Below the pieces are notes generated by a model. That model worked only from the letters and a program-made list of their open reading frames with translations, did no database searches and was not told the origin of the DNA. Below are positions 1 to 64,000 of a DNA stretch of 64,000 nucleotides, in pieces. Both the position numbers and the translations under genes were made by a program. This DNA comes from Collinsella aerofaciens (GTDB taxonomy: Bacteria; Actinomycetota; Coriobacteriia; Coriobacteriales; Coriobacteriaceae), in the NCBI RefSeq assembly GCF_015552075.1, contig NZ_JADNDZ010000121.1:1-64000 (forward strand), written 5' to 3'. Position 1 is the first letter of the stretch. Every line of letters begins with the position of its first letter.

Positions 1-29
1 AACGAGGCGACGGCCAGGTGCCGGGGGCT

Positions 30-62
30 AGTTCCGCGTTGCGCTAGCTGCGGAACGCGGGG
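30..62. repeat. Small nested inverted repeat at the left edge
   Basis: TTCCGC is matched by GCGGAA and, overlapping it, CCGCGTT by AACGCGG, so a short hairpin can form in this gene-free stretch. There is no T-run on either strand, so a terminator is not supported. Positions 1-269 otherwise show no gene I can defend. Confidence 0.35.
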
Positions 63-269
63 TCCGTTCAAGCTGTTGCGTTGAGATTGAAAATCAACCA
101 TTCAGTCAAATACGGCCAACACGTGAAGGACCTGTGAAGTCGACCGCTGCACACGAAGGGCAAAACGCCGCGAGCGGTAGCCGTCAACCGTTGGCAGATT
201 CTACCGCGAAAACGATAGCACCAGGCAACACAATCGAAGTATCAATGATCACGTAGATATCGAGGCGCC

Positions 270-680
270 ATGGACGAAGAGCTTGATTACCTATGGGAGA
301 CCCTGGGCCTCGAGATCACTGCTGACCTTTGGCCCGAACGGGACAAAATCCATCCCACTCTGCGCCCCGCCATCACGGTAATGCAGGCAAAATACCGCCG
401 TGCATCCTTTTTGATCATGCGGATGTCATGGCACGCGGGACTCCCCGACCTTAAGCGAATCCAGGCAAGCCTCGTCGAGCTGTCCGGTATGCCGACCGTC
501 ATATCCGAGGCGCACCTGGAGCAGCGCCAGCGCGAGCGACTGCAACAGCAGCGGATCCCCTTTATCTGCCCCGGCGTTCAGGCATATCTGCCCTTTATGG
601 ACGAGGAGTACTGGAGCGGCAAGCCCAACAAGCACGTAAAGGTCTACGGTCCGCACGAATGGGCACAGCTCAAGGATTGA
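270..680 (+). CDS. Small protein resembling the effector domain of MarR-like regulators, without a DNA-binding domain
   Basis: The product is 136 residues. Residues about 64-111, running through SGMPTVISEAHL, the QRQRERLQQQRIPFI stretch and PGVQAYLPFM, resemble the domain that precedes the winged helix in a group of Firmicute MarR-type regulators (typical wording there: RLIEQKIPFIVPGxQxYLPxL). No winged helix follows; the protein stops about 25 residues after that block, so this is either a stand-alone sensor domain or a truncated regulator. The ATG has only a weak, close GAGG ahead of it. The family match is from memory of the motif, and the function is unknown. The next gene is convergent, so no operon partner is evident. 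Confidence 0.5.
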   Translation: MDEELDYLWETLGLEITADLWPERDKIHPTLRPAITVMQAKYRRASFLIMRMSWHAGLPDLKRIQASLVELSGMPTVISEAHLEQRQRERLQQQRIPFICPGVQAYLPFMDEEYWSGKPNKHVKVYGPHEWAQLKD

Positions 681-752
681 GCCGAGCGAGCCCGCCGATG
701 GAAAACACGTCCCATCCTGAGCGCTCAAAACGGGTAACGCTTTCCGCAGCCG

Positions 753-1112
753 CTACAGCAATGCCTCGGCCCAAGCCGATTCCTTAAAGCCAGGAATCGC
801 AAAGTCGTCGCCCACCAACAGCGGACGCTTGACCAGCATGCCGTCGGTTGCCAGCAGCTCGTAGCACTCCCGATCCGTCATGCCCGCATCCAGACGCGCC
901 TTCAGGCCCAGCTCTCGATATTTCATGCCCGACGAATTAAAGAAGCGCCGCACCGGCAGCCCCGAACGAGCAATCCAGGTCGCAAGCTCATCAGCCGTGG
1001 GATTGTCCAAAACGATATCGCGGTCGATATACTCTACCCCGTGTTCGTCCAGCCATGTCTTGGCCTTCTTACAGGTCGAGCACTTGGGATATTCAACAAA
1101 CAGTACGGTCAT
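753..1112 (-). CDS. ArsC/Spx-family thioredoxin-fold protein
   Basis: A 119-residue protein of the arsenate reductase/Spx-like family (COG1393). It opens MTVLFVEYPKCSTCKKAKTW, giving a redox CXXC at residues 11-14, and carries the family blocks SGMKYRELGLK, LVKRPLLV and GFKESAWAEAL near the C-terminus. Length fits the family (about 115-120). An upstream in-frame extension to 1205 exists, but the ATG at 1112 follows GGAGGA at good spacing and matches the family start. Members are either thiol-dependent reductases or RNA-polymerase-binding Spx/MgsR regulators; the sequence alone does not decide, and no ars genes are nearby. It lies 92 nt downstream of mupG on the same strand and might be co-transcribed with it. 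Confidence 0.85.
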   Translation of the reverse strand: MTVLFVEYPKCSTCKKAKTWLDEHGVEYIDRDIVLDNPTADELATWIARSGLPVRRFFNSSGMKYRELGLKARLDAGMTDRECYELLATDGMLVKRPLLVGDDFAIPGFKESAWAEALL

Positions 1113-1204
1113 GGGAATCCTCCGAATATAGATCGGCCAACGCAGGCACACGCCATACGAGGCGCCTTCGCATGATGGGCCAATTGTAGCCCACGGGTCA
1201 CACA

Positions 1205-2257
1205 CTAAACGAACCGTACCCCGAATCCGCGTTTGATGAACGGCAGCAGCTCCATTGCCTCGGGCGTGATATGACCCGCAACGTTCATGCGCTCGTCACC
1301 GGGAAGATCGACCCGCGCAATCTCAAGCTCGCCTTCGTAGCGCCCATAGCCGCTATTGCTCACAGCGATCGACCCCATCTTTCGCGACAGGCCGGCACCG
1401 GCATCCATCGGCACGGAATCCGGTTTAAGCGTCGTGCGCGACTCCTGAGACCTAAAGATGAGGGTGCTCGAATCGGGCCGGTCGTGATGAATCTGCCCAC
1501 GTACATAGGCATAACCAGACTCAAGCTCGCATTGCAGGTCCACGTATCCGGCGGAAACTTGAGCAAACTGCGCCCAGCCCGCATCGGAAAGATCGGGGTC
1601 GCCGACCAACACAATGTCGCAATCGGCGCCATGTGCGAGCTCAAGCATGTTGAGGGCAACCTTTGACGCGCGACCGCGCTGTGCCTCGACCGTCGGCAGC
1701 CCCTCGAATACCGGCCCGCGAACGTTGGCATCACCCGGCACAAAAGCCATGATTTCGAATCCAAGCGCCGCAAGACGAAGATTCACCCGAGCAATGTCCT
1801 CCAGAGCTAAACCGGTATAAGGCTTGGGGTAAAAATTGTGGCAGGCAGCAAAACGAGTCACATCGGCACCGGCCTCACGCCACGATGCGATTTCATCAGA
1901 ACTCACCGTCGATGCATTGACCACAATGCGAAATACACCGGACAGCTCCGCGACCCGCTGGGCGCTAAAGCCATAGTCCAAACGAAGGTATTCCAACCCC
2001 AGATCGCGCAGGTCCTCGATGCGCTCAAGCCCGAGCAAATCGCACGTGCGCGGTCCCACATCGGCAATGAGCGCAATGCCGCGGGCGGAAAGCAGCGACA
2101 GCACATGACGGATCTTATCGGCATACGCCGCTCCCCCATCCTCGGGAATATGCAGTGAGGTAAACGCATAGCGCGCACCCGCCGCGGCACCGTGCCCAAT
2201 CGTCCGCTCAATATCCTGCAGAGGGCTGGAAAGATAAATCGAAATACCCGTTTTCAC
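1205..2257 (-). CDS. mupG: MupG-type 6-phospho-N-acetylmuramidase (DUF871)
   Basis: This 350-residue protein starts MKTGISIYLSS and has the TIM-barrel then small beta-domain layout of DUF871. The family member MupG of Staphylococcus aureus cleaves MurNAc-6P-GlcNAc, the phosphorylated cell-wall disaccharide, into MurNAc-6P and GlcNAc in the cytoplasm. Recognisable blocks are FTSLHIPED, LRLDYGF, FAACHNFYPKPYTGL and FVPGDANVRGPVFEGLPTVE. The start is GTG, preceded by AAAGGAG nine nt upstream. Its position after murR-murQ-murP supports the assignment, since its product would feed MurQ. A strong intrinsic terminator (2277-2305) separates it from murP, so its expression may be partly uncoupled. Family assignment is confident; the enzymatic activity is inferred. 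Confidence 0.85.
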   Translation of the reverse strand: MKTGISIYLSSPLQDIERTIGHGAAAGARYAFTSLHIPEDGGAAYADKIRHVLSLLSARGIALIADVGPRTCDLLGLERIEDLRDLGLEYLRLDYGFSAQRVAELSGVFRIVVNASTVSSDEIASWREAGADVTRFAACHNFYPKPYTGLALEDIARVNLRLAALGFEIMAFVPGDANVRGPVFEGLPTVEAQRGRASKVALNMLELAHGADCDIVLVGDPDLSDAGWAQFAQVSAGYVDLQCELESGYAYVRGQIHHDRPDSSTLIFRSQESRTTLKPDSVPMDAGAGLSRKMGSIAVSNSGYGRYEGELEIARVDLPGDERMNVAGHITPEAMELLPFIKRGFGVRFV

Positions 2258-2276
2258 GTTTCAACGCTCCTTTAAA

Positions 2277-2305
2277 AAAGCCGGCGGAGCAGTTAGCCCC
2301 GCCGG
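2277..2305 (-). terminator. Intrinsic terminator between murP and mupG
   Basis: On the minus strand GCCGGCGG pairs with CCGCCGGC and is followed at once by TTTTTT, a textbook rho-independent terminator. It lies just ahead of the mupG ribosome binding site, so it either ends a murR-murQ-murP transcript or acts as a partial terminator lowering mupG expression. Confidence 0.8.
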
Positions 2306-2373
2306 CACAACCATAGCATCAAGAAATCTGCCGCGCGCCGCGAGCCCTGAGCAACACGGCTCGCGATATCAAA

Positions 2374-3804
2374 CTATTCGCCAAAGAACTCGTTGATCTT
2401 CTGCTCGTCGACGCCAAAGAACCACGTCAGGACAAAGCCGGCGGCATAGGCAAGCAGCATAGCGGCAACGTAGCCGAGCTGCTGGCCAGGAACGACGATC
2501 AGCAGGCCAAACAGACCGGAAACGCCCTGAGAAACCGTGCCGATGTGAAGCAGCGCCGCGAGCGCGCCGCCAAATCCGGCACCCAGGCAGGCCGTCACAA
2601 ACGGACGAACGAGCGGCAGCGTAACGGCATACATCAGAGGCTCGCCCACACCCAGGATGCCAACGGGAATGGATTCTGCGACGTACTTCTTGAGCTTGGC
2701 GTTCTTGGTCTTAAAGTACAGCGCCAGACCGGCACCGACCTGACCGCCGCCAGCCATCATAAGGATGGGAAGCAGATAATTGATGCCCTTGGTAGCGCCG
2801 TCGGGATCGTTGAGCATAGCGTGGATCGGCGTGAGCGCTTGATGCAGGCCGACGGAAACCAGCGGCAAGAAGCCTGCCGACAGGATATAGCCGCCCAGGA
2901 CGCCCAGCTTCTCGAAGATAAAGGTCAAAACGCTAAAGATGGCAGTCGTCAGCCATGCGCCGACCGGCTGGATGACGAGCATCAGAGCAAAGGCGCCGAT
3001 GATGAGCACCAGCAGCGGGGACAAGAACGTGTCGAGTGCGTTGGGCATAACCTTGCGAATCTGACGCTCCATCCAGGCAAAAAATGCGCCAGCGATAAGA
3101 GCCGCGATCATACCGCCCGCTGCGGGGTTGTACTGCGCATTGGTGAGCGGCAGCAGGATGGCAGTGGCAGGATCAGCCGCGCCAGGCGCAAGCAGGGGCA
3201 TGGCACTGTTGGCGATACACATCATGCCGGCGATGCCGCCCAGCGCAGCGGAGCCACCAAACTCACGTGCCGCGTTATAGCCCACCAAGATGGGCAGATA
3301 GGCAAACAGGGCCCAGCCCATGGAACGAATGCCCTGGTACCACCACTCGCCCGCAAGCGCACCTGCCGTCGAGACGTTAATGACGTTGCAGATACCGTTG
3401 ATAAGGCCAGCCGCAATGATGCCGGGAAGCAGGGCGACGAAGACATTGGAAATCTTCTTGAGGAAAGCCTGAACCGGCTTGGACTCGTACTTGGCCTTCT
3501 GCGCGGCCTTGTTTGTGGCCGCAGCGTCGACCACGCTCTCGTCAGCAACGCCTTTCGCAAGGCCGGTGAGCTTGGAGAACTCCTCGAGCACCTTATTCAC
3601 CTTGCCCGGCCCCAGCACGATCTGCATCGTGTCGTCCTCGACCAGACCCATCACGCCGTCGAGTGCCTTAATGCCCTCCGTGTCGACGCTGCCCGTGTCT
3701 TTGACGGTCACGCGCAGGCGCGTCATGCACGCCGCGTTTGCCAGCACGTTGTCTTTACCGCCCAAAAGGTCCAGCAGCTTTTGAGCCAGCTCTTTGTTCG
3801 TCAT
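2374..3804 (-). CDS. murP: PTS EIIBC component, MurNAc/MurNAc-GlcNAc type (MurP-like)
   Basis: A 476-residue membrane permease of the glucose/sucrose PTS superfamily. Residues 1-80 are an EIIB domain with the phosphorylated cysteine at residue 26 (ANAACMTRLRV). From about residue 107 a multi-spanning EIIC domain follows (VALLPGIIAAGLINGIC, GVGEPLMYAVTLP). No EIIA domain is fused, so a separate Glc-type EIIA must serve it. Substrate specificity is inferred from its neighbours murQ, mupG and murR: such clusters take up MurNAc or MurNAc-GlcNAc as the 6-phosphate. The start ATG follows GGAGGAG. It lies 57 nt downstream of murQ in the same operon. Confidence 0.88.
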   Translation of the reverse strand: MTNKELAQKLLDLLGGKDNVLANAACMTRLRVTVKDTGSVDTEGIKALDGVMGLVEDDTMQIVLGPGKVNKVLEEFSKLTGLAKGVADESVVDAAATNKAAQKAKYESKPVQAFLKKISNVFVALLPGIIAAGLINGICNVINVSTAGALAGEWWYQGIRSMGWALFAYLPILVGYNAAREFGGSAALGGIAGMMCIANSAMPLLAPGAADPATAILLPLTNAQYNPAAGGMIAALIAGAFFAWMERQIRKVMPNALDTFLSPLLVLIIGAFALMLVIQPVGAWLTTAIFSVLTFIFEKLGVLGGYILSAGFLPLVSVGLHQALTPIHAMLNDPDGATKGINYLLPILMMAGGGQVGAGLALYFKTKNAKLKKYVAESIPVGILGVGEPLMYAVTLPLVRPFVTACLGAGFGGALAALLHIGTVSQGVSGLFGLLIVVPGQQLGYVAAMLLAYAAGFVLTWFFGVDEQKINEFFGE

Positions 3805-3861
3805 AACTCCTCCTTGTATTGGGTATCTCGTCTGGATGTCATATCAGCTCACGCCGCGCAC

Positions 3862-4785
<924 letters not shown>

Positions 4786-4795
4786 TCTATTCACC

Positions 4796-5647
4796 TCATC
4801 TTTCCTGTTTCACAATGTAATTTTGCTTAATGACATGCGTTGCCCGTTCGTAATCGCTTGCAACGTAAGCAGCGTACAGGGCGTCGACGACCATGAGTTG
4901 AGCCATACGCGAAGCCATGGCACCGCTGCGGACCAGCGGCTCACTCGCAGCGACGCCGAGCACGGCATCCGCCATGGTGGCGAGCTTGGACGAGCCATCC
5001 ACTTTGGTTACGGCCACAACGGGACAGTTATGGCGTTGAGCCTCGGCGGTGCAGTCCAGCACCTCTTGCGTCAAGCCCGAGTAGCTAAAGGCGATTGCAA
5101 TATCGCCCTCATGCATGTTCTTGGCACACAAGAGTTGGTCGTGCCAGTCGTCGTACAGATGGCACTCTTTGTCAACGCGCATGAGCTTTTGCGCCAGATC
5201 GTGCGCGACCAAACGAGAGGCACCGATACCAAACAGATTGACCGCGCGCGCCCGCTTAAGATAGGCCGCGCATCGCTCCAAGACGGTGTAATCGAGCGTT
5301 CGCGCCGTCGCTTCGATCGTTCGTACGTTGCTTTTCATCACCTTCCCCACGATTCGCTCGACGCTGTCATCCATGGAGATGTCCTCGAGGGCAACGTCTT
5401 TCTTGTCACCCAAGAGCGCAAGCTCGGCAATCAGCTCACGCTGGAACTCCTTATAGCCCGCAAAGCCCAAGCGTTTGCAAAAACGCAAAATGCTCGAGGG
5501 CGAGGAGAACGTGGCATCGGCAAGACCGCGGACGGACAGCCCGACCACCTCGTGCGGATGAGCGCTCACATATGCGATGACATTGCGCTCCGCTGGGCTC
5601 GCGCTGAGCTCTCGCTCTCGAAGCCGCAAAAGCAATCCGTTTGCCAT
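4796..5647 (-). CDS. murR: RpiR/MurR-family transcriptional regulator
   Basis: About 283 residues: an N-terminal RpiR-type helix-turn-helix (ANGLLLRLRERELSASPAER through GLADATFSSPSSILRFCKRL) and a C-terminal SIS sugar-phosphate-binding domain (VNLFGIGASRLVAHDL, IAIAFSYSGLTQEVL). MurR homologues sense MurNAc-6P and control mur genes; here the gene heads the operon it would control. The open frame extends to a GTG at 5656, but that GTG lies inside the GGAGGTG ribosome binding site of the ATG at 5647, so 5647 is preferred. The ligand is inferred from context. Confidence 0.88.
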   Translation of the reverse strand: MANGLLLRLRERELSASPAERNVIAYVSAHPHEVVGLSVRGLADATFSSPSSILRFCKRLGFAGYKEFQRELIAELALLGDKKDVALEDISMDDSVERIVGKVMKSNVRTIEATARTLDYTVLERCAAYLKRARAVNLFGIGASRLVAHDLAQKLMRVDKECHLYDDWHDQLLCAKNMHEGDIAIAFSYSGLTQEVLDCTAEAQRHNCPVVAVTKVDGSSKLATMADAVLGVAASEPLVRSGAMASRMAQLMVVDALYAAYVASDYERATHVIKQNYIVKQER

Positions 5648-5746
5648 CTCAAACACCTCCGTTGAGAAGAATTAAAGACCAACGAACCATTCGTACCGTG
5701 TTAGAACTTCTTTTGCGGTACATTGTGCCGCATCGTGGCGCACAAA

Positions 5747-5770
5747 GGGCGAGCGCTCTACCGCTCGCCC
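5747..5770 (-). terminator. Hairpin between the VanZ-like gene and murR
   Basis: GGGCGAGCG pairs with CGCTCGCCC across a six-base loop; on the minus strand it ends in CCCTTTG. It sits about 80 nt after the stop of the VanZ-like gene and is a plausible, weak rho-independent terminator for it. The remaining bases to the murR start would hold the murR promoter. Confidence 0.5.
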
Positions 5771-5851
5771 CTCAAATCCGACCGCTCGGAAATACGTGCG
5801 ACACAAAATGATTCAACGAGTCAGCCCTATCAGAAACGGATTTGTTACCGG

Positions 5852-6433
5852 CTAGCGCCTCGCGTGGGCGCCGATGGGGCGCGTCGCGTGGTGTACCCAT
5901 GCGGCGACCAGCAATACCAGCAGCATCGCGGTGACATAGCCCGCAGCGTCGAAGCCCAAGTCGATTATGTCGAAATGCCTGCCGGGAACAAAGATCTTAT
6001 GCACCTGGTCGCCAACGGAGCAGGCAGCGCAAAAGAGAAACACGGGCACGCAACGGGAGCATACGCTCCACGGACGCCTGGAAAAGCAAACCACGACCAC
6101 CGAGGCGAACAATCCGACGAAGAAAAACTCTACGGTATGGGCAACGCGACGGACGTTTGTGCCCACCCACATGCGAATGGAAGCAAGTCGGCCAGACCGG
6201 ACATTCGAGGCAGCCGAATCGGTGCCCCCGGTCATTCCGTTCTCCGTCTGGGCTTCACCCGTGGCATCGGCAGCCTGAACGCCCGTAGCCCGGCCCTCCA
6301 CCACACGCGCGGTGGACTCGCTCAGCAACGACGTCTCCACCGCATTTTGCTCCGTCAGCACCCAGATGCCCGCCAGCGTTGCAGCGAACAGAACAATCGC
6401 GGTCCATCCGATTATTTGTTTTACGCGCGCCAA
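5852..6433 (-). CDS. VanZ-like family membrane protein
   Basis: About 193 residues. An N-terminal membrane segment (IIGWTAIVLFAATLAGIWVL) is followed by a polar, Ser/Thr/Gly-rich loop and then the VanZ-like core: RRVAHTVEFFFVGL, further membrane helices, and the signature SVGDQVHKIFVPGRHFDIID with DLGFDAAGY. VanZ of enterococci gives low-level teicoplanin resistance, but most VanZ-like proteins have no known role, and resistance should not be assumed here. The start is TTG at 6433, chosen because AAAGGAGG stands seven nt before it; the longer frame to 6475 lacks a comparable site. It is downstream of the recombinase gene, with no clear partner. Confidence 0.75.
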   Translation of the reverse strand: MARVKQIIGWTAIVLFAATLAGIWVLTEQNAVETSLLSESTARVVEGRATGVQAADATGEAQTENGMTGGTDSAASNVRSGRLASIRMWVGTNVRRVAHTVEFFFVGLFASVVVVCFSRRPWSVCSRCVPVFLFCAACSVGDQVHKIFVPGRHFDIIDLGFDAAGYVTAMLLVLLVAAWVHHATRPIGAHARR

Positions 6434-6537
6434 GGGCCAACCTCCTTTTTTGAATATCAGCGAGTGTAGCCCCAAATGGCATCGTCACCGTATCAAAATT
6501 TGAATCGCAACAGGAAGCGACAAAGCGACGCAAACCC

Positions 6538-7143
6538 CTACCCCGCCTCGCGCATCCAGCGATCGAACGTCCCCACGCACACGCCCAGGCACTTTGCTGC
6601 CTGGCTGCGGGTAATATCGCCCGCCTCATAGCTATCGCGCACCAGCTCAAACTGAGGAGGGCATGGCTTGCGAGGTCGACCGAAACGGACCCCTCGCGCC
6701 CGCGCCGCTGCAATTCCCTCCGCCTGGCGCCGATGGATATTCTCGCGCTCCACCTGCGCCACGTAGCTCAGCAGTTGCAGCACAATATCGGCAATCAGGG
6801 TGTTGGTCACATCCGGCGCGCCGCTGGCCCTGACGCGCGTGTCAAGCAATGGCATGTCCAACACCACAATGGCAACCCCGAGCTCCTTGGTAATGCGTCG
6901 CCATTCCTCAAGAATCTCGGAGTAATTACGGCCAAGTCGGTCGATAGAAAGCACCACCAGCACGTCCCCGTCTCCCAGGACGTGCAGCAGCTCGCGATAC
7001 CGCGGGCGGTCGAAGTCCTTGCCGCTCGCATGGTCGGCATAAATATTCGCCGAGCCCACGCCATAGGCGCCCAGCGCATCCAGCTGCCGGTTCAGATTCT
7101 GATCGCGCGAGCTCACCCGCGCATAACCGTACACCGTCGCCAT
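6538..7143 (-). CDS. Small serine recombinase (resolvase/invertase family)
   Basis: A 201-residue resolvase-type recombinase. The N-terminus reads MATVYGYARVSSRDQN, placing the catalytic serine at residue 11; the arginine-bearing block VLSIDRLGRNYSEIL and the long E-helix (YVAQVERENIHRRQAEGI) are intact. A C-terminal helix-turn-helix (ITRSQAAKCLGVCVGTFDRW) would bind the crossover site. Nothing in the sequence suggests inactivation. No transposase, plasmid or invertible segment lies beside it, so its target is unknown. The ATG at 7143 is used; an in-frame TTG 30 nt upstream lies inside a hairpin repeat (7165-7199). Confidence 0.85.
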   Translation of the reverse strand: MATVYGYARVSSRDQNLNRQLDALGAYGVGSANIYADHASGKDFDRPRYRELLHVLGDGDVLVVLSIDRLGRNYSEILEEWRRITKELGVAIVVLDMPLLDTRVRASGAPDVTNTLIADIVLQLLSYVAQVERENIHRRQAEGIAAARARGVRFGRPRKPCPPQFELVRDSYEAGDITRSQAAKCLGVCVGTFDRWMREAG

Positions 7144-7164
7144 CTCATCCCCGCTTTCTTGTAA

Positions 7165-7199
7165 ACCTGCCAAAAAGGGACAGGTTTATTTTGGTAGGT
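7165..7199. repeat. 35-bp hairpin repeat, copy A
   Basis: ACCTGCCAAAA pairs with TTTTGGTAGGT around AGGGAC. A second copy with only two differences is at 20231-20265. This copy lies just upstream of the recombinase start codon and downstream of RNase R. Confidence 0.8.
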
Positions 7200-7265
7200 T
7201 TTACCTCTCAAATAGCAGGTAAGCGGGCAGCCGAGCAGACGGCAAGGTAGTCACGATCCAAACGC

Positions 7266-7293
7266 GGAGGGCGGCCCCGAAAGACCGCCCTCC
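7266..7293 (-). terminator. Hairpin downstream of rnr
   Basis: GGAGGGCGG pairs with CCGCCCTCC over a ten-base loop, 28 nt after the rnr stop codon. On the minus strand the tail is GCGTTTGG, a poor T-run, so it may be a weak terminator or an mRNA 3' end stabiliser. Confidence 0.5.
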
Positions 7294-7320
7294 GTTCTCC
7301 CGCCACGAGTCGTGATTTGG

Positions 7321-9456
7321 CTAATGGATTAGCTTAAAGTCCAAGTGCCCGCGCGTGGTATTGACGCGCGAGACCTCGATGACCACGCGCTGCCCCAGCT
7401 CATAGCGGGTCCCCGTGTCGGCACCTGTGAGCGTGAGCGCGTCCTCGTCAAACTCGAACCACTCGTTGCCCAGGCTCTTAATTGAAACCAGGCCCTCGAC
7501 CTGCGTCAGATCCAAGCGTACGAACAGGCCCATGCTGCTGACCCACGAGACCGTTCCGGCATAGCGCTCGCCCAGGCGATCCTCGTAGTACTGGGCAATC
7601 TTGATCTTTTGCGTCGCATGGCTGGCGGCATCGGCCGCACGCTCCGCATCGCTGCATGCACGGCAAATCTGCGGCAGAATGCGTGGCAGGGACTCGCGAC
7701 CCTTACCGATGAGCCGGGGCGTGCGTGCCAAGGCGTCCTTGCCGCCCAGCTGCTCATAGGCCAGCTGCAGCTTGAGCACGCGGTGCACCACCAAATCGGG
7801 ATAGCGGCGGATAGGACTCGTAAAGTGGCAGTAGCACGGAGCGGCAAGCGCAAAGTGGCCTTCGTTGCGCGGCTTGTACAGTGCGCGCTGCATGCTGCGC
7901 AACAGCAGCGTGTTGACAAGCGGCGCGTTGGCCGTGCCAGCCGCGGCGTCGACCGCAGCCTGCAGCTCATCGGGACTTCCCAGGGCAATACCAGCCGCAC
8001 GGCGGTCGTCGATGATGCCCAGCTGCGCCAGCGCCACGGCGGCGCCGTGCAGGCTATCGGGACTGGGATCATCGTGCACGCGATAGCAAGCCTCAATGTC
8101 GCGGTCGGCCAGCCACTCGGCCACGCACTCGTTGGCGAGCAGCATGGCTTCCTCGATAAGCGACGTGGCACACGAACGCTCGCGCGCCACAATCTGCACG
8201 GGTACTCCGTCCTCATCCAATAGAGCGCGAATCTCGGCCGTGTCAAAATCGACTGAGCCGCGGACGCGACGAATACGACGGCGAAGTTCGGCGAGTTCGT
8301 TGGCGGCGACAAGGAAATTGCCGAGGTCGACGTTGCAGCCGCGGGCGGCCTTCTCGCACGCAAGACCGCGCTCAAGCGCCTCCTCGCGCGAGGCCTCAGC
8401 AGCCGCGACATCCTCGGCCGCACCCTCCAGCACCCCATACTCCACCGCGCCGGCACGCACCAGCAGCGCCTCGGCGCCGTCATAGTCCATACGCACACGC
8501 GAGCGAATCACGCTGGGGTACGGATCGTAATGCCGCACGCGACCCTGCGCATCGAGCTCAATGTCAACGGTAAACGCCAGACGGTCCTCGTCGGGACGAA
8601 GCGAGCACAGGTCGTTCGATAAGCGCTCGGGCAGCATGGGCAGCACTCGATCGGCCAGATACACCGATGTCGTGCGATGGCGCGCCTCAAGATCGATATG
8701 CCCGTCCCAAACCACATAGTGCGAGACATCGGCGATGTGGACGCCCAGCTTATAGCCGCCATCGGGCGTGCGCTCCAGCGAAATGGCATCGTCAAAGTCG
8801 CGAGCGTCGACCGGGTCGATCGTGATGATAAAGCGGTCGCGCAGATCGCGTCGGAGCGGATCTTTGAGCGCCGCGGTCACATCGAGCGAAAGGCCCTCGG
8901 CCTCGGCCAGCGCCGCCTCGGGATAGCTGTCGGTATAGCCATAGCGCGCCATTACGTATTGAACACCCAGATCGGGCGCGTCATCGCCGCCAATGCGGCG
9001 CTCGATGGTCACGGTGCCTGATTCAAGGCGCGTCGGATAGGTCAGAATGCGTGCGACCACAGCGTCACCGGGATGAACGCCCAGGCGCTCGGCCGAAGTG
9101 TCCTCGGGCAAAATGAAGAAATCGGCCTTGAGACGCGAATCGAGCGGCTCGATCACGCCGAGCGGACCGGCCATCTGGTACGTGCCCACCACACTGATGG
9201 CAGCGCGCTCGACGACCCCCTCAATCACGGCACGACGCTCACCATGCGGGCTGTTCTTAATGCTCACGGCGACGGTATCGCCATCCATGATCTCGCGCTT
9301 ACCGCGGCCCATGACTTTATAGTCGCCGTTCTCGGTTATGACATAGGCGCTGTGCTCATGGAGCTGCACGCGTCCGGTCAGACTCGGGCGGCGCTCGCTG
9401 CGCACCGGTCCACGCTTGTTGCGGGCACCGCGCTTATGCTTGTTGTTGCGCCCCAT
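7321..9456 (-). CDS. rnr: Ribonuclease R (RNase II/RNB family exoribonuclease)
   Basis: This 711-residue protein is a 3'-5' exoribonuclease of the RNase R type. A basic N-terminus (MGRNNKHKRGARNKRGPVRS) precedes cold-shock/OB domains. The RNB catalytic block has the metal-binding aspartates in TIDPVDARDFDDAIS, then HIADVSHYV and LCSLRPDEDRLAF, with HFTSPIRRYPDLVVHR further on. A C-terminal S1 domain (ERYAGTVSWVSSMGLFVRLD) completes it. In bacteria it degrades structured RNA and assists rRNA and tmRNA processing. ATG at 9456 follows AAGGAGG at four nt. It stands alone between two terminator-like hairpins. Confidence 0.95.
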   Translation of the reverse strand: MGRNNKHKRGARNKRGPVRSERRPSLTGRVQLHEHSAYVITENGDYKVMGRGKREIMDGDTVAVSIKNSPHGERRAVIEGVVERAAISVVGTYQMAGPLGVIEPLDSRLKADFFILPEDTSAERLGVHPGDAVVARILTYPTRLESGTVTIERRIGGDDAPDLGVQYVMARYGYTDSYPEAALAEAEGLSLDVTAALKDPLRRDLRDRFIITIDPVDARDFDDAISLERTPDGGYKLGVHIADVSHYVVWDGHIDLEARHRTTSVYLADRVLPMLPERLSNDLCSLRPDEDRLAFTVDIELDAQGRVRHYDPYPSVIRSRVRMDYDGAEALLVRAGAVEYGVLEGAAEDVAAAEASREEALERGLACEKAARGCNVDLGNFLVAANELAELRRRIRRVRGSVDFDTAEIRALLDEDGVPVQIVARERSCATSLIEEAMLLANECVAEWLADRDIEACYRVHDDPSPDSLHGAAVALAQLGIIDDRRAAGIALGSPDELQAAVDAAAGTANAPLVNTLLLRSMQRALYKPRNEGHFALAAPCYCHFTSPIRRYPDLVVHRVLKLQLAYEQLGGKDALARTPRLIGKGRESLPRILPQICRACSDAERAADAASHATQKIKIAQYYEDRLGERYAGTVSWVSSMGLFVRLDLTQVEGLVSIKSLGNEWFEFDEDALTLTGADTGTRYELGQRVVIEVSRVNTTRGHLDFKLIH

Positions 9457-9532
9457 GGCGCCTCCTTACTATCGATGACGAACTCCAAAGAGTCTACCCA
9501 AATGATTCGCTTTCCTGCCGTCCCCTAGGGAT

Positions 9533-9566
9533 CAAAAAACGGGCCGCCCCATAAGAGACGACCCGT
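9533..9566 (-). terminator. Rho-independent terminator after ftsX
   Basis: On the minus strand ACGGGTCG pairs with CGGCCCGT (one wobble) and is followed by a run of six T. It lies 26 nt past the ftsX stop and should end the ftsE-ftsX transcript. Confidence 0.75.
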
Positions 9567-9591
9567 TGGAAGGGATGAATTCCAGGCATGC

Positions 9592-10512
9592 CTACACGCG
9601 CAGGTAGCGGCGCATGGCTATGGCAGAACCAAAGAGACCGATAATCACGCCGACCAGAATCAGCGCAGCATAGGTCACCAGGTAGTACTGCATCGGCAGG
9701 GCAAACGACATCCAGCCGATGCTCTCCTGCAGACGCGGAATCATCAGATTGCGCAGCAGCTCCAGAACGCCGATGGAAAGCAGCGAGCCCAAAATGGCCT
9801 GCAGTACGCCCTCGGTGATAAACGGGCCGCGAATGAAGCCGTTGCTGGCGCCGACCAGACGCATAATCGCAATCTCACGACGACGCGCCGTGATAGACAG
9901 GCGAATCGTGTTGTTGATGAAGATGAATGCGATAAAGGTCAGAAGGCCAACGAGCACCACGGCGGCGATGCGGATGTAGTTGGTCACCTGGAACAGGCGG
10001 CTCACTTCCTCCTGGCCGTACAGCACGCTCGCGTTGACGTCGCCGTCATCCGCGATCTTCTGGAAATCGGCATCCTTCTTGAGCTTCTCTGCCGTGCTCT
10101 CGACCTTGGACGGATCGTCCATCTCAATTGCAAACGAAGCCGGCAGCGGATTCTGGCCATCGAGCGCGCTCATGGTGGCGTCGGCGTTGCCCGACATCTT
10201 GCTCGTATACTCGGCCAGCGCGTCGTCCTTGTCCTTATAGGTCACGGACTTGACGTTATTCCACGTCTTAAGCTCGGCCTCAAAAGCCTGAACATCGGCC
10301 TGATCGGCGTCATCACTAATGAACGCGTTGATGACAACCTGATCCTCGACGGTGCCGATCACGGAGTTCAGCATCGCGGAGCCCATGATGAACAGGCCGA
10401 TGATAAACAGCGAAAGGAAGATCGTGATGACGGCGCCGAGCGAGGTAGTCCAGTTACGGAAGAAGTGGCTGATTGCCTCTTTGAAGGAGTAGCCCACGTT
10501 AGTTGGTGCCAT
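9592..10512 (-). CDS. ftsX: Cell division protein FtsX
   Basis: 306 residues with the FtsX topology: one N-terminal membrane helix (LGAVITIFLSLFIIGLFIMG, about residues 25-45), a periplasm-side domain of about 120 residues, and three C-terminal helices with the MacB/FtsX-type block ITARRREIAIMRLVGASNGF. FtsX joins FtsE at the divisome and, in many bacteria, activates peptidoglycan hydrolases through its extracellular loop. Its start codon lies inside the end of ftsE (14-nt overlap), so the two are translationally coupled. No hydrolase partner is adjacent. Confidence 0.95.
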   Translation of the reverse strand: MAPTNVGYSFKEAISHFFRNWTTSLGAVITIFLSLFIIGLFIMGSAMLNSVIGTVEDQVVINAFISDDADQADVQAFEAELKTWNNVKSVTYKDKDDALAEYTSKMSGNADATMSALDGQNPLPASFAIEMDDPSKVESTAEKLKKDADFQKIADDGDVNASVLYGQEEVSRLFQVTNYIRIAAVVLVGLLTFIAFIFINNTIRLSITARRREIAIMRLVGASNGFIRGPFITEGVLQAILGSLLSIGVLELLRNLMIPRLQESIGWMSFALPMQYYLVTYAALILVGVIIGLFGSAIAMRRYLRV

Positions 10513-11719
10513 AGTTGCCGTAACCTCCCCTCTCCTGGTCGCGGATAACGTGGCCGCCCTCGAGGGCGATCACGCGACGGTGCATGCTATCGACCATCTC
10601 GCGGTCGTGCGTGGCGACGATCACGGTGGTGCCGGTGCGGTTAATACGCTCGAGCAGCTTCATGATGCCCAGCGAGATCGCCGGGTCGAGGTTGCCCGTC
10701 GGCTCGTCGCAAATCAGCAGCGGCGGACGGTTGACCATAGCGCGGGCGACGGCAACACGCTGCTGCTCGCCACCGGAAAGCTGGTCGGGCAGGGAGTCCA
10801 TCTGATCGGCCAGACCGACCAGACGCAGCACCTCGGGCACCTGGCTGCGAATGACGCCCTTGGGCTTGCCGATGCACTGCAGGGCAAATGCCACGTTTTC
10901 GTAGGCGGTCTTTTGCGGCAGAAGCTTAAAGTCCTGGAACACGGCGCCAATCTGGCGGCGCAGGAACGGAACCTTACGGTTCTTAATCTTCATGAGGTCC
11001 TGACCGGCAACCAGGATGCGGCCGCTCGTCGGCTTGACGTCGCGGTTGAGCGTCGACAGCAGCGTGGTCTTACCCGAGCCGGAGTGACCGACCAGGAAGA
11101 CGAACTCGCCCGGATAAATCTCGATGTTGATGTCGTCGAGTGCAGGCTTGTTGGGCTGTGCCGGATAGATCTTGGTGACATGCTCCATAAGGATAACGGG
11201 CTCGACACCGGCCTGCTTGGCCATCTTCTTGCGGCTGGCCTGCGGATCGATGGGCGCAAACACCGACGTAAAATCGGGGTTGTTGAGCGCGTTATCGAGG
11301 CTTGCGACCTCGGCGGCCTGATCGCTCTCGACCACCGGGGCAGCAGGCTGCGTGGGGTCGGGAATTGCGGCAAAGAGACCAGACTGCGCAGGCTGAGGAG
11401 CCGGCGTCGCAGGGGCCAAGGGGTCGGGAATGCCGGCCATGGTAGGCTGCGGCGTGGCGGCGCCAGCCTGAGGCTGCTCCACGCGAGCGGTCACGGCCTG
11501 AACGGGCTCAAAACCCGCCGCGCCGGAAAGCGCGACATCGCTGGTGGGATTGTAGGCAAAGGGATCGGATGCCGGCTGTGCCTGATCTGCCGGCTGAGCG
11601 GGGGCCTGAGCAACAGGCTGGCCCTCTGAATCCGGAGTGGCGAAACGACTGCCCTGGACGCCTGCCTGCGTCTTGGGGGCATCATCGCCCGCACCGGAGG
11701 TACGGAAGTGGTTACCCAC
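10499..11719 (-). CDS. ftsE: Cell division ATP-binding protein FtsE with a long N-terminal extension
   Basis: The last ~230 residues are a complete FtsE ATPase starting near PVILMEHVTKIYPAQPNKPA: Walker A GHSGSGKTTLL, Q-loop IGAVFQDFKLLP, signature LSGGEQQRVAVARAM, Walker B LLICDEPTGNLDP, and the switch histidine in VIVATHDREMV. The first ~170 residues are an Ala/Pro/Gln-rich, probably disordered tail absent from ordinary FtsE (about 225-230 residues). The start is GTG, with GGAG five nt before it; no internal start near the ATPase domain looks better from what I can see. FtsE powers FtsX signalling at the septum. Confidence 0.93.
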   Translation of the reverse strand: MGNHFRTSGAGDDAPKTQAGVQGSRFATPDSEGQPVAQAPAQPADQAQPASDPFAYNPTSDVALSGAAGFEPVQAVTARVEQPQAGAATPQPTMAGIPDPLAPATPAPQPAQSGLFAAIPDPTQPAAPVVESDQAAEVASLDNALNNPDFTSVFAPIDPQASRKKMAKQAGVEPVILMEHVTKIYPAQPNKPALDDINIEIYPGEFVFLVGHSGSGKTTLLSTLNRDVKPTSGRILVAGQDLMKIKNRKVPFLRRQIGAVFQDFKLLPQKTAYENVAFALQCIGKPKGVIRSQVPEVLRLVGLADQMDSLPDQLSGGEQQRVAVARAMVNRPPLLICDEPTGNLDPAISLGIMKLLERINRTGTTVIVATHDREMVDSMHRRVIALEGGHVIRDQERGGYGNYGTN

Positions 11720-11825
11720 TGGTGCTCCTTATCGTCGTGCGTTTAAACTACATGAGCGCTTTGTATTTTAGCAGCATTAGCTTTGCTGCACATAAGAAGC
11801 ATGGCGTGCTTCTATTCCCACCGGT

Positions 11826-11942
11826 CGGGCACAGGGTTACCTCCCAAATCGTCCTCGGACATGTCGGGAGCCCCGCCACGCGCTTCGCGCTGCGGGGCTC
11901 CCTCCGTCCTGCGGAAAGATTTGGGAGGTAACCCTGTGCCCG
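11826..11942. repeat. 117-bp nested palindrome
   Basis: A perfect 25-bp inverted repeat (11826-11850 with 11918-11942) encloses a second stem, GGGAGCCCCGC (11866-11876) with GCGGGGCTCCC (11892-11902), and a GC-rich apex containing TTCG. It can form a very stable cruciform or RNA hairpin and has no coding signal. It lies about 105 nt upstream of ftsE in a gene-free stretch (11720-12230) that also contains one 67-bp palindrome (12076-12142). Confidence 0.9.
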
Positions 11943-12075
11943 GCCTGCGGCTACTATGGGGCCGGCGCATCCATCTTAAGGTGCTGCGCATACAAAGTTG
12001 GGAGGGTCTGAATTGCACTTTTCTGTTCTGGGCCCTTTTCCCTAATGGGGCCTTGCTTGACAGGGCTTCTTCATA

Positions 12076-12142
12076 AGTTGCGGTGAAATACGGACTGTTT
12101 TACCAGTTAAAAGGCCTAATCAGTCCCTATTTCACCGCAACT
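12076..12142. repeat. 67-bp palindromic element, copy 1
   Basis: Ends are AGTTGCGGTGAAATA and its exact complement TATTTCACCGCAACT; the inner part pairs partially (GGACT with AGTCC). It is about 94 percent identical to copy 2 (four differences in 67 bases). Copies 3 and 4 share the ends only. It lies upstream of the zinc-ribbon protein gene. Confidence 0.9.
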
Positions 12143-12230
12143 TAAAATTAGGCGCATTGTTGCGCAACTTAGATTGGATTGATCGACTTACAGTGGCCTC
12201 GTTGGGATCTTCTTTGGTTGCGAGGCTGGT

Positions 12231-13004
12231 ATGGTTTGTCCTTGTTGTGGCGCTGAGTTACGTGGTGGTGTGAGATACTGCACGACTTGTGGGGTTGCCG
12301 TTCATGGCTTATCGACTGTCCCGGCGTTCTGGGTACAGTCTCGGAAGCACGTCGTGGTCGTTCTTGTTTGTATGTTGACGATTGCTCTTGCCGGCGGCAG
12401 CTGGCTGGGGTTTCAACTGTATCGGACAATGTCTTGCTTTATATCGGCTCATTCGGAGCATGCTATTGTGCTCGATATCTCGGCCGCGGGTTGGGATACC
12501 GATAACGGGGCCTCGCGTGTCCCGATACACATCACGGGCAAAACCGTCGATGGGATAACGGTCGACGAGGTTGATTATGTAGCCTCCAACGGTTCCGGCA
12601 TCAGCCTCATACAAGGCGTGTACACGCTCGAGGCGGCAGGCTCCCCTATCGCCGTCGACGGCACGATCTATCAAATTCCATGCACGAGCGCCACACTAAC
12701 CCTCGACGATGTCTTCGCCACGGGCGAAACGATCGATCTGGCCGAACTCGCCGAGCAAGACTCAATACTCACCTTCCGCCCCATCGATGCCGGCGATATG
12801 ACCAACGACGAGATCTACAACGCCGCATTGCTCGCCATGGCATACAAAGGCAACGACGCGCCCAATGTGGCGGCCCTGTGCCAAGCAGCAATCAATCGTC
12901 GCGCCGCAGCCAGCACAAGCGGGGACGCCTTCAAAAGTTGCGGTGAAATAGGGAGTGTTTTACAAGTTAAAAGGGCTAATCAGTCCCTATTTCACCGCAA
13001 CTGA
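12231..13004 (+). CDS. Zinc-ribbon, single-pass membrane protein of unknown function
   Basis: 257 residues. The N-terminus has a zinc ribbon (CPCCG at 3-7, CTTC at about 17-20), then a membrane helix (VVVVLVCMLTIALAGGSWLG, about 40-60) and a largely beta-like external domain. This resembles zinc-ribbon membrane proteins common in Firmicutes and Actinobacteria, whose role is mostly unknown. ATG follows GAGG at five nt. The last ~24 residues, from about KSCGEIG to the stop, are encoded by the 67-bp palindrome copy 2, and the stop codon directly abuts its end, so the natural C-terminus appears to have been replaced. A second copy of the palindrome lies upstream. I do not know its function. Confidence 0.65.
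   Translation: MVCPCCGAELRGGVRYCTTCGVAVHGLSTVPAFWVQSRKHVVVVLVCMLTIALAGGSWLGFQLYRTMSCFISAHSEHAIVLDISAAGWDTDNGASRVPIHITGKTVDGITVDEVDYVASNGSGISLIQGVYTLEAAGSPIAVDGTIYQIPCTSATLTLDDVFATGETIDLAELAEQDSILTFRPIDAGDMTNDEIYNAALLAMAYKGNDAPNVAALCQAAINRRAAASTSGDAFKSCGEIGSVLQVKRANQSLFHRN
12936..13002. repeat. 67-bp palindromic element, copy 2
   Basis: Same length and ends as copy 1 (AGTTGCGGTGAAATA / TATTTCACCGCAACT). It overlaps the 3' end of the zinc-ribbon gene in frame and provides its C-terminal codons; the TGA stop uses its final bases. The tail-to-tail neighbour is the transketolase C-subunit gene. Confidence 0.9.
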
Positions 13005-13105
13005 AACAGGGGCGCCCTCTTGGAGAGCGCCCCTGCCGGGTTTCTATAGTACTGGCGAAGCAGTTTAATAGTTCTGACGAAGCAGCCCCTGAGATCCGTC
13101 TTGCC

Positions 13106-14047
13106 TTATGCCAAGAACTCCTTGGTGGTCGCCACGATGTTGGCGGCGTCCAGGCCGTACTTGTGCAGGAGTTCGGCACCCGGGCCGGACTCGCCGAAGG
13201 TGTCGTTGACGCCGATCTTCTTGAGCGGCGTCGGGCACTGCTCGCACAGGACGTCGGCAACGGCGCTGCCCAGGCCACCGATCACGGAGTGCTCCTCGAC
13301 GGTCACGACGTGGCCGGTCTTGGTGGCGCTCTTGACGATCAGGTCGGCATCGATGGGCTTGATGGTGTGCATGTTGATGACCTCAGCGTCGATACCCTCA
13401 GCAGCGAGCTGCTCGGCGGCCTCGAGAGCCTCGCCGACCATCAGGCCGCAGGCGATGATGGTCACATCGGCGCCCTCGCGCATGACAATGCCCTTACCCA
13501 ACTCGAACTTGTAGGTCTCGGGGTCGTTGATAACCGGCGAGGCCAAACGGGCGAAGCGCATGTACACGGGGCCGTCGCACTCGTAGGCGGCGCGCGTCAC
13601 GGCGCGGGCCTCGACGTCGTCGGCAGGAACGATCACAGTCATGCCGGGGATGACGCGCATGAGGGCGATATCCTCGCAGCACTGGTGCGTGGCGCCATCC
13701 TCGCCCACCGAGATACCGGCGTGCGTGGCACCGATCTTAACGTTGAGGTGCGGGTAGCCGATGGAGTTACGGACCTGCTCAAAAGCGCGGCCGGCGGCGA
13801 ACATGGCAAAGGTGCTCGCAAAGGCAACGCGACCGGTGGTTGCGATACCGGCGGCAACACCCATCAGGTTGCTCTCGGCAATGCCCACATCGAAGAAACG
13901 ATCGGGGCAGGCGGCCTTGAACTTGCCGGTCTGCGTGGCGGCGGCCAGGTCGGCGTCGAGGACCACAAAGTCATCGTGCTCGTTGGCGAGCTCGACGAGG
14001 GCCTCGCCGTAGCTTACGCGCGTGGCGATTTTTTTGACGTCTGCCAT
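13106..14047 (-). CDS. Transketolase, C-terminal subunit
   Basis: 313 residues carrying the pyrimidine-binding and C-terminal domains of transketolase: VLDADLAAATQTGKFKAA, the thiamine-binding segment GIAESNLMGVAAGIATTG, and HTKPI-like IINMHTIKPIDADL with VTVEEHSVIGGLGSAV. It pairs with the N-terminal subunit encoded immediately upstream; together they make the two-chain enzyme of the non-oxidative pentose phosphate pathway. ATG 14047 is used: it comes one base after the upstream stop, and its GGAG lies within the upstream gene. A longer frame to 14131 merely overlaps the neighbour. Confidence 0.93.
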   Translation of the reverse strand: MADVKKIATRVSYGEALVELANEHDDFVVLDADLAAATQTGKFKAACPDRFFDVGIAESNLMGVAAGIATTGRVAFASTFAMFAAGRAFEQVRNSIGYPHLNVKIGATHAGISVGEDGATHQCCEDIALMRVIPGMTVIVPADDVEARAVTRAAYECDGPVYMRFARLASPVINDPETYKFELGKGIVMREGADVTIIACGLMVGEALEAAEQLAAEGIDAEVINMHTIKPIDADLIVKSATKTGHVVTVEEHSVIGGLGSAVADVLCEQCPTPLKKIGVNDTFGESGPGAELLHKYGLDAANIVATTKEFLA

Positions 14048-14048
14048 C

Positions 14049-14879
14049 CTAGAGCTCCTCTCCGGCGGCCGTGAGCTCTGCCATGGCCTGCTCAAACTGT
14101 TCATCGTTGGGGGCCTTGCCGTGCCAACCAACCTGGTTCTCCATAAAGGAAACGCCCTTGCCCTTCATGGTCTCGGCGATGATGGCGGTCGGCTGACCCT
14201 TGGTGGCGCGGGCCTCGGCAAAGGCGGCGCGGATCTGATCGAAATCGTTGCCGTCGGCAAGCTCCACCACGTGGAACTTAAAGGCGCGGAACTTGTCGGC
14301 GAGCGGCATGGGGTCGTTGACCTCCTCGACGGGGCCGTCGATCTGCAGGCCGTTGTGGTCGACGATCACGCAGAGGTTATCAAGCTGCTGGTTGCCGGCA
14401 AACATGGCTGCCTCCCAGACCTGGCCCTCCTCGCTCTCGCCATCACCCAGCAGGGCGTACGTGCGGTAAGTATCGCCCCAGTGCTTGGCGGCAACCGCCA
14501 TGCCCACGGCGGCGGAGATGCCCTGGCCGAGCGAGCCGGTGGACATATCGACGCCCGGGGTGTCGTTCATGTTGGGATGACCTTGCAGGTGGCTGCCGAT
14601 ATGGCGCAGCGTCTCGAGATCCTCCTTGGGGAAGAACCCACGCTCGGCGAGCACGGCGTACAGGCCCGGAGCGCAATGGCCCTTGGAGAGCACAAAACGG
14701 TCGCGATCGGCCTTGCGGGGATCGGCCGGGTCGACGTTCATTTCCTCAAAGTACAGATAGGTCATGATGTCGGCAGCGCCGAGCGAACCGCCCGGATGGC
14801 CGGACTTGGCAGCGTGCACGCCGGTGACGATGCCCTTCCTTACCTCGTTGGCAACCTTTTTGAGCTCTTCGTCGCTCAT
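14049..14879 (-). CDS. Transketolase, N-terminal (thiamine pyrophosphate) subunit
   Basis: 276 residues equivalent to the first half of full-length transketolase. It contains SGHPGGSLGAADIMTYLYF, DRFVLSKGHCAPGLYAVL, the TPP motif LGDGESEEGQVWEA and IVDHNGLQIDGPV. Starts ATG after AAAGGAAGG. It cannot act alone and forms the TPP site with the C-subunit, one base downstream, so equimolar expression by coupling is expected. Split transketolases are common in archaea and in several anaerobic bacteria. Confidence 0.94.
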   Translation of the reverse strand: MSDEELKKVANEVRKGIVTGVHAAKSGHPGGSLGAADIMTYLYFEEMNVDPADPRKADRDRFVLSKGHCAPGLYAVLAERGFFPKEDLETLRHIGSHLQGHPNMNDTPGVDMSTGSLGQGISAAVGMAVAAKHWGDTYRTYALLGDGESEEGQVWEAAMFAGNQQLDNLCVIVDHNGLQIDGPVEEVNDPMPLADKFRAFKFHVVELADGNDFDQIRAAFAEARATKGQPTAIIAETMKGKGVSFMENQVGWHGKAPNDEQFEQAMAELTAAGEEL

Positions 14880-15087
14880 TGTGCCTTCCTTTCATCCTCA
14901 TTAGACAAAATGCGCACGGCACGGAAAGGTAATCCCAACACAGCCGCAATGCACGTACGTCATTCATTATGCTGGAAACTGATGGCTTTACCAGAGTTTT
15001 TATCATTATTTGAACAATTTAGCAGGCAGAACCGCTGATGAAACGGTTTATCAATGTGAACGTCTTTTGGATGGAACGCGATCGACC

Positions 15088-15978
15088 CTACGCGCTAATG
15101 TCCTTGAATCCCTCGCCGAAGGCTTCCGTAACGTCGGCAACCGTCACAATGGCATGAGGATCGCGCTCGCGCACGATCGTCTTGAGGGTATTGAGCTCTC
15201 GACGGCTCACGATGACCATAATCACTGGCTTCTCGGCACCCGAATACATGCCAGTCGCCTTAAACTTGGTACAACCACGACCCAGGCCATACATGATATC
15301 GGCAGCGATATCAGGGAACTTGTCCGAGATGATGAGTACCATACGGCGTTTGTTGCCACCATCGACCACGGCATCGATCACGTAGCCGCTAATGACCATC
15401 GAAAGGCCTGCATACAGTGCGTTTTCGATTGAAAAGACCGGAGCCGATAGCGCGCATACGGCAACATCGATCGCCATGACGGTCGAGCCCACCGGCAGCG
15501 AGGTGTTACGCGAGATGATTTGGCCAATCGTGTCCGAGCCGCCGGTGTTGGCGCCGGCGCGCAACACCATGCCGTAACCGATGCCCGTAATAATGCCGCC
15601 CCACATGGCAGGGAGCATCAGGTCCGCATCCGCCAGAGGTGCTACAAACGGGGCGAACAGATCGGTAAAGAAGCCCAGCAGCACAAAGCCCGTCGCGGTC
15701 TGCACCACGTAGAACATGCCGCCCTCGCGCATAACGACCAACAACAGCAAGGCGTTCATCACGATCGTCTGAATACCAACGGGAAGCGATAGGCCGCGCG
15801 ATGCACCGACCGCCTGGATAATGGTGGCAAGGCCCGTAACGCCACCGGCGGCAAGACCGTTGGGAATCAAAAACAAGTCGGTCGCGATGGCGGCCAAGGC
15901 ACACCCCAACATGATCTGGGGCAGGTCGTGAAAGAAGTTCATCGAAAGAATGCGCTTGATGTCCAGACGATATGCCAT
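15088..15978 (-). CDS. YitT-family membrane protein (DUF161/DUF2179)
   Basis: About 296 residues with several hydrophobic helices in the first two thirds (MLGCALAAIATDLFLIPNGL, GVTGLATIIQAV, GYVIDAVVDGG) and the family pattern GANTGGSDTIGQII. A soluble C-terminal DUF2179 domain follows (VLIISDKFPDIAADIMYGLG, KPVIMVIVSRREL). Function is not established for the family. The ATG at 15978 follows GGGAGG and gives the expected MAYRLDIKR start; the frame itself runs on to 16002. Confidence 0.85.
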   Translation of the reverse strand: MAYRLDIKRILSMNFFHDLPQIMLGCALAAIATDLFLIPNGLAAGGVTGLATIIQAVGASRGLSLPVGIQTIVMNALLLLVVMREGGMFYVVQTATGFVLLGFFTDLFAPFVAPLADADLMLPAMWGGIITGIGYGMVLRAGANTGGSDTIGQIISRNTSLPVGSTVMAIDVAVCALSAPVFSIENALYAGLSMVISGYVIDAVVDGGNKRRMVLIISDKFPDIAADIMYGLGRGCTKFKATGMYSGAEKPVIMVIVSRRELNTLKTIVRERDPHAIVTVADVTEAFGEGFKDISA

Positions 15979-15989
15979 GCTGCCTCCCT

Positions 15990-16020
15990 CAAAAAAGCGC
16001 ACCCAAACGGATGCGCTTTG
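15990..16020 (-). terminator. Rho-independent terminator after prfB
   Basis: On the minus strand AAAGCGCA pairs with TGCGCTTT and runs into TTTTTT. It is about 125 nt downstream of the prfB stop and immediately upstream of the YitT gene ribosome binding site, which it nearly touches. Confidence 0.75.
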
Positions 16021-16143
16021 AACTTCTTCTTGTATTCGATTCTACCGATTCGCCGGACAAAAACCACCCCTGCGCAGGGTTTATTCTGGATACAAACCCG
16101 TCCAACCGTTGGGCTTAGCATCGGCTTGAAACTGCCCGATGTT

Positions 16144-17291
16144 TTAGACCTCCGAGCCTTCTGCATCGGCGTTGCCGGTGGCCCAGCGATGGTAGCCAAT
16201 AACAAACGGGTCCAGGTCGCCATCGTCAAGAACGGCCTCGACATTGCTGGTCTCCACGCCCGTGCGTAGGTCCTTGACCATCTGGTACGGGTAGAGCACG
16301 TAGCTGCGAATCTGGTTGCCAAAACCAATCGTGGTCTTGGGTCCGCGGATCTCATCCAGGGCCTCGGCGCGCTTCTCGAGCTCAATCTCGTACAGGCGAG
16401 CCTTGAGGATCTGCATGCACGCGGCCTTGTTCTGAATCTGGCTGCGCTCGTTTTGGCAGGTAACCACAATGCCGCTGGGGAAATGCGTCACGCGCACGGC
16501 GGAGTCGGTGGTGTTGACGCCCTGACCGCCCGGGCCACTCGCGTGGTACACGTCCACGCGGATGTCATCAGGACTGATCTCGATGTCGATATCATCGGGT
16601 AGCACGGGGATGACCTCGACGCCGGCAAACGTGGTCTGGCGGCGCTTCTTGTCGTCGGTGGGGCTAATGCGCACCAAGCGGTGGACGCCGGCCTCGGCGC
16701 GCAGCATGCCGAATGCGTCCTTGCCCTCGACGGTAAAGGTAGCGCGGTCGATGCCGATGACCTCGGCCGCGGGACAGTCGTTGATGGTGACCTTCCAGCC
16801 GCGACGCTGGCAGTACTTCATGTACATCTTAAAGAGCATGAAGGTCCAGTCCTGGGCCTCCAGACCACCCTGTCCGGGCTTGATGGTCACAATGGCATCG
16901 CCGTGATCGAACTCACCGGTAAACCAGCTCGAAAGCTCAAGCTCGTCGATGGCACGGGCAAGGCGCTCTGCCGTAGCGGCAGCTTCCTCGCGCAATGCAG
17001 CGGCGTCGGGGTCATCCCCCATCTCCTCGGCAAGCTCCAGCGCGGCGCGGGCATCGGAAAGCTCGCCGCGCGCGGTGTCCACGGCAGCGATATCTTCCTT
17101 GGTGCGCGCGATCTCCTCCATGGTGGCACGGGCAGCGTCGGCATCATCCCAAAAGCCGGGGGCCACGCTTTTAGCCTCGAGCTCAGTCACGCGCGTGCGC
17201 TTTTCGTCCAAATGGAGATACGACTCGACCTCGCCGAGCCGGTCCGCAAACGCGTCCAGCTCGGCGGGCGTTACCTCTAAAGCCTCAGCCA

Positions 17292-17292
<1 letters not shown>
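16144..17292 (-). CDS. prfB: Peptide chain release factor 2
   Basis: 382 residues with the class I release factor layout: helical N-domain, codon-recognition domain, and the peptidyl-tRNA hydrolysis motif GPGGQGVNTTDSAVRVTH. Sequence around GVHRLVRISPTDDKKRRQTT follows RF2 rather than RF1, but the usual stop-codon tripeptide SPF reads SPT here. The gene is one continuous frame: the programmed frameshift near codon 25 seen in many prfB genes is absent (YLHLDEKR is read straight through). Its ATG overlaps the secA stop by one base (TAATG), so it is translationally coupled to secA. Confidence 0.93.
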
Positions 17293-20099
<2,807 letters not shown>

Positions 20100-20230
20100 A
20101 TGGTTTTCCTTTTTTGGCCATCGCCCGCGCCATGCGGTTTTGGGCGAGTTAAACACAGTTGAGTTTACTTTAGCCAAACGGCGTACAACCTATACGGACG
20201 ACAGCCCAAACCACGTAATAACTACGACCG

Positions 20231-20265
20231 ACCTGCCAAAAAGGGACTGGTTTATTTTGGCAGGT
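20231..20265. repeat. 35-bp hairpin repeat, copy B
   Basis: A perfect 11-bp inverted repeat, ACCTGCCAAAA with TTTTGGCAGGT, around AGGGACTGGTTTA. It differs from copy A (7165-7199) at two positions only. It lies about 130 nt upstream of the secA start, downstream of the rpmE terminator. Confidence 0.85.
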
Positions 20266-20281
20266 TGTTGGCTTGTATCAA

Positions 20282-20323
20282 AAAAAAGAAAAGGGCCGCG
20301 CACCCAAATGGATGCACGGCCCT
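20282..20323 (-). terminator. Rho-independent terminator after rpmE
   Basis: On the minus strand AGGGCCG pairs with CGGCCCT (longer with mismatches) and is followed by TTTCTTTTTTT. It lies 37 nt past the rpmE stop and should separate rpmE from secA. Confidence 0.8.
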
Positions 20324-20359
20324 CATGCCATGAATGCGAGTGATTCCGCGGCGAGCTAT

Positions 20360-20785
20360 TTACTCAGCAGCCTCGATGGTCTCGGCCTCGGCAGCGGCCT
20401 CCTCGACGGGAGCCTCTGCGGGAGCCTCAGCAGCCTGCTTGGCAGCCTCCTCGGCGAACTTAGCGGCACGCTTAGCCTTCTCGGCAGCCTTAGCCTCAGC
20501 GGCGGCCTTGCGAGCGGCCTCGGCCTCAGCAGCCTTGGCAGCCTTGGCAGCCTTGGCCTCCTCGGCCTTCTTGAGCTGGGCGGCAGCGGCGCCACCGAAC
20601 TTGTCGGCGAAGCGCTGGACGCGTCCACCGGTGTCGACGAACTTCTGCTGGCCGGTGTAGAACGGGTGGCACTCGTTGCAAAGCTCAACCTTCATCTCGG
20701 ACACGGTAGCGTGCGTCTTGAAGGTGTTGCCGCAGGAGCACGTCACCGTGCACTCGACATACTGGGGATGGATACCCTGCTTCAT
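20360..20785 (-). CDS. rpmE: Ribosomal protein bL31 with an Ala/Lys/Glu-rich tail
   Basis: Residues 1-70 are a zinc-type (C+) bL31: [20 protein letters not shown], with the cysteine pairs CSCG and [21 protein letters not shown] further ~70 residues of alternating Ala, Lys and Glu ([20 protein letters not shown] and similar) extend the C-terminus; typical L31 ends near 66-75 residues. The tail predicts a charged helix. Because the cysteines are intact it should respond to zinc like other C+ forms. The gene is monocistronic, ended by its own terminator. Confidence 0.93.
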
Positions 20786-20971
20786 GGTAGGACTCCTTAT
20801 TGGTCAGGCGCTGGTTACCGATCAGCGCATAAGGCGTCTTGGTTTCCGACCAAGACAACAAACTCGGCTATGGTACCACGGCGCCGCGTGTCCCACAAAA
20901 GGTTCACGGTCTTTTCGGCACGACATGAGCTGGACCTTAAATATCAACTTCATCCGAACACTCCCCCACAT

Positions 20972-22780
20972 TCATCTCTCGTATGTATCGAGGTATTCCT
21001 GCTTGAGCGTCTGCGAGGACGACTCGGTCTTTTCCACGAGTGCGCCGGCATCGATGAAGTAGAACGAGTCGGTGAGGTCTGCCAGGTCGTCGAGCAGATG
21101 GCTTGAAATGAGCACGCTTCGTCCCCGCGCCACCTCGCTGCGCATCGCGTCGCAGGAGGTTTTCCGCTTTCCCGGATCGAGGCCGTTCAGCGGTTCATCG
21201 AGGATGAGGTACGGGCAACCGGTCGCTATCGCCATGGCAAGCTTTACCTGCTGCTTCATCCCTGTCGAGAGTTTACGGGTCGGCTTGTCGAGATATGGGG
21301 AGATTCCGAGGGAGCTGCAGAGCGAGTCGATGTCGGCGGCCGATTTCCACGCCTCCCTAACGAAAGCAAGGTGCTCGATGGCCGATATCGTGGGGTAGAG
21401 ATCCGCGCCGCCCGAAGAGCTCAGGTAGACGAGTCCTGCAAATTCGGCTGATCGACGTTGGCAGATTCCGTCTGCCAACAGGCTTCCCGAGCGGATGCGG
21501 GTGGGAAATTGGCCCGACAGCGCTTCCAGGAGGGTGGTTTTCCCCGAGCCGTTGGGAGCAACGAGGCCCGCCGCCGTTCCCGGGCTCAGGAAAAGCGACC
21601 CGATTGAAAGTATCGTCGTGCTCCCGTATCCCACGCTCGCGTCCAGAAGCTCGAGCCCATGGTGCTTTTTAGCGGGTCCAGCCTGTTTGGGCGAACGTGC
21701 CGCAACGGCGCCGACCGCAAAAAGGACCGCGACGTATGCCAGGGCCACGGCAAGCATCGATGCACCGCTTGAACCGGAGCCAATGAATTCTGTCGGGAAG
21801 CATCCTACGTAACCCGTTGCCTCGATAGGCGAGAACACGGCCAGCGGCAGGAGATTGAGCGCGGCACTATGCTCCAGCGCCGAATCGGACAGTAACGGGA
21901 ATACCGGGGCCGCGACAAGCAGCGCGGAGGTAAGGGGGCCTGCGAAGACGCGCCTCGTTGCGGTCGATAGGACGACGGAGCAAACGGATATCAAGGTTCC
22001 GCCCGCAAGCAGCGCGAGAAGCAGGTCCGTGAAGACGTTTCCCGCGGTCGTGGTGGCAAGCGCGCCGTCATGGAAGAAGGCGATCGGGTACCCAATTTGC
22101 CCGAAGCCGTTTAGGACCAAGGCGTAAATGCCCCCGGGTGCGAGGCCGGCGAGGAGCATCGCGGTCCCCGCGACGATTATCGAAAACACGTTCTGGATAA
22201 GGCGCCGGAATTTGGGCACGGGCGCCTTCGCCGCCAGGGTCGCAGGCCTTGTGGCCCCGAGCAGGAGTATCGACGAGAGAAGGAAGGGAATGAAGGGAAG
22301 GAAAGACGGCACCATGGCAATGGCGTAAGGCAGGAAGGAAAGGAATGGCAGATCGCTTGCGGAGGCTGGAATGTGCGTGATGCCGGAACTGCTCAGAGCA
22401 CGGCAATATGCGAGCGCCGCGTCATTGGTCTCTCGGTCTCCCACGATGGATCCGGATTGGAAGCCTTCGTCCATGAGCGCGTAGTAGCTCTCGGCAGAAT
22501 CGAGAAAGGCGGCGTCGGTTTGAGCGGCAAGGGCGGCGTTCGCGTATCTTGCAAGCTCCGCGTCGACTTGCTGCTCTGGCGATAGGTCTATGCCGTTGGC
22601 TTGGGGTGCGCGCGTATTGAATGCGTCGACAAAGCCCTGCATGCCCTGCTTCATAAAGAAGGGGCCGTAGATGGGTGAATTGAACGCAATGGGGATGGAG
22701 AAGGCTGCGGCAAGAACGAGCGTAGAGATCCATACGGCCCTGTCTCTTAGGATTAGTTTGAGAAGAAGTCGACAGTACAT
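20972..22780 (-). CDS. ABC transporter, permease fused to ATPase
   Basis: 602 residues with an N-terminal ABC-2-like membrane region (helices near 15-32, 150-180, 193-222, 252-272 and 342-365) followed from about residue 376 by a nucleotide-binding domain. ATPase motifs: Walker A VAPNGSGKTTLLEAL, signature KLSTGMKQQVKLAMA, Walker B YLILDEPLNGLDPG, and switch LISSHLLDDLADL. This ATPase is closest in wording to that at 22934-23683, hinting at duplication. An exporter of peptide or lipid-like substrates is likely, but no substrate gene is nearby. ATG at 22780. Confidence 0.8.
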   Translation of the reverse strand: MYCRLLLKLILRDRAVWISTLVLAAAFSIPIAFNSPIYGPFFMKQGMQGFVDAFNTRAPQANGIDLSPEQQVDAELARYANAALAAQTDAAFLDSAESYYALMDEGFQSGSIVGDRETNDAALAYCRALSSSGITHIPASASDLPFLSFLPYAIAMVPSFLPFIPFLLSSILLLGATRPATLAAKAPVPKFRRLIQNVFSIIVAGTAMLLAGLAPGGIYALVLNGFGQIGYPIAFFHDGALATTTAGNVFTDLLLALLAGGTLISVCSVVLSTATRRVFAGPLTSALLVAAPVFPLLSDSALEHSAALNLLPLAVFSPIEATGYVGCFPTEFIGSGSSGASMLAVALAYVAVLFAVGAVAARSPKQAGPAKKHHGLELLDASVGYGSTTILSIGSLFLSPGTAAGLVAPNGSGKTTLLEALSGQFPTRIRSGSLLADGICQRRSAEFAGLVYLSSSGGADLYPTISAIEHLAFVREAWKSAADIDSLCSSLGISPYLDKPTRKLSTGMKQQVKLAMAIATGCPYLILDEPLNGLDPGKRKTSCDAMRSEVARGRSVLISSHLLDDLADLTDSFYFIDAGALVEKTESSSQTLKQEYLDTYER

Positions 22781-22933
22781 TTAGAAGCACCTACATTTCT
22801 CAAAGCATCGTTAGATTAGTAATGACAGACCGAATGAAGATGCGTGCGACGGGGGCGAGGCGAATGGCTGAGCGGTATCGATACGCGGGTTCAACGGTAT
22901 CACATTGGCCACATAGATTTTTAACTTGCATTT

Positions 22934-23683
22934 CTACCCGCCCTTTTCGTAGAGTCGCCGATACGTGCTTAGCGCACTCTCGGCGCGTCCGGCAGGCTTT
23001 GCGAAATGGGATCCAGGAGACTTCGGCGCAGCATCATCTTGCGGAATGCTTCTAATGAGCCTCCCATCCTTCAAAAACAGAATCTCATCGCACAGCCTAT
23101 CGACCGAATCCAAGATGTGGGATGACATGATGATGCACGTACCAGAATCGGCCAGCTTCCTGAGAATCTCGGAATGCAAGTCCACCCTGCTGGGGTCGAG
23201 CGCGTTCATGGGCTCATCTAATAGAAGGTACCGCGCACCCGTCGCATACGCAATCGCCAGGGTAAGCTGCTGCTTCATGCCCTGGCTCAGAGTGCGGATC
23301 CTCATCTTCGCGAACTCGCCTATCTGCGTTTGTTCCACTATCTCTTCGATATCGCGAGCATGCGGCCACATATCGCAAACCATCTTGAGGTGATCTTCCG
23401 CACGCAATCCGGGATACAGCAGCGTCCCCTCACCAGGTGCATAGAAGATCATAGAACGGACCTCTCTCGCACCCGTACCCTGCACCTCATCCAGAACGAT
23501 GCTCCCGTCCACGCGAGGACCCGGCAAACCTGCCATCGCACGCAGCAACGTCGTCTTTCCATGCCCGTTCGGAGCGACGAGACCGTAGACCGTACCCGGG
23601 GCAAACTCAGCGTTCACCGAATCTACGAGCACCTTCTTTCCATAAGAGATCGTCAGCGTTTGAAGGTCAATCATCGAGATCAT
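22934..23683 (-). CDS. ABC transporter ATP-binding protein
   Basis: 249 residues: Walker A VAPNGHGKTTLLRAMAGLPG, signature TLSQGMKQQLTLAIAY, Walker B YLLLDEPMNALDPS, switch CIIMSSHILDSVDRLCDEIL. It overlaps the upstream permease gene by four bases (ATGA), so the two form one exporter unit. The variant LSQGMKQQ signature is like that in the neighbouring fused transporter. ATG 23683 is used, but ATG 23674 (MIDLQTL) is possible. Confidence 0.9.
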   Translation of the reverse strand: MISMIDLQTLTISYGKKVLVDSVNAEFAPGTVYGLVAPNGHGKTTLLRAMAGLPGPRVDGSIVLDEVQGTGAREVRSMIFYAPGEGTLLYPGLRAEDHLKMVCDMWPHARDIEEIVEQTQIGEFAKMRIRTLSQGMKQQLTLAIAYATGARYLLLDEPMNALDPSRVDLHSEILRKLADSGTCIIMSSHILDSVDRLCDEILFLKDGRLIRSIPQDDAAPKSPGSHFAKPAGRAESALSTYRRLYEKGG

Positions 23684-25902
23684 CCCCTTTCGATCTTTGG
23701 AACACTCAGGCGCACCATCAACGGAGATACGGCGCCCAAGACCACCAGCAGAGCGCCCGATGCGCCGACGACCTCTCCAAAAGGCATCGCGTTCGTCCCT
23801 CGCCCAAGGAACCCAATCGTCCCCACCTGGGAAGCGGGATCAAACGAGGCAAATGGAGCCAGCAGCGCGACGCCCATGCCCACGCTTTCAACATGAGCGC
23901 TCAACGAACCCAACACCAAGAGAACCGCGCAAACCATTCCGGTGACAACGGGGTTGCGGCTAATCGCTGCTGTCAACGCAGCGACGACGGAAATCACGCC
24001 GTATGCCATGACCAGCAACGGAATACTGCACAACACCGCCTCCCCCACCATGGACGTTGTCGAAGCTCCCGCCCGAATGAGAGCGACGGGATACTCCGAT
24101 CCACCCGCACCGTTCTTAATCACGGACACAACGACAGCGGGAACCATCGACACCAAAAGCAGCACCAAGCCAAGCAGGAGAGCCAGCGCAACAGCCGTCA
24201 GAAAACGCACATGCGCTGTTGCGGGGATCTGGAGAACCAGAAGGGAACGACACTGCAGGTGGGTACACGCGAGCGATGTGACAACCACGGGCAACAGCAA
24301 AAATAAGGAGGGAAGCGCTGCCTGGAGATACGAAAGGAGGATTAATGGGGGCATCTTCGTACTTAACTCGTAAACCTTGGGGTCCGGCAAGCTCGCGATC
24401 GACTCAAGCAGAAGGGCGCGCGCCTCCGCACGAGAAGGAGTCTCCGGCTCGATTCCGATCGATTGCAGGAGAGTCGCATCTGCCGCGCCCAGCTCACCTC
24501 GAGCGCGCTCGTACGTCGCAAGGCTTCGAAACCCCTCCGCAGGCATAGGCGCGTACACGAAACCCGAAAGAGCATCCCGCATGTCTTCCAGGGCCGCTTT
24601 GCCCTCGACGTCCATATTCGCAGCGTTCTGCTCTAGATACCGATCTATTGAACGGAGCTCCCCATCCCTATACCGAACAGCGGAAACGTTATCAGCGTCA
24701 GGAAACATCTCGACCAGAGCCGGGGCCAGCATCGTCGTCGACATTGCAATCGCGCATACGGCGAGGGTAGGAGAACGCAGGAGCAGTTTCCCCATCGTTC
24801 TTACGTATGCAACGGCGGAGGCACAAGCGCTCGAACGAGTTGCCGTTCTCGATGCAGTGAAGGAACCTCTCTCAAGACAAATCGGGGATATCGGGCACGC
24901 GCAGCCGCTCTTTCCAGCAACGCAAAGCAGGCTAATTGCCAGCACCTCGATCCCGATTGCGCATACGAGGGCAATCGCGCCACGCTCGAAGCAAAGTCCA
25001 GGCAGATTCACTATCTGCGTTGTCGGGTACGGGCTATAGGCGCCGACGGTCAACTCAGTGTTCGCATACGTAAGGGGATTCAACAGGGCGAACTCACGTA
25101 AAGCGATGGATCTTCCGTAATACCCGGGAACCATCGTCACCCCCATCAGGGCACATACGAACACGATTCCAAGCGTAGGGTTATTGGCAATCTTCACGGC
25201 AAGGTGAACGACAAGCGAGATGAACGCTGCCACCAAGAATTGCAAGATGGCCGTCTGCGCGAACACCAGCCAAGCCGGTTTGATAACCGGAGTCGCATAT
25301 TGAATGTAGCCTATCGGATAGAACGGCGAGCCCGGGCCATTCTTCACAAGCGCGGCGATTATCCCTGGAAGATTGATGGCGAGGACGGCAAGCATTGCAA
25401 AAACACTCGCCCATACGCTCGATGCAACAAGTCTACCCAGCTCGCCCATCGGTGCCTGGATGATGAGCTTTTCACGTTTGTTAAGACGCGCGGCAAGGAA
25501 CGAGACGGCAACGGCCGTTGCGACCCATAGCAAGTACTCCTTCGATCCGTCATAATAGGTGTACTCTCCATCCGATATCTGCAGAAACGGAAGTAGGGGA
25601 GAGAGCGGTGCCAAGATAAGACGTCCCGCGGCAAGAGGGTACAGAAGCGCGGGCATGCTTGATGAAGAGGTATAGACACCGTCCTCCCCCGCATTCACAA
25701 GCGCATCCGCATAGGATGCTGACAATTCCTGCTCAACACGGGTTATTCCCGACTCGAGGTATTCGACCCGTCCGTCGATGCCAGCCACGCTCCTGAAGAC
25801 GGGCAGAGCACAAAGAACCATCAACACAACAACGACAACACAGAGCGACCTGGAGGAGAGAAGCGACCTAAAGATCGCCTTCGAGATTTTGAGCATATTC
25901 AT
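23680..25902 (-). CDS. Large ABC transporter permease
   Basis: About 740 residues. Two repeated halves each start with a membrane helix (LCVVVVVLMVLCALPVF; LAVCAIAMSTTMLAPALVE), carry an external segment, and end with a cluster of helices (for example VALALLLGLVLLLVSMVPAVVVSV). The duplicated architecture suggests a single chain acting as both permease subunits. It matches the ATPase encoded with a four-base overlap. Start is uncertain: ATG 25902 has AAGG six nt upstream, while the frame reaches another ATG at 25920 with no visible site. The substrate is unknown. The adjoining fused transporter (20972-22780) probably arose from related parts. Confidence 0.78.
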   Translation of the reverse strand: MNMLKISKAIFRSLLSSRSLCVVVVVLMVLCALPVFRSVAGIDGRVEYLESGITRVEQELSASYADALVNAGEDGVYTSSSSMPALLYPLAAGRLILAPLSPLLPFLQISDGEYTYYDGSKEYLLWVATAVAVSFLAARLNKREKLIIQAPMGELGRLVASSVWASVFAMLAVLAINLPGIIAALVKNGPGSPFYPIGYIQYATPVIKPAWLVFAQTAILQFLVAAFISLVVHLAVKIANNPTLGIVFVCALMGVTMVPGYYGRSIALREFALLNPLTYANTELTVGAYSPYPTTQIVNLPGLCFERGAIALVCAIGIEVLAISLLCVAGKSGCACPISPICLERGSFTASRTATRSSACASAVAYVRTMGKLLLRSPTLAVCAIAMSTTMLAPALVEMFPDADNVSAVRYRDGELRSIDRYLEQNAANMDVEGKAALEDMRDALSGFVYAPMPAEGFRSLATYERARGELGAADATLLQSIGIEPETPSRAEARALLLESIASLPDPKVYELSTKMPPLILLSYLQAALPSLFLLLPVVVTSLACTHLQCRSLLVLQIPATAHVRFLTAVALALLLGLVLLLVSMVPAVVVSVIKNGAGGSEYPVALIRAGASTTSMVGEAVLCSIPLLVMAYGVISVVAALTAAISRNPVVTGMVCAVLLVLGSLSAHVESVGMGVALLAPFASFDPASQVGTIGFLGRGTNAMPFGEVVGASGALLVVLGAVSPLMVRLSVPKIERG

Positions 25903-26037
25903 CGCCAACCTTAACCTCATCCAGTCGGAACAGAGGGGCCGAACAAAATGCTCGGCCCTTATTACTTGCCGGCAAAGTCAATTTAACATAAACTGTTAAA
26001 AAGTAACCTGAGTTTTTTAAATTCTTCGGAGGTTGTT

Positions 26038-26550
26038 ATGAGTTCTGACAATCGCACTCCCCGGCTTCATTCCTTCCGTATCGCGTGTGCGATAGCCTCT
26101 ACAGCCCTTTGCGTCACCGCCATCGCACAAGTGGCGTTCTCCTTAAAGCCAGCAATCGAAGTGCTCAACAACCCTGTAATTGCAGACTCCCCCGCATATC
26201 CAGCCCTTGCGATCTCGACATTGGTCCCTGCCGTCATCGGTATCGCTACGACCATCCTCAGCGCCGTTCTCGTGTGGACGATCAAGAGCGGAGACCCCTT
26301 CAAGAAAGGGTCTGCGACATGCTTGAAGGTGCTCGGCATTCTCTTCGTTGTTCAAGCTGCCACCAGCCTCTACGCCGGCTCACTCAAAACCTCCGTTTCG
26401 ATGTTTGGCGGCGAGGGGGCCGTCGGCGCCCAAGAGATCGCTTCATCATTCGATTGGACCTCTCTGGTTCTCGGCATCGTCCTGTTCATGCTTTCCCAGC
26501 TCTTCTTGTACGCCCGAGAGCTGTACCTCGACTCCGACGAGATTGCGTAA
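26038..26550 (+). CDS. DUF2975-type membrane protein
   Basis: 170 residues with four predicted membrane helices (IACAIASTALCVTAIAQVAF, LAISTLVPAVIGIATTILSA, CLKVLGILFVVQAATSLYAG, TSLVLGIVLFMLSQLFLYA) and a C-terminal YARELYLDSDEIA that suits DUF2975. In Firmicutes and Actinobacteria such genes are typically followed, as here, by a small YozG-like helix-turn-helix gene (nine nt gap). The pair may form a membrane-linked regulatory unit, but no function is established. Confidence 0.75.
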   Translation: MSSDNRTPRLHSFRIACAIASTALCVTAIAQVAFSLKPAIEVLNNPVIADSPAYPALAISTLVPAVIGIATTILSAVLVWTIKSGDPFKKGSATCLKVLGILFVVQAATSLYAGSLKTSVSMFGGEGAVGAQEIASSFDWTSLVLGIVLFMLSQLFLYARELYLDSDEIA

Positions 26551-26559
26551 GGAAACGCC

Positions 26560-26811
26560 ATGCCCGTAATTGTTCGCCTCGACAAGATCATGGCCGAGCG
26601 AAAGATTTCCTCGAACGAACTTGCCGAAAGGATTGGAACCACGCCCGTGAACCTGTCCCGTATTAAAAAAGGGCATATTCGCGGCATTCGCTTCAACACA
26701 CTCGAGCAGCTATGCCTCGCCCTTCGTTGCCAACCCGGAGACCTTCTCGAAGTCATGAGCGAAGAGGATGCCCGAAAGGAGTTCGGACTCGATTGGTCCG
26801 CCGAGGATTAG
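26560..26811 (+). CDS. YozG-like Xre-family helix-turn-helix regulator
   Basis: 83 residues: MPVIVRLDKIMAERKISSNE, an HTH (ELAERIGTTPVNLSRIKKGH), and LEQLCLALRCQPGDLLEVM, the pattern of small Cro/C1-type repressors paired with DUF2975 proteins. Its TAG stop is immediately followed, in the same frame, by the remains of an integrase (26812-27537), so the gene's 3' boundary was involved in a rearrangement or insertion. The reading frame itself looks complete for the family, with an acidic C-terminal DARKEFGLDWSAED. Confidence 0.88.
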   Translation: MPVIVRLDKIMAERKISSNELAERIGTTPVNLSRIKKGHIRGIRFNTLEQLCLALRCQPGDLLEVMSEEDARKEFGLDWSAED

Positions 26812-27537
26812 AGGGCGGTCGTACTCGCCCTGCACACGGGGATGCGAATCGGCGAGGTCTGCGGCCTTCGGTGGTGCGATGTGGATTTCGAGACGGGCCT
26901 GATCTCGATCAGACACTCGGTGGCGTACGCGAAGGGGATGGGCTCGTTCATCAAGGACGCCAAGACCCATGACGCCAGGGGTATCCCCATCGACCCGGTC
27001 GGCCTACTCCCCTTCCTGAAGGAGACCCACGAGATCGACTGCGGAAAGCTGCGCTTGCGCGGCCTTACCGGGGCGGTCGAGATCGGGGACTGCTACATCC
27101 TGTCGGAGCCGGGCGCGACCTTCGCGACGACAAGCTATATCCGCAGGGCGTTCAAGACGTTCTCGGAGACCAACGGCCTCATGGGCACCAACGACGAGCT
27201 GATCACGTTCCACGGCCTTCGCCACACGTTCGCAACGCAGTGGATCCGCCAAGGCGGCGATATCAAGGCGCTCCAATCGATCCTCGGCCACAAGGACGCC
27301 ATGGCGACGCTCAACGTCTACGCCGACATCGAGCCCATCTCCAAACTCCATAACATGCTGCGCGCCACGCCGTGCCTTTGGCGCGGGCACCTCGGGCCGA
27401 GGGTCGATCCGGGTCCCATGTTCCAACAGAGGATCCAGGAGTCCATCGAGACGCTCCAGGCGTTCGGCTACGGCATCACCGAGCCGGACGACCGAAATAT
27501 CGTCATACGCGACGTGAAGACGAACAGTTGGCTCTAG
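26812..27537 (+). pseudogene. Tyrosine integrase remnant lacking its N-terminal half
   Basis: In frame after the HTH stop codon comes RAVVLALHTGMRIGEVCGLR, the first arginine box of a phage/ICE-type tyrosine recombinase. The rest of the catalytic domain is readable: GLRHTFATQWIRQ (H-x-x-R), SILGHKDAMATLNVYADIEP (GH and the tyrosine nucleophile). The core-binding and arm-binding domains are missing. The longest ATG frame starts at 26842, inside the catalytic domain, with no good ribosome binding site. This looks like a decayed fragment left after an element was lost. A further 27538-27933 is non-coding. Confidence 0.75.
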
Positions 27538-27933
27538 CTCACCGAGTACGCGGCAGTGCTGGGCCCATCCCAACTGAGGTCACGGTGGTCCGATAGGGGC
27601 GCCGCCCGCGGCATGCGCCGCGGAGCGGTATCCCCTACCGAAGGGCGGGGATGCCCTCCGCTTCCAGTTCGGAATCAGCCGTCGGAGGCGTTCGGCTGAC
27701 TGCGGGAACGGCCTGTCCGCTCAATGTGTTCGGCTGAGATCGGAAATCAACCCAACACGAGCCGGACACGCGCCAGACGGCTCTTCCCCGTACGGCCTTC
27801 CCCCTTACGCTCATGTTGCAGGCATGTAACGCCGCAGCGAGCGCACCTTTTTTGCGCCAGACAGGTACAATGATGAACACTGTACCGTAGCGGAGCGCCC
27901 CGCGCGCGCCGCAATCACGCGAAAGGGTTTCCC
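27538..27933. other. Gene-free stretch between integrase remnant and ACT gene
   Basis: I see no credible gene in these 396 bases. A GC-rich inverted region occurs near 27596-27626, and GGTACA / TGTACC flank ATGATGAACAC at about 27864-27886, a possible operator or promoter element ahead of the ACT gene. The GGTACA-side includes a TACAAT that could serve as a -10 box, but no convincing -35 is in place. This may be leftover element DNA. Confidence 0.35.
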
Positions 27934-28221
27934 ATGGCCGAGATCTCGTCCTCCCGTATCGTCATCACCGTCCTTGGCAAGAACCGCCCCGGCATCGTCG
28001 CCGGCGTCACCCGTGTCCTAGGCGAGGCCAACGTCGACATCCGCGACATCACGCAGTCCATTATCGAGGACATCTTCACCATGACCATGCTGGCCGATAC
28101 CGCCGAGTCCAAGCTCGACTTCGCCGAGCTGCAGAAGGCGCTGGCCGAGGCCGGCGAGCTTTCGGGCGTCAACGTGTCCATCCAGCGCGAGGACGTCTTC
28201 AACTTTATGTACCGCCTGTAG
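27934..28221 (+). CDS. ACT-domain protein (UPF0237 family)
   Basis: 95 residues forming a single ACT domain: IVITVLGKNRPGIVAGVTRV then LGEANVDIRDITQSIIEDIF. It matches the UPF0237 family, which is related to the glycine-cleavage regulator GcvR and often accompanies a UPF0210 gene; here citrate synthase follows instead, 77 nt downstream on the same strand. It likely binds an amino acid, but the ligand is not known. GAAAGGG precedes the ATG. Confidence 0.9.
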   Translation: MAEISSSRIVITVLGKNRPGIVAGVTRVLGEANVDIRDITQSIIEDIFTMTMLADTAESKLDFAELQKALAEAGELSGVNVSIQREDVFNFMYRL

Positions 28222-28298
28222 CGAGCAAGCCGCTGGGGATAGCCTGACGCGCGCATGCCCATGCAAGTCACCCCGATGCGGCCCGGAGAGGAGCGCGC

Positions 28299-29717
28299 AT
28301 GGCCTACGACGCCAAGAAAATCTATTACCGCTTCGATGACCACTTGAGCCGCCTGGTTCTGGATTACGAAGCAAGCCGCCAGATTTCACCTGAGAGCGAA
28401 AACCTCTACCACGGCCTGCCGACCGACCCTTATGACGAGGGCCTGTTTGTCGAGCACAATGTCAAGCGCGGCCTGCGCAATGCCGACGGCTCGGGCGTGG
28501 TCGCGGGCCTCACTCGCATCTCGGATGTGCACGGCTACAACAAGGTCGACGGAAAGGTCGTGCCCGATCAGGGCAAGCTCACGCTTCGCGGCTACAGCAT
28601 CGAGGATCTGGTCAACAATGCCCAGGCCGAGAATCGCTACGGCTACGAGGAAGTCGCCTATCTGCTTATCACGGGTTCGCTGCCCAACAAGGAAGAGCTC
28701 GACGGCTTTTGCGAGCGCCTGGGCGCCTTTAGACATCTGAGCGACGAATACGTCAAAGAGTTCCCTATGACCACGGTGTCGTCGAGCATCATGAACGTGC
28801 TCCAGCGCGCCGTGCTGCTGCTCTACGCCTTCGACGCCGAGCCCGACGCCATTACACCCGAGCACGAAATCGACGTCGCCATCTCCATGCTCGCCCGTCT
28901 CCCCCCCATCGCCGCCTTCGCGCATATGGCCTCGGTCGCCAAGCGCCGCGGCTCCGAGGTTCATGTACCGCACCCCACACCCGGCCTCTCCACCGCCGAG
29001 ACTATCCTGCAGGTGTTGCGCGGCGGCATGGCATTCACCCGCGACGAAGCCATGCTGCTCGACGTGATGCTCATGCTGCATGCCGAGCACGGCGGCGGCA
29101 ACAACTCCACGTTTGCCTGCCGCGTGCTGTCCTCCTCGGCCACCGACCCGTATTCCGCCTACGCCGCGGCTATCGGCTCGCTCAAGGGCCCGCGCCACGG
29201 CGGCGCCAACGCCAAGGTCGTGTCCATGCACGAGGACATCCGTGCGCACGTCTCCAATTGGGAGGACGAGGACGAGGTCGCGGCCTACCTGGGCAAGATC
29301 CTCGACAAGCAGGCTTTCGACGGCACGGGCCTCATCTACGGTATGGGCCACGCCGTCTATACGCTCAGCGACCCGCGCGCCGAGGTGTGCCGCCGTTACG
29401 CGCGCACGCTTGCCGCCAAGAAGGACTTGGGCGAGGAGTTCGCACTCATCGAGCGCATCGAGCGCCTGGCCCCGCAAGTGATGCGCGATCACGGCATGAC
29501 CAAGCCCATCTGTGCCAACATCGACCTGTACACGGGCTTTATCTACAAGATGCTCGGCGTGCCCGAGACGCTCTTTACGCCGCTGTTCGCCGTCGCCCGC
29601 ATGGCCGGCTGGTCCGCGCACCGCATGGAAGAGCTCTTCTGCGCGCACCGCATCATCCGTCCCGCGTATCGCCCGGTTATCGAGCCGCTGGAGTACAAGC
29701 CGCTCGCCGATCGTTAG
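28299..29717 (+). CDS. gltA: Citrate synthase (or 2-methylcitrate synthase)
   Basis: 472 residues. Catalytic histidine blocks LHAEHGGGNNSTFAC, GPRHGGANAK and YGMGHAVYTLSDPRA, plus the C-terminal IDLYTGFIYKMLG and MAGWSAHRMEE, identify a type of citrate synthase that includes methylcitrate synthases; substrate choice cannot be settled from sequence. It condenses acetyl-CoA with oxaloacetate. The N-terminus (MAYDAKKIYYRFDDHLS) is a helical extension. GAGAGGAG precedes ATG, and an excellent terminator lies 23 nt after the stop. Confidence 0.92.
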   Translation: MAYDAKKIYYRFDDHLSRLVLDYEASRQISPESENLYHGLPTDPYDEGLFVEHNVKRGLRNADGSGVVAGLTRISDVHGYNKVDGKVVPDQGKLTLRGYSIEDLVNNAQAENRYGYEEVAYLLITGSLPNKEELDGFCERLGAFRHLSDEYVKEFPMTTVSSSIMNVLQRAVLLLYAFDAEPDAITPEHEIDVAISMLARLPPIAAFAHMASVAKRRGSEVHVPHPTPGLSTAETILQVLRGGMAFTRDEAMLLDVMLMLHAEHGGGNNSTFACRVLSSSATDPYSAYAAAIGSLKGPRHGGANAKVVSMHEDIRAHVSNWEDEDEVAAYLGKILDKQAFDGTGLIYGMGHAVYTLSDPRAEVCRRYARTLAAKKDLGEEFALIERIERLAPQVMRDHGMTKPICANIDLYTGFIYKMLGVPETLFTPLFAVARMAGWSAHRMEELFCAHRIIRPAYRPVIEPLEYKPLADR

Positions 29718-29740
29718 GACGCAGACCGTTATAGAACCCG

Positions 29741-29780
29741 AGCGTGGCCAGGGCATCACCGCCCTCGGCCACGCTTTTTA
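29741..29780 (+). terminator. Rho-independent terminator after citrate synthase
   Basis: AGCGTGGCC pairs with GGCCACGCT, with AGGGC and GCCCT pairing inside, then TTTTTATG. It ends the gltA transcript just ahead of the following HAD gene. Confidence 0.9.
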
Positions 29781-29804
29781 TGCCAGTAGAAAGGATTGCA
29801 GCGA

Positions 29805-30647
29805 ATGATTGTGTTTTCCGATATGGATGGAACGCTGCTGACGAGTGATAAGCAGATGAGCGACGCCACCTGGGCAATGCTCGACGAACTCGCTCGACGT
29901 GGGATTGAGTTTGTGCCCTGCACGGGGCGTCCTCTGTCGGGCATCTTTGAGCCCATCCTCGCCCACCCCGCCGTACACTACGCGGTCTGCGCCAACGGTG
30001 CCAGCGTCTGGCAGCTCGACGACGTTGTGCCCACCGATGCCTCGCGTGCCACGCGCATTTTGAGCCGACCGCTCGACCGCGCCATCGCCCACCGCGTCCA
30101 TAGCATTGCAGCCGGCCTCGATGTGACCTTCGATATCTTCGCGGACGGGCAGTGCTTCCTCCCCCGCTCGCTCTACGCGCGCCTGGACGAATTCTGCGGC
30201 GGCGACCCCCACATCGCGGCTTCGCTTAAGCGCACACGAACACCGATCGACATGGATATCGACAGCAAGATCGACGAGGTCGAGACACTCGAACGCATCG
30301 CCATGTACTGGCACAACCCGGCCGATCGCGACGCCATCGCGGCGGCGCTCGACACGCTCGAAGGCATTGAGGTCACGCGTTCTTACACCATGAATATCGA
30401 GGTCATGGGTAAGGGCGCCACCAAGGGAACGGCCCTCACGTGGCTATGTGAGCATCTGGGCGAGCGTTTCGCCGGCGCCTGGGCGTTCGGCGACAACATC
30501 AACGACATCCCCATGCTGCAGGCGGCGGGCCACGGCATGGCCATGATCAACGCCGAGCCCGAGGACCGCGACGCCGCCGACGCCATCACCGAGTTCGACA
30601 ACGACCACGACGGCGTCGCCCGCACCATCATGGCCGCCCTCGCCTAG
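29805..30647 (+). CDS. HAD-superfamily (Cof-type) phosphatase
   Basis: 280 residues: FSDMDGTLLTSDKQMSD at the N-terminus (DxDGT nucleophile), then GIEFVPCTGRPLSG, and a late motif III/IV block TAWAFGDNINDIPMLQAAG-like (AFGDNINDIPML) followed by ADAITEFDNDHDGVARTI. It belongs to the Cof/YbjI-like C2-cap group acting on phospho-sugars or cofactors; substrate unknown. I use ATG 29805 with AAGGA nine nt upstream; the open frame reaches back to a TTG at 29796. Confidence 0.9.
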   Translation: MIVFSDMDGTLLTSDKQMSDATWAMLDELARRGIEFVPCTGRPLSGIFEPILAHPAVHYAVCANGASVWQLDDVVPTDASRATRILSRPLDRAIAHRVHSIAAGLDVTFDIFADGQCFLPRSLYARLDEFCGGDPHIAASLKRTRTPIDMDIDSKIDEVETLERIAMYWHNPADRDAIAAALDTLEGIEVTRSYTMNIEVMGKGATKGTALTWLCEHLGERFAGAWAFGDNINDIPMLQAAGHGMAMINAEPEDRDAADAITEFDNDHDGVARTIMAALA

Positions 30648-30753
30648 TCATTGGGGCGTTCTTGAATGACTAGTCGTTGGGGACAGTCTTCGCGAAAAAG
30701 CTGCAAGGACTGTCCCCCATTGCCGACAGAAAAGGAACGTCCCCATCTGCCGG
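30645..30753. repeat. Cluster of GGGGACGTT-type short palindromes
   Basis: TAGTCATT (30645-30652) pairs with AATGACTA (30665-30672); GGGGACAGTC (30679-30688) pairs with GACTGTCCCC (30708-30717); then TGCCGACAG...CTGCCGG (30721-30753) surrounds GGAACGTCCCC. A related sequence is at 31725-31753 and another at 33737-33768. This family overlaps the stop codon of the HAD gene at its left end. Confidence 0.65.
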
Positions 30754-30754
30754 A

Positions 30755-31549
30755 TTAGGAGAGACTCTCCAGCACGCGACGGAGCTCCTGCTGGACGGCG
30801 TGGTCGCGATTACAACCCACCACGCGATCGGCCACCGCCTTGAGCGCGGGGCGCGCGTTTTCCATCGCGCAGCCCGTACCGACAAAGCGAATGATCTCGT
30901 AGTCGTTCATCGAGTCGCCAAACGCCATGACCTCGTCGCGTCCAATGCCGTAATGCTCCGCGAGCTGCGCGATACCCGAGGCCTTCGACACACCAGGCTG
31001 CATGGCATCGATCCACGCGTTGCCCGAAGGCGCAAAAGTAAAGAGCTGACCAAGTTCGCGCTGTAGCACGTACGCACTGTCCATAACCGCACTGTCGTCG
31101 CAAAAGATACTCGCTTTGATGATATTTACGCTGGGGTCGGGCAGCTCCCAAATGCGCTCGGCATTGGGAAGGTCCTTATCGACCTCACGCACGAACTTGC
31201 ACTCGTCATCGAGCAGGAAGGACTTGGTTCGGTCAAAGAGCGCAAGATGCAGATTGGGAAACGTCCTGACGGCTTGGGCGAGCCTTCGAATCGCCAGGTG
31301 GGAATACACCTCACGGTCTACCATCTTACCGTCGGCGTAGACCTGGGCGCCGTTAGCGGCGACAAAGTCCATCTTGTCGCGAACGGGCGCAAAGAACTCG
31401 CACAGGCGATCGTAGCGACGACCTGACGATGCGGCGAAATGCACGCCATGCTCGTGTAGCGCCAGAATCAGTTCGTAGGTCTCGGGAGGCACCTGGCCGT
31501 TTTCGTCAAGCAGTGTGCCGTCCATATCGGATGCAATCAGTTTAAACAT
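30755..31549 (-). CDS. HAD-superfamily (Cof-type) phosphatase
   Basis: 264 residues with LIASDMDGTLLDENGQVPPE, FAASSGRRYDRLCEFF, and AFGDSMNDYEIIRFVGTGCA. It is a C2-capped Cof-type hydrolase, distinct from the neighbour at 29805; the two are convergent. Motif III/IV (MAFGDSMNDYEI) is intact. GGGAG precedes ATG 31549. The 5' region contains a perfect 10-bp inverted repeat (31571-31600). Confidence 0.9.
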   Translation of the reverse strand: MFKLIASDMDGTLLDENGQVPPETYELILALHEHGVHFAASSGRRYDRLCEFFAPVRDKMDFVAANGAQVYADGKMVDREVYSHLAIRRLAQAVRTFPNLHLALFDRTKSFLLDDECKFVREVDKDLPNAERIWELPDPSVNIIKASIFCDDSAVMDSAYVLQRELGQLFTFAPSGNAWIDAMQPGVSKASGIAQLAEHYGIGRDEVMAFGDSMNDYEIIRFVGTGCAMENARPALKAVADRVVGCNRDHAVQQELRRVLESLS

Positions 31550-31570
31550 AGAAAAGCTCCCTTCGGGCTT

Positions 31571-31600
31571 GTTGGAATCGAACGTGTATCCGATTCCAAC
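31571..31600. promoter_or_regulatory. Perfect 10-bp inverted repeat upstream of a HAD gene
   Basis: GTTGGAATCG (31571-31580) pairs with CGATTCCAAC (31591-31600) across ten bases, 22 nt before the HAD start codon on the minus strand. No T-run follows, so an operator or mRNA leader hairpin is likelier than a terminator. A T-loop-like GTTCGATTCC on the minus strand is coincidental; no tRNA fold forms. Confidence 0.45.
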
Positions 31601-31724
31601 GTACCCAGAGGAAGCTCAGATAAGACTCCGCGGGCGTAAACGTTACAAGGACCTGGCAAATAGTTCACACATGCCAGAGGCCTCACGGTCGCGGCGTCAG
31701 GCGACACGCCACCCCGACGGCCAG

Positions 31725-31753
31725 TCGTTTAAAAACGTCCCCGATGACTAGTC
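31725..31753 (-). repeat. Second copy of the TAGTCAT...GGGGACGTT repeat
   Basis: Read on the minus strand, TAGTCATCGGGGACGTT then TTTAAACGACT aligns base for base, with a few differences, to 30645-30676 on the plus strand. It lies over the 3' end of the adenine deaminase gene region, next to its stop codon. Confidence 0.55.
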
Positions 31754-33568
31754 GGCGTAGGTGAAGGTCGTGACGTCGAACATGCCCTCGGGGCGGATGC
31801 GGAGCGTCGGGATGACCGGCAGGGGCAGGAAGATGATGCCCATGATGGGGTCGAGCGGCGGCTCAATGCCCATGGCGCGCGCCTTGACCATAAAGTCGTC
31901 GTGCTGCGCGGCAACGTCCTCGGCCGTGCCCTCGCTCATCAGGCCACCGAGCGCCAGCGGAATGCGCGCCACGACCTCGCCGTTGCGCACCAGCACGTGG
32001 CCGCCCTGGCCCACGGCCTCAACGGCAGCCATCATATCCGCCGCATTGTCGCCCACCACGCACACGTTGTGCGAGTCGTGGCCGATCGTGGAGGCAATGG
32101 CACCACCGGTGATGGTGAAACCGCGCACCCAGCCGCGACCGATATGCTTGCCGACCAGGCCCAGGCCAGCGGGGCCGTCGCCATCGGCGCCCTCGGCCTG
32201 CAGCGACACGCCGCGGCCATGGCGCTCGATCAGCATAATGCGGCGCAAGTCCTCGGCGCTCTCGGGGCGGGCCATACCCGTGATAGCCATACCCGGGATG
32301 ACATCGATAACGGCCTCGCCCGGCTTAAAGGCATAGTCAAACACGTCGAGCGAAAGCTTCGGCAGCTTAACGGAGGCGCGCAGCTCATCGGCAAGGGCCG
32401 CAACCTCGGCCATCTCGGGTGCAATCTCGCCCACAAAGGTGCCATCCTGCGCCACCAGAGCACCGGCGGCATATACGCGATGCGGAGCCGTGGCAAACGT
32501 CAGGTCGTTGAGTACCAGCAGGTCGGCACGCTTGCCCGGGGCGATGGCGCCACGCAGTTCGTGCGGGTCGCGGCAACCGTGGTCCAGGCCAAACGCCTCG
32601 GCCGTAGAAAGGGACGCCATAGAGATGGCAACCACGGGGTCAATACCGGCCTCGATGGCCACGCGGCAGGCATTGTCGATCATGCCGGCCGAAAGCGCAT
32701 CGGAGGGAGCGCGGTCGTCGGTCGCAAAACAGCAGCGGCGGGCGCGGGCGGGGTTCTCCAACAGCATCGGCGACAAGTTGGCAAGGTCGTGGCTACACGT
32801 ACCCTCGCGCAGCATCACATACATGCCGCGGGACAGCTTATCGAGCGCCTCCTCGGGGATCGTCGACTCGTGGTCGGCGATAATGCCCGCCGCGGCATAG
32901 GCGTTGAGGTCCTTGCCGGCGACAAGTGGCGCATGGCCGTCGACTTGCTTGGACGGCGTCTGGTTAGCAGCGTCGATACGAGCGCAGGTCTCGGGATCGG
33001 CCATAAAGACGCCCGGCAGGTTCATCATCTCGCCGAGGCCAAAAACGTCGCCCGGATGCTCGGCAAAAAACGCCTGCATGTCGGCGGCCGAAATGACGGC
33101 GCCGGCCTGCTCGTCGGGCAGCGCGGGCACGCACGAGGGCATCATGTACTTGATGGAGATGGGTGCGCGGCGACCGTCCTCGATCATAAAGCGCAGACCG
33201 TCCAGACCGGAAACATTGGCGATCTCGTGGCTGTCGGCAATGGCTGTGGTGGTGCCGCGTGTCGCCGCCATGCGCGCATACTCGGCAGGGCGGATGTTCG
33301 AAGACTCGATATGCAGGTGCCCGTCGATAAAACCAGGGGCGATGTAGCGACCCTGGCAGTCGATGACCTCGGTCGCCTCGTAGGTGCCGGCGGGATCGTC
33401 GCGACCGTCGTAGAGCACGCCGACAATCACGCCGTCCTTGACGGCAACACTGCCGGGCGCCACGCGCTGACCGTACACGTCGACAATCTGCGCATTGGTA
33501 AACAGCGTGTCGACAGGCACGCGGCCCTCGGCGGCCTCGATCACGGACCTCATGACCTCAACGGACAT
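31748..33568 (-). CDS. ade: Adenine deaminase
   Basis: About 606 residues of the amidohydrolase-type adenine deaminase (COG1001), turning adenine into hypoxanthine. Metal-binding signature GFIDGHLHIESSNIRPAEYA, further HGCRDPHELRGAIAPGKRAD, and the C-terminal blocks GLVGKHIGRGWVRGFTITGG and ATIGHDSHNVCVVGDNAADM are characteristic. Length is close to the AdeC norm plus a small extension. ATG 33568 follows GGAG; the open frame to 33649 lacks a site. It may supply hypoxanthine for purine catabolism, a theme consistent with the yge cluster further right, but it is not linked to it. Confidence 0.92.
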   Translation of the reverse strand: MSVEVMRSVIEAAEGRVPVDTLFTNAQIVDVYGQRVAPGSVAVKDGVIVGVLYDGRDDPAGTYEATEVIDCQGRYIAPGFIDGHLHIESSNIRPAEYARMAATRGTTTAIADSHEIANVSGLDGLRFMIEDGRRAPISIKYMMPSCVPALPDEQAGAVISAADMQAFFAEHPGDVFGLGEMMNLPGVFMADPETCARIDAANQTPSKQVDGHAPLVAGKDLNAYAAAGIIADHESTIPEEALDKLSRGMYVMLREGTCSHDLANLSPMLLENPARARRCCFATDDRAPSDALSAGMIDNACRVAIEAGIDPVVAISMASLSTAEAFGLDHGCRDPHELRGAIAPGKRADLLVLNDLTFATAPHRVYAAGALVAQDGTFVGEIAPEMAEVAALADELRASVKLPKLSLDVFDYAFKPGEAVIDVIPGMAITGMARPESAEDLRRIMLIERHGRGVSLQAEGADGDGPAGLGLVGKHIGRGWVRGFTITGGAIASTIGHDSHNVCVVGDNAADMMAAVEAVGQGGHVLVRNGEVVARIPLALGGLMSEGTAEDVAAQHDDFMVKARAMGIEPPLDPIMGIIFLPLPVIPTLRIRPEGMFDVTTFTYAD

Positions 33569-33736
33569 ACATACTCCTTTAACCGTAGAAAAAAGCTGCG
33601 GAGCGGACGAGCCTTCACCGCAGCAAGCCAATAGCCATTGTATGCCCAAAAGAAGGCCCCGCTAACACCCCTTTCGCTTAACGGCACCGCCAACCTGCCC
33701 CCGCAGCCCCTATCCTTTGGCAAGGAGTGTCCCAGA

Positions 33737-33768
33737 GTGCCGGCACAATAGGAACGTCCCCAGGTGCC
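33737..33768. repeat. GGGGACGTTC-type palindrome, third family copy
   Basis: GTGCCGGCAC is followed by AATAGGAACGTCCCC and GGTGCCAA; on the minus strand TTGGCACC-TGGGGACGTTCC-TATTGTGCCGGCAC. It shares the GGGGACGTTCC core with 30721-30753. It lies between ade and the tyrS terminator. Confidence 0.55.
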
Positions 33769-33773
33769 AACCA

Positions 33774-33814
33774 AAATAGGGCCGCAGCTGGGAAAACCAG
33801 TTGCGGCCCTATTT
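33774..33814 (-). terminator. Bidirectional-looking terminator after tyrS
   Basis: AAATAGGGCCGCAGCTGG pairs with CCAGTTGCGGCCCTATTT (one G-T pair) over a five-base loop. On the minus strand the stem ends in TATTTTGG, 24 nt past the tyrS stop. Confidence 0.85.
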
Positions 33815-33837
33815 CGCATGTTGGGTTGACGTAATCG

Positions 33838-35049
33838 CTAGACCAGTTTAAAGCCCTTGCGTTTGCCTACGGAGAGGGTGTCGCCCAGCTTGAGGGCGCT
33901 GGGATCGATGTTATAGCTCTTGGGAGCCACGGCCTTGCCGTTGATCTTGACGCCGCCGCCGTCGATATCACGACGAGCCTGGCCGGCGCTCGCCGAAAGA
34001 CCCAGGTCCTTGAGCAGGCCAGCGAGGTAGATCTGGCCCTCGTCGTTAACAGTCAGCTCAACGTGCTTCTCGGGGAAGTCGGCGAGCTGGCCCTCCTTGA
34101 ACACGCGGTCGAACTCGGCCTGAGCCTCGTCGCCGGCACCGGCGCCGTGGTAGGTGTCGCACAGGTCGCGGCCCAGAGCGCGCTTGAGCTCGTAGGGGTC
34201 GGCAGAACCATCGGCCAGGGCAGCGTCGATCTTGTCGACCTCGGCCGGGGTGAGCGAGCTGGCCAGACGATAGTACTTGCCGATCATCTCGTCGGGGATG
34301 GACATGGTCTTGCCGAACATGTCCTTGGGCGCGTCGGTCAGGCCGATGTAGTTACCGTAGGACTTGGACATCTTACGAACGCCATCGGTGCCCTCGAGCA
34401 GCGGCATGGTGAGCGCGATCTGGGGCTCCATGCCCATCTTCTCCATGAGCTCACGGCCGGCGAGCAGGTTGAAGAGCTGATCGGTGCCGCCCATCTCCAC
34501 GTCGGCCTTGATCTGCACGGAGTCGAAAGCCTGCATCACGGGATACAGGAACTCATGCAGGGCGATCGGCGTCTGAGACTGGTAGCGCTTGGTAAAGTCA
34601 TCGCGCTCAAGAATGCGGGCGACGGTGAACTTGGAGCACACCTGCAGCAGACCGGCCAGATCCATCGAAAGGATCCAGTCGCCGTTGTGCACGATGGTGG
34701 TCTTCTCGGGATCCAGGATCTTCATGGCCTGGCTCACATAGGTCTCGGCATTGGCCTCGATCTGCTCCTGCGAAAGCTGCGGACGGGTGGAATTCTTGCC
34801 CGAAGGGTCGCCGATCAGCGCGGTGCCGTTGCCGATGATGAGGGTGACGTTGTGGCCCAGGTCCTGGAACTGACGCATCTTGCGCAGGGGCACGGCATGG
34901 CCAAGGTGCAGATCGGGGCTGGTGGGATCGACGCCGAGCTTGATGTTGAGGGGCTCGCCCTTCTCAAGCTTCTTGCGAAGGTCGGCCTCGGGGACGATCT
35001 TCGCAGCGCCCGAGGTGATGATATGCATTTGCTCGTCGACAGACAGCAT
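33838..35049 (-). CDS. tyrS: Tyrosyl-tRNA synthetase
   Basis: About 403 residues charging tRNA-Tyr. The Rossmann fold has the HIGH-like signature LHLGHAVPLRKMRQFQ and KMSKS loop in GVRKMSKSYGNYIG; a C-terminal S4 RNA-binding domain (LKDLGLSASAGQARRDIDGG, VKINGKAV) follows. Identity as TyrRS is supported by the GGTDQLFNLLAGRELM block. ATG 35049 is used, preceded by AAAGGAGG; the frame extends upstream with no site. No T-box leader can fit in the 96 bases upstream. Confidence 0.95.
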   Translation of the reverse strand: MLSVDEQMHIITSGAAKIVPEADLRKKLEKGEPLNIKLGVDPTSPDLHLGHAVPLRKMRQFQDLGHNVTLIIGNGTALIGDPSGKNSTRPQLSQEQIEANAETYVSQAMKILDPEKTTIVHNGDWILSMDLAGLLQVCSKFTVARILERDDFTKRYQSQTPIALHEFLYPVMQAFDSVQIKADVEMGGTDQLFNLLAGRELMEKMGMEPQIALTMPLLEGTDGVRKMSKSYGNYIGLTDAPKDMFGKTMSIPDEMIGKYYRLASSLTPAEVDKIDAALADGSADPYELKRALGRDLCDTYHGAGAGDEAQAEFDRVFKEGQLADFPEKHVELTVNDEGQIYLAGLLKDLGLSASAGQARRDIDGGGVKINGKAVAPKSYNIDPSALKLGDTLSVGKRKGFKLV

Positions 35050-35145
35050 TGGGTATCCTCCTTTTGCTATAGCACCCTCACCGGATACGGCGGTGCTGGA
35101 AGTCCATAAACTCTCATATGATAACAAACTGACGCGACGCGGCAC

Positions 35146-37116
35146 CTACGATAGGAAAATCCTCGTCCTGCCGCATGCGTCGACAGCGACCGGCAGACGC
35201 GTGCCGTCGCGCTCGACTAGGTAGCGCATCTGCCGACGGCGTTGGCAGTCACGACAATGGACCTGCCCCGTTGCATCGGTGGCACAGGTACCCTCGGCGG
35301 TCAGCAGGCAGTGCTCGCACACCATAAGCTCAGGGCGGTCGGCATCGACGGGGCCCAAGACGCCGGGGCGATCGGCGAGGCTGGCAACGAGCTCAGCGTC
35401 GTTGGTGACAAGCTCGGCAGGCAAGTACACCCGCCGTGCGCCAAGCCCGCGCAGCCAAGCAAGCGTGGCACGATTCGCGCAGAACACCGGCGCTGCCACG
35501 TCAAACATCACGCCCAGCTCACGAGCCATCGCCACCTGCCCCAGGTTGCGACAGACCACGCGCCCGGCACGCCGCATTAGCGACCGGGTCCGCTCGGCAT
35601 CGCCCACGCGGCAGACCTCGTCGAGCACCACGGTCGCATCGGACAGATCGAGCTCGTCATGCGGGTCGGTATCCATCAGCTGCCAGGCAAAAGCCACGCG
35701 AGCGGGAACCCCCTGCTCCGGCGACTCCATCAGCTCCCCCGTCGATGCATCGTCATCCACCGTGCCGCCTTCAAACGGCAGAACCTCAACAGTGCGCTCA
35801 ACAGGTACAGCAGTGTCCGCCTCGGCCCGCATGCGCTCCAACGCCGTCGCCGTCTGCTCCAGCACACCGGCACTGCGAATCAGATAGACCTCGCAGCCCG
35901 TGTCCACCTTGCGCTTGCAGTGCACGACAACGCACTCCCCCGCCGCGGCGTCCCCCGGACAGGGCACCTGAGGCCAGCGCTTGGGCACATCGGGACGCGC
36001 GTCGCCACCCGGATAGAACCGAATCTCGAGCGTGTCACCCGCCGCCACGGCGGCATCGAGCTCGACGGTCACCTCTTCGTAGCCCACCGCCACCAAGCGG
36101 CCCACGCGGACACCTTGGTTAATTGCGCGCTCAAAGCTCATGAGCTCGGCACCCGATCTCCCCCGCAGATACGCATCGGTGAACCCACGGTTGAACGACC
36201 TACCCAGCTCACGCTCAAGCTCCGCCACGATATCGGGCTCCCACGCGCCGTCGCGCACCATATCGAGCGCCCGGCGCCACACCTGCACTACGTTGAACAC
36301 ATAGTCGGGATTCTTCATGCGCCCCTCGATCTTGAGCGACGCCACGCCGGCGGCAACGAGCTCGGGCAGGTGTGCAATGCCCAGATAGTCACGTGGGCAC
36401 AGCAGGCGGTCGCCCTCAACGGAAACAACGCTCTCCCCCGCCTCGTCCACCAAGTCATATGCCAGACGGCAGGGCTGTGTGCAGTCACCGCGCATCGCCG
36501 AGCGAGCGCGCCGCAGTGCCGAGAACTCACAGGCGCCCGAGTAACCGATGCAAATGGCACCTTGGCAGAAAACCTCAATCGGCACGCCCGTGGCGCACAG
36601 CGCGGCAATCTCGTCGACCGTCAGCTCGCGTGCCGTCGTCACGCGCTCGACTCCCAACTCGTCGGCAGCCAGTCGCACGGCGCCCTCGCTATGGACGCCC
36701 GCCTGCGTGGACAGGTGAATCTCGACCCCGGGAATCGCCGCGCGCAACGCGCAAGCCAGCCCGGCATCCGCCACGATCAAGGCATCGGCACCCAACGCAT
36801 ACGCGTGCGCTCCCAGCGCCACCGCGTCTGCCAACTCGTCGTCGAACACAAAAACATTGAGCGTCACGTACACGCGCACGCCATGGGCATGCGCCACGGC
36901 GCAGCCGCGCGCAAACTCGTCATCCGTAAAGCCATGCGCGCTCACGCGCGCGTTGAAACCGCCCAGGCCCGCATAGATGGCATCGGCGCCCGCCGCAACA
37001 GCCGCGAGCATCTGGTCGAGTCCGCCCGCCGGCGCCAGCAGTTCGGGCAGCGCCGCCCCAGCGGCCCCCGACCCGTTCATACATTGTCCGCTCGGCCCCA
37101 TCGCCCGAATCGCCAT
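35146..37116 (-). CDS. U32-family peptidase-like protein (RlhA/TrhP group)
   Basis: About 656 residues. LLAPAGGLDQMLAAVAAGAD and YVTLNVFVFDDELAD start the TIM-barrel; CQGAICIGYSGACEFSALRR and MRGDCTQPCRLAYDLV carry the cysteines that bind an iron-sulfur cluster in this group; SLKIEGRMKNPDYVFNVVQV follows. Relatives RlhA and TrhP in E. coli hydroxylate rRNA or tRNA, though the family is annotated as peptidase. The C-terminus has a four-cysteine CEHCLL...CRDCQ block. Start is ATG 37116 (AAGGAG seven nt upstream), not the earlier ATG 37143. Which RNA it modifies is not known. Confidence 0.85.
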   Translation of the reverse strand: MAIRAMGPSGQCMNGSGAAGAALPELLAPAGGLDQMLAAVAAGADAIYAGLGGFNARVSAHGFTDDEFARGCAVAHAHGVRVYVTLNVFVFDDELADAVALGAHAYALGADALIVADAGLACALRAAIPGVEIHLSTQAGVHSEGAVRLAADELGVERVTTARELTVDEIAALCATGVPIEVFCQGAICIGYSGACEFSALRRARSAMRGDCTQPCRLAYDLVDEAGESVVSVEGDRLLCPRDYLGIAHLPELVAAGVASLKIEGRMKNPDYVFNVVQVWRRALDMVRDGAWEPDIVAELERELGRSFNRGFTDAYLRGRSGAELMSFERAINQGVRVGRLVAVGYEEVTVELDAAVAAGDTLEIRFYPGGDARPDVPKRWPQVPCPGDAAAGECVVVHCKRKVDTGCEVYLIRSAGVLEQTATALERMRAEADTAVPVERTVEVLPFEGGTVDDDASTGELMESPEQGVPARVAFAWQLMDTDPHDELDLSDATVVLDEVCRVGDAERTRSLMRRAGRVVCRNLGQVAMARELGVMFDVAAPVFCANRATLAWLRGLGARRVYLPAELVTNDAELVASLADRPGVLGPVDADRPELMVCEHCLLTAEGTCATDATGQVHCRDCQRRRQMRYLVERDGTRLPVAVDACGRTRIFLS

Positions 37117-37278
37117 CGGCAAACTCCTTACCAAGGTATGCATTCACTCTGAAAAATGCCGTCTTCCAGCATACACGAGGCCTCGCGCGCCCCGTTTGGT
37201 TTATCGTGTAATAACTTATGTCCATCCTGCCCCGACGGCACATCCACCGTCCGGCACGACATACCTGGAGGTCAATAT

Positions 37279-39477
37279 ATGGGTCCTCGCCAACGACAGG
37301 GACACAGCCGTTCAAAGACGCACGCCCTGCCCATAATCCTGCTCTCGTTTTTGGGCTTTCTGCTGATTGCGGGCGTGGCGTTTGGCATCGGCATGGTCGG
37401 CAACGTCAACCGCTGGCTGTCCGATCTGCCCGACTACACCGACGCCAACGCGTATCTGGTGAGCGAGCCCACCGAGATCGTCGACTGCAACGGCAACAAG
37501 ATCGCGAGCTTCTACACGCAAAACCGCAAGTCCATCACCAAGGACGAGGTCTCCCCCTACGTGCTGCAGGGCACCGTTGACGTCGAGGACGAGCGCTTCT
37601 ACGAGCACGGCGGTATCGACCTGTGGGGTATCGCGCGTGCTGCGGTGGCAACCCTCGGCGGCGGGCACGAAGGCGCCTCGACTATCACCCAGCAGCTGGT
37701 GCGCAACACCATCCTGCAGGAGGAGCAGTTCGACTCGACCATCGAGCGTAAGGTACGCGAGGCCTACATCGCCATCAAGATGGAGGATATGTACTCCAAA
37801 GACGAGATCCTCATGATGTACCTCAACACCATCTATTACGGCCACGGCGCCTACGGCATCGAGGCCGCAGCCGAGACCTATCTGTCCAAGAGCGCCGCCG
37901 ACCTCACCCTCAGCGAGGCCGCGCTGCTCATCGGCCTTCCCAACTCGCCTTCGCAGTACGACCCCACGGTCAATCCCGATCTGGCACTGTCTCGCCGCAA
38001 CAAGGTCCTCGACAACATGTTGCGCCTGGGCCACATTACGCAGGAGGAGCACGATGCCGCACAGGCCGAGCCCATCACCCTCAACGTGACCGAGATTTCG
38101 GGCAGCGGCGTCGACGTATACTCGCAGCCCTACTTTGTCGCCTATGTTAAGCAGCTGCTGGAGCAGGAGTTCTCGACCGACGTGCTCTTTAAGGGCGGTC
38201 TGACCGTCAAGACCACCATCGACCCCACGATGCAGCAGGTGGCAGAGAATGCCGTCCGCCAGCAGCTCGACACGCTCTCACTCGACGGCCTGGATATGGG
38301 CATGGTCGTCGTCGACCCCAAGACCGGCTACATCAAGTGCATGGTGGGCGGCTACGACTACAACGCCGACGAGAACCACGTAAACCATGCCACGGCCAAG
38401 CGTCCCGTCGGCTCCACCTTTAAGGCCTTTACGCTGGCAACCGCCATCCAAAACGGCATGAACCCCAACGTCACCCTCAACTGCAATTCGCCGCTCAAGG
38501 CTAAGGGCACCACGACCGAGGTCCAAAACTACGCCAACCAGAGCTATGGCAACATCACGCTTAAGCAGGCAACGGCATACTCCTCCAACACCGGCTACAT
38601 CCAGGTGGCCGAGGCCGTCGGCAACAGCAAGATCATCTCACTCGTCAAAAAGCTCGGCATCGATCCCGCCAAGGACAACATCGAGGACGTTCCCGTCATG
38701 ACGCTCGGCACCGGCTCGATCTCGCCGCTCGAGATGGCCGCCGCCTACGCGACGTTTGCCAACGGCGGCTACTATCGCCAGCCGATCGCCATCACCGAGA
38801 TTGACTCTCGTACCGGTTCGGTGCTGTACCAGCACACGGACAATCCCTCACAGGTGCTTACCGAGGGCGAGGCCGCCGCGGTCACCGATGTTCTGTCCGG
38901 CGTCATGCAGGGCGGCGGTACGGGTGCTGCTGGCGCCCTGAGCGTCAACCAGCCCTATGCCGGCAAAACGGGCACCACCGACAACACCACCAACCTGTGG
39001 TTCTGCGGCTATACCCCGCAGCTGGCGTGCGCCCTGTGGACCGGCTATTCCGCGGGCGAGATCCCCATCCAAAAATACGGCACGGACCTGCTGGGCGACA
39101 GCACCAACCTGCCTGTCTTTAAGCGGTTTATGAACACCGTTCTGACCGGTACCGAACGCGAGGAGTTTGCGACCGGAACGGCGCCCACCTACAAGAACAA
39201 CAGCGTCTGGAAGTTCTACGGCACCAACAACACCAAGAAGACGGAGAACGACGACAAGGACGAGAACGAGGACGAAGAGGAAACCACCACAACGACCACC
39301 ACGACGACCACGACCACCGAGACCACGGGCGGCGACACCACCGGCGGCACCGGAACGACCGGTGGCTCGACGGGCGGCTCCACTGGTGGTTCGACCGGCG
39401 GCGATGGCGGCACGCCTACGCCCACGCCTACGCCCACTCCCGACCCCTCGCCCACGCCTGACGATACTGTTGGCTAG
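37279..39477 (+). CDS. Class A penicillin-binding protein (transglycosylase/transpeptidase)
   Basis: About 732 residues: a short cytoplasmic start, one membrane anchor (ILLSFLGFLLIAGVAFGIG), then a GT51 glycosyltransferase (EDERFYEHGGIDLWGI, GASTITQQLVRN) and a transpeptidase with the serine motif in KRPVGSTFKAFTLA (STFK), SSN in AYSSNTGYI, and KTG in GKTGTTDNTT. It polymerises and cross-links peptidoglycan outside the membrane. The C-terminal ~70 residues are a flexible acidic then Thr/Gly/Pro-rich tail, including an unbroken run of about twelve threonines. ATG 37279 follows GGAGG; the frame upstream is extended. Family identity is firm. Confidence 0.94.
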   Translation: MGPRQRQGHSRSKTHALPIILLSFLGFLLIAGVAFGIGMVGNVNRWLSDLPDYTDANAYLVSEPTEIVDCNGNKIASFYTQNRKSITKDEVSPYVLQGTVDVEDERFYEHGGIDLWGIARAAVATLGGGHEGASTITQQLVRNTILQEEQFDSTIERKVREAYIAIKMEDMYSKDEILMMYLNTIYYGHGAYGIEAAAETYLSKSAADLTLSEAALLIGLPNSPSQYDPTVNPDLALSRRNKVLDNMLRLGHITQEEHDAAQAEPITLNVTEISGSGVDVYSQPYFVAYVKQLLEQEFSTDVLFKGGLTVKTTIDPTMQQVAENAVRQQLDTLSLDGLDMGMVVVDPKTGYIKCMVGGYDYNADENHVNHATAKRPVGSTFKAFTLATAIQNGMNPNVTLNCNSPLKAKGTTTEVQNYANQSYGNITLKQATAYSSNTGYIQVAEAVGNSKIISLVKKLGIDPAKDNIEDVPVMTLGTGSISPLEMAAAYATFANGGYYRQPIAITEIDSRTGSVLYQHTDNPSQVLTEGEAAAVTDVLSGVMQGGGTGAAGALSVNQPYAGKTGTTDNTTNLWFCGYTPQLACALWTGYSAGEIPIQKYGTDLLGDSTNLPVFKRFMNTVLTGTEREEFATGTAPTYKNNSVWKFYGTNNTKKTENDDKDENEDEEETTTTTTTTTTTTETTGGDTTGGTGTTGGSTGGSTGGSTGGDGGTPTPTPTPTPDPSPTPDDTVG

Positions 39478-39500
39478 AAATTCATCCGGCCATTAGCAAC

Positions 39501-39545
39501 AAGGCCCCCGAGCAGCTTATTAAACTGCTCGGGGGCCTTTTAGTT
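39501..39545 (+). terminator. Rho-independent terminator after the PBP gene
   Basis: AAGGCCCCCGAGCAG pairs exactly with CTGCTCGGGGGCCTT and is followed by TTTTAGTTTA. It serves the plus-strand PBP transcript. Confidence 0.9.
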
Positions 39546-39588
39546 TAAAGCGACCTGGTGAACGGTCTTTATACCGGCAAACAATATA

Positions 39589-39616
39589 GGGGGTACCGAC
39601 CAACGTCGATACCCCC
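39589..39616 (-). terminator. Terminator-like hairpin after argR
   Basis: GGGGGTA pairs with TACCCCC over a loop of about 14 bases, 50 nt after the argR stop. On the minus strand its tail is TATATTGTTT, so a moderate terminator. Confidence 0.6.
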
Positions 39617-39666
39617 TTACAAGCCACCATGTCACGCACACAGTGCCGAGCGCACGACCCGCACGC

Positions 39667-40104
39667 CTACTTGCGAGAATTGCTCAGCTTATTGATCAGC
39701 GCCTCGAGACGCTCGCCGTCCTCGGCCGTCTGGGCAATAACCAAAATCGTATCGTTGCCGGCAAGCGAGCCAAGCACATCGGGCAGCTCTGCCGCATCAA
39801 CGGCGGCGGCGATGCCGGAAGCCGTGCCAGGCTGAGCCTTGATCATAACCAGATTATCGGTGCGCAGAACGCCCGTTACGAGCTCGGAAACCATACGCTG
39901 CAGGTGCAGGTCCTCTGCCAGAACATAGATGCCCTCAGGGAGCTTACGCAGCCCCATATCGGCAATATCGCGAGAGACAGTCGCCTGCGTGCAATCAAAG
40001 CCCATAGCGCGGAGCTCATCGACCAGCACGCGCTGCGTGCGGACGTCCTTATTGCGCACAATATCTCTAATGGCATCCTGGCGCCCATTGCGTTTTTTAG
40101 CCAT
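39667..40104 (-). CDS. argR: Arginine repressor
   Basis: About 145 residues: N-terminal winged helix (QDAIRDIVRNKDVRTQRVLV, then MGFDCTQATVSRDIADMGL) and a C-terminal hexamerisation and arginine-binding domain (RTDNLVMIKAQPGTASGIAA, GTILV-like GNDTILVIAQTAEDG). It represses arginine synthesis genes in the presence of arginine; no arg gene is in the window. ATG 40104 follows GAGAGGG; the frame extends to 40137. A possible operator-like palindrome is 90-130 nt upstream. Confidence 0.93.
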   Translation of the reverse strand: MAKKRNGRQDAIRDIVRNKDVRTQRVLVDELRAMGFDCTQATVSRDIADMGLRKLPEGIYVLAEDLHLQRMVSELVTGVLRTDNLVMIKAQPGTASGIAAAVDAAELPDVLGSLAGNDTILVIAQTAEDGERLEALINKLSNSRK

Positions 40105-40190
40105 ACAAACCCTCTCTCCAAAAGATGGCGGAGACAATCAATCAGTGATTGAATAGTTTAACGCTATTTGAAGGCTTTTGTGTATAAGAA

Positions 40191-40232
40191 CTCATTTCGA
40201 AACAATTCTATGCAAAATTGTTTCGAGATGAG
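40191..40232. repeat. 17-bp inverted repeat between argR and a glycosyltransferase
   Basis: CTCATTTCGAAACAATT (40191-40207) pairs with AATTGTTTCGAGATGAG (40216-40232) with one mismatch across eight bases. It is immediately downstream of the glycosyltransferase stop (minus) and upstream of argR. It could be a terminator for the former (tail TTCTTAT on the minus strand) or an operator for argR. Confidence 0.55.
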
Positions 40233-40236
40233 CCGT

Positions 40237-41277
40237 TTAGGCGGTTTTTGCGCCCGTCCGGTTAAGAAAAGCTGCCAGATGCGTACACATCACGCAGCGC
40301 GCGGGCTTGGCGCTGGCGATCGGCCCAAACAACAGACCGAGTCCCCGATGGTTATCCTTGAGCGCGGCGACCATCTGACGGGTTCGAGGCGCCTCGAGCA
40401 TATCACGCATGCGGGCGGAACGCTCGATTGACGACACCCCATGCGGGCTCAGACACAAATTCTCGATGCAGGCGACCAGTCCGGCAAAGTAGAACTTTTG
40501 GCTTGCCAGCTTGAGCCGACCACCGCTATCTGCTTCCGAGAGTGAGTCCGCAAGCTCGTCGAGCGCTCGAGTGTCATCGGATATCCTGGCATACATGGTG
40601 GGATCAAAGGCATCTGTAAGCTTAGGTGCCACCGCGTGGAAACAAGCGTCGCCGCAGCCGGACACGAATCGTGCCTGCGAGAGCGCATAAGCCATAAACT
40701 CAACCGTACGGTACGCCTTGCCGCGCGACAGGCATGCCTCAAACAGCGAGCGGCTGTACATCACGCCAGAGGTCTGAACGACAAGGCCGCCTAAAATCAA
40801 CTGGGGCAGCCCGGTCACCATCGAGGATTTGCTATCAATGGAAATATGAGCAGCATCCAAGACGCGCGAATGGCGCTCTCGATGTGCATCATAGCGGTCG
40901 AGCGACACCGTGGGGAGCACTATGTCTGCCGTAGTATCGCACGCGATATCGACCATCTTGGAAAGGGACTGCGGAGCAAACCACTCATCGGCGTTCATAG
41001 CGATGATTTGAGAGCCACGCGAGACAGCAAAACCGGCACGAAGACAAGCACCGCACTTCGCGTCCTCGACGTCAATCAAATCAATATGGATGTCCCTGTC
41101 GGCAGCAACTTGAAGCGAATGGCGCACACCGGGCGCAGCATCGCGGCAGACAACGATAATCTGCAAATCGTAGAGGTCTTGGTTCTGGATACTCTCGAGC
41201 GCACGCATCGCATAGCTGGGCGAACCTTCTACCACAAGGATCACCGAAAGTCGCGGATGCGAGCCACGTCGAACCAA
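40237..41277 (-). CDS. Family 2 glycosyltransferase-like protein
   Basis: 346 residues. The first ~120 residues are GT2-like: LSVILVVEGSPSYAMRALES, IQNQDLYDLQIIVVCRD, and an acidic motif at MNADEWFAPQSL where a DXD would sit. The remainder (VLPTVSLDRYDA, AAHISIDSKSSM, CFHAVAPKLTDAFDPTMYAR) is not recognised. Start is TTG at 41277, because GAGAGGA lies about eight nt upstream. Donor and acceptor are unknown; it lies downstream of truA and may share its transcript. Confidence 0.65.
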   Translation of the reverse strand: MVRRGSHPRLSVILVVEGSPSYAMRALESIQNQDLYDLQIIVVCRDAAPGVRHSLQVAADRDIHIDLIDVEDAKCGACLRAGFAVSRGSQIIAMNADEWFAPQSLSKMVDIACDTTADIVLPTVSLDRYDAHRERHSRVLDAAHISIDSKSSMVTGLPQLILGGLVVQTSGVMYSRSLFEACLSRGKAYRTVEFMAYALSQARFVSGCGDACFHAVAPKLTDAFDPTMYARISDDTRALDELADSLSEADSGGRLKLASQKFYFAGLVACIENLCLSPHGVSSIERSARMRDMLEAPRTRQMVAALKDNHRGLGLLFGPIASAKPARCVMCTHLAAFLNRTGAKTA

Positions 41278-41438
41278 GTTATCCGTCCTCTCGACAGCAA
41301 TGAATCAAATCGTGGTTCATGGTACACCCCGGCAATAAAAGCAATGAGACACCGGTTGTATTGCACGCCAAGAACAGATGTTGCACACGCGCACCCCACA
41401 GATGACGGGTGTCGACGCACGACGCGTCGAGCCCCCCC

Positions 41439-42263
41439 CTAGTCGAGCACGACAAGCTCTACGGGATCGTAATCCACGCCCATAAACGTAAGGCCGCAGG
41501 CAGGAGCCGTGGGGCCCGCAGCGGTACGGTCGCAAGCATCGATGACCTCGCGCATCCACTCGGGTTTACGGCGATGCATGCCAATCTCGACAAGCGTGCC
41601 CACGATCGTGCGGACCATCGAATGCAGAAACGCATTGCCCTCGATGGTAAACGTCAGGATGTCCTCGCCAAACGCAACCTCATGGCCAAACTCGGCACGC
41701 ATCACGCAGCGATGCGTGGGCTTGCCAACGGCCGAGGCAACCTTGCAAAAGCTCTTAAAGTCCTGCTCACCCAAAAGCGCGGGACAGGCCGCAGACATGG
41801 CCTCGACGTCCAAGGGATAGCGATGCCACCACACGGCACCCCGTGAGAGCACGGGACGCGCGTCGCGATCGGCAATACGGTACGTATATGTACGTGAACG
41901 CGCATCAAAGCGTGCAGAAAAGCCTTTACGGGCCTTGTAGACCTCGTTTATGGCGATATCTTTGGGTAGCAGGGCATCCATAGCCCGCAGCCACCTACGG
42001 CGCGTACAAGCGAGCTCAGCGTCCGTTACGGGCACGCTGATGTACTGAGCCACGGCATGTACGCCGGCATCGGTACGCCCCGCGCACGTCAGGACAATCG
42101 GACGGCGCAGGAGCGTCTCGATAGCGCGGCGCAGCTCGCCCGCAACCGTCGTCTGACCGGGCTGCTCGGCAAAGCCGCTGTAGGACGAGCCATCGTAGGC
42201 CACGCGGAAAACGAGCGTGGCATCGAGCTCGGGAATCGAATTGAAATCAGACGGCGCGGTCAT
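41439..42263 (-). CDS. truA: tRNA pseudouridine synthase A
   Basis: About 274 residues converting uridines 38-40 of tRNA anticodon stems to pseudouridine. The catalytic aspartate is in GRTDAGVHAVAQY; the typical FRVAYDGSSYSGFAEQPG start and NAFLHSMVRTIVGTLVEIGM are present. ATG 42263 follows GGGAG; the frame continues to a TTG. It lies just beyond the rplQ terminator and so may be independently or read-through expressed. Confidence 0.94.
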   Translation of the reverse strand: MTAPSDFNSIPELDATLVFRVAYDGSSYSGFAEQPGQTTVAGELRRAIETLLRRPIVLTCAGRTDAGVHAVAQYISVPVTDAELACTRRRWLRAMDALLPKDIAINEVYKARKGFSARFDARSRTYTYRIADRDARPVLSRGAVWWHRYPLDVEAMSAACPALLGEQDFKSFCKVASAVGKPTHRCVMRAEFGHEVAFGEDILTFTIEGNAFLHSMVRTIVGTLVEIGMHRRKPEWMREVIDACDRTAAGPTAPACGLTFMGVDYDPVELVVLD

Positions 42264-42300
42264 GGACGCTCCCAACAAACAGGCAATGGCATTTCGACAA

Positions 42301-42331
42301 AAAAAGAGGGGTACGCGAACGTACCCCTCGA
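42301..42331 (-). terminator. Rho-independent terminator after rplQ
   Basis: GAGGGGTACG pairs with CGTACCCCTC over four bases; on the minus strand TTTTTTTG follows. It ends the long ribosomal transcript about 25 nt past rplQ and upstream of truA. Confidence 0.9.
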
Positions 42332-42355
42332 ATATAGCCTATGCAGACGGATTGT

Positions 42356-42823
42356 CTACTCAGCGGTCTCCTCAGCAGGAGCCTCCTCGGCAGCCTCGAC
42401 CTTCTTGGGAGCAGCGGCCTTCTTGGGGGCCGGAGCAGCCTTCTTGGCCTTAGGCGTGCAAGGCTCGGTGACGAGCTCCATGATAACGATGGGAGCGTTG
42501 TCGCCCTTGCGGTTACCGAGCTTCATGATGCGGGTGTAACCGCCGTTGCGGTCCTGCCACATGCCCTGAGCAGCCTTGTCGAAGATCTCGGCAACGAGCT
42601 GCTTATCGCCGAGCTTGGCGATAGCCAGACGACGAGAGTGCAGGTCGCCCTTCTTGGCCCAGGTGATGATCGGATCGACGACCGAACGCAGCGCCTTAGC
42701 GCGGGTCTCGGTGGTCTTGATGCGGTCGTTCTCGAAGAGGGCCTTAGCAAGGCTCTTCTTCATGGCCTTGGTGTGGCTCGCATCGGTGCCGAGCTTCAGG
42801 CCCTTCTTAACGTTATGACGCAT
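42356..42823 (-). CDS. rplQ: Ribosomal protein bL17 with an acidic/Ala-Lys-rich tail
   Basis: The first ~120 residues are bL17: MRHNVKKGLKLGTDASHTKA, LAKALFENDRIKTTETRAKA, RNGGYTRIMKLGNRKGDNAP. The last ~35 residues (KAKKAAPAPKKAAAPKKVEA, AAEEAPAEETAE) form an extension similar in composition to that on L31 here. L17 lines the exit tunnel region of the large subunit. It is the last ribosomal gene of the block, after rpoA. Confidence 0.95.
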   Translation of the reverse strand: MRHNVKKGLKLGTDASHTKAMKKSLAKALFENDRIKTTETRAKALRSVVDPIITWAKKGDLHSRRLAIAKLGDKQLVAEIFDKAAQGMWQDRNGGYTRIMKLGNRKGDNAPIVIMELVTEPCTPKAKKAAPAPKKAAAPKKVEAAEEAPAEETAE

Positions 42824-42853
42824 GGTCTAGTTTCTCCTCAAATATGCGAAGCA

Positions 42854-43795
42854 TTAAGCCTTCAGGCTCAGGCCCATGGACTCAAGCTTGTCCTTCACTT
42901 CCTCGATCGACTTAACACCGAAGTTACGGATGTTGAGCAGATCGTTCTCCGAGAACTCAACGAGCTGACGGACCGAGTGAATGCTGGCGCGCTTAAGGCA
43001 GTTGTAGGAACGGACGGAAAGGTCCAGATCCTCGATCTGCTTGTCCAGCTCGGCGTTGTCGTTGGTGACCTCGGGAGCGAAGATCGAAGCCTCCTCCTCG
43101 ACCTCGGGGGTCTCGGCAAGGTTCATAAAGGCGGCCATATGCTGGTTGATGATATTGGCAGCCTGGACCACGGCGTCGCGCGGGGCGATGGAGCCGTTGG
43201 TCTCGATCTCGAGGACAAGGCGGTCGTAGTCGGTGTGCTGACCGACACGGCAAGCCTCAACGAGCTTGGCGCAACGGGAAACCGGCGAGTACAGCGAGTC
43301 GACGTGGATCACACCGATGGGATCGTTGTCGCGCTTGTTGGCCTCGCCAGAAACATAGCCGCGGCCATAGCCGATGCGCATGCTCATGGTGAGATGGCCA
43401 CCCTCGGTGAGCGTAGCGATGTGCTGCTCGGGGTTGACCAGCTCAAACTCGGACGGAATAAAGAAGTCCGCACCGGTGACCTCGCAGGGGCCGTCAACCG
43501 AGATGGTGGCGGTCGCCTCGTCGGTCGTGCCGAGAGCCCTGAAGACAAGACCCTTGACATTCAGGACGATGTCGGTGACATCCTCGACCATGTTAGGGAT
43601 GGTCATGAACTCGTGCTGCGCGCCATCGATCTGAATAGCCTCGACGGCGGCACCCTCGAGCGAGGACAGAAGAACGCGACGAAGGGAGTTACCCAGCGTA
43701 TCGCCGTAGCCACGCTCGAGCGGCTCGACGGAGACACGAGCAGACGTCTCGTTGATCTCTTCGACCTGAACCTGAGGCCTAATGAATTCTGACAT
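42854..43795 (-). CDS. rpoA: RNA polymerase alpha subunit
   Basis: 313 residues: N-terminal domain (PLERGYGDTLGNSLRRVLLS, dimerisation and assembly) and C-terminal domain (LDLSVRSYNCLKRASIHSVR, NFGVKSIEEVKDKL), which binds UP elements and activators. Order rpsD-rpoA-rplQ is the classical alpha operon. All family blocks present. Confidence 0.97.
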   Translation of the reverse strand: MSEFIRPQVQVEEINETSARVSVEPLERGYGDTLGNSLRRVLLSSLEGAAVEAIQIDGAQHEFMTIPNMVEDVTDIVLNVKGLVFRALGTTDEATATISVDGPCEVTGADFFIPSEFELVNPEQHIATLTEGGHLTMSMRIGYGRGYVSGEANKRDNDPIGVIHVDSLYSPVSRCAKLVEACRVGQHTDYDRLVLEIETNGSIAPRDAVVQAANIINQHMAAFMNLAETPEVEEEASIFAPEVTNDNAELDKQIEDLDLSVRSYNCLKRASIHSVRQLVEFSENDLLNIRNFGVKSIEEVKDKLESMGLSLKA

Positions 43796-43827
43796 GTATT
43801 ACCTCCAGCCTCAGCAGCCCGGATGGA

Positions 43828-44424
43828 CTACTTAGAGTAGAGCTCGACGATGAGCTGCTCGTTGATATCACCGCTAATCTGCTCACGCGTCGGCAGAGCG
43901 AGCACGTTACCAGACAGCTTCTCGATATCGACCTCGAGCCAGCCAGGGACCTCAAAGCGCTCGGAGGAAATCAGGGCCTCCTTGATGGGGAGGAGGTCAC
44001 GGAACTTCTCGCCGACAGCGACGACGTCGCCGGCCTTGACGCGGTAAGACGGGATGTCCACGCGCTTGCCGTTCACGGTGAAGTGACCGTGACGGACGGA
44101 CTGACGAGCCTCTTTGCGGGTGCGGGCAAAGCCAAGACGGAAGACGACGTTGTCGAGGCGAGACTCAAGGATGATCATGAGGTTCTCACCGGTGACGCCG
44201 TTCATCTTACGGGCCTTGTTGAAGTAGCCGTGGAACTGCTTCTCCAGAACGCCATAGATGAACTTGACCTTCTGCTTCTCGCGCAGCTGCATGCCGTACT
44301 CAGATTCCTTGCGACGGCGCTTGGGCTGACGGATAGATTCCTTCTTGCTGCTGTAACCGAGCTCAGCGGGATCGATCCCGAGCTGACGGCAGCGCTTAAG
44401 AACAGGAGTCCTGTCGATTGCCAT
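43828..44424 (-). CDS. rpsD: Ribosomal protein uS4
   Basis: 198 residues: MAIDRTPVLKRCRQLGIDPA at the N-terminus and the S4 RNA-binding domain RLDNVVFRLGFARTRKEARQ SVRHGHFTVNGKRVD. It binds 16S rRNA early in 30S assembly and in other bacteria autoregulates this operon. There is no CXXC zinc motif near the N-terminus, so it is the zinc-free form. Starts ATG after GGATC-like weak site; position in the operon is standard. Confidence 0.96.
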   Translation of the reverse strand: MAIDRTPVLKRCRQLGIDPAELGYSSKKESIRQPKRRRKESEYGMQLREKQKVKFIYGVLEKQFHGYFNKARKMNGVTGENLMIILESRLDNVVFRLGFARTRKEARQSVRHGHFTVNGKRVDIPSYRVKAGDVVAVGEKFRDLLPIKEALISSERFEVPGWLEVDIEKLSGNVLALPTREQISGDINEQLIVELYSK

Positions 44425-44443
44425 ATTGATACGATCCTTTCAG

Positions 44444-44848
44444 TTACACGCGGCGACGCTTCTTGGGGCGGCAGCCGTTGTGCGGAATGGGGGTCTTGTC
44501 CTGGATGCTCGAGACCTCGAGGCCAGCAGCCTGGAGGGAGCGGATGGCGGTCTCACGACCGGAGCCGGGGCCTTTGACGAAGACGGAAACCTTCTTCATA
44601 CCGTGCTCCATGGCCTGCTTGGCAGCAGCCTCGGCAGCCATCTGGGCAGCGAACGGCGTGGACTTACGGGAGCCCTTGAAGCCCACCTGGCCAGCCGACT
44701 TCCAGGAAATGACGTTGCCCTGGGGATCGGTGATCGAAACGATCGTGTTGTTGAACGTAGAACGAATGTGAGCCTGGCCCACGGAAATGTTCTTACGGTC
44801 CGCGCGCTTCAGACGGGCAGCGCGAACGTTCTTCTTAGCAGTAGCCAT
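44444..44848 (-). CDS. rpsK: Ribosomal protein uS11
   Basis: 134 residues with [60 protein letters not shown] and the C-terminal [11 protein letters not shown]. Located in the platform of the small subunit. It lies between rpsM and rpsD in the usual order. Confidence 0.97.
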
Positions 44849-44862
44849 CTATCTAGCGCTCC

Positions 44863-45237
44863 TTATTTCTTCTTCTTAGCACCGATCTGACGCTTCGGGC
44901 CCTTGCGGGTACGAGCGTTAGTGTGGGTGCGCTGGCCGCGGACCGGGAGGCCCTTGCGGTGACGAAGGCCGCGGTTGCAGCCGATGTCCATAAGGCGCTT
45001 GACGTTCTGGTTGCGCTCACGGCGGAGGTCGCCCTCAACCATGATCTGGTTCTTGTCGATATAATCGCGGATGGCGTTAACCTCATCCTCGGTGAGGTCC
45101 TTAACGCGCGTATCCACGTTAACGTTGCACTCGACGCAAATCTTCGTCGCAGTGGTGCGGCCGATGCCGTAAATGTAGGTCAGACCGATCTCAACGCGCT
45201 TCTCACGCGGGAGGTCGACACCATTAATACGGGCCAA
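44863..45237 (-). CDS. rpsM: Ribosomal protein uS13
   Basis: 124 residues: [40 protein letters not shown], and the basic C-terminal tail [17 protein letters not shown]. It contacts the tRNA P site and bridges the subunits. Follows rpmJ with a 14-nt gap in the same direction. Confidence 0.97.
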
Positions 45238-45251
45238 CGTAGTCTCCTCTC

Positions 45252-45365
45252 TTAACCCTGACGCTGCTTATGACGGGGGTTCTCGCAAATGACGAGGACC
45301 TTGCCATGGCGCCTAATGATTTTGCACTTATCGCACATCTTCTTGACCGAAGGACGTACCTTCAT
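45252..45365 (-). CDS. rpmJ: Ribosomal protein bL36
   Basis: A 37-residue protein read by hand: [20 protein letters not shown] then [17 protein letters not shown]. The zinc ligands CDKC, C and H are present, so this is the zinc-binding (C+) form. ATG at 45365 after GAAAGGAAG; TAA at 45252. It is too short for most automatic open-frame lists. Upstream, 45366-45515 contains a weak stem (CCGAC with GTCGG on the minus strand) whose role is unknown. Confidence 0.95.
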
Positions 45366-45515
45366 CGTTCTTCCTTTCGGTAGCGCTCAAACTACTTCCC
45401 TACTATCTACTCGCCCAGCCGCAGGCGTTTAAAACTATGGCTGGTCTTCACACACAATCCGACCGTAGGTTGAGCTAAGCCTGCAGTCGGAAATGGAGTG
45501 CGTGTATGCGTGCCG

Positions 45516-45734
45516 CTATTTGTAGCGATAGGTGATGCGGCCGCGGGTCAGGTCGTACGGGGAAAGCTCCACGACAACCCTGTCACCGGGGAGAATACGG
45601 ATGTAATTCATTCGGATCTTGCCAGAAATGTTGCACAGAACCGAATGACCGTTCTCGAGCTCGACCTTAAACATGGCGTTGGGCAACGGTTCCTTTACCG
45701 TACCCTCGAGCTCAATTGCGTCTTCCTTCTTCAC
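45516..45734 (-). CDS. infA: Translation initiation factor IF-1
   Basis: 72 residues in a single S1-like OB fold: [20 protein letters not shown] and [20 protein letters not shown], with [20 protein letters not shown]. It blocks the A site during initiation. GTG 45734 aligns exactly with the usual family N-terminus and 72-residue length; a TTG six bases earlier (45740) gives two extra residues and cannot be excluded because the ribosome binding site (AGAAAG) is weak for either. Confidence 0.93.
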
Positions 45735-45773
45735 AAGCAATCATCTTTCTCTAGAAAACGACAGCGATTGAGT

Positions 45774-45802
45774 ATTCTACAACACGTATGCACGCATCGT
45801 AA
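45774..45802 (-). promoter_or_regulatory. Candidate promoter for infA
   Basis: On the minus strand TTACGA and TAGAAT are 17 bases apart, about 40 bases upstream of the infA start. The -10 matches consensus at five of six positions, the -35 poorly. It would give infA-rpmJ-rpsM onward an internal promoter. It lies between map and infA. Confidence 0.4.
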
Positions 45803-45838
45803 TAACTTCGTAATGGCTCCACAACTAAGTGGAACTTG

Positions 45839-46627
45839 TTACATTTCTCCGCCTTGGAGCGAACACCAAGCACCTTGCGCATCCGTGGTGAGAATCACCG
45901 GGCCGTCATTGGTAATGGCGACGGTGTTCTCGTAGTGCGCGGCGGGCAGGTGGTCGTTGGTCGTGACGATCCAACCGTCGGAACCCGTGCTCACATGGTT
46001 GGAACCCATCGTAACCATCGGCTCAATGGCAATGACCATGCCGGCCTGGAGGCGAACGCCCCTCCCCTTCTTTCCATAGTTAGGAACGTTGGGGTCCTCG
46101 TGCATCACGAGGCCAATGCCATGGCCCACATAATCACGAAGCACGCCGTAACCGTGAGACTCGGCGAGGGACTGAACGGCATAACCGACGTCCCCGATAT
46201 GGTTACCGGGAACAGCCTGCTCGATGGCAGCCTTAAGGCAATCGCGCGTGACCTCGCACAAAGCCTTGGCTTCGGGCGTGGGGGTGCCGACGAAAAACGT
46301 CCAAGCGTTATCGCCGACCCAACCGTCAACGACAGCTCCCGTATCAATGGAGATGATATCGCCATCGCGCAGGATCATGTCGGGGTTGGGAATACCGTGA
46401 ACCACGGCATCGTTGATCGATGCGCAGATGGTTCCCGGGAACCCGCCGTAGCCCTTAAAGGCCGGGGTGCCGCCATGCATGCGGATAATCTGCTCCGCGA
46501 GCTGATCGAGCTCAAAAGTCGAAACGCCGGGGCGCACCATGGCTCCAACGTGGCGGAGCGCCATCTTAGATAGCGCTCCTGCCTTCTTCATCTGCTCGAT
46601 TTGCGTTGCAGACTTAATCTTGATCAT
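45839..46627 (-). CDS. map: Type I methionine aminopeptidase
   Basis: 262 residues. The five metal ligands are seen: IDTGAVVDGWVGDNAWTF (two Asp), GHGIGLVMHEDP (His), AIEPMV (Glu), and YENTVAITNDGPV (Glu). It removes the initiator methionine from nascent proteins. It overlaps the adk stop by ATGA, indicating coupling. No N-terminal zinc extension, so the short type I. Confidence 0.96.
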   Translation of the reverse strand: MIKIKSATQIEQMKKAGALSKMALRHVGAMVRPGVSTFELDQLAEQIIRMHGGTPAFKGYGGFPGTICASINDAVVHGIPNPDMILRDGDIISIDTGAVVDGWVGDNAWTFFVGTPTPEAKALCEVTRDCLKAAIEQAVPGNHIGDVGYAVQSLAESHGYGVLRDYVGHGIGLVMHEDPNVPNYGKKGRGVRLQAGMVIAIEPMVTMGSNHVSTGSDGWIVTTNDHLPAAHYENTVAITNDGPVILTTDAQGAWCSLQGGEM

Positions 46628-47250
46628 AGACCGAGAGCCTCTTTGACATCCCCGTACACGGTCTCGCGAGCCTGGTCACCGTTGACCGACTTGAGCAGAC
46701 CCTGGCCACGATAGTAGTCAACGAGCGGGCTCGTGGACTTCTCGTAGACGTCGAGACGGTTCTTGATGGTCTCGGGCTTGTCGTCGTCGCGCTGATACAT
46801 CTCGCCACCGCACTTGGGGCAGGTGGCATCGGCAGCGGTGCCGGTGTAACCGCAGGCGCGGCAGGTGCGACGCGAAGACAGACGATCGATAATGACCTCG
46901 GGGGCCACATCGACCAGAAGGGCGCAATCGATCTCGCGACCCATGGCGGAGAGCTCGGAATCGAGCGTCACAGCCTGGGCGGTGTTGCGCGGGAAGCCGT
47001 CGAGGATGAAGCCCTGCTGGGCGTCATCGGCGGCAAGGCGCTCCTTGACAAGGTCGATCACGAGCTGGTCGGGAACGAGCTCGCCAGCGTCCATGTACTT
47101 CTTAGCCTGAATACCAAGCTCGGTGCCACCCTTGACGGCAGCACGCAGCAGGTCGCCCGTGGAAATATGGGCGACGCCAAACTCGGCGACGAGCTCCTGT
47201 GCGACGGTGCCCTTACCGGCACCCGGAGCTCCGAGCAATACGAGGTTCAT
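46624..47250 (-). CDS. adk: Adenylate kinase
   Basis: 208 residues balancing ATP, ADP and AMP. P-loop LLGAPGAGKGTVAQEL, FILDGFPRNTAQAVTLD, and a zinc-type lid: CRACGYTGTAADATCPKCGG carries two CXXC pairs. ATG 47250 follows AGGAGG by seven nt; the frame includes an in-frame TTG two codons earlier. It lies between secY and map with the usual order, coupled to map. Confidence 0.96.
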   Translation of the reverse strand: MNLVLLGAPGAGKGTVAQELVAEFGVAHISTGDLLRAAVKGGTELGIQAKKYMDAGELVPDQLVIDLVKERLAADDAQQGFILDGFPRNTAQAVTLDSELSAMGREIDCALLVDVAPEVIIDRLSSRRTCRACGYTGTAADATCPKCGGEMYQRDDDKPETIKNRLDVYEKSTSPLVDYYRGQGLLKSVNGDQARETVYGDVKEALGL

Positions 47251-47268
47251 GAGCAATCCTCCTCTAGC

Positions 47269-48555
47269 CTATTTAAAGAATCCATCGTAATCATACATCT
47301 TGATCTGGCCTTCGAGCTTATCGACCGTGTCGAGCACGACGCCGACCATGATGAGGATGGACGTGCCGCCAAATGCCTGGATCAGATGGTTACCCGTGAA
47401 GGAGAAGATGATCGAAGGCACGATGGCGATGAGCGCCAAAAAGACAGCGCTGGGAAGCGTGATCTTGTTGAGCGCGTTCTTGATGTAGGCCGCGGTAGCC
47501 CTACCCGGACGGACGCCCGGAATAAAGCCGCCCTGCTTCTTAAGGTTATCGGCCGTGTCATCGGGGTTGAACACCATGGAGGTGTAGAAGTACGCGAAGA
47601 ACACGATGAGGACAACGTTAAGCACCCAGTTGAGCCAACCGGTCGAAAGCGCGGAGGCAACTGCCTGAATCCAGCCGATGCCGGGGAAGAACACGGCAAT
47701 CTGAGCCGGGAAGTACAGCAGCGCCGAAGCGAAGATAATCGGCACGACACCCGCGGTGTTGACCTTGATGGGCAGGTAGGTGGTCTGGCCACCCATCATG
47801 CGACGGCCCACGACGCGCTTAGCGTAGGAGACCGGGATGCGGCGCTGGCCGCGCTCAAGGAAAACAATCAGCGGGATAACCAGCAGGATGATGGCGCAGA
47901 TGATCACCACGGTGATGATGCCACCGGCATTGCCCTCGGTGCTGGAGAAGATAGCCTGCGGCAGACCGGCCATGATGTTCGCGAAGATGATCAGCGACAT
48001 GCCATTGCCGATACCGCGCTGGGTGATGAGCTCACCAATCCACATGATCAGCATGGCGCCCGCGGTGAGCGTACCGACGATCATGAGGTCGAAGATGATC
48101 TCGGGAGCGCCGGCGCCATTGAAGCTGATGCCGAAGCTCTTAAAGAGGAAGAGGTAACCCACGGAGTTGAGGATTGCCAGAGCCAGGGTGAGGTAACGCG
48201 AATACTGCGTAATCTTGGTCTGACCGACCTCGCCCTCGCGGGCAAGCTCATGCAGGGAAGGCACGACGGCCTGGAGCATCTGGAGGATAATCGAGCTGGT
48301 GATGTAAGGCATGATGCCCAGCGAAAACACCGACACATAGCTCAACGCGCCGCCAGAGAAAAGATTCAGGAGGGCCATAGCACCTGCGGCGACCGAATTG
48401 TTATCGGTCGAGAAAAGGCCCAGCATCCCCTGGAAGGGAATGCCGGGCACAGGAACGTGCGCACCAATGCGGTACACGACGAGCATAGCTATGGTAAAAA
48501 GAATCTTTTCGCGCAATTCTTTGATGCGGAAAGCATTCTTAAGACCATTTAGCAC
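47269..48555 (-). CDS. secY: Preprotein translocase subunit SecY
   Basis: 428 residues with ten membrane helices forming the channel. Seen: [76 protein letters not shown], and [20 protein letters not shown]. Starts at GTG 48555, which overlaps the rplO stop by seven bases, coupling the two. Identity firm. Confidence 0.97.
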
Positions 48556-48998
48556 GGCAGCTCGACCTTTCCGCCGGCGGCCTCGATCTTGGCCTGCGCA
48601 GAAGCGCTGACCTTGTCGACCTTGACCGTGAACTTCTTGGTGAGCTCACCATTGCCGAGCACCTTGACGGGCTCGAACTCGCTCTTGGTGATGCGAGCGG
48701 CCTTAAGAGCGGCACCGTCGATCACAGCGCCGTCCTCGAACTTGCGCTCGAGACGCTCAACGTTAACAGCGGTGTACTCGATACGACGGGGGTTACGGAA
48801 GCCCGGAAGCTTGGGCAGGCGCATAGCCAGCGGAGTCTGGCCACCCTCGAAGCCGGCACCCTTGGTGCCGCCAGAGCGGGAACCCTGGCCCTTCTGGCCG
48901 CGGCCAGAAGTGGTGCCGTGACCCGAAGAATTGCCACGGCCGACGCGCTTGCGGTTCTTGGTGGAACCGGGCGCGGGAGTAAGATCGTGAAGCTGCAT
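48549..48998 (-). CDS. rplO: Ribosomal protein uL15
   Basis: 149 residues: [40 protein letters not shown], then the Gly/Arg-rich core and the C-terminal [20 protein letters not shown]. The rest of the family pattern is complete. It binds 23S rRNA domains late in assembly. Three bases separate it from rpmD. Confidence 0.97.
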
Positions 48999-49001
48999 TT
49001 G

Positions 49002-49184
49002 CTACTCCTCTACAATCTCGACAAGGTGCTTGACCTTGAAGATCATGCCGCGGACGGACTCGTTGTCAGCAATCTCGCGAACCTCGCGGATCCTGTGGAG
49101 ACCGAGGGCACGGACAGTACGGACCTGGTCCTGCTTGCAACCGTTGGTGCTGCGGACCTGCTTGATCTTGATGGTGTCAGCCAT
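49002..49184 (-). CDS. rpmD: Ribosomal protein uL30
   Basis: A 60-residue L30: MADTIKIKQVRSTNGCKQDQ, TVRALGLHRIREVREIADNE. Typical size. Two bases separate it from rpsE. Confidence 0.95.
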   Translation of the reverse strand: MADTIKIKQVRSTNGCKQDQVRTVRALGLHRIREVREIADNESVRGMIFKVKHLVEIVEE

Positions 49185-49186
49185 GC

Positions 49187-49711
49187 TTAGTTCTCCTTAC
49201 CGACGAACATCTCGGAGACCGTCAGGCCACGGCGAGCCGCGACGTCCTCAGGGCTGGAGAGCTCCTTGAGGCCCTCGACGGCAGCCTTGATGATGTTGAG
49301 GCCGTTGTCGGTACCGAGGGACTTGGACAGGACGTTCTTGATGCCAGCAAGCTCGAAGAGGGGACGCACAGCGCCGCCGGCGATAACGCCGGTACCCTCG
49401 ACAGCGGGCTTGATGATGATGCGGCCGGCACCAAAGTGGCCGAGAACCTCGTGCGGGATGGTGCCCTGATCGGTCACCGGCACGTGGAACATGTTCTTCT
49501 TGGCATCGAGAGACGCCTTGGAGATGGCCAGGGGCACCTCAGCGGACTTGCCCATGCCAACGCCGACGTTGCCCTTGCCGTCGCCAACGACGACGAGAGC
49601 GACGAGGCTCATGCGACGACCACCCTTGACGGTCTTCGACACGCGGTTGATGTAAACGACGCGCTCCTCGAACTCGGAGGCCTCGCGCTGCTGCTTCTGA
49701 TTACGAGCCAT
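49187..49711 (-). CDS. rpsE: Ribosomal protein uS5
   Basis: 174 residues: [40 protein letters not shown], the double-stranded RNA-binding type N-domain and the C-terminal [20 protein letters not shown]. It helps translational accuracy. Standard order between rplR and rpmD. Confidence 0.97.
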
Positions 49712-49725
49712 GTGCTACATACCTC

Positions 49726-50094
49726 CTAGAACTCGAGACCGGCGGCACGAGCACCGTCGGCGAGGGCCTTGACGCGGCCATGGTAGATACGGCCACCGCG
49801 ATCGAAGGCGACCTTGGTGATGCCGGCCTCGATGGCGCGCTTGCCAACGAGCTGACCGACCTTCTCCGCAGCCTCCTTGTTCGAGGTGTGGGTGCCCTTA
49901 AACTCGGCCTCGAGGGTCGAGGCAGAGACGAGCGTCAGGCTGGAGCCCTTGCTGTCGTCGATGATCTGGGCATAGATGTTGGCGTTAGTACGGGTCACGC
50001 GAAGACGCGGACGCTCGGAGGTACCCGAGACCTTGCCGCGAACACGACGCTGACGACGCTTGAGGCCTTCCAGCTTCGCCTTATGCTTGTTCAT
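49726..50094 (-). CDS. rplR: Ribosomal protein uL18
   Basis: 122 residues: [40 protein letters not shown], and the C-terminal [25 protein letters not shown]. It binds 5S rRNA. A perfect 8-bp stem (50123-50144) lies in the spacer upstream, toward rplF. Confidence 0.96.
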
Positions 50095-50122
50095 ACGTAA
50101 ACTCCTAAAAAGGTTGATCTTG

Positions 50123-50144
50123 CCAGCACCTGACGGGGTGCTGG
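50123..50144 (-). other. Stem-loop in the rplF-rplR spacer
   Basis: CCAGCACC pairs with GGTGCTGG over six bases in the 75-base spacer between rplF and rplR. No T-run follows; it may stabilise the transcript or modulate rplR translation. Confidence 0.5.
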
Positions 50145-50169
50145 TCTTATGCGAGTGAGTCGGTTACGA

Positions 50170-50706
50170 CTACTTGGCGGCCTTACCCAGCTTGCGGCGG
50201 ATGTGCTCGCCAACGTAGTGGATACCCTTGCCCTTGTAAGGCTCGGGAGGACGATGGCCGCGGATCTCAGCGGCGATCTGACCGACCTGCTGCTTGTTGA
50301 TACCCTTGACGTTCACGTGGGTGTTGTCGGGAACCTCGAAGGTGATGCCCTCGGGAGCCTCGACGATCACGGGGTGCGAGAAGCCCAGGGAGAACTCGAG
50401 GTTCTTGCCCTTCTGCTGCACGCGGTAACCGACGCCGGCGAGCTCGAGCTTCTTCTCGAAGCCCTCGGAAACGCCAACAACCATGTTGTGGATGAGGGCA
50501 CGGGTGAGGCCGTGGCGGGCACGGGTCTCACGCTCGTCGTCGGGACGGGAAACGGTGAGGACGTTGTCCTCGACGTTGATAGCGAGCTTCTCAAAGACAT
50601 CGAGCTCGAGCTGGCCCTTGGGGCCCTTGACGACAACGTTGTTGCCGTTGACTGCCACTTCGACTCCGGCGGGAATCTGGACAGGCTTATTACCGATACG
50701 AGACAC
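50170..50706 (-). CDS. rplF: Ribosomal protein uL6
   Basis: 178 residues: [50 protein letters not shown], and [30 protein letters not shown]. It lies near the factor-binding site of the 50S subunit. Normal length. Confidence 0.97.
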
Positions 50707-50739
50707 GGTGATCTCCTTTCCTTCTACCTACCGAGCGAA

Positions 50740-51138
50740 TTACCAGACGTAAGCGATGATCTCGCCGCCGACGTTGTGCTTGCGAGCATCGCGGTCGGTC
50801 ATGACGCCATGGCTGGTGGAAATAATGGCGGTACCAAGGCCACCGCGGACGCGGGGCATGTCGGCAACGCCGGTGTACTTACGCAGGCCCGGCTTGGAAA
50901 TGCGGCGGATGCCGTTGATGACCTTAGCCTTCTTGGGACCATACTTAAGCGTGATGTGCAGAGTCTTCTGGGGAACGGTGTCCTCGACATCGTAGCCCTC
51001 GATGTAGCCCTCCTCGTGCAGAACACGAGCGATCTCGACGAGCTTCTTGCTGCTCGGCATGGAGACCGTGGCCTTGTTCACAGAGTTAGCGTTACGGATG
51101 CGCGTAAGCATATCTGCGATCGGGTCTGTAAGGTTCAT
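50740..51138 (-). CDS. rpsH: Ribosomal protein uS8
   Basis: 132 residues: [40 protein letters not shown], and the C-terminal [25 protein letters not shown]. It binds 16S helix 21 and, in E. coli, represses the spc operon at the rplX-rplE junction, a site that does not exist here because rplX is missing. Confidence 0.97.
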
Positions 51139-51257
51139 ACAGATTCTCCTTCGTTCTTGATGAACACGTGCTCTTGGTTCTTCGCCGCCCTTAACGGCAA
51201 AGCCTAACTAGCGCGTTTTCCCTGTTCCAAACGGATGCTTGAAACGCTGGTAGTGAC

Positions 51258-51443
51258 TTACCAGCTGGCCTTCTTAACGCCGGGAAGCTCGCCCTTGAGT
51301 GCAAGCTCACGGAAGCAGACACGGCACAGGCCGAACTTGCGGTACACAGAGTGCGGACGGCCGCAGCGCTGGCAGCGCGTGTACTCACGAGTAGAGAACT
51401 TCTGCTTGCGATTGCACTTGACGATCATCGATGTCTTAGCCAC
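51258..51443 (-). CDS. rpsN: Ribosomal protein uS14, zinc-binding short form
   Basis: 61 residues with the four cysteines of the C+ form: [10 protein letters not shown] and [20 protein letters not shown]. The start codon is GTG ([14 protein letters not shown]). Length is that of type Z S14. A hairpin with an 8-bp stem lies in the spacer upstream, toward rplE. Confidence 0.96.
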
Positions 51444-51478
51444 TTATATCCTCCTCACATAGAGTATTGTTCGCCCCA

Positions 51479-51506
51479 AGCGCCGTCCCCTTGTGGAAAC
51501 GGCGCT
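51479..51506 (-). other. Stem-loop in the rplE-rpsN spacer
   Basis: AGCGCCGT pairs with ACGGCGCT over about twelve bases between rplE and rpsN. On the transcribed (minus) strand no T-run follows, so it is an internal mRNA hairpin rather than a clear terminator. Confidence 0.45.
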
Positions 51507-51522
51507 TTTAGGGCAGGTGAAC

Positions 51523-52080
51523 CTATTTCTTGAACGGGAAACCGAAGGCGTCCAGAAGGGCCTTGGCCTCCTCATCGGTGTTGGCGGTGGTCACGAAGGT
51601 GATGTCCATACCACGCTGGTGATCGACGGAGTCGAAGTCGATCTCGGGGAAGATGAGCTGCTCGGTGACGCCCATGGAGAAGTTACCACGGCCGTCGAAG
51701 CTCTTGGCGGAGATGCCGCGGAAGTCGCGGATACGGGGGATCGCGACGGAGGTCAGACGATCGAAGAACTCCCACATACGGTCGCCACGCAGGGTAACCT
51801 TGCAGCCGATCGGCATACCAGCGCGCAGGCGGAAGGTAGCGATGGACTTGCGGGCACGGGTGATCATCGGCTGCTGGCCGGTGATGGCGCGCAGGTCGCG
51901 CACAGCACCGTCGATGGCCTTGGAATCGGTAGCGGCCTCGCCGACACCCATGTTCACAACGATCTTCTCAAACTTGGGGATCATCATGACGTTCTCGTAC
52001 TGGAACTTGTCCTGAAGCTGCTGCTTGACCTCGTTGTTGTACTTGGTCTTCAGACGCGGCACATACTTCTCTTCTGCCAT
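51523..52080 (-). CDS. rplE: Ribosomal protein uL5
   Basis: 185 residues: [84 protein letters not shown], and [20 protein letters not shown]. Binds 5S rRNA. It is the first gene of the block in this window; its own upstream region has no rplX, only 334 bases of spacer. ATG after GGAG. Confidence 0.97.
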
Positions 52081-52217
52081 TGTTCACTCCTTCTTGGGGT
52101 TTTAAGCACGGGGCGTGGCCACAGCGGGTTGTCCTCGTGCCTCCTGACTGCATCCGCGCCGCTCATGGCATTTTGCGGTTTGGACTCGACGCAGCAGGAG
52201 CCGACAAAACAATCGGT

Positions 52218-52246
52218 ACTATACGCGCATTGGGTGTGTATTTCCA
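52218..52246 (-). promoter_or_regulatory. Candidate promoter upstream of rplE
   Basis: On the minus strand TGGAAA and TATAGT are separated by 17 bases, about 140 bases before the rplE start. The -10 is five of six to consensus. Since the usual upstream ribosomal genes are absent, rplE needs its own promoter, which is why I list this one. The gene-free spacer 52081-52330 otherwise shows nothing. Confidence 0.45.
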
Positions 52247-52330
52247 GAAAAACCTCGTCTGCCTGCACAACTCCACAACTCCCCCGCACAAATGGGTCCG
52301 CATGCGACGGAGGAAAACGGATCTCTTGGC

Positions 52331-52397
52331 AGTTGCGGTGAAATAGTTCCTGGCTGACCGCCCGTCAGGCTTATCTAGGAACTATTTCACCGCAACT
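52331..52397. repeat. 67-bp palindromic element, copy 3
   Basis: AGTTGCGGTGAAATAGTTCC (a 21-bp arm in full) pairs exactly with its complement at the right end, around about 25 variable bases. It is 18 nt past the xdhC-type gene stop and about 250 nt upstream of rplE. Copy 4 (55116-55182) lies on the other side of the xdhC-yqeB-yqeC module. Confidence 0.92.
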
Positions 52398-52414
52398 CAT
52401 ATATGGGGATGCGA

Positions 52415-53458
52415 CTAGCGCTTGCGGGGGACGAGTTTGGTACGGCGCAGGTGGATCATCTCGGCGGCGATGGAGATGGCGATCTCCTCGGGGTCCTCGG
52501 CCTGAATGGCAACGCCGATCGGCAGGTGCAGCTCGTCGATCTGGTCCTGCGTAAAGCCCTCCTGCTCCAGGCGGGCGCGCACAAAGGCCGTCTTACGGCG
52601 CGAGCCCAAGCAGCCCAGATAGGCGGGTTTGGCGCGCATGGCCTGAATCACCACGTCGATATCAGACTTGTGACCCGCCGTGGCGACGACCACCAGGTCG
52701 CGCGGGCCGATGGGGCACTGCTTGCTCAGGTTCTTGTAATCGACCAGGCGACGATCGTAGACACCGGGCACCCATTCGGGGGTCAGCGTGCCGGGGCGGT
52801 CGTCGCAAGCCACGACGGCAAAGCCCGCCGCCGTGAGCACCCGCGCCGTCGCGGCGCCCACGTGTCCGCAGCCAAAGATGTAGGTCAGGCCCTCGGGGCA
52901 GAGCGTCTCGATGTGCGCCGGGGGAATCTCGGAGGCGGCGTTGGTGTAGGTGACCTTACTCCCCTCCTCCACCAGCGAAAGCCCGGGGCAGCCCGCAATG
53001 GTGCGGCGCGATTCCTCGCCATGGTACTCGGCCACATCGCCCTCGAGCGCGCTCGCGATAAACGGCTCAAAGTCGATGACGAAGTCGCCGATGCGCCGAT
53101 AGGCCAAGACGTCGGCAATTTCCTGGAACAACGGTGCCTGGGTTGCATCCAGATGCAGGTAGCACAGGCAGATGGCCCCGCCGCAGATCATGCCGGTATC
53201 GGAGTTCTCGCCGCCCATGGTGTAGCGGACCAGACGCGACTGTCCCGCGCTCAGGAGCTCGCGCGCCTCATCCAGCGCAAAGAGCTCAATCTTGCCGCCG
53301 CCGATAGTGCCCGCCTGGCTACCATCGGCAAAGACGGCCATCCAGGCGCCCACGCCGCGCGGCGACGACCCTGCCGTGCCGGCAACTACCACCAACTCGC
53401 ACGTCTTACCAGCCTTCAGAGCGCCAAGCGCAGCATTCACCACATCGAGCTTTTCCAT
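52415..53458 (-). CDS. XdhC/CoxI-family molybdenum hydroxylase maturation protein
   Basis: 347 residues with the XdhC layout: N-terminal VVVAGTAGSSPRGVGAWMAV FADG and TIGGGKIELFALDEARELL, then a C-terminal Rossmann domain YIFGCGHVGAATARVLTAAG. Such proteins protect and insert the sulfurated molybdenum cofactor for xanthine dehydrogenase-type enzymes. Neighbours yqeB, yqeC and mocA support this. The hydroxylase subunits are not in the window. Start ATG 53458 follows AGGAAA; yqeB ends nine nt upstream. Confidence 0.9.
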   Translation of the reverse strand: MEKLDVVNAALGALKAGKTCELVVVAGTAGSSPRGVGAWMAVFADGSQAGTIGGGKIELFALDEARELLSAGQSRLVRYTMGGENSDTGMICGGAICLCYLHLDATQAPLFQEIADVLAYRRIGDFVIDFEPFIASALEGDVAEYHGEESRRTIAGCPGLSLVEEGSKVTYTNAASEIPPAHIETLCPEGLTYIFGCGHVGAATARVLTAAGFAVVACDDRPGTLTPEWVPGVYDRRLVDYKNLSKQCPIGPRDLVVVATAGHKSDIDVVIQAMRAKPAYLGCLGSRRKTAFVRARLEQEGFTQDQIDELHLPIGVAIQAEDPEEIAISIAAEMIHLRRTKLVPRKR

Positions 53459-53467
53459 TGCAATTTC

Positions 53468-54262
53468 CTATCCCTGGAATACACCGGTGAGCATGGCGAG
53501 CGCCTCGAGCACGCCGCCGCCGACCGACGTCGCCTTGTCCGAAATGTAGTTGATATAGCTGGCATCGCCGCGCGGATCGACATCGGCGCATTTAAAGCCC
53601 TCAGTCACCTGCACGCCGTTCGCCAAAAGCCCGCGCAGACAACCATCAATCTGCGTGCGCATAGGCGTATCGCCCGCGTAGCCAATCACGTCTCCGGCGC
53701 TCACGATGTCGCCGATTGCACGGTCGGACCGAAACACGCCGGCGGCGGGGCTGTGGATAACGCGCTCCTTGCCATAGCCGGCGATAATGCCCGGCACGCC
53801 CGTGTTGGGCTGGGGCGAACCTTGGGTAATGACACGGCCGAGAAAATGCCCGCGCATGGTCTCGACCACGGCGTCGCAATCGACCGGCGCGGTAAAGCCC
53901 GGCCCCACGGCGATGACGGCAGGCGCCATGTCGCGCGTGGTGCCCAGGTTGCGCTTGGCCAAAATCGCGTCGACCACAGCTGCGGGCTTAAGCTCATCGA
54001 GCATCTTGGCCTGGGGGTCCACCACAACGGCGACGTCTCCAGCCTCGGTAATCGCAAGCGCCTCAGCCGGCGTCTGTGCCAAGCGAGCGCGAATGCCTTC
54101 GACCTCGACCTCGCCCAGGCGAATGGCCTCGCAAAAACTGATTGTGCGGCGGATGCACGTGGGAACCGCAATATCGGCCATAACGACCGACACGCCGGCG
54201 CGCACCAAGCGAGCGGCGACGCCCGTGGCGATATCGCCGGCACCGCGAACATAAACGAGCAT
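53468..54262 (-). CDS. yqeB: YqeB-type selenium-dependent molybdenum hydroxylase accessory protein
   Basis: 264 residues: an NAD-binding-like start VYVRGAGDIATGVAARLVRA, MADIAVPTCIRRTISFCEA, the middle DMAPAVIAVGPGFTAPVDCD and QGSPQPNTGVPGIIAGYGKE, and a Gly-rich end GGGVLEALAMLTGVFQG. This matches the EF2563/YqeB family linked to selenium-dependent molybdenum hydroxylases. It is divergent from yqeC, 102 nt away, and is followed by the xdhC-type gene. The exact biochemical step is not established. GGAGG precedes ATG. Confidence 0.88.
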   Translation of the reverse strand: MLVYVRGAGDIATGVAARLVRAGVSVVMADIAVPTCIRRTISFCEAIRLGEVEVEGIRARLAQTPAEALAITEAGDVAVVVDPQAKMLDELKPAAVVDAILAKRNLGTTRDMAPAVIAVGPGFTAPVDCDAVVETMRGHFLGRVITQGSPQPNTGVPGIIAGYGKERVIHSPAAGVFRSDRAIGDIVSAGDVIGYAGDTPMRTQIDGCLRGLLANGVQVTEGFKCADVDPRGDASYINYISDKATSVGGGVLEALAMLTGVFQG

Positions 54263-54364
54263 TCCCGGGGCACCTCCCTGTGCTACGGTTTGAGCAGAGC
54301 AAAAGCGGTTCGACCGCTACTCTGATGATTATTTATTATCACAGTTTTATACGGCGGTGAACAG
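54263..54364. promoter_or_regulatory. Divergent yqeB/yqeC control region
   Basis: The 102-base gap between the two divergent starts contains AGCGGTTCGACCGCT (54304-54318), two perfect six-base arms three bases apart, and AT-rich sequence (TGATTATTTATTATC) suited to promoters in both directions. A shared operator is plausible. No regulator gene adjoins; the nearest is the YheO-type regulator at 61707. Confidence 0.45.
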
Positions 54365-55099
54365 ATGGAAACGGTTAGCGGCAATCTTGCCTCGACGCTC
54401 AGGATCGAGCCGGGCATTACCGCGATTATCGGCAGCGGCGGCAAGTCGACGTTGCTGAAGACGCTGGGTCTCGAGCTTATGCGCGCTGGCGGCCGCGTGC
54501 TCCTCTGTACCACCACGCACATGTTTCCCGTTGCCGGCGTGCCATGGGACGGGTCGAACCGTCGCCTGGACGCCGCGCCTTGGAAGCCGGGCGCCTCGCA
54601 TGTCCCCGGTTGCACCTGCGAGGCCTGCGCGGGCTTTGCGCGCGGAAGTATCTGCCAGACAGGTGTCTTGGACCCCCAGACAGGCAAGTTCTCCTCCCCT
54701 GCCGAGCCGCTCGACCAGCTGGCGCAGCGCTTTGACTACGTCCTGGCCGAGGCGGACGGCAGCAAGCGGCTCCCGCTCAAGACGCACGCCGCCTGGGAGC
54801 CGGTGATTCCCTCTGGCACGGCCAACATCGTCTGGATCGTCGGCGCCTCGGGGTTCGGCAAGCCCATCAACGAAGCCGTCCACCGCCCCGAGCTCTTTTG
54901 CGAGCGTTGCGGCTGCGAGCTCACTGACATCGCCACGCCCGAGCGCGTCGCCATGGTGCTCAATGCCGAGATGCGGATGCTGAACCTCAACAATGCCCGC
55001 ATCATGCTCAACCAAGTCGACACGCTCAGCGACCCCACGATGGCCGACCGCTTCGAGGCAGCTCTCGACCACCCCGTCGTCGCCAGCAGCCTCAAGTAG
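54365..55099 (+). CDS. yqeC: YqeC-type selenium cofactor biosynthesis protein
   Basis: 244 residues. A P-loop GSGGKSTLLKTLGLELMRAG near the N-terminus, the LCTTTHMFPV block, and ADGSKRLPLKTHAAWEPVIP identify the YqeC family of the selenium-dependent molybdenum hydroxylase cluster. A cysteine-rich loop CTCEACAG sits mid-protein. It probably uses nucleotide to assist cofactor assembly; the step is unknown. It ends 16 nt before palindrome copy 4 and is convergent with hydantoinase. Confidence 0.85.
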   Translation: METVSGNLASTLRIEPGITAIIGSGGKSTLLKTLGLELMRAGGRVLLCTTTHMFPVAGVPWDGSNRRLDAAPWKPGASHVPGCTCEACAGFARGSICQTGVLDPQTGKFSSPAEPLDQLAQRFDYVLAEADGSKRLPLKTHAAWEPVIPSGTANIVWIVGASGFGKPINEAVHRPELFCERCGCELTDIATPERVAMVLNAEMRMLNLNNARIMLNQVDTLSDPTMADRFEAALDHPVVASSLK

Positions 55100-55115
55100 C
55101 CGGCCCCATCTCCTC

Positions 55116-55182
55116 AGTTGCGGTGAAATACGGACTGTTTGGCCGCCCGACGGCCGCAAACAGTCCGTATTTCACCGCAACT
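55116..55182. repeat. 67-bp palindromic element, copy 4
   Basis: Core ends as in copies 1-3. Here the stem is perfect for 25 bases (31 bases counting CTCCTC/GAGGAG just outside), closed by GGCCG...CGGCC. It sits between the convergent yqeC and hydantoinase genes. Confidence 0.92.
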
Positions 55183-55208
55183 GAGGAGGGGACACGGCAT
55201 CTTTGCTG

Positions 55209-56576
55209 CTAGCGGGGCACGTAGCGACCGGGCTGGGCTCCGGTGGGCTCGCCGTCGCGCGCGGCCAGCACGCCATTCACAAACACAGCCTTGGCGCGGC
55301 CATGTGCCTCAAAACCCTCGAGCGGCGTGTAGTCCACAGCCTGATGCTGCGTCGCCGCGCGAATGGTCCAGCGCGCCTTGGGATCCCACACGCACACGTC
55401 GGCATCGGCACCCTCGGCAAGACAGCCCTTGCGCGGATACATGCCAAAGACGCGCGCCGGGTTCTCGCTCATCAGGCGGCAGAGGTCCTCGGGGCCCAGC
55501 TGTCCCTCAAAGCTCGTAGCGATCGCGACGGGACGATGCTCCACACCGGGTCCGCCGTTGGGAATCGCGCGGAAGTCGTCGCGCCCGCGGTCCTTTTGCC
55601 CGTGCAGGTTAAAGCTGCAGTGGTCGGTCGCGATCGTATCGACCTCGCCGGCCACAAGCGCCTCGCGCAGTGCCGCACGGTCGCCCGCATGGCGCAGCGG
55701 CGGGCTCATCACATATTTGGCGCCCGCAAAGCCGTCCTCGCCCTGCTCCAGATAGCAGGTGTCGTCGAGCATCAGATACTGGGGGCATGTCTCGACATAG
55801 ATGTTCTTCTGCCCGCGCGCTTTGGCAGCGCGAATGGCCTCGAGCCCCAGCTTGGTCGAAAGGTGCACTACGTTGACCGGAGCGTCCCCGGCCAAGTGCG
55901 CCAGATACAGCAGGCGGCTCACGGCCTCGGCCTCACACACGTCCGGACGGCTGAGCGCATGCCCCTCGGGCCCATGAATCCCCCGCTCGTACACGCGCTT
56001 CTGCAGCTCATTCACCAGCGTACCGTTCTCGCAATGCACGCACAGTATGCCGCCAATACGCTTGAGCTCCTCGAGCACCTCGAGCGTCTCGGCATCGTCC
56101 AAGCGCAAGTGGTCGTAGGCAAAGTAGGTCTTAAACGACGAAACGCCCGCCTCGCGCATAGCCGCGAGATCGGCGCGGTTGCGCTCATTCCACTCGGCGA
56201 GTGCCATATGAAAAGCGTAGTTTGCCGTGCAGGTGCCGTCGGCGCGGTGGTGCCACTCGGCAAGGGCATCGGGCATGGTCACGCCGCGGTCGGCCGTGGC
56301 GTAGTCCACGATGGTCGTCGTACCGCCGCAGGCGGCCGCACGCGTGCCGGTTTCAAAGCTATCGGCTGTCCAATCCATGCCAGTCCAGCACTGCATGTGC
56401 GTGTGGCCGTCGATAAAGCCCGGGAACACCCAACAGCCCGCGGCATCCTCGACGGTATCGCCCTCGCCCGGCTCAATCGCCGCGGCAATCCGCACAATCT
56501 TGTCGCCCTCCATGGCAAGATCGGCGCGGCGAAGCCCCTGGGGCGTCACGAGCGCGCCGTTTTTGATGATGATCAT
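55209..56576 (-). CDS. hyuA: Dihydropyrimidinase-type amidohydrolase (HyuA/D-hydantoinase)
   Basis: 455 residues: metal-binding GFIDGHTHMQCWTG, carboxylated lysine in SSFKTYFAYDHL, histidines in CVHCENGTLV and VVHLSTKLGLEA, aspartate in TDHCSFNLHG, all at the hydantoinase positions. It opens cyclic ureides such as hydantoin or dihydropyrimidine. In E. coli HyuA is in the yge cluster. GGAG four nt before ATG. It precedes mocA (transcribed ahead of it), eight nt apart. Confidence 0.9.
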   Translation of the reverse strand: MIIIKNGALVTPQGLRRADLAMEGDKIVRIAAAIEPGEGDTVEDAAGCWVFPGFIDGHTHMQCWTGMDWTADSFETGTRAAACGGTTTIVDYATADRGVTMPDALAEWHHRADGTCTANYAFHMALAEWNERNRADLAAMREAGVSSFKTYFAYDHLRLDDAETLEVLEELKRIGGILCVHCENGTLVNELQKRVYERGIHGPEGHALSRPDVCEAEAVSRLLYLAHLAGDAPVNVVHLSTKLGLEAIRAAKARGQKNIYVETCPQYLMLDDTCYLEQGEDGFAGAKYVMSPPLRHAGDRAALREALVAGEVDTIATDHCSFNLHGQKDRGRDDFRAIPNGGPGVEHRPVAIATSFEGQLGPEDLCRLMSENPARVFGMYPRKGCLAEGADADVCVWDPKARWTIRAATQHQAVDYTPLEGFEAHGRAKAVFVNGVLAARDGEPTGAQPGRYVPR

Positions 56577-56584
56577 GTTGCTCC

Positions 56585-57199
56585 TTATTGATTAATACAG
56601 TTGGCCACGCGATCAAAATACGAGCAGGCCGCGATATGCTCCGTTATGCGTCGCTGTCCCTCTGCGGTATCGACATCCCACAGCTCGTAGGCACGCGCCT
56701 CGACCAGCACCACGTCGGTACGGTCCTTGAGAATCGAGCCCCCGCCGTCCTTGCCCTCAAGACGTATGAGTGCATCGAACAGTTCCGCCGGAAAGAGCAC
56801 CGGGCTCGAAGGCTCACCGTTGCACGCAAGACGCACCGGATGTTTGCGGCCACGCTCGTCAAATGCACGAACCATAGCCTCAAAAGAACCCGAACTCACG
56901 AGCGGCTGGTCGCCCGGCAAAAAGAGGCAACCTTTCCAGTTGCGTTCGACTCCCCATGAAAGGCCCGCACGGACGCTTTCGCTGCGCAGCTCGCCATCGT
57001 GCAGCACGCACGGGCAATGCTTGTCCTCGCAAATCTGAGCGACCTCGGGCCAACGCGTCGAAACCACGACGTCAAAGCCCCGGGGAACCGAATCGATGGT
57101 CCGGGCAATCAGCGGCTCGCCATAGATATCGGCAAGCATCTTGTTAGAGCCAAACCGCTTGCCCTCGCCCGAAGCCATAATGACGCATCCAAGTTTCAT
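56585..57199 (-). CDS. mocA: MocA-type molybdenum cofactor nucleotidyltransferase
   Basis: About 204 residues: nucleotide-binding MKLGCVIMASGEGKRFGSNK MLADIYGEPL, and GCLFLPGDQPLVSSGSF, followed by EPSSPVLFPAELFDALIRLE GKDGGG. MocA (E. coli YgfJ) converts molybdopterin cofactor to the cytosine dinucleotide form used by xanthine dehydrogenase-like enzymes. Uracil-like NTP preference cannot be read from sequence. ATG 57199 follows GGGGAGG; the frame runs back to 57253. Confidence 0.88.
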   Translation of the reverse strand: MKLGCVIMASGEGKRFGSNKMLADIYGEPLIARTIDSVPRGFDVVVSTRWPEVAQICEDKHCPCVLHDGELRSESVRAGLSWGVERNWKGCLFLPGDQPLVSSGSFEAMVRAFDERGRKHPVRLACNGEPSSPVLFPAELFDALIRLEGKDGGGSILKDRTDVVLVEARAYELWDVDTAEGQRRITEHIAACSYFDRVANCINQ

Positions 57200-57350
57200 G
57201 GTGATACCTCCCCTGAAACCATCGTACCCATAACTCGCGCCGCGGGCATCCACATCGAAAGCGCTTATCCCGCACGCCCACGATACAAAAAGGGGGGCAC
57301 CCCGCCGTTTGGCAGAGCGCCCCCTTTACATGGCTTACCTCAGCCCGGCT

Positions 57351-58553
57351 TTAGGCCTGGAGCCAACGGGCGGTGTTGCGCTCGTCGAGGGCCTTGAGGG
57401 TAGCGGCGGGATCGGCAACCTTCTGCAGGAACATCATGGCTGCGATGGCGTACGGCTTGTAGCTGGCCTCCTTGTACATGCCCACGCGGTGCATGTCGAA
57501 GACGTCGGCGTTGACCTCGCCGTGCTCGCAGGAGACACCGGAGATGTCGGCGGGCAGCGGGTGCATAAAGATGGTGTCCTGGCCGTTGGCAGTCTTCTCC
57601 ATGAGCTCGGTCGTGGAGCACCAATCCTGATGCGTAGCGTTCTGAGCGAGCAGCTCCTTCTCGAGCGCAGCGATGCCGGCGTCGTCGCCCTCGGCGTACA
57701 GGTTGGTGCGCTTCTCCATGGCGGCAAACGGAGCCCAGCTCTTGGGGATTACGATGTCGGCGCCCTCGAAGGCCTCAGCCATGGTGTTGACCTGCTTAAA
57801 GGTGGTGCCGGACTCGGCGGCATAGCCCTTGGCGCGCTCGACGACCTCGGGCATGAGGTCGTAGCCCTCGGGGTGAGCCAGGGTGACGTCCATGCCAAAG
57901 CGGGGCAGCAGGCTGATCAGCGACTGCGGGCAGGACAGCGGCTTGCCGTAAGAGGGCGAATAGGCCCAGGTGACGGCAACCTTCTTGCCCTTGAGGTTCT
58001 CAAGACCGCCAAACTCGTTGATGAGGTAGAGCATGTCGGCAGAGGACTGCGTGGGGTGGTCGGAATCGGACTGCAGGGAGATGAGCGTGGGACGGTGATC
58101 CAGAACGCCGTCCTCGTAGGCCTGCTGGACAGACTCGGAGACCTCGGCCATGTAGGCGTCGCCCTTGCCGATGTACATGTCGTCGCGGATGCCGATGACG
58201 TCGGCCATGAAGGAAATCATGGTAGCGGTCTCGCGGACGGTCTCGCCGTGAGCGATCTGGGACTTCTTCTCGTCCAGGTCCTGCAGCTCAAGGCCAAGCA
58301 GGTTGGCGGCCTTAGAGAAGGAGAAGCGCGTACGGGTGGAGTTGTCGCGGAACAGCGAGACGGCCAGGCCCGAGTCGAAGATCTTGGACGAAACGTTGTT
58401 CTCACGCAGCTCGCGCAGGGCGTCGGCGACGATGTAGAGCGCCTTGAGCTCATCAGTGGTCTTGTCCCAGGTGTGCAGGAAGTCGCTGCCGTACATACCC
58501 TTAAAATCGAGGCCGTTCAGCTGCTCGACGAGCTCGGTAAACTTAGCGTCCAT
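57351..58553 (-). CDS. ygeW: YgeW-type (knotted) carbamoyltransferase
   Basis: About 400 residues of the aspartate/ornithine carbamoyltransferase superfamily. SLFRDNSTRTRFSFSKAANL carries the carbamoyl-phosphate STRT motif; SLQSDSDHPTQSSADML and MHPLPADISGVSCEHGEVNA are the YgeW-like blocks, the latter replacing the usual HPLP site partly. The true acceptor is uncertain; in purine-degrading gut bacteria it has been linked with ureido compounds. ATG 58553 (AAAGGA upstream) is used; the frame extends 186 nt further. Confidence 0.88.
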   Translation of the reverse strand: MDAKFTELVEQLNGLDFKGMYGSDFLHTWDKTTDELKALYIVADALRELRENNVSSKIFDSGLAVSLFRDNSTRTRFSFSKAANLLGLELQDLDEKKSQIAHGETVRETATMISFMADVIGIRDDMYIGKGDAYMAEVSESVQQAYEDGVLDHRPTLISLQSDSDHPTQSSADMLYLINEFGGLENLKGKKVAVTWAYSPSYGKPLSCPQSLISLLPRFGMDVTLAHPEGYDLMPEVVERAKGYAAESGTTFKQVNTMAEAFEGADIVIPKSWAPFAAMEKRTNLYAEGDDAGIAALEKELLAQNATHQDWCSTTELMEKTANGQDTIFMHPLPADISGVSCEHGEVNADVFDMHRVGMYKEASYKPYAIAAMMFLQKVADPAATLKALDERNTARWLQA

Positions 58554-58754
58554 GTAAATGTCCTTTCTAAAGGTGAAACGATCGCAATGAGTAGATGCGC
58601 TCCGGCATGCGCGTGTGGCTAGAACATGCAGAGCGCTATGACGAGGACCCGCTACCGTCGAGGAAGCATGGGAGATAACGACCGCGGGCCCCAAGTCAAC
58701 AGGAGGTGCCGGGGGCATAAACTGTCCCCGGCTCAACAAGATCGAGGAATGGGA

Positions 58755-60140
58755 CTAGTCGATCTTGTTGTTGGTCAGACCGGCGCGGAACACGGTGGCA
58801 TCGCCATCGGCCTGGCTCGGATCGTAGAGGTTCAGGGCAGCCACATACATGGCGGCAGCGGTGACCAGGTCGTCCTTGTAGGTGACCTCGTTGGGAGCGT
58901 GAGCCTGAGACTCGGCACCCGGACCAAAGCCGACGCAGGGGATGCCATAGCGGCCCTGGATGGAGACGCAGTTCGTGGAGAAGGTCCACTTGTCGCACAG
59001 CGGACGACCGGTGCGCTTGTCCATGCTGGGCTCGCAGCCGATGCGCTCGTCACCGAACATGGCCTTGTGGGCGTCGACGAGGGCCTTGACGTGCGGAGCA
59101 GTCTCCTTGTTGATCCACGTGGGGAAGTAAGCCTCGGTCTCGTAGACCTCGCCGGTCCAGGACGGACGGTCGTACATGTACATGGAGACCTTCACGTCGT
59201 CGCCGTACTTCTTGGCGGCCGGCAGGTTACGGATCTCGTCCAGGCAGGACTCCCAGGTCTCACCAGCGGTCATGCGACGGTCGATGGAGATGGCGCAGGA
59301 GTCAGCGACAGCGCAGCGGCTGGGGCTGGTGTAGAAGATCTGGCTGACGGTGCAGGTGCCGCGACCCAGGAAGCGGGCGTCCTCGAAGTGCTCGGGGTTG
59401 TACTTGGGGTCGAGCATCTTGACGAGACCCTTGATGTCGGTCGACTCGTCGCAGCCGTTGTTGTTGAGAGCGCGAACGTCGGCGATGATGTCGGCCATCT
59501 TGTAGATGGCGTTGTCGCCGCGGTCGGGAGCGGAGCCGTGGCAGGAGGTGCCGTGAACGTCGACGCGGATCTCCATGCGGCCGCGGTGACCGCGATAGAT
59601 GCCGCCGTCGGTGGGCTCGGTGGAAATGACGAACTCGGGCTTAATGCCGTCCTTGTTGTAGATGTACTGCCAGCACATGCCGTCGCAGTCCTCTTCCTGG
59701 ACGGTGCCGACGACCATGATCTTGTAGCCCTCGGGGATGAGGCCCATGTCCTTCATCATCTTGGCAGCGTAGGTAGCAGAAGCCATGCCACCCTCCTGGT
59801 CGGAGCCGCCGCGGCCATAGATGATCTCATCGGTCTCGTAGCCCTCATAAGGATCGGCATCCCAGTTATCGATGTTGCCGATGCCGACGGTGTCGATGTG
59901 AGAGTCGATGGCGATGATCTTGTCGCCCTCGCCCATAAAGCCCATAACGTTGCCCAGGCCGTCGACCTTGACCTCGTCATAGCCAAGGCTCTCCATCTCG
60001 GCCTTGATGCAGGCAACAACCTCACCCTCCTCGCAGGACTCAGAGGGATGGGAGATCATAGCGCGCAGGAAGCGAGTCATATCAGCACGATGGGACTCAG
60101 CAGCAGCCTTGATAGCGTCGAAATCGAGTTCTTTAGCCAT
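58755..60140 (-). CDS. ygeY: YgeY-type M20 peptidase-like hydrolase
   Basis: 461 residues of the M20 family: zinc-binding [50 protein letters not shown] and [23 protein letters not shown]. It is the YgeY group, associated with selenium-dependent molybdenum hydroxylase clusters. It probably hydrolyses a small amide or ureido intermediate rather than peptides. Preceded by AAAGG and ygeX 74 nt upstream. Confidence 0.9.
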
Positions 60141-60214
60141 TGTTCATAACCTTTCAAACGAAGGAATCTACCTGTGAGGTGGCGGAGCGATACCTATTTA
60201 CTCCGCCCCAACGA

Positions 60215-61429
60215 TTAGCAAGTGGGATATTCGCCTTCCCAAACAATGCGGCGATACTGGTCGGGATCGGTGTCGCCCTCGGTGGAGAAGCAGAGCACGG
60301 AGCTCGTCTTGTCCAGGCCGATGAGCTCCTTGAGCTCGGCGTACTCGGGATCGAGCATGAGGGTCTCGACCAGGCCGGTGGTCACAGCGCCGGACTCGCC
60401 GGAGATGACGCGCGGGTCGCCCTTCTCGGGAGCGCCCAGGGTGCGCATGCCGCGAGCGGTGACCCAGTCGGGGCAGGACACGAAGGCGGTGGTGTGGTTG
60501 CGCAGGATATCCCAGCCCAGGATGTTGGGTTCGCCGCAGCACAGGCCGGCCATGATGGAGGGCATGTCGCCGTCCACGATGCGCGGATCGCCGTCGCCGG
60601 CGGCAGCGCCCTTGTACAGGCAGGCGGCAGGCGCGCACTCAACCACGACGAAGGTGGGCGGGTTATCGGGATACAGGTTGGTGAAGTAGCCCACCACGGC
60701 GCCGGCGAGCGAACCCACGCCAGCCTGGACAAACACGTGCGTCGGGCGGTTGATGGCCATCTCGCGCAGCTGCTCGGCAGCCTCGGAAGCCATGGTGCCG
60801 TAACCCTCCATGATCCAGGACGGGATCTTCTCGTAGCCCTCCCAGGCGGTGTCCTGAACGATGACGCCGCGCTCGCAGGCGTCGGCCTCGGCGGCGGCCA
60901 TGCGCACGCACTCGTCGTAGTTGACCTCTTCAATGGTCACCGTGGCGCCCTCGGCGGCAATGTTATCGAAGCGGGGTTTGGTGGAACCCTTGGGCATGTG
61001 CACGACAGCCTTCTGGCCCAGCTTGTTGGCAGCCCATGCCACGCCGCGGCCATGGTTGCCGTCGGTGGCGGTAAAGAAGGTAGCCTGGCCAAAGTCCTCG
61101 GCCAGCTGATCGGAGGTCAGGTAATCGAAGGTGCAGTCGGCAACGTCCTTGCCGGTCTCGTCGGCAATGTAGTTGGCCATGGCAAACGAGCCGCCCAGGA
61201 CCTTAAAGGCGTTGAGGCCAAAGCGATAGCTCTCGTCCTTAACGCACAGGTTGGACAGGCCCAGGCGCGCGGCCTGGCCGTCCAGGCGGGCAAGCGGAGT
61301 GACGGTGTACTGAGGGAACGACTGGTGGAAGGCACGGGCCTTCTTCACGTGGTCGAGACTCATGATTCCCAAGTGCTTGTCATCGCTCTTGGGCATCGTG
61401 TTGCCCGCCCACTGGATCTTATCGGCCAT
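60215..61429 (-). CDS. ygeX: Diaminopropionate ammonia-lyase (YgeX)
   Basis: 404 residues, PLP-dependent: CVKDESYRFGLNAFKVLGGS with the Schiff-base lysine, FFTATDGNHGRGVAWAANKL, QDTAWEGYEKIPSWIMEGYG and CGEPNILGWDILRNHTTAFV SCPD. It degrades 2,3-diaminopropionate to pyruvate and two ammonia. It is the first gene of the ygeX-ygeY-ygeW group. AAGGAG precedes ATG 61429. Confidence 0.92.
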   Translation of the reverse strand: MADKIQWAGNTMPKSDDKHLGIMSLDHVKKARAFHQSFPQYTVTPLARLDGQAARLGLSNLCVKDESYRFGLNAFKVLGGSFAMANYIADETGKDVADCTFDYLTSDQLAEDFGQATFFTATDGNHGRGVAWAANKLGQKAVVHMPKGSTKPRFDNIAAEGATVTIEEVNYDECVRMAAAEADACERGVIVQDTAWEGYEKIPSWIMEGYGTMASEAAEQLREMAINRPTHVFVQAGVGSLAGAVVGYFTNLYPDNPPTFVVVECAPAACLYKGAAAGDGDPRIVDGDMPSIMAGLCCGEPNILGWDILRNHTTAFVSCPDWVTARGMRTLGAPEKGDPRVISGESGAVTTGLVETLMLDPEYAELKELIGLDKTSSVLCFSTEGDTDPDQYRRIVWEGEYPTC

Positions 61430-61706
61430 ACGGTGAACTCCTTAAGTCCTCTCTTGCCGGCCCCCGCATACGCGTTTCAGCCCGATCCCATTCACACGGC
61501 TGAACTTTTATGTGGATGCCAAACAAAAAGTTTGTTAGTAATGTTCTATCACACTTTTTGATTGGTATACCTAACGAATTGTTTGTTGCCGCAATCGGTA
61601 CTTTTTCGCCGCCGAACGGTCATGAATTGCCTTGTTGATGGATTTGTTTGCGGTCATGTGTGGTTTATGGCACAGTGAGCCCAAACTAATTTTTAGGAAG
61701 GCACCT
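61430..61706. promoter_or_regulatory. Divergent control region between ygeX and its putative regulator
   Basis: Two transcripts diverge here. TTTGTT or its complement recurs: AACAAAAAGTTTGTT (61522-61538 region, arms AACAAA/TTTGTT), GAATTGTTTGTTGCC (about 61577-61590) and GATTTGTTTGCGG (about 61640). GGTATACC, an eight-base palindrome, is at about 61564-61571. These are candidate operators; none is proven. No gene is visible in it. Confidence 0.5.
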
Positions 61707-62360
61707 ATGACCCCCGCACAGATTGAGTTTTATAAGCGCCTTGCACACGGCCTGGCGCTCCAATTTGGCCCCAACTGCGAAATCGTCGTCCACGATCTGG
61801 AGACCGATGACGTGGACCACTCCATCGTAGTGATTGAAAACGGCCACGTCAGCGGGCGCAAACTGGGTGACGGCCCCAGCCATATCGTGTTTGAGTCCAT
61901 GCACGAGGGCGCCACCGATGTACACGACCGCGAGCCGTACCTCACTAAAACCACCGACGGTAAGCTGCTCAAATCGTCGACGATCTTTATCCGCAACGAC
62001 GAGGGCAAGCCCGTCGGCATTTTGGGCATCAACTTTGACATTACGCTTATGAAGGCTTTTGAGCGTTCGCTCGACGCCTTTACCGGCACCGGCGGCACGG
62101 GCTATACCGAGCCCGAGCCCATTACCAAGAACATCGGCGACCTGCTCGAGGACCTGCTGCACGAGTGCGAGCAGTTTGTGGGCAAGCCCGCGGCACTCAT
62201 GACCAAAGACGAGCGCATTCGTGCCATTGGCTACCTCGACCGTCGCGGCGCCTTCCTCATTTCCAAGTCGAGCGAGCGCGCCTGCGAGTTCTTTGGCATC
62301 TCCAAGTACAGCTTCTATAGCTACCTCAATGAGGCCAAGGCTGCTGCCGGCGACAAGTAG
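61707..62360 (+). CDS. YheO/DauR-type PAS-HTH transcriptional regulator
   Basis: 217 residues. The YheO-like sensor domain (FGPNCEIVVHDLETDDVDHS, LGILGINFDITL-like GILGINFDITLMKAFERSLD) is followed by a C-terminal helix-turn-helix (LDRRGAFLISKSSERACEFF GISKYSFYSYLNEAK). Related proteins sense small amino-acid-like metabolites. Divergence from ygeX makes it the likely regulator of the ygeX-ygeY-ygeW operon. ATG 61707 follows AGGAAGG; the longer frame from 61632 is not used. Confidence 0.85.
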   Translation: MTPAQIEFYKRLAHGLALQFGPNCEIVVHDLETDDVDHSIVVIENGHVSGRKLGDGPSHIVFESMHEGATDVHDREPYLTKTTDGKLLKSSTIFIRNDEGKPVGILGINFDITLMKAFERSLDAFTGTGGTGYTEPEPITKNIGDLLEDLLHECEQFVGKPAALMTKDERIRAIGYLDRRGAFLISKSSERACEFFGISKYSFYSYLNEAKAAAGDK

Positions 62361-62483
62361 GCACTCGCCTGGATTGCCCCTCCCCTTTTGGGCGCGAGTT
62401 CTGGAAAGCACGAATCCAAGACCGAGCCGCTTGGGAAGTTCCATATAATCGATGTCATTAGTATTTCGAAAGGATGGAACAGA

Positions 62484-63446
62484 ATGGCGTTGAGCAAGGC
62501 ATCATGCACCGGTCGCGGATTGATTCCGGCAATTGGTGGACATGTGCACCGCATGTTCGATGAGAGTGAAGACGACCTGTTTTCGCTGAGCCTTGACGAC
62601 GTGATGGATGATCGCCCGTGGACCGCCGACGAACTCATGGGCGGCGGGGCTCGCCCGTCAAGTCCCAATCCCGCACTTGCGCCTAAGCCCGCATCTGCGC
62701 CGACGCCCGCGCCTACGCCCGCACCCACTTCGGCGCCCACGACCGCTCCCCGCCCCGCAAGCGACCCGTCCGAGACGGCGGCATTTCTCGCTGCGGCGAC
62801 GCAGGGCAAATCGGCCGACAGCACCGTTATGTACAACGCCCAGCAGTTGCCCGTTCCTGCGGCACGCAAGCCTCCGGTCACAAGGCTCGATGAGCCCGTT
62901 GCCCATCAGGTTGCCTACGATTCCTGGGCTGCAACCGATCTGGATGAGACCTCTACCGGCATGCCGGCGCTCGACGTTCCAGTTAACCCGCTTTTTGCCG
63001 CCAACACGAGCGCCGCGGACTATGAGGGCGGTGCGGCATATTCCGATTATTCCGATGGCTATGCTGGCAACGGTCGCATCGAGACCGAGAACTATGGCAC
63101 CGCATCGAGCGATTATCTCAACGATCCGTACGCCGCCACGCCTGCACCGGAATATGACCCGGAGGCCGCGTCCGCGCCGGCGTATACCAAAAGCACGGGC
63201 GAAGAGCGCTTTGCCGATTATTACGCCGAGGAAAAGGCGCTGCGTTTCTCGGAATTTCCGCAGGCAGTCAAGGTTGCCTTTATCGCCATTATCATTGCCC
63301 TGCTCGGTGTCATTGCGTTTGAGGGGTTCCAGCTGTTCCGCGGCCCCACCCAAGCGGAGTCGGAGACCCAGCAAAAAGAGGACGATAACCAGTACCTGGA
63401 CATCAACACCCTCAAGGGCGACCCCAACGACGGAGACGACGAGTAG
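62484..63446 (+). CDS. Unrecognised Pro/Ala-rich single-pass membrane protein
   Basis: 320 residues. N-terminal ~50 residues are polar with HRMFDESEDDLFSLSLDDVM DDRPWTADELM; then a long Pro/Ala/Thr tract (about PNPALAPKPASAPTPAPTPA); then a Tyr/Asp/Ala-rich region; and one membrane helix near the C-terminus (AFIAIIIALLGVIAFEGFQL F) followed by an acidic tail. There is no signal peptide and no domain I recognise. AAGGA nine nt before ATG 62484. It might be a regulatory or scaffold protein, but no function is claimed. Confidence 0.75.
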   Translation: MALSKASCTGRGLIPAIGGHVHRMFDESEDDLFSLSLDDVMDDRPWTADELMGGGARPSSPNPALAPKPASAPTPAPTPAPTSAPTTAPRPASDPSETAAFLAAATQGKSADSTVMYNAQQLPVPAARKPPVTRLDEPVAHQVAYDSWAATDLDETSTGMPALDVPVNPLFAANTSAADYEGGAAYSDYSDGYAGNGRIETENYGTASSDYLNDPYAATPAPEYDPEAASAPAYTKSTGEERFADYYAEEKALRFSEFPQAVKVAFIAIIIALLGVIAFEGFQLFRGPTQAESETQQKEDDNQYLDINTLKGDPNDGDDE

Positions 63447-63516
63447 CGAGAGCTGAAGGCGGCCGCAGGATCCCGCATCCAGCACCGGCTTCTAAGTGCT
63501 GTTTTGTCATCCAGCT

Positions 63517-63593
63517 ACACTTTTCCGAAGTTTTAAGGTGCCTATTTCGACACTTTTCCGTACTTTTACACGGCTGATTTCGACACTTTTCCG
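63517..63593. repeat. 33-bp tandem repeat, three copies of ACACTTTTCCG
   Basis: ACACTTTTCCG begins at 63517, 63550 and 63583, exactly 33 bases apart. Units also share TTTTA and ATTTCG at set positions. On the minus strand one frame reads RKSVEI-type 11-residue repeats to a stop, but no start is evident. The region 63447-63811 (365 bases) has no other gene, though a hairpin (63626-63655) follows. Confidence 0.85.
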
Positions 63594-63625
63594 GATGGAA
63601 GCCGAATAATCACTTGGGAAACCAA

Positions 63626-63655
63626 CGCCATCCGCGCGTCATTTCGCGGATGGCG
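63626..63655. other. Hairpin downstream of the tandem repeats
   Basis: CGCCATCCGCG pairs with CGCGGATGGCG across about eight bases, followed by CTTGATTTCT. Weak terminator-like; its host transcript is unknown. Confidence 0.55.
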
Positions 63656-63811
63656 CTTGATTTCTGTCCGTACACGTTGATAGACCCCATCGTGCCCGCA
63701 AGGAGCGGGCGCGTTTTATCCAGAGTCGGGGTAGAGAGTTGGCTCCACGATCCCGACGCCAACCGGCCAAGAGGCACGGTGGCCCTGCCAATATCGATGA
63801 AAGGAGTCCGT

Positions 63812-64000
63812 ATGGACAATTTCTCCGTGCGCAGTGAGCGCAACTTCCACAACCTGGCAGCCAAGCCAAAACGAATGCATCTTCTGGACAAGCCGAACGG
63901 CTATGCCTCGGCCATGGTCAAGAGCAGTCTCCCCCACCAGATGCGCTTTACCGTGCAGGCGCTCGAGAAAGAGCTCTACACCGCCGGCGACCCGCACGTA
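63812..64000 (+). CDS. Partial unrecognised gene, runs off the right edge
   Basis: ATG 63812 with AAAGGAG six nt upstream opens a frame without stops to the window end (63 residues seen: MDNFSVRSERNFHNLAAKPK and onward through MRFTVQALEKELYTAGDP). No recognised motif in the available part. The start site is convincing, but the product cannot be named from this fragment. Confidence 0.6.
   Translation, partial: MDNFSVRSERNFHNLAAKPKRMHLLDKPNGYASAMVKSSLPHQMRFTVQALEKELYTAGDPHV

Follow-up and report, generated by a model that had tools for sequence, protein, structure and literature searches.

The 64,000-nucleotide stretch of Collinsella aerofaciens DNA that was analysed (hereafter the window) contains four palindromes of exactly 67 bp, each of which starts with AGTTGCGGTGAAATA and closes with the reverse complement of that sequence (Table 1), as a reading made from the sequence alone had reported; unpaired halves were absent from the 64 kb. 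Copies 2, 3 and 4 lie at gene 3' ends, which agrees with the earlier count of three out of four, and copy 1 is located in a divergent gap. The cores of copies 1 and 2, on either side of an ORF encoding 257 amino acids, are near-identical (21/23). The last base of copy 2 is the first base of the TGA codon of this ORF, and a separate hairpin (about 13009-13034) comes after copy 2. The palindrome itself makes up the final 22 codons of the ORF (SCGEIGSVLQVKRANQSLFHRN). Copy 3 is found 17 bp past the stop codon of the XdhC/CoxI family gene, which was assigned by Pfam and the C. aerofaciens annotation, and copy 4 is 16 bp away from the stop codon of yqeC and 26 bp away from that of hydA. The inner stems pair as had been claimed, except for one mismatched inner pair in copy 1 (CGG...CCC) and one in copy 2 (GAG...TCC). 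When the four copies were folded as single-stranded DNA, z values ranged from -7.5 to -12.2 and no shuffled sequence folded as well, which bears out the fold that had been proposed.

Table 1. Coordinates of the 67-bp palindromes, adjoining genes and Rfam matches in the window.
Feature	Position	Strand	Remarks
Copy 1	12076..12142	.	type A, CGGACTG/CAGTCCC; gap upstream of ORF 12231-13004
257-aa ORF	12231..13004	+	zinc-ribbon start; between copies 1 and 2
Copy 2	12936..13002	.	type A; overlaps last 22 codons of ORF 12231-13004
L31-Coriobacteria ribosomal leader	20793..20828	-	Rfam match
Copy 3	52331..52397	.	type B, GTTCCTG/CAGGAAC, one G-T pair
XdhC/CoxI family gene	52415..53458	-	3' end abuts copy 3
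yqeC	54365..55099	+	3' end abuts copy 4
85-bp covariance-model unit	55107..55191	.	copy 4 plus 9-bp flanks
Copy 4	55116..55182	.	type A; between convergent yqeC and hydA
Amidohydrolase (hydA; dihydropyrimidinase in annotated relative)	55209..56576	-	convergent with yqeC
SAM riboswitch	63713..63803	+	Rfam match

None of the Rfam covariance models run on the window matched the element; the matches obtained were a SAM riboswitch and a ribosomal leader. An apparently different palindromic element is present at 11830-11960, where a long inverted repeat (GGGCACAGGGTTACCTCCCAAATC ... GATTTGGGAGGTAACCCTGTGCCC) surrounds GGGAGCCCCGC/GCGGGGCTCCC.

Exact TTGCGGTGAAATA halves were found 51 times in the whole genome, versus none for the reversed control, and at least 42 elements were recovered, every one of 67 bp. 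The covariance model, whose counts were halved because both strands score, gave about 47 copies in this genome and 20-48 copies per genome in 24 of 45 Collinsella genomes. These 24 carriers form one clade, consisting of C. aerofaciens and its close relatives, within which most copies have been inherited without a change of place. Outside the carrier clade, among 298 genomes of the class, there was one true copy (in G026, locus L176) and otherwise weak matches, two of which (L177 and L178) proved to be other palindromes when they were read. An exact-pattern scan of 84,980 species returned Collinsella records only, among the matches listed. The four copies are thus not unique to this contig, an outcome that would have told against the earlier proposal. 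The 67-bp palindromes of Collinsella are a real, clade-wide and constrained family, and literature searches found no description of it. The search of viral contigs and phages gave no match to the element. The sole match in the plasmid collection was NZ_OY725717.1 (Collinsella aerofaciens, 899,693 bp, PLSDB 'plasmid 6'), whose ribosomal protein genes, together with 21 places that match the element, make it look like a chromosome. A phage, viral or plasmid origin was rejected on these grounds.

From the outside inwards, each element consists of a flank with the consensus TAtRRGGG (read outward, on both sides, over all copies), an outer arm AGTTGCGGTGRAATA, a 7-bp inner stem and a 23-bp core. Of 232 copies, taken from 84 independent loci, 226 measured 67 bp, five 66 bp and one 65 bp. 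Sequence is constrained in the outer 15 bp of each arm, which diverge several times more slowly than the flanks: divergence per site was 0.012-0.026 in the outer arm, 0.055-0.094 in the core and 0.086-0.109 in the flanks, although the larger divergence set was partly picked by intact or exact arms, which inflates the arm-to-flank ratio. At loci picked by their flanking genes only, about 57 copies were present, with consensus-perfect arms in 36 and one mismatch in 13; one further row (L219) was a chance match. The 23-bp core drifts at roughly the neutral rate of the flanks, and cores are unrelated between loci, neighbours excepted. Nevertheless, the cores fold better than shuffled sequences (mean z -1.2 and -1.5). 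At position 11 of the arm, where A and G alternate, the observed distribution (33/39/12) coincided with Hardy-Weinberg expectation (32.8/39.4/11.8); the two arms vary independently there, and pairing is therefore not required at this position. The sequence-only reading had proposed that the fold, and not the sequence, is selected. This holds for pairing of the inner stem, as described below, but not for the outer 15 bp, which are kept as sequence. Counts of target-site duplications equalled chance, GTAG, GGAG or GTGG was found at the hairpin foot in none of 84 ends, and neither half forms a hairpin of its own (half-site mean folding energy -0.39 kcal/mol).

The inner stem occurs in two alternatives, type A (GGGACTG or CGGACTG) and type B (GTTCCTG). 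Counted by locus and type, 50 elements were AA, 42 were BB and 0 of 92 were mixed, versus the approximately 46 mixed ones expected if the arms drew their types independently (P about 4e-28). In two cases, switching of both arms together was also seen in orthologous copies. In cluster 42 (L247, L286), identical cores and the same outer arms enclose GTTCCTG/CAGGAAC in one case and GGGACTG/CAGTCCC in the other, with right flanks that agree and left flanks that do so only in part. In cluster 7, CGGTCTA/CAGACCG stands against GTTCCTG/CAGGAAC, with the same flanks and arm marks and a related core. This indicates that selection or a concerted process acts on inner-stem pairing. The reverse complement of the type A segment AGGGACT, namely AGTCCCT, is similar to the AGTTCCT of type B, a resemblance that may be due to chance. 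Correction within the palindrome is an unlikely cause of the matched inner arms, since position 11 is not homogenised. Whatever the mechanism, it must explain this unusual mutational signature, a two-state inner stem with both arms switched at once.

The place of copy 4 differs between genomes. In G014 (L097) its core is inverted, 21 of 23 bases matching in inverted and 11 in direct orientation; G007, G019 and G062 have a type-B element there, G017 is empty, and G060, G061, G025 and G006 carry another palindrome family. Inversion of the core was rejected as a general cause of the type switches; the cores are themselves self-similar palindromes, so that inverted identity is convincing for L097 only. 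Copies are also lost by deletion, as at the L077 place, where half an element remains in G014 (L184), and at three loci (L198, L189 and L202) an insert between two elements in one genome corresponds to a single element in another. Close pairs are in excess (5 under 1.5 kb, 1.1 expected). Near-identical copies were local only, and even two genomes whose RAYT (see below) is intact had them as neighbours only; empty places exist, but no clean recent insertion with target duplication was found. Other palindromes share such surroundings. A second family, GGGGTAGCTAATTTGGGACGGGGCTCTTTTAGCTACCCC, was observed in or near the same gene-3' places (L112, L113, L114 and L107) and upstream of the element at L074. 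Further families were ATGATCCGTTTTCCTCCGTCCCC (L186, L187) and AGTCGTTTAAGAACGTCCCCAATGACT (L181, L182), and at the latter two loci a small palindrome occupies the same place but is turned round in G025 relative to G060.

Most elements lie shortly downstream of genes, and divergent gaps are avoided. The elements were located in 30 convergent, 39 tandem and 8 divergent gaps, whereas the corresponding numbers among gaps of 100 bp or more were 130, 306 and 133 (P = 0.0008 for convergent against divergent placement); the genes were called with a home-made hexamer caller, which took an antisense frame at copy 3, an error put right by means of Pfam and the annotated relative, so that some of these contexts are wrong. 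Within tandem pairs, the upstream stop codon was a median of 38 bp away and the downstream start codon a median of 120 bp. Intrinsic terminators (a GC-rich hairpin followed by a U tract) overlapped the element in 0 of 92 approaching units, and a Rho-independent terminator was rejected. The strand on which G-U wobble pairs would form was the sense strand in 10 tandem cases and the antisense strand in 15. An mRNA hairpin should favour the sense strand, which these counts do not. Hence, RNA acting on the sense transcript was rejected, and duplex or single-stranded DNA is favoured as the acting form.

Several RAYT-like Y1 proteins are encoded within Collinsella. One family, of 269 amino acids, adjoins sufU. 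Of the 24 carrier genomes, 23 have a member with at least 70% identity (in the assembly of the remaining one, G006, the sufU gene itself was not found), as against 0 of 21 non-carriers, where the best identity was at most 41%; the outgroups G013, G016 and G026 have sufU without the RAYT. This co-occurrence of elements and clade RAYT is confounded by shared clade ancestry. The match of the protein to the NCBIfam model REP_Tyr_transpos is below the curated cut-off, and by sequence no meaningful relative of solved structure was obtained (best E 0.25). Class 2 (RAYT) proteins bear Y---NP and HuH motifs (PMC6006769). Both motifs are kept in G019, G060, G062 and G004 (NHVH, YVHANP), whereas the catalytic tyrosine is replaced by serine in 19 of 23 genomes, this one included, and the asparagine by aspartate in most (SVHADP); the HUH histidines are also changed in 11 genomes. 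The reading frame of the altered genes is intact, with median pairwise dN/dS values of 0.26, 0.43 and 0.27 in three altered groups versus 0.13 in the intact group, and a C-terminal segment resembling a helix-turn-helix is kept. Judged from these substitution patterns, the RAYT-like protein that has lost its catalytic tyrosine is under purifying selection. Neither the clade RAYT nor the other RAYT-like genes examined had a copy of the element alongside, so that what links them is their co-occurrence, a pattern for which shared ancestry could suffice. A search for the partner RAYT through flanking copies likewise yielded none, and a 282-aa RAYT family was rejected as partner because only about half of the clade has such a protein.

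Related palindromes were seen elsewhere in the genus. At L145, a RAYT-like gene lies between inverted repeats AACCTGCCAAAATAAACCTGTCCCTTTTTGGCAGGTT (1625-1663, 2396-2433 and 3362-3398), a REPtron-like unit in Collinsella, and the centre of L177 (G013) is a REPIN-like doublet of two inverted 33-bp hairpins on GGGAAAATA-GGGACAGGCAC-TATTTTCCC. Palindromes that are RAYT-linked or related, in the genus and the order (L145, L177, L178), have GGGACAG/CTGTCCC, which is close to the inner stem GGGACTG.

With moderate confidence, we interpret the palindromes as an old, clade-specific REPIN-like family with two inverted ends, each made up of 15 fixed bp and the 7-bp inner stem, that enclose a 23-bp core. 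The inner part would mainly preserve length and pairing. Dispersal would have taken place before the C. aerofaciens clade diversified, presumably by a RAYT-type Y1/HUH transposase acting on the single-stranded DNA hairpin, and the elements may have settled behind genes because insertion would be least harmful there. What keeps the ends constant would be a role of the sites in DNA binding, possibly through the RAYT-like protein. Today's copies have in some cases been deleted or given way to other palindromes, and only local ones are near-identical; the ends of the elements are far more constant than the neighbouring DNA, also where the RAYT-like protein of the clade lacks the catalytic tyrosine. 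A tentative extension, to which we give a rather low probability, is that the catalytically dead RAYT was domesticated as a host DNA-binding protein, the 67-bp palindromes being its putative maintained sites behind genes. The REPIN population would then have been converted into regulatory or chromosome-organising sites as transposition ended, the whole at the same low probability. The protein in question has serine in place of the tyrosine, aspartate in place of the metal-binding asparagine in most genomes and altered HUH histidines in 11, and it retains the C-terminal helix-turn-helix.

The constancy of the ends could also be explained without any transposase, if the elements were sites for a host chromosomal protein that binds them as duplex, with two inverted half-sites at fixed spacing, and that serves behind genes in, for example, domain organisation, supercoiling or roadblock termination. 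Conservation of the outer arms as sequence, the bidirectional symmetry with its preference for convergent gaps, the persistence of the elements while RAYT catalytic residues were lost and the independence of position 11 in each arm, as separate duplex half-sites would give, all point in that direction. Alone, however, it leaves unexplained both the unmixed inner-stem types and the better-than-shuffled folding of the core, and no candidate protein was identified; we regard it as possible but unlikely. A hairpin acting as RNA in 3' untranslated regions, in mRNA stability, processing or termination, would suit the strong fold, the matched inner stems and the short distance that separates the element from the preceding gene in tandem pairs (median 38 bp). 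It is distinctly improbable, given that the wobble strand is transcribed no more often than chance, that A-C mismatches are tolerated at position 11, that the outer arms are conserved beyond pairing, and that neither an overlapping terminator nor an Rfam family was found.

Mobile elements of other kinds were weighed as well. That the palindromes are MITEs of a DDE-type insertion sequence since lost from the clade would account for inverted ends, multiple intergenic copies and the fact that other palindromes have taken their place at some sites. But target-site duplications are not above chance, the ends do not decay along with the core, and every exact half with an assembled partner is paired at the fixed spacing, none at transposon distance. 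Viral and phage matches are lacking, and the plasmid record bears ribosomal genes. This origin is therefore improbable; in this genome, no resident insertion sequence with the same terminal repeats was seen. The loci with an insert between two elements led us to consider an attC-like recombination site for gene cassettes, in which the elements would flank inserts and cores would be exchanged via recombination of the arms. The excess of close pairs would fit such a site, as would the inverted core and the switched types seen at places that stay fixed; however, genes are gained at such gaps also without elements, the attC core motif (RYYYAAC / GTTRRRY) is absent, and the elements are dispersed over many contigs instead of forming tandem arrays. 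Moreover, the paired copies are often diverged duplicates, as ordinary duplication or homologous recombination would give. We consider this reading very improbable indeed.

Among known systems, ERIC, RUP and Correia elements are MITE-like palindromes located between genes, with a set size and conserved ends. The Collinsella elements differ from them in that the interiors are unrelated between copies while the ends are constant, and no target duplication was seen. Enterobacterial BIME/REP sequences, sites for gyrase and IHF, are likewise palindromes behind genes, and a possible protein binding is a further likeness; sequence, length and fixed spacing are different. Closer in kind are the TIR repeats of RAYT-like 'TIRYT' genes, which are inverted and lack the GTAG motif (PMC3733652). 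They share with the Collinsella family a moderate abundance, the link to a RAYT-like Y1 protein and single or dimeric occurrence, but they flank their own transposase gene (PMC3733652), which the Collinsella elements do not.

The closest parallel is offered by REPINs, inverted REP doublets that form a hairpin and are moved by RAYT transposases (Bertels and Rainey 2011, PMC3116915; PMC8049555). Their ends are an invariant 16 bp, and the spacer is less conserved, its length and capacity to form a hairpin being what matters, with compensatory changes (PMC3116915); in the GI REPIN of P. fluorescens, 71 bp lie between the ends (PMC3116915). The Collinsella elements have conserved inverted ends at a set distance, one long hairpin as single strand and a RAYT-type Y1/HUH protein in the carriers. 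They further resemble REPINs in a variable spacer of constrained length and pairing with compensatory changes, in near-invariance of the ends, in their extragenic position, in tens of vertically inherited copies and in occasional local clusters. On the other hand, they have no GTAG/GGAG tag, their halves are not small palindromes and no copy lies by the RAYT; as these three hallmarks of REP sequences failed, the family is classed as REPIN-like and not as REPIN. Additional differences are the pair of inner-stem alternatives, between which both arms switch, and a candidate RAYT without catalytic residues in 19 of 23 genomes. The earlier statement that no named element has this signature was only half right: REPINs match its overall plan (PMC3116915). 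REPINs persist vertically for long periods with a single-copy RAYT (PMC8049555), and the reasons for this very long persistence of RAYT/REPIN populations are not known. According to the published model, REPs decay after inactivation of the RAYT (PMC3686654); in Collinsella, by contrast, the ends are constant though the only clade-wide RAYT lacks its catalytic residues in most genomes. If the RAYT-like protein were the partner, a host-level function would be separated here from transposition and could be tested in a common gut bacterium.
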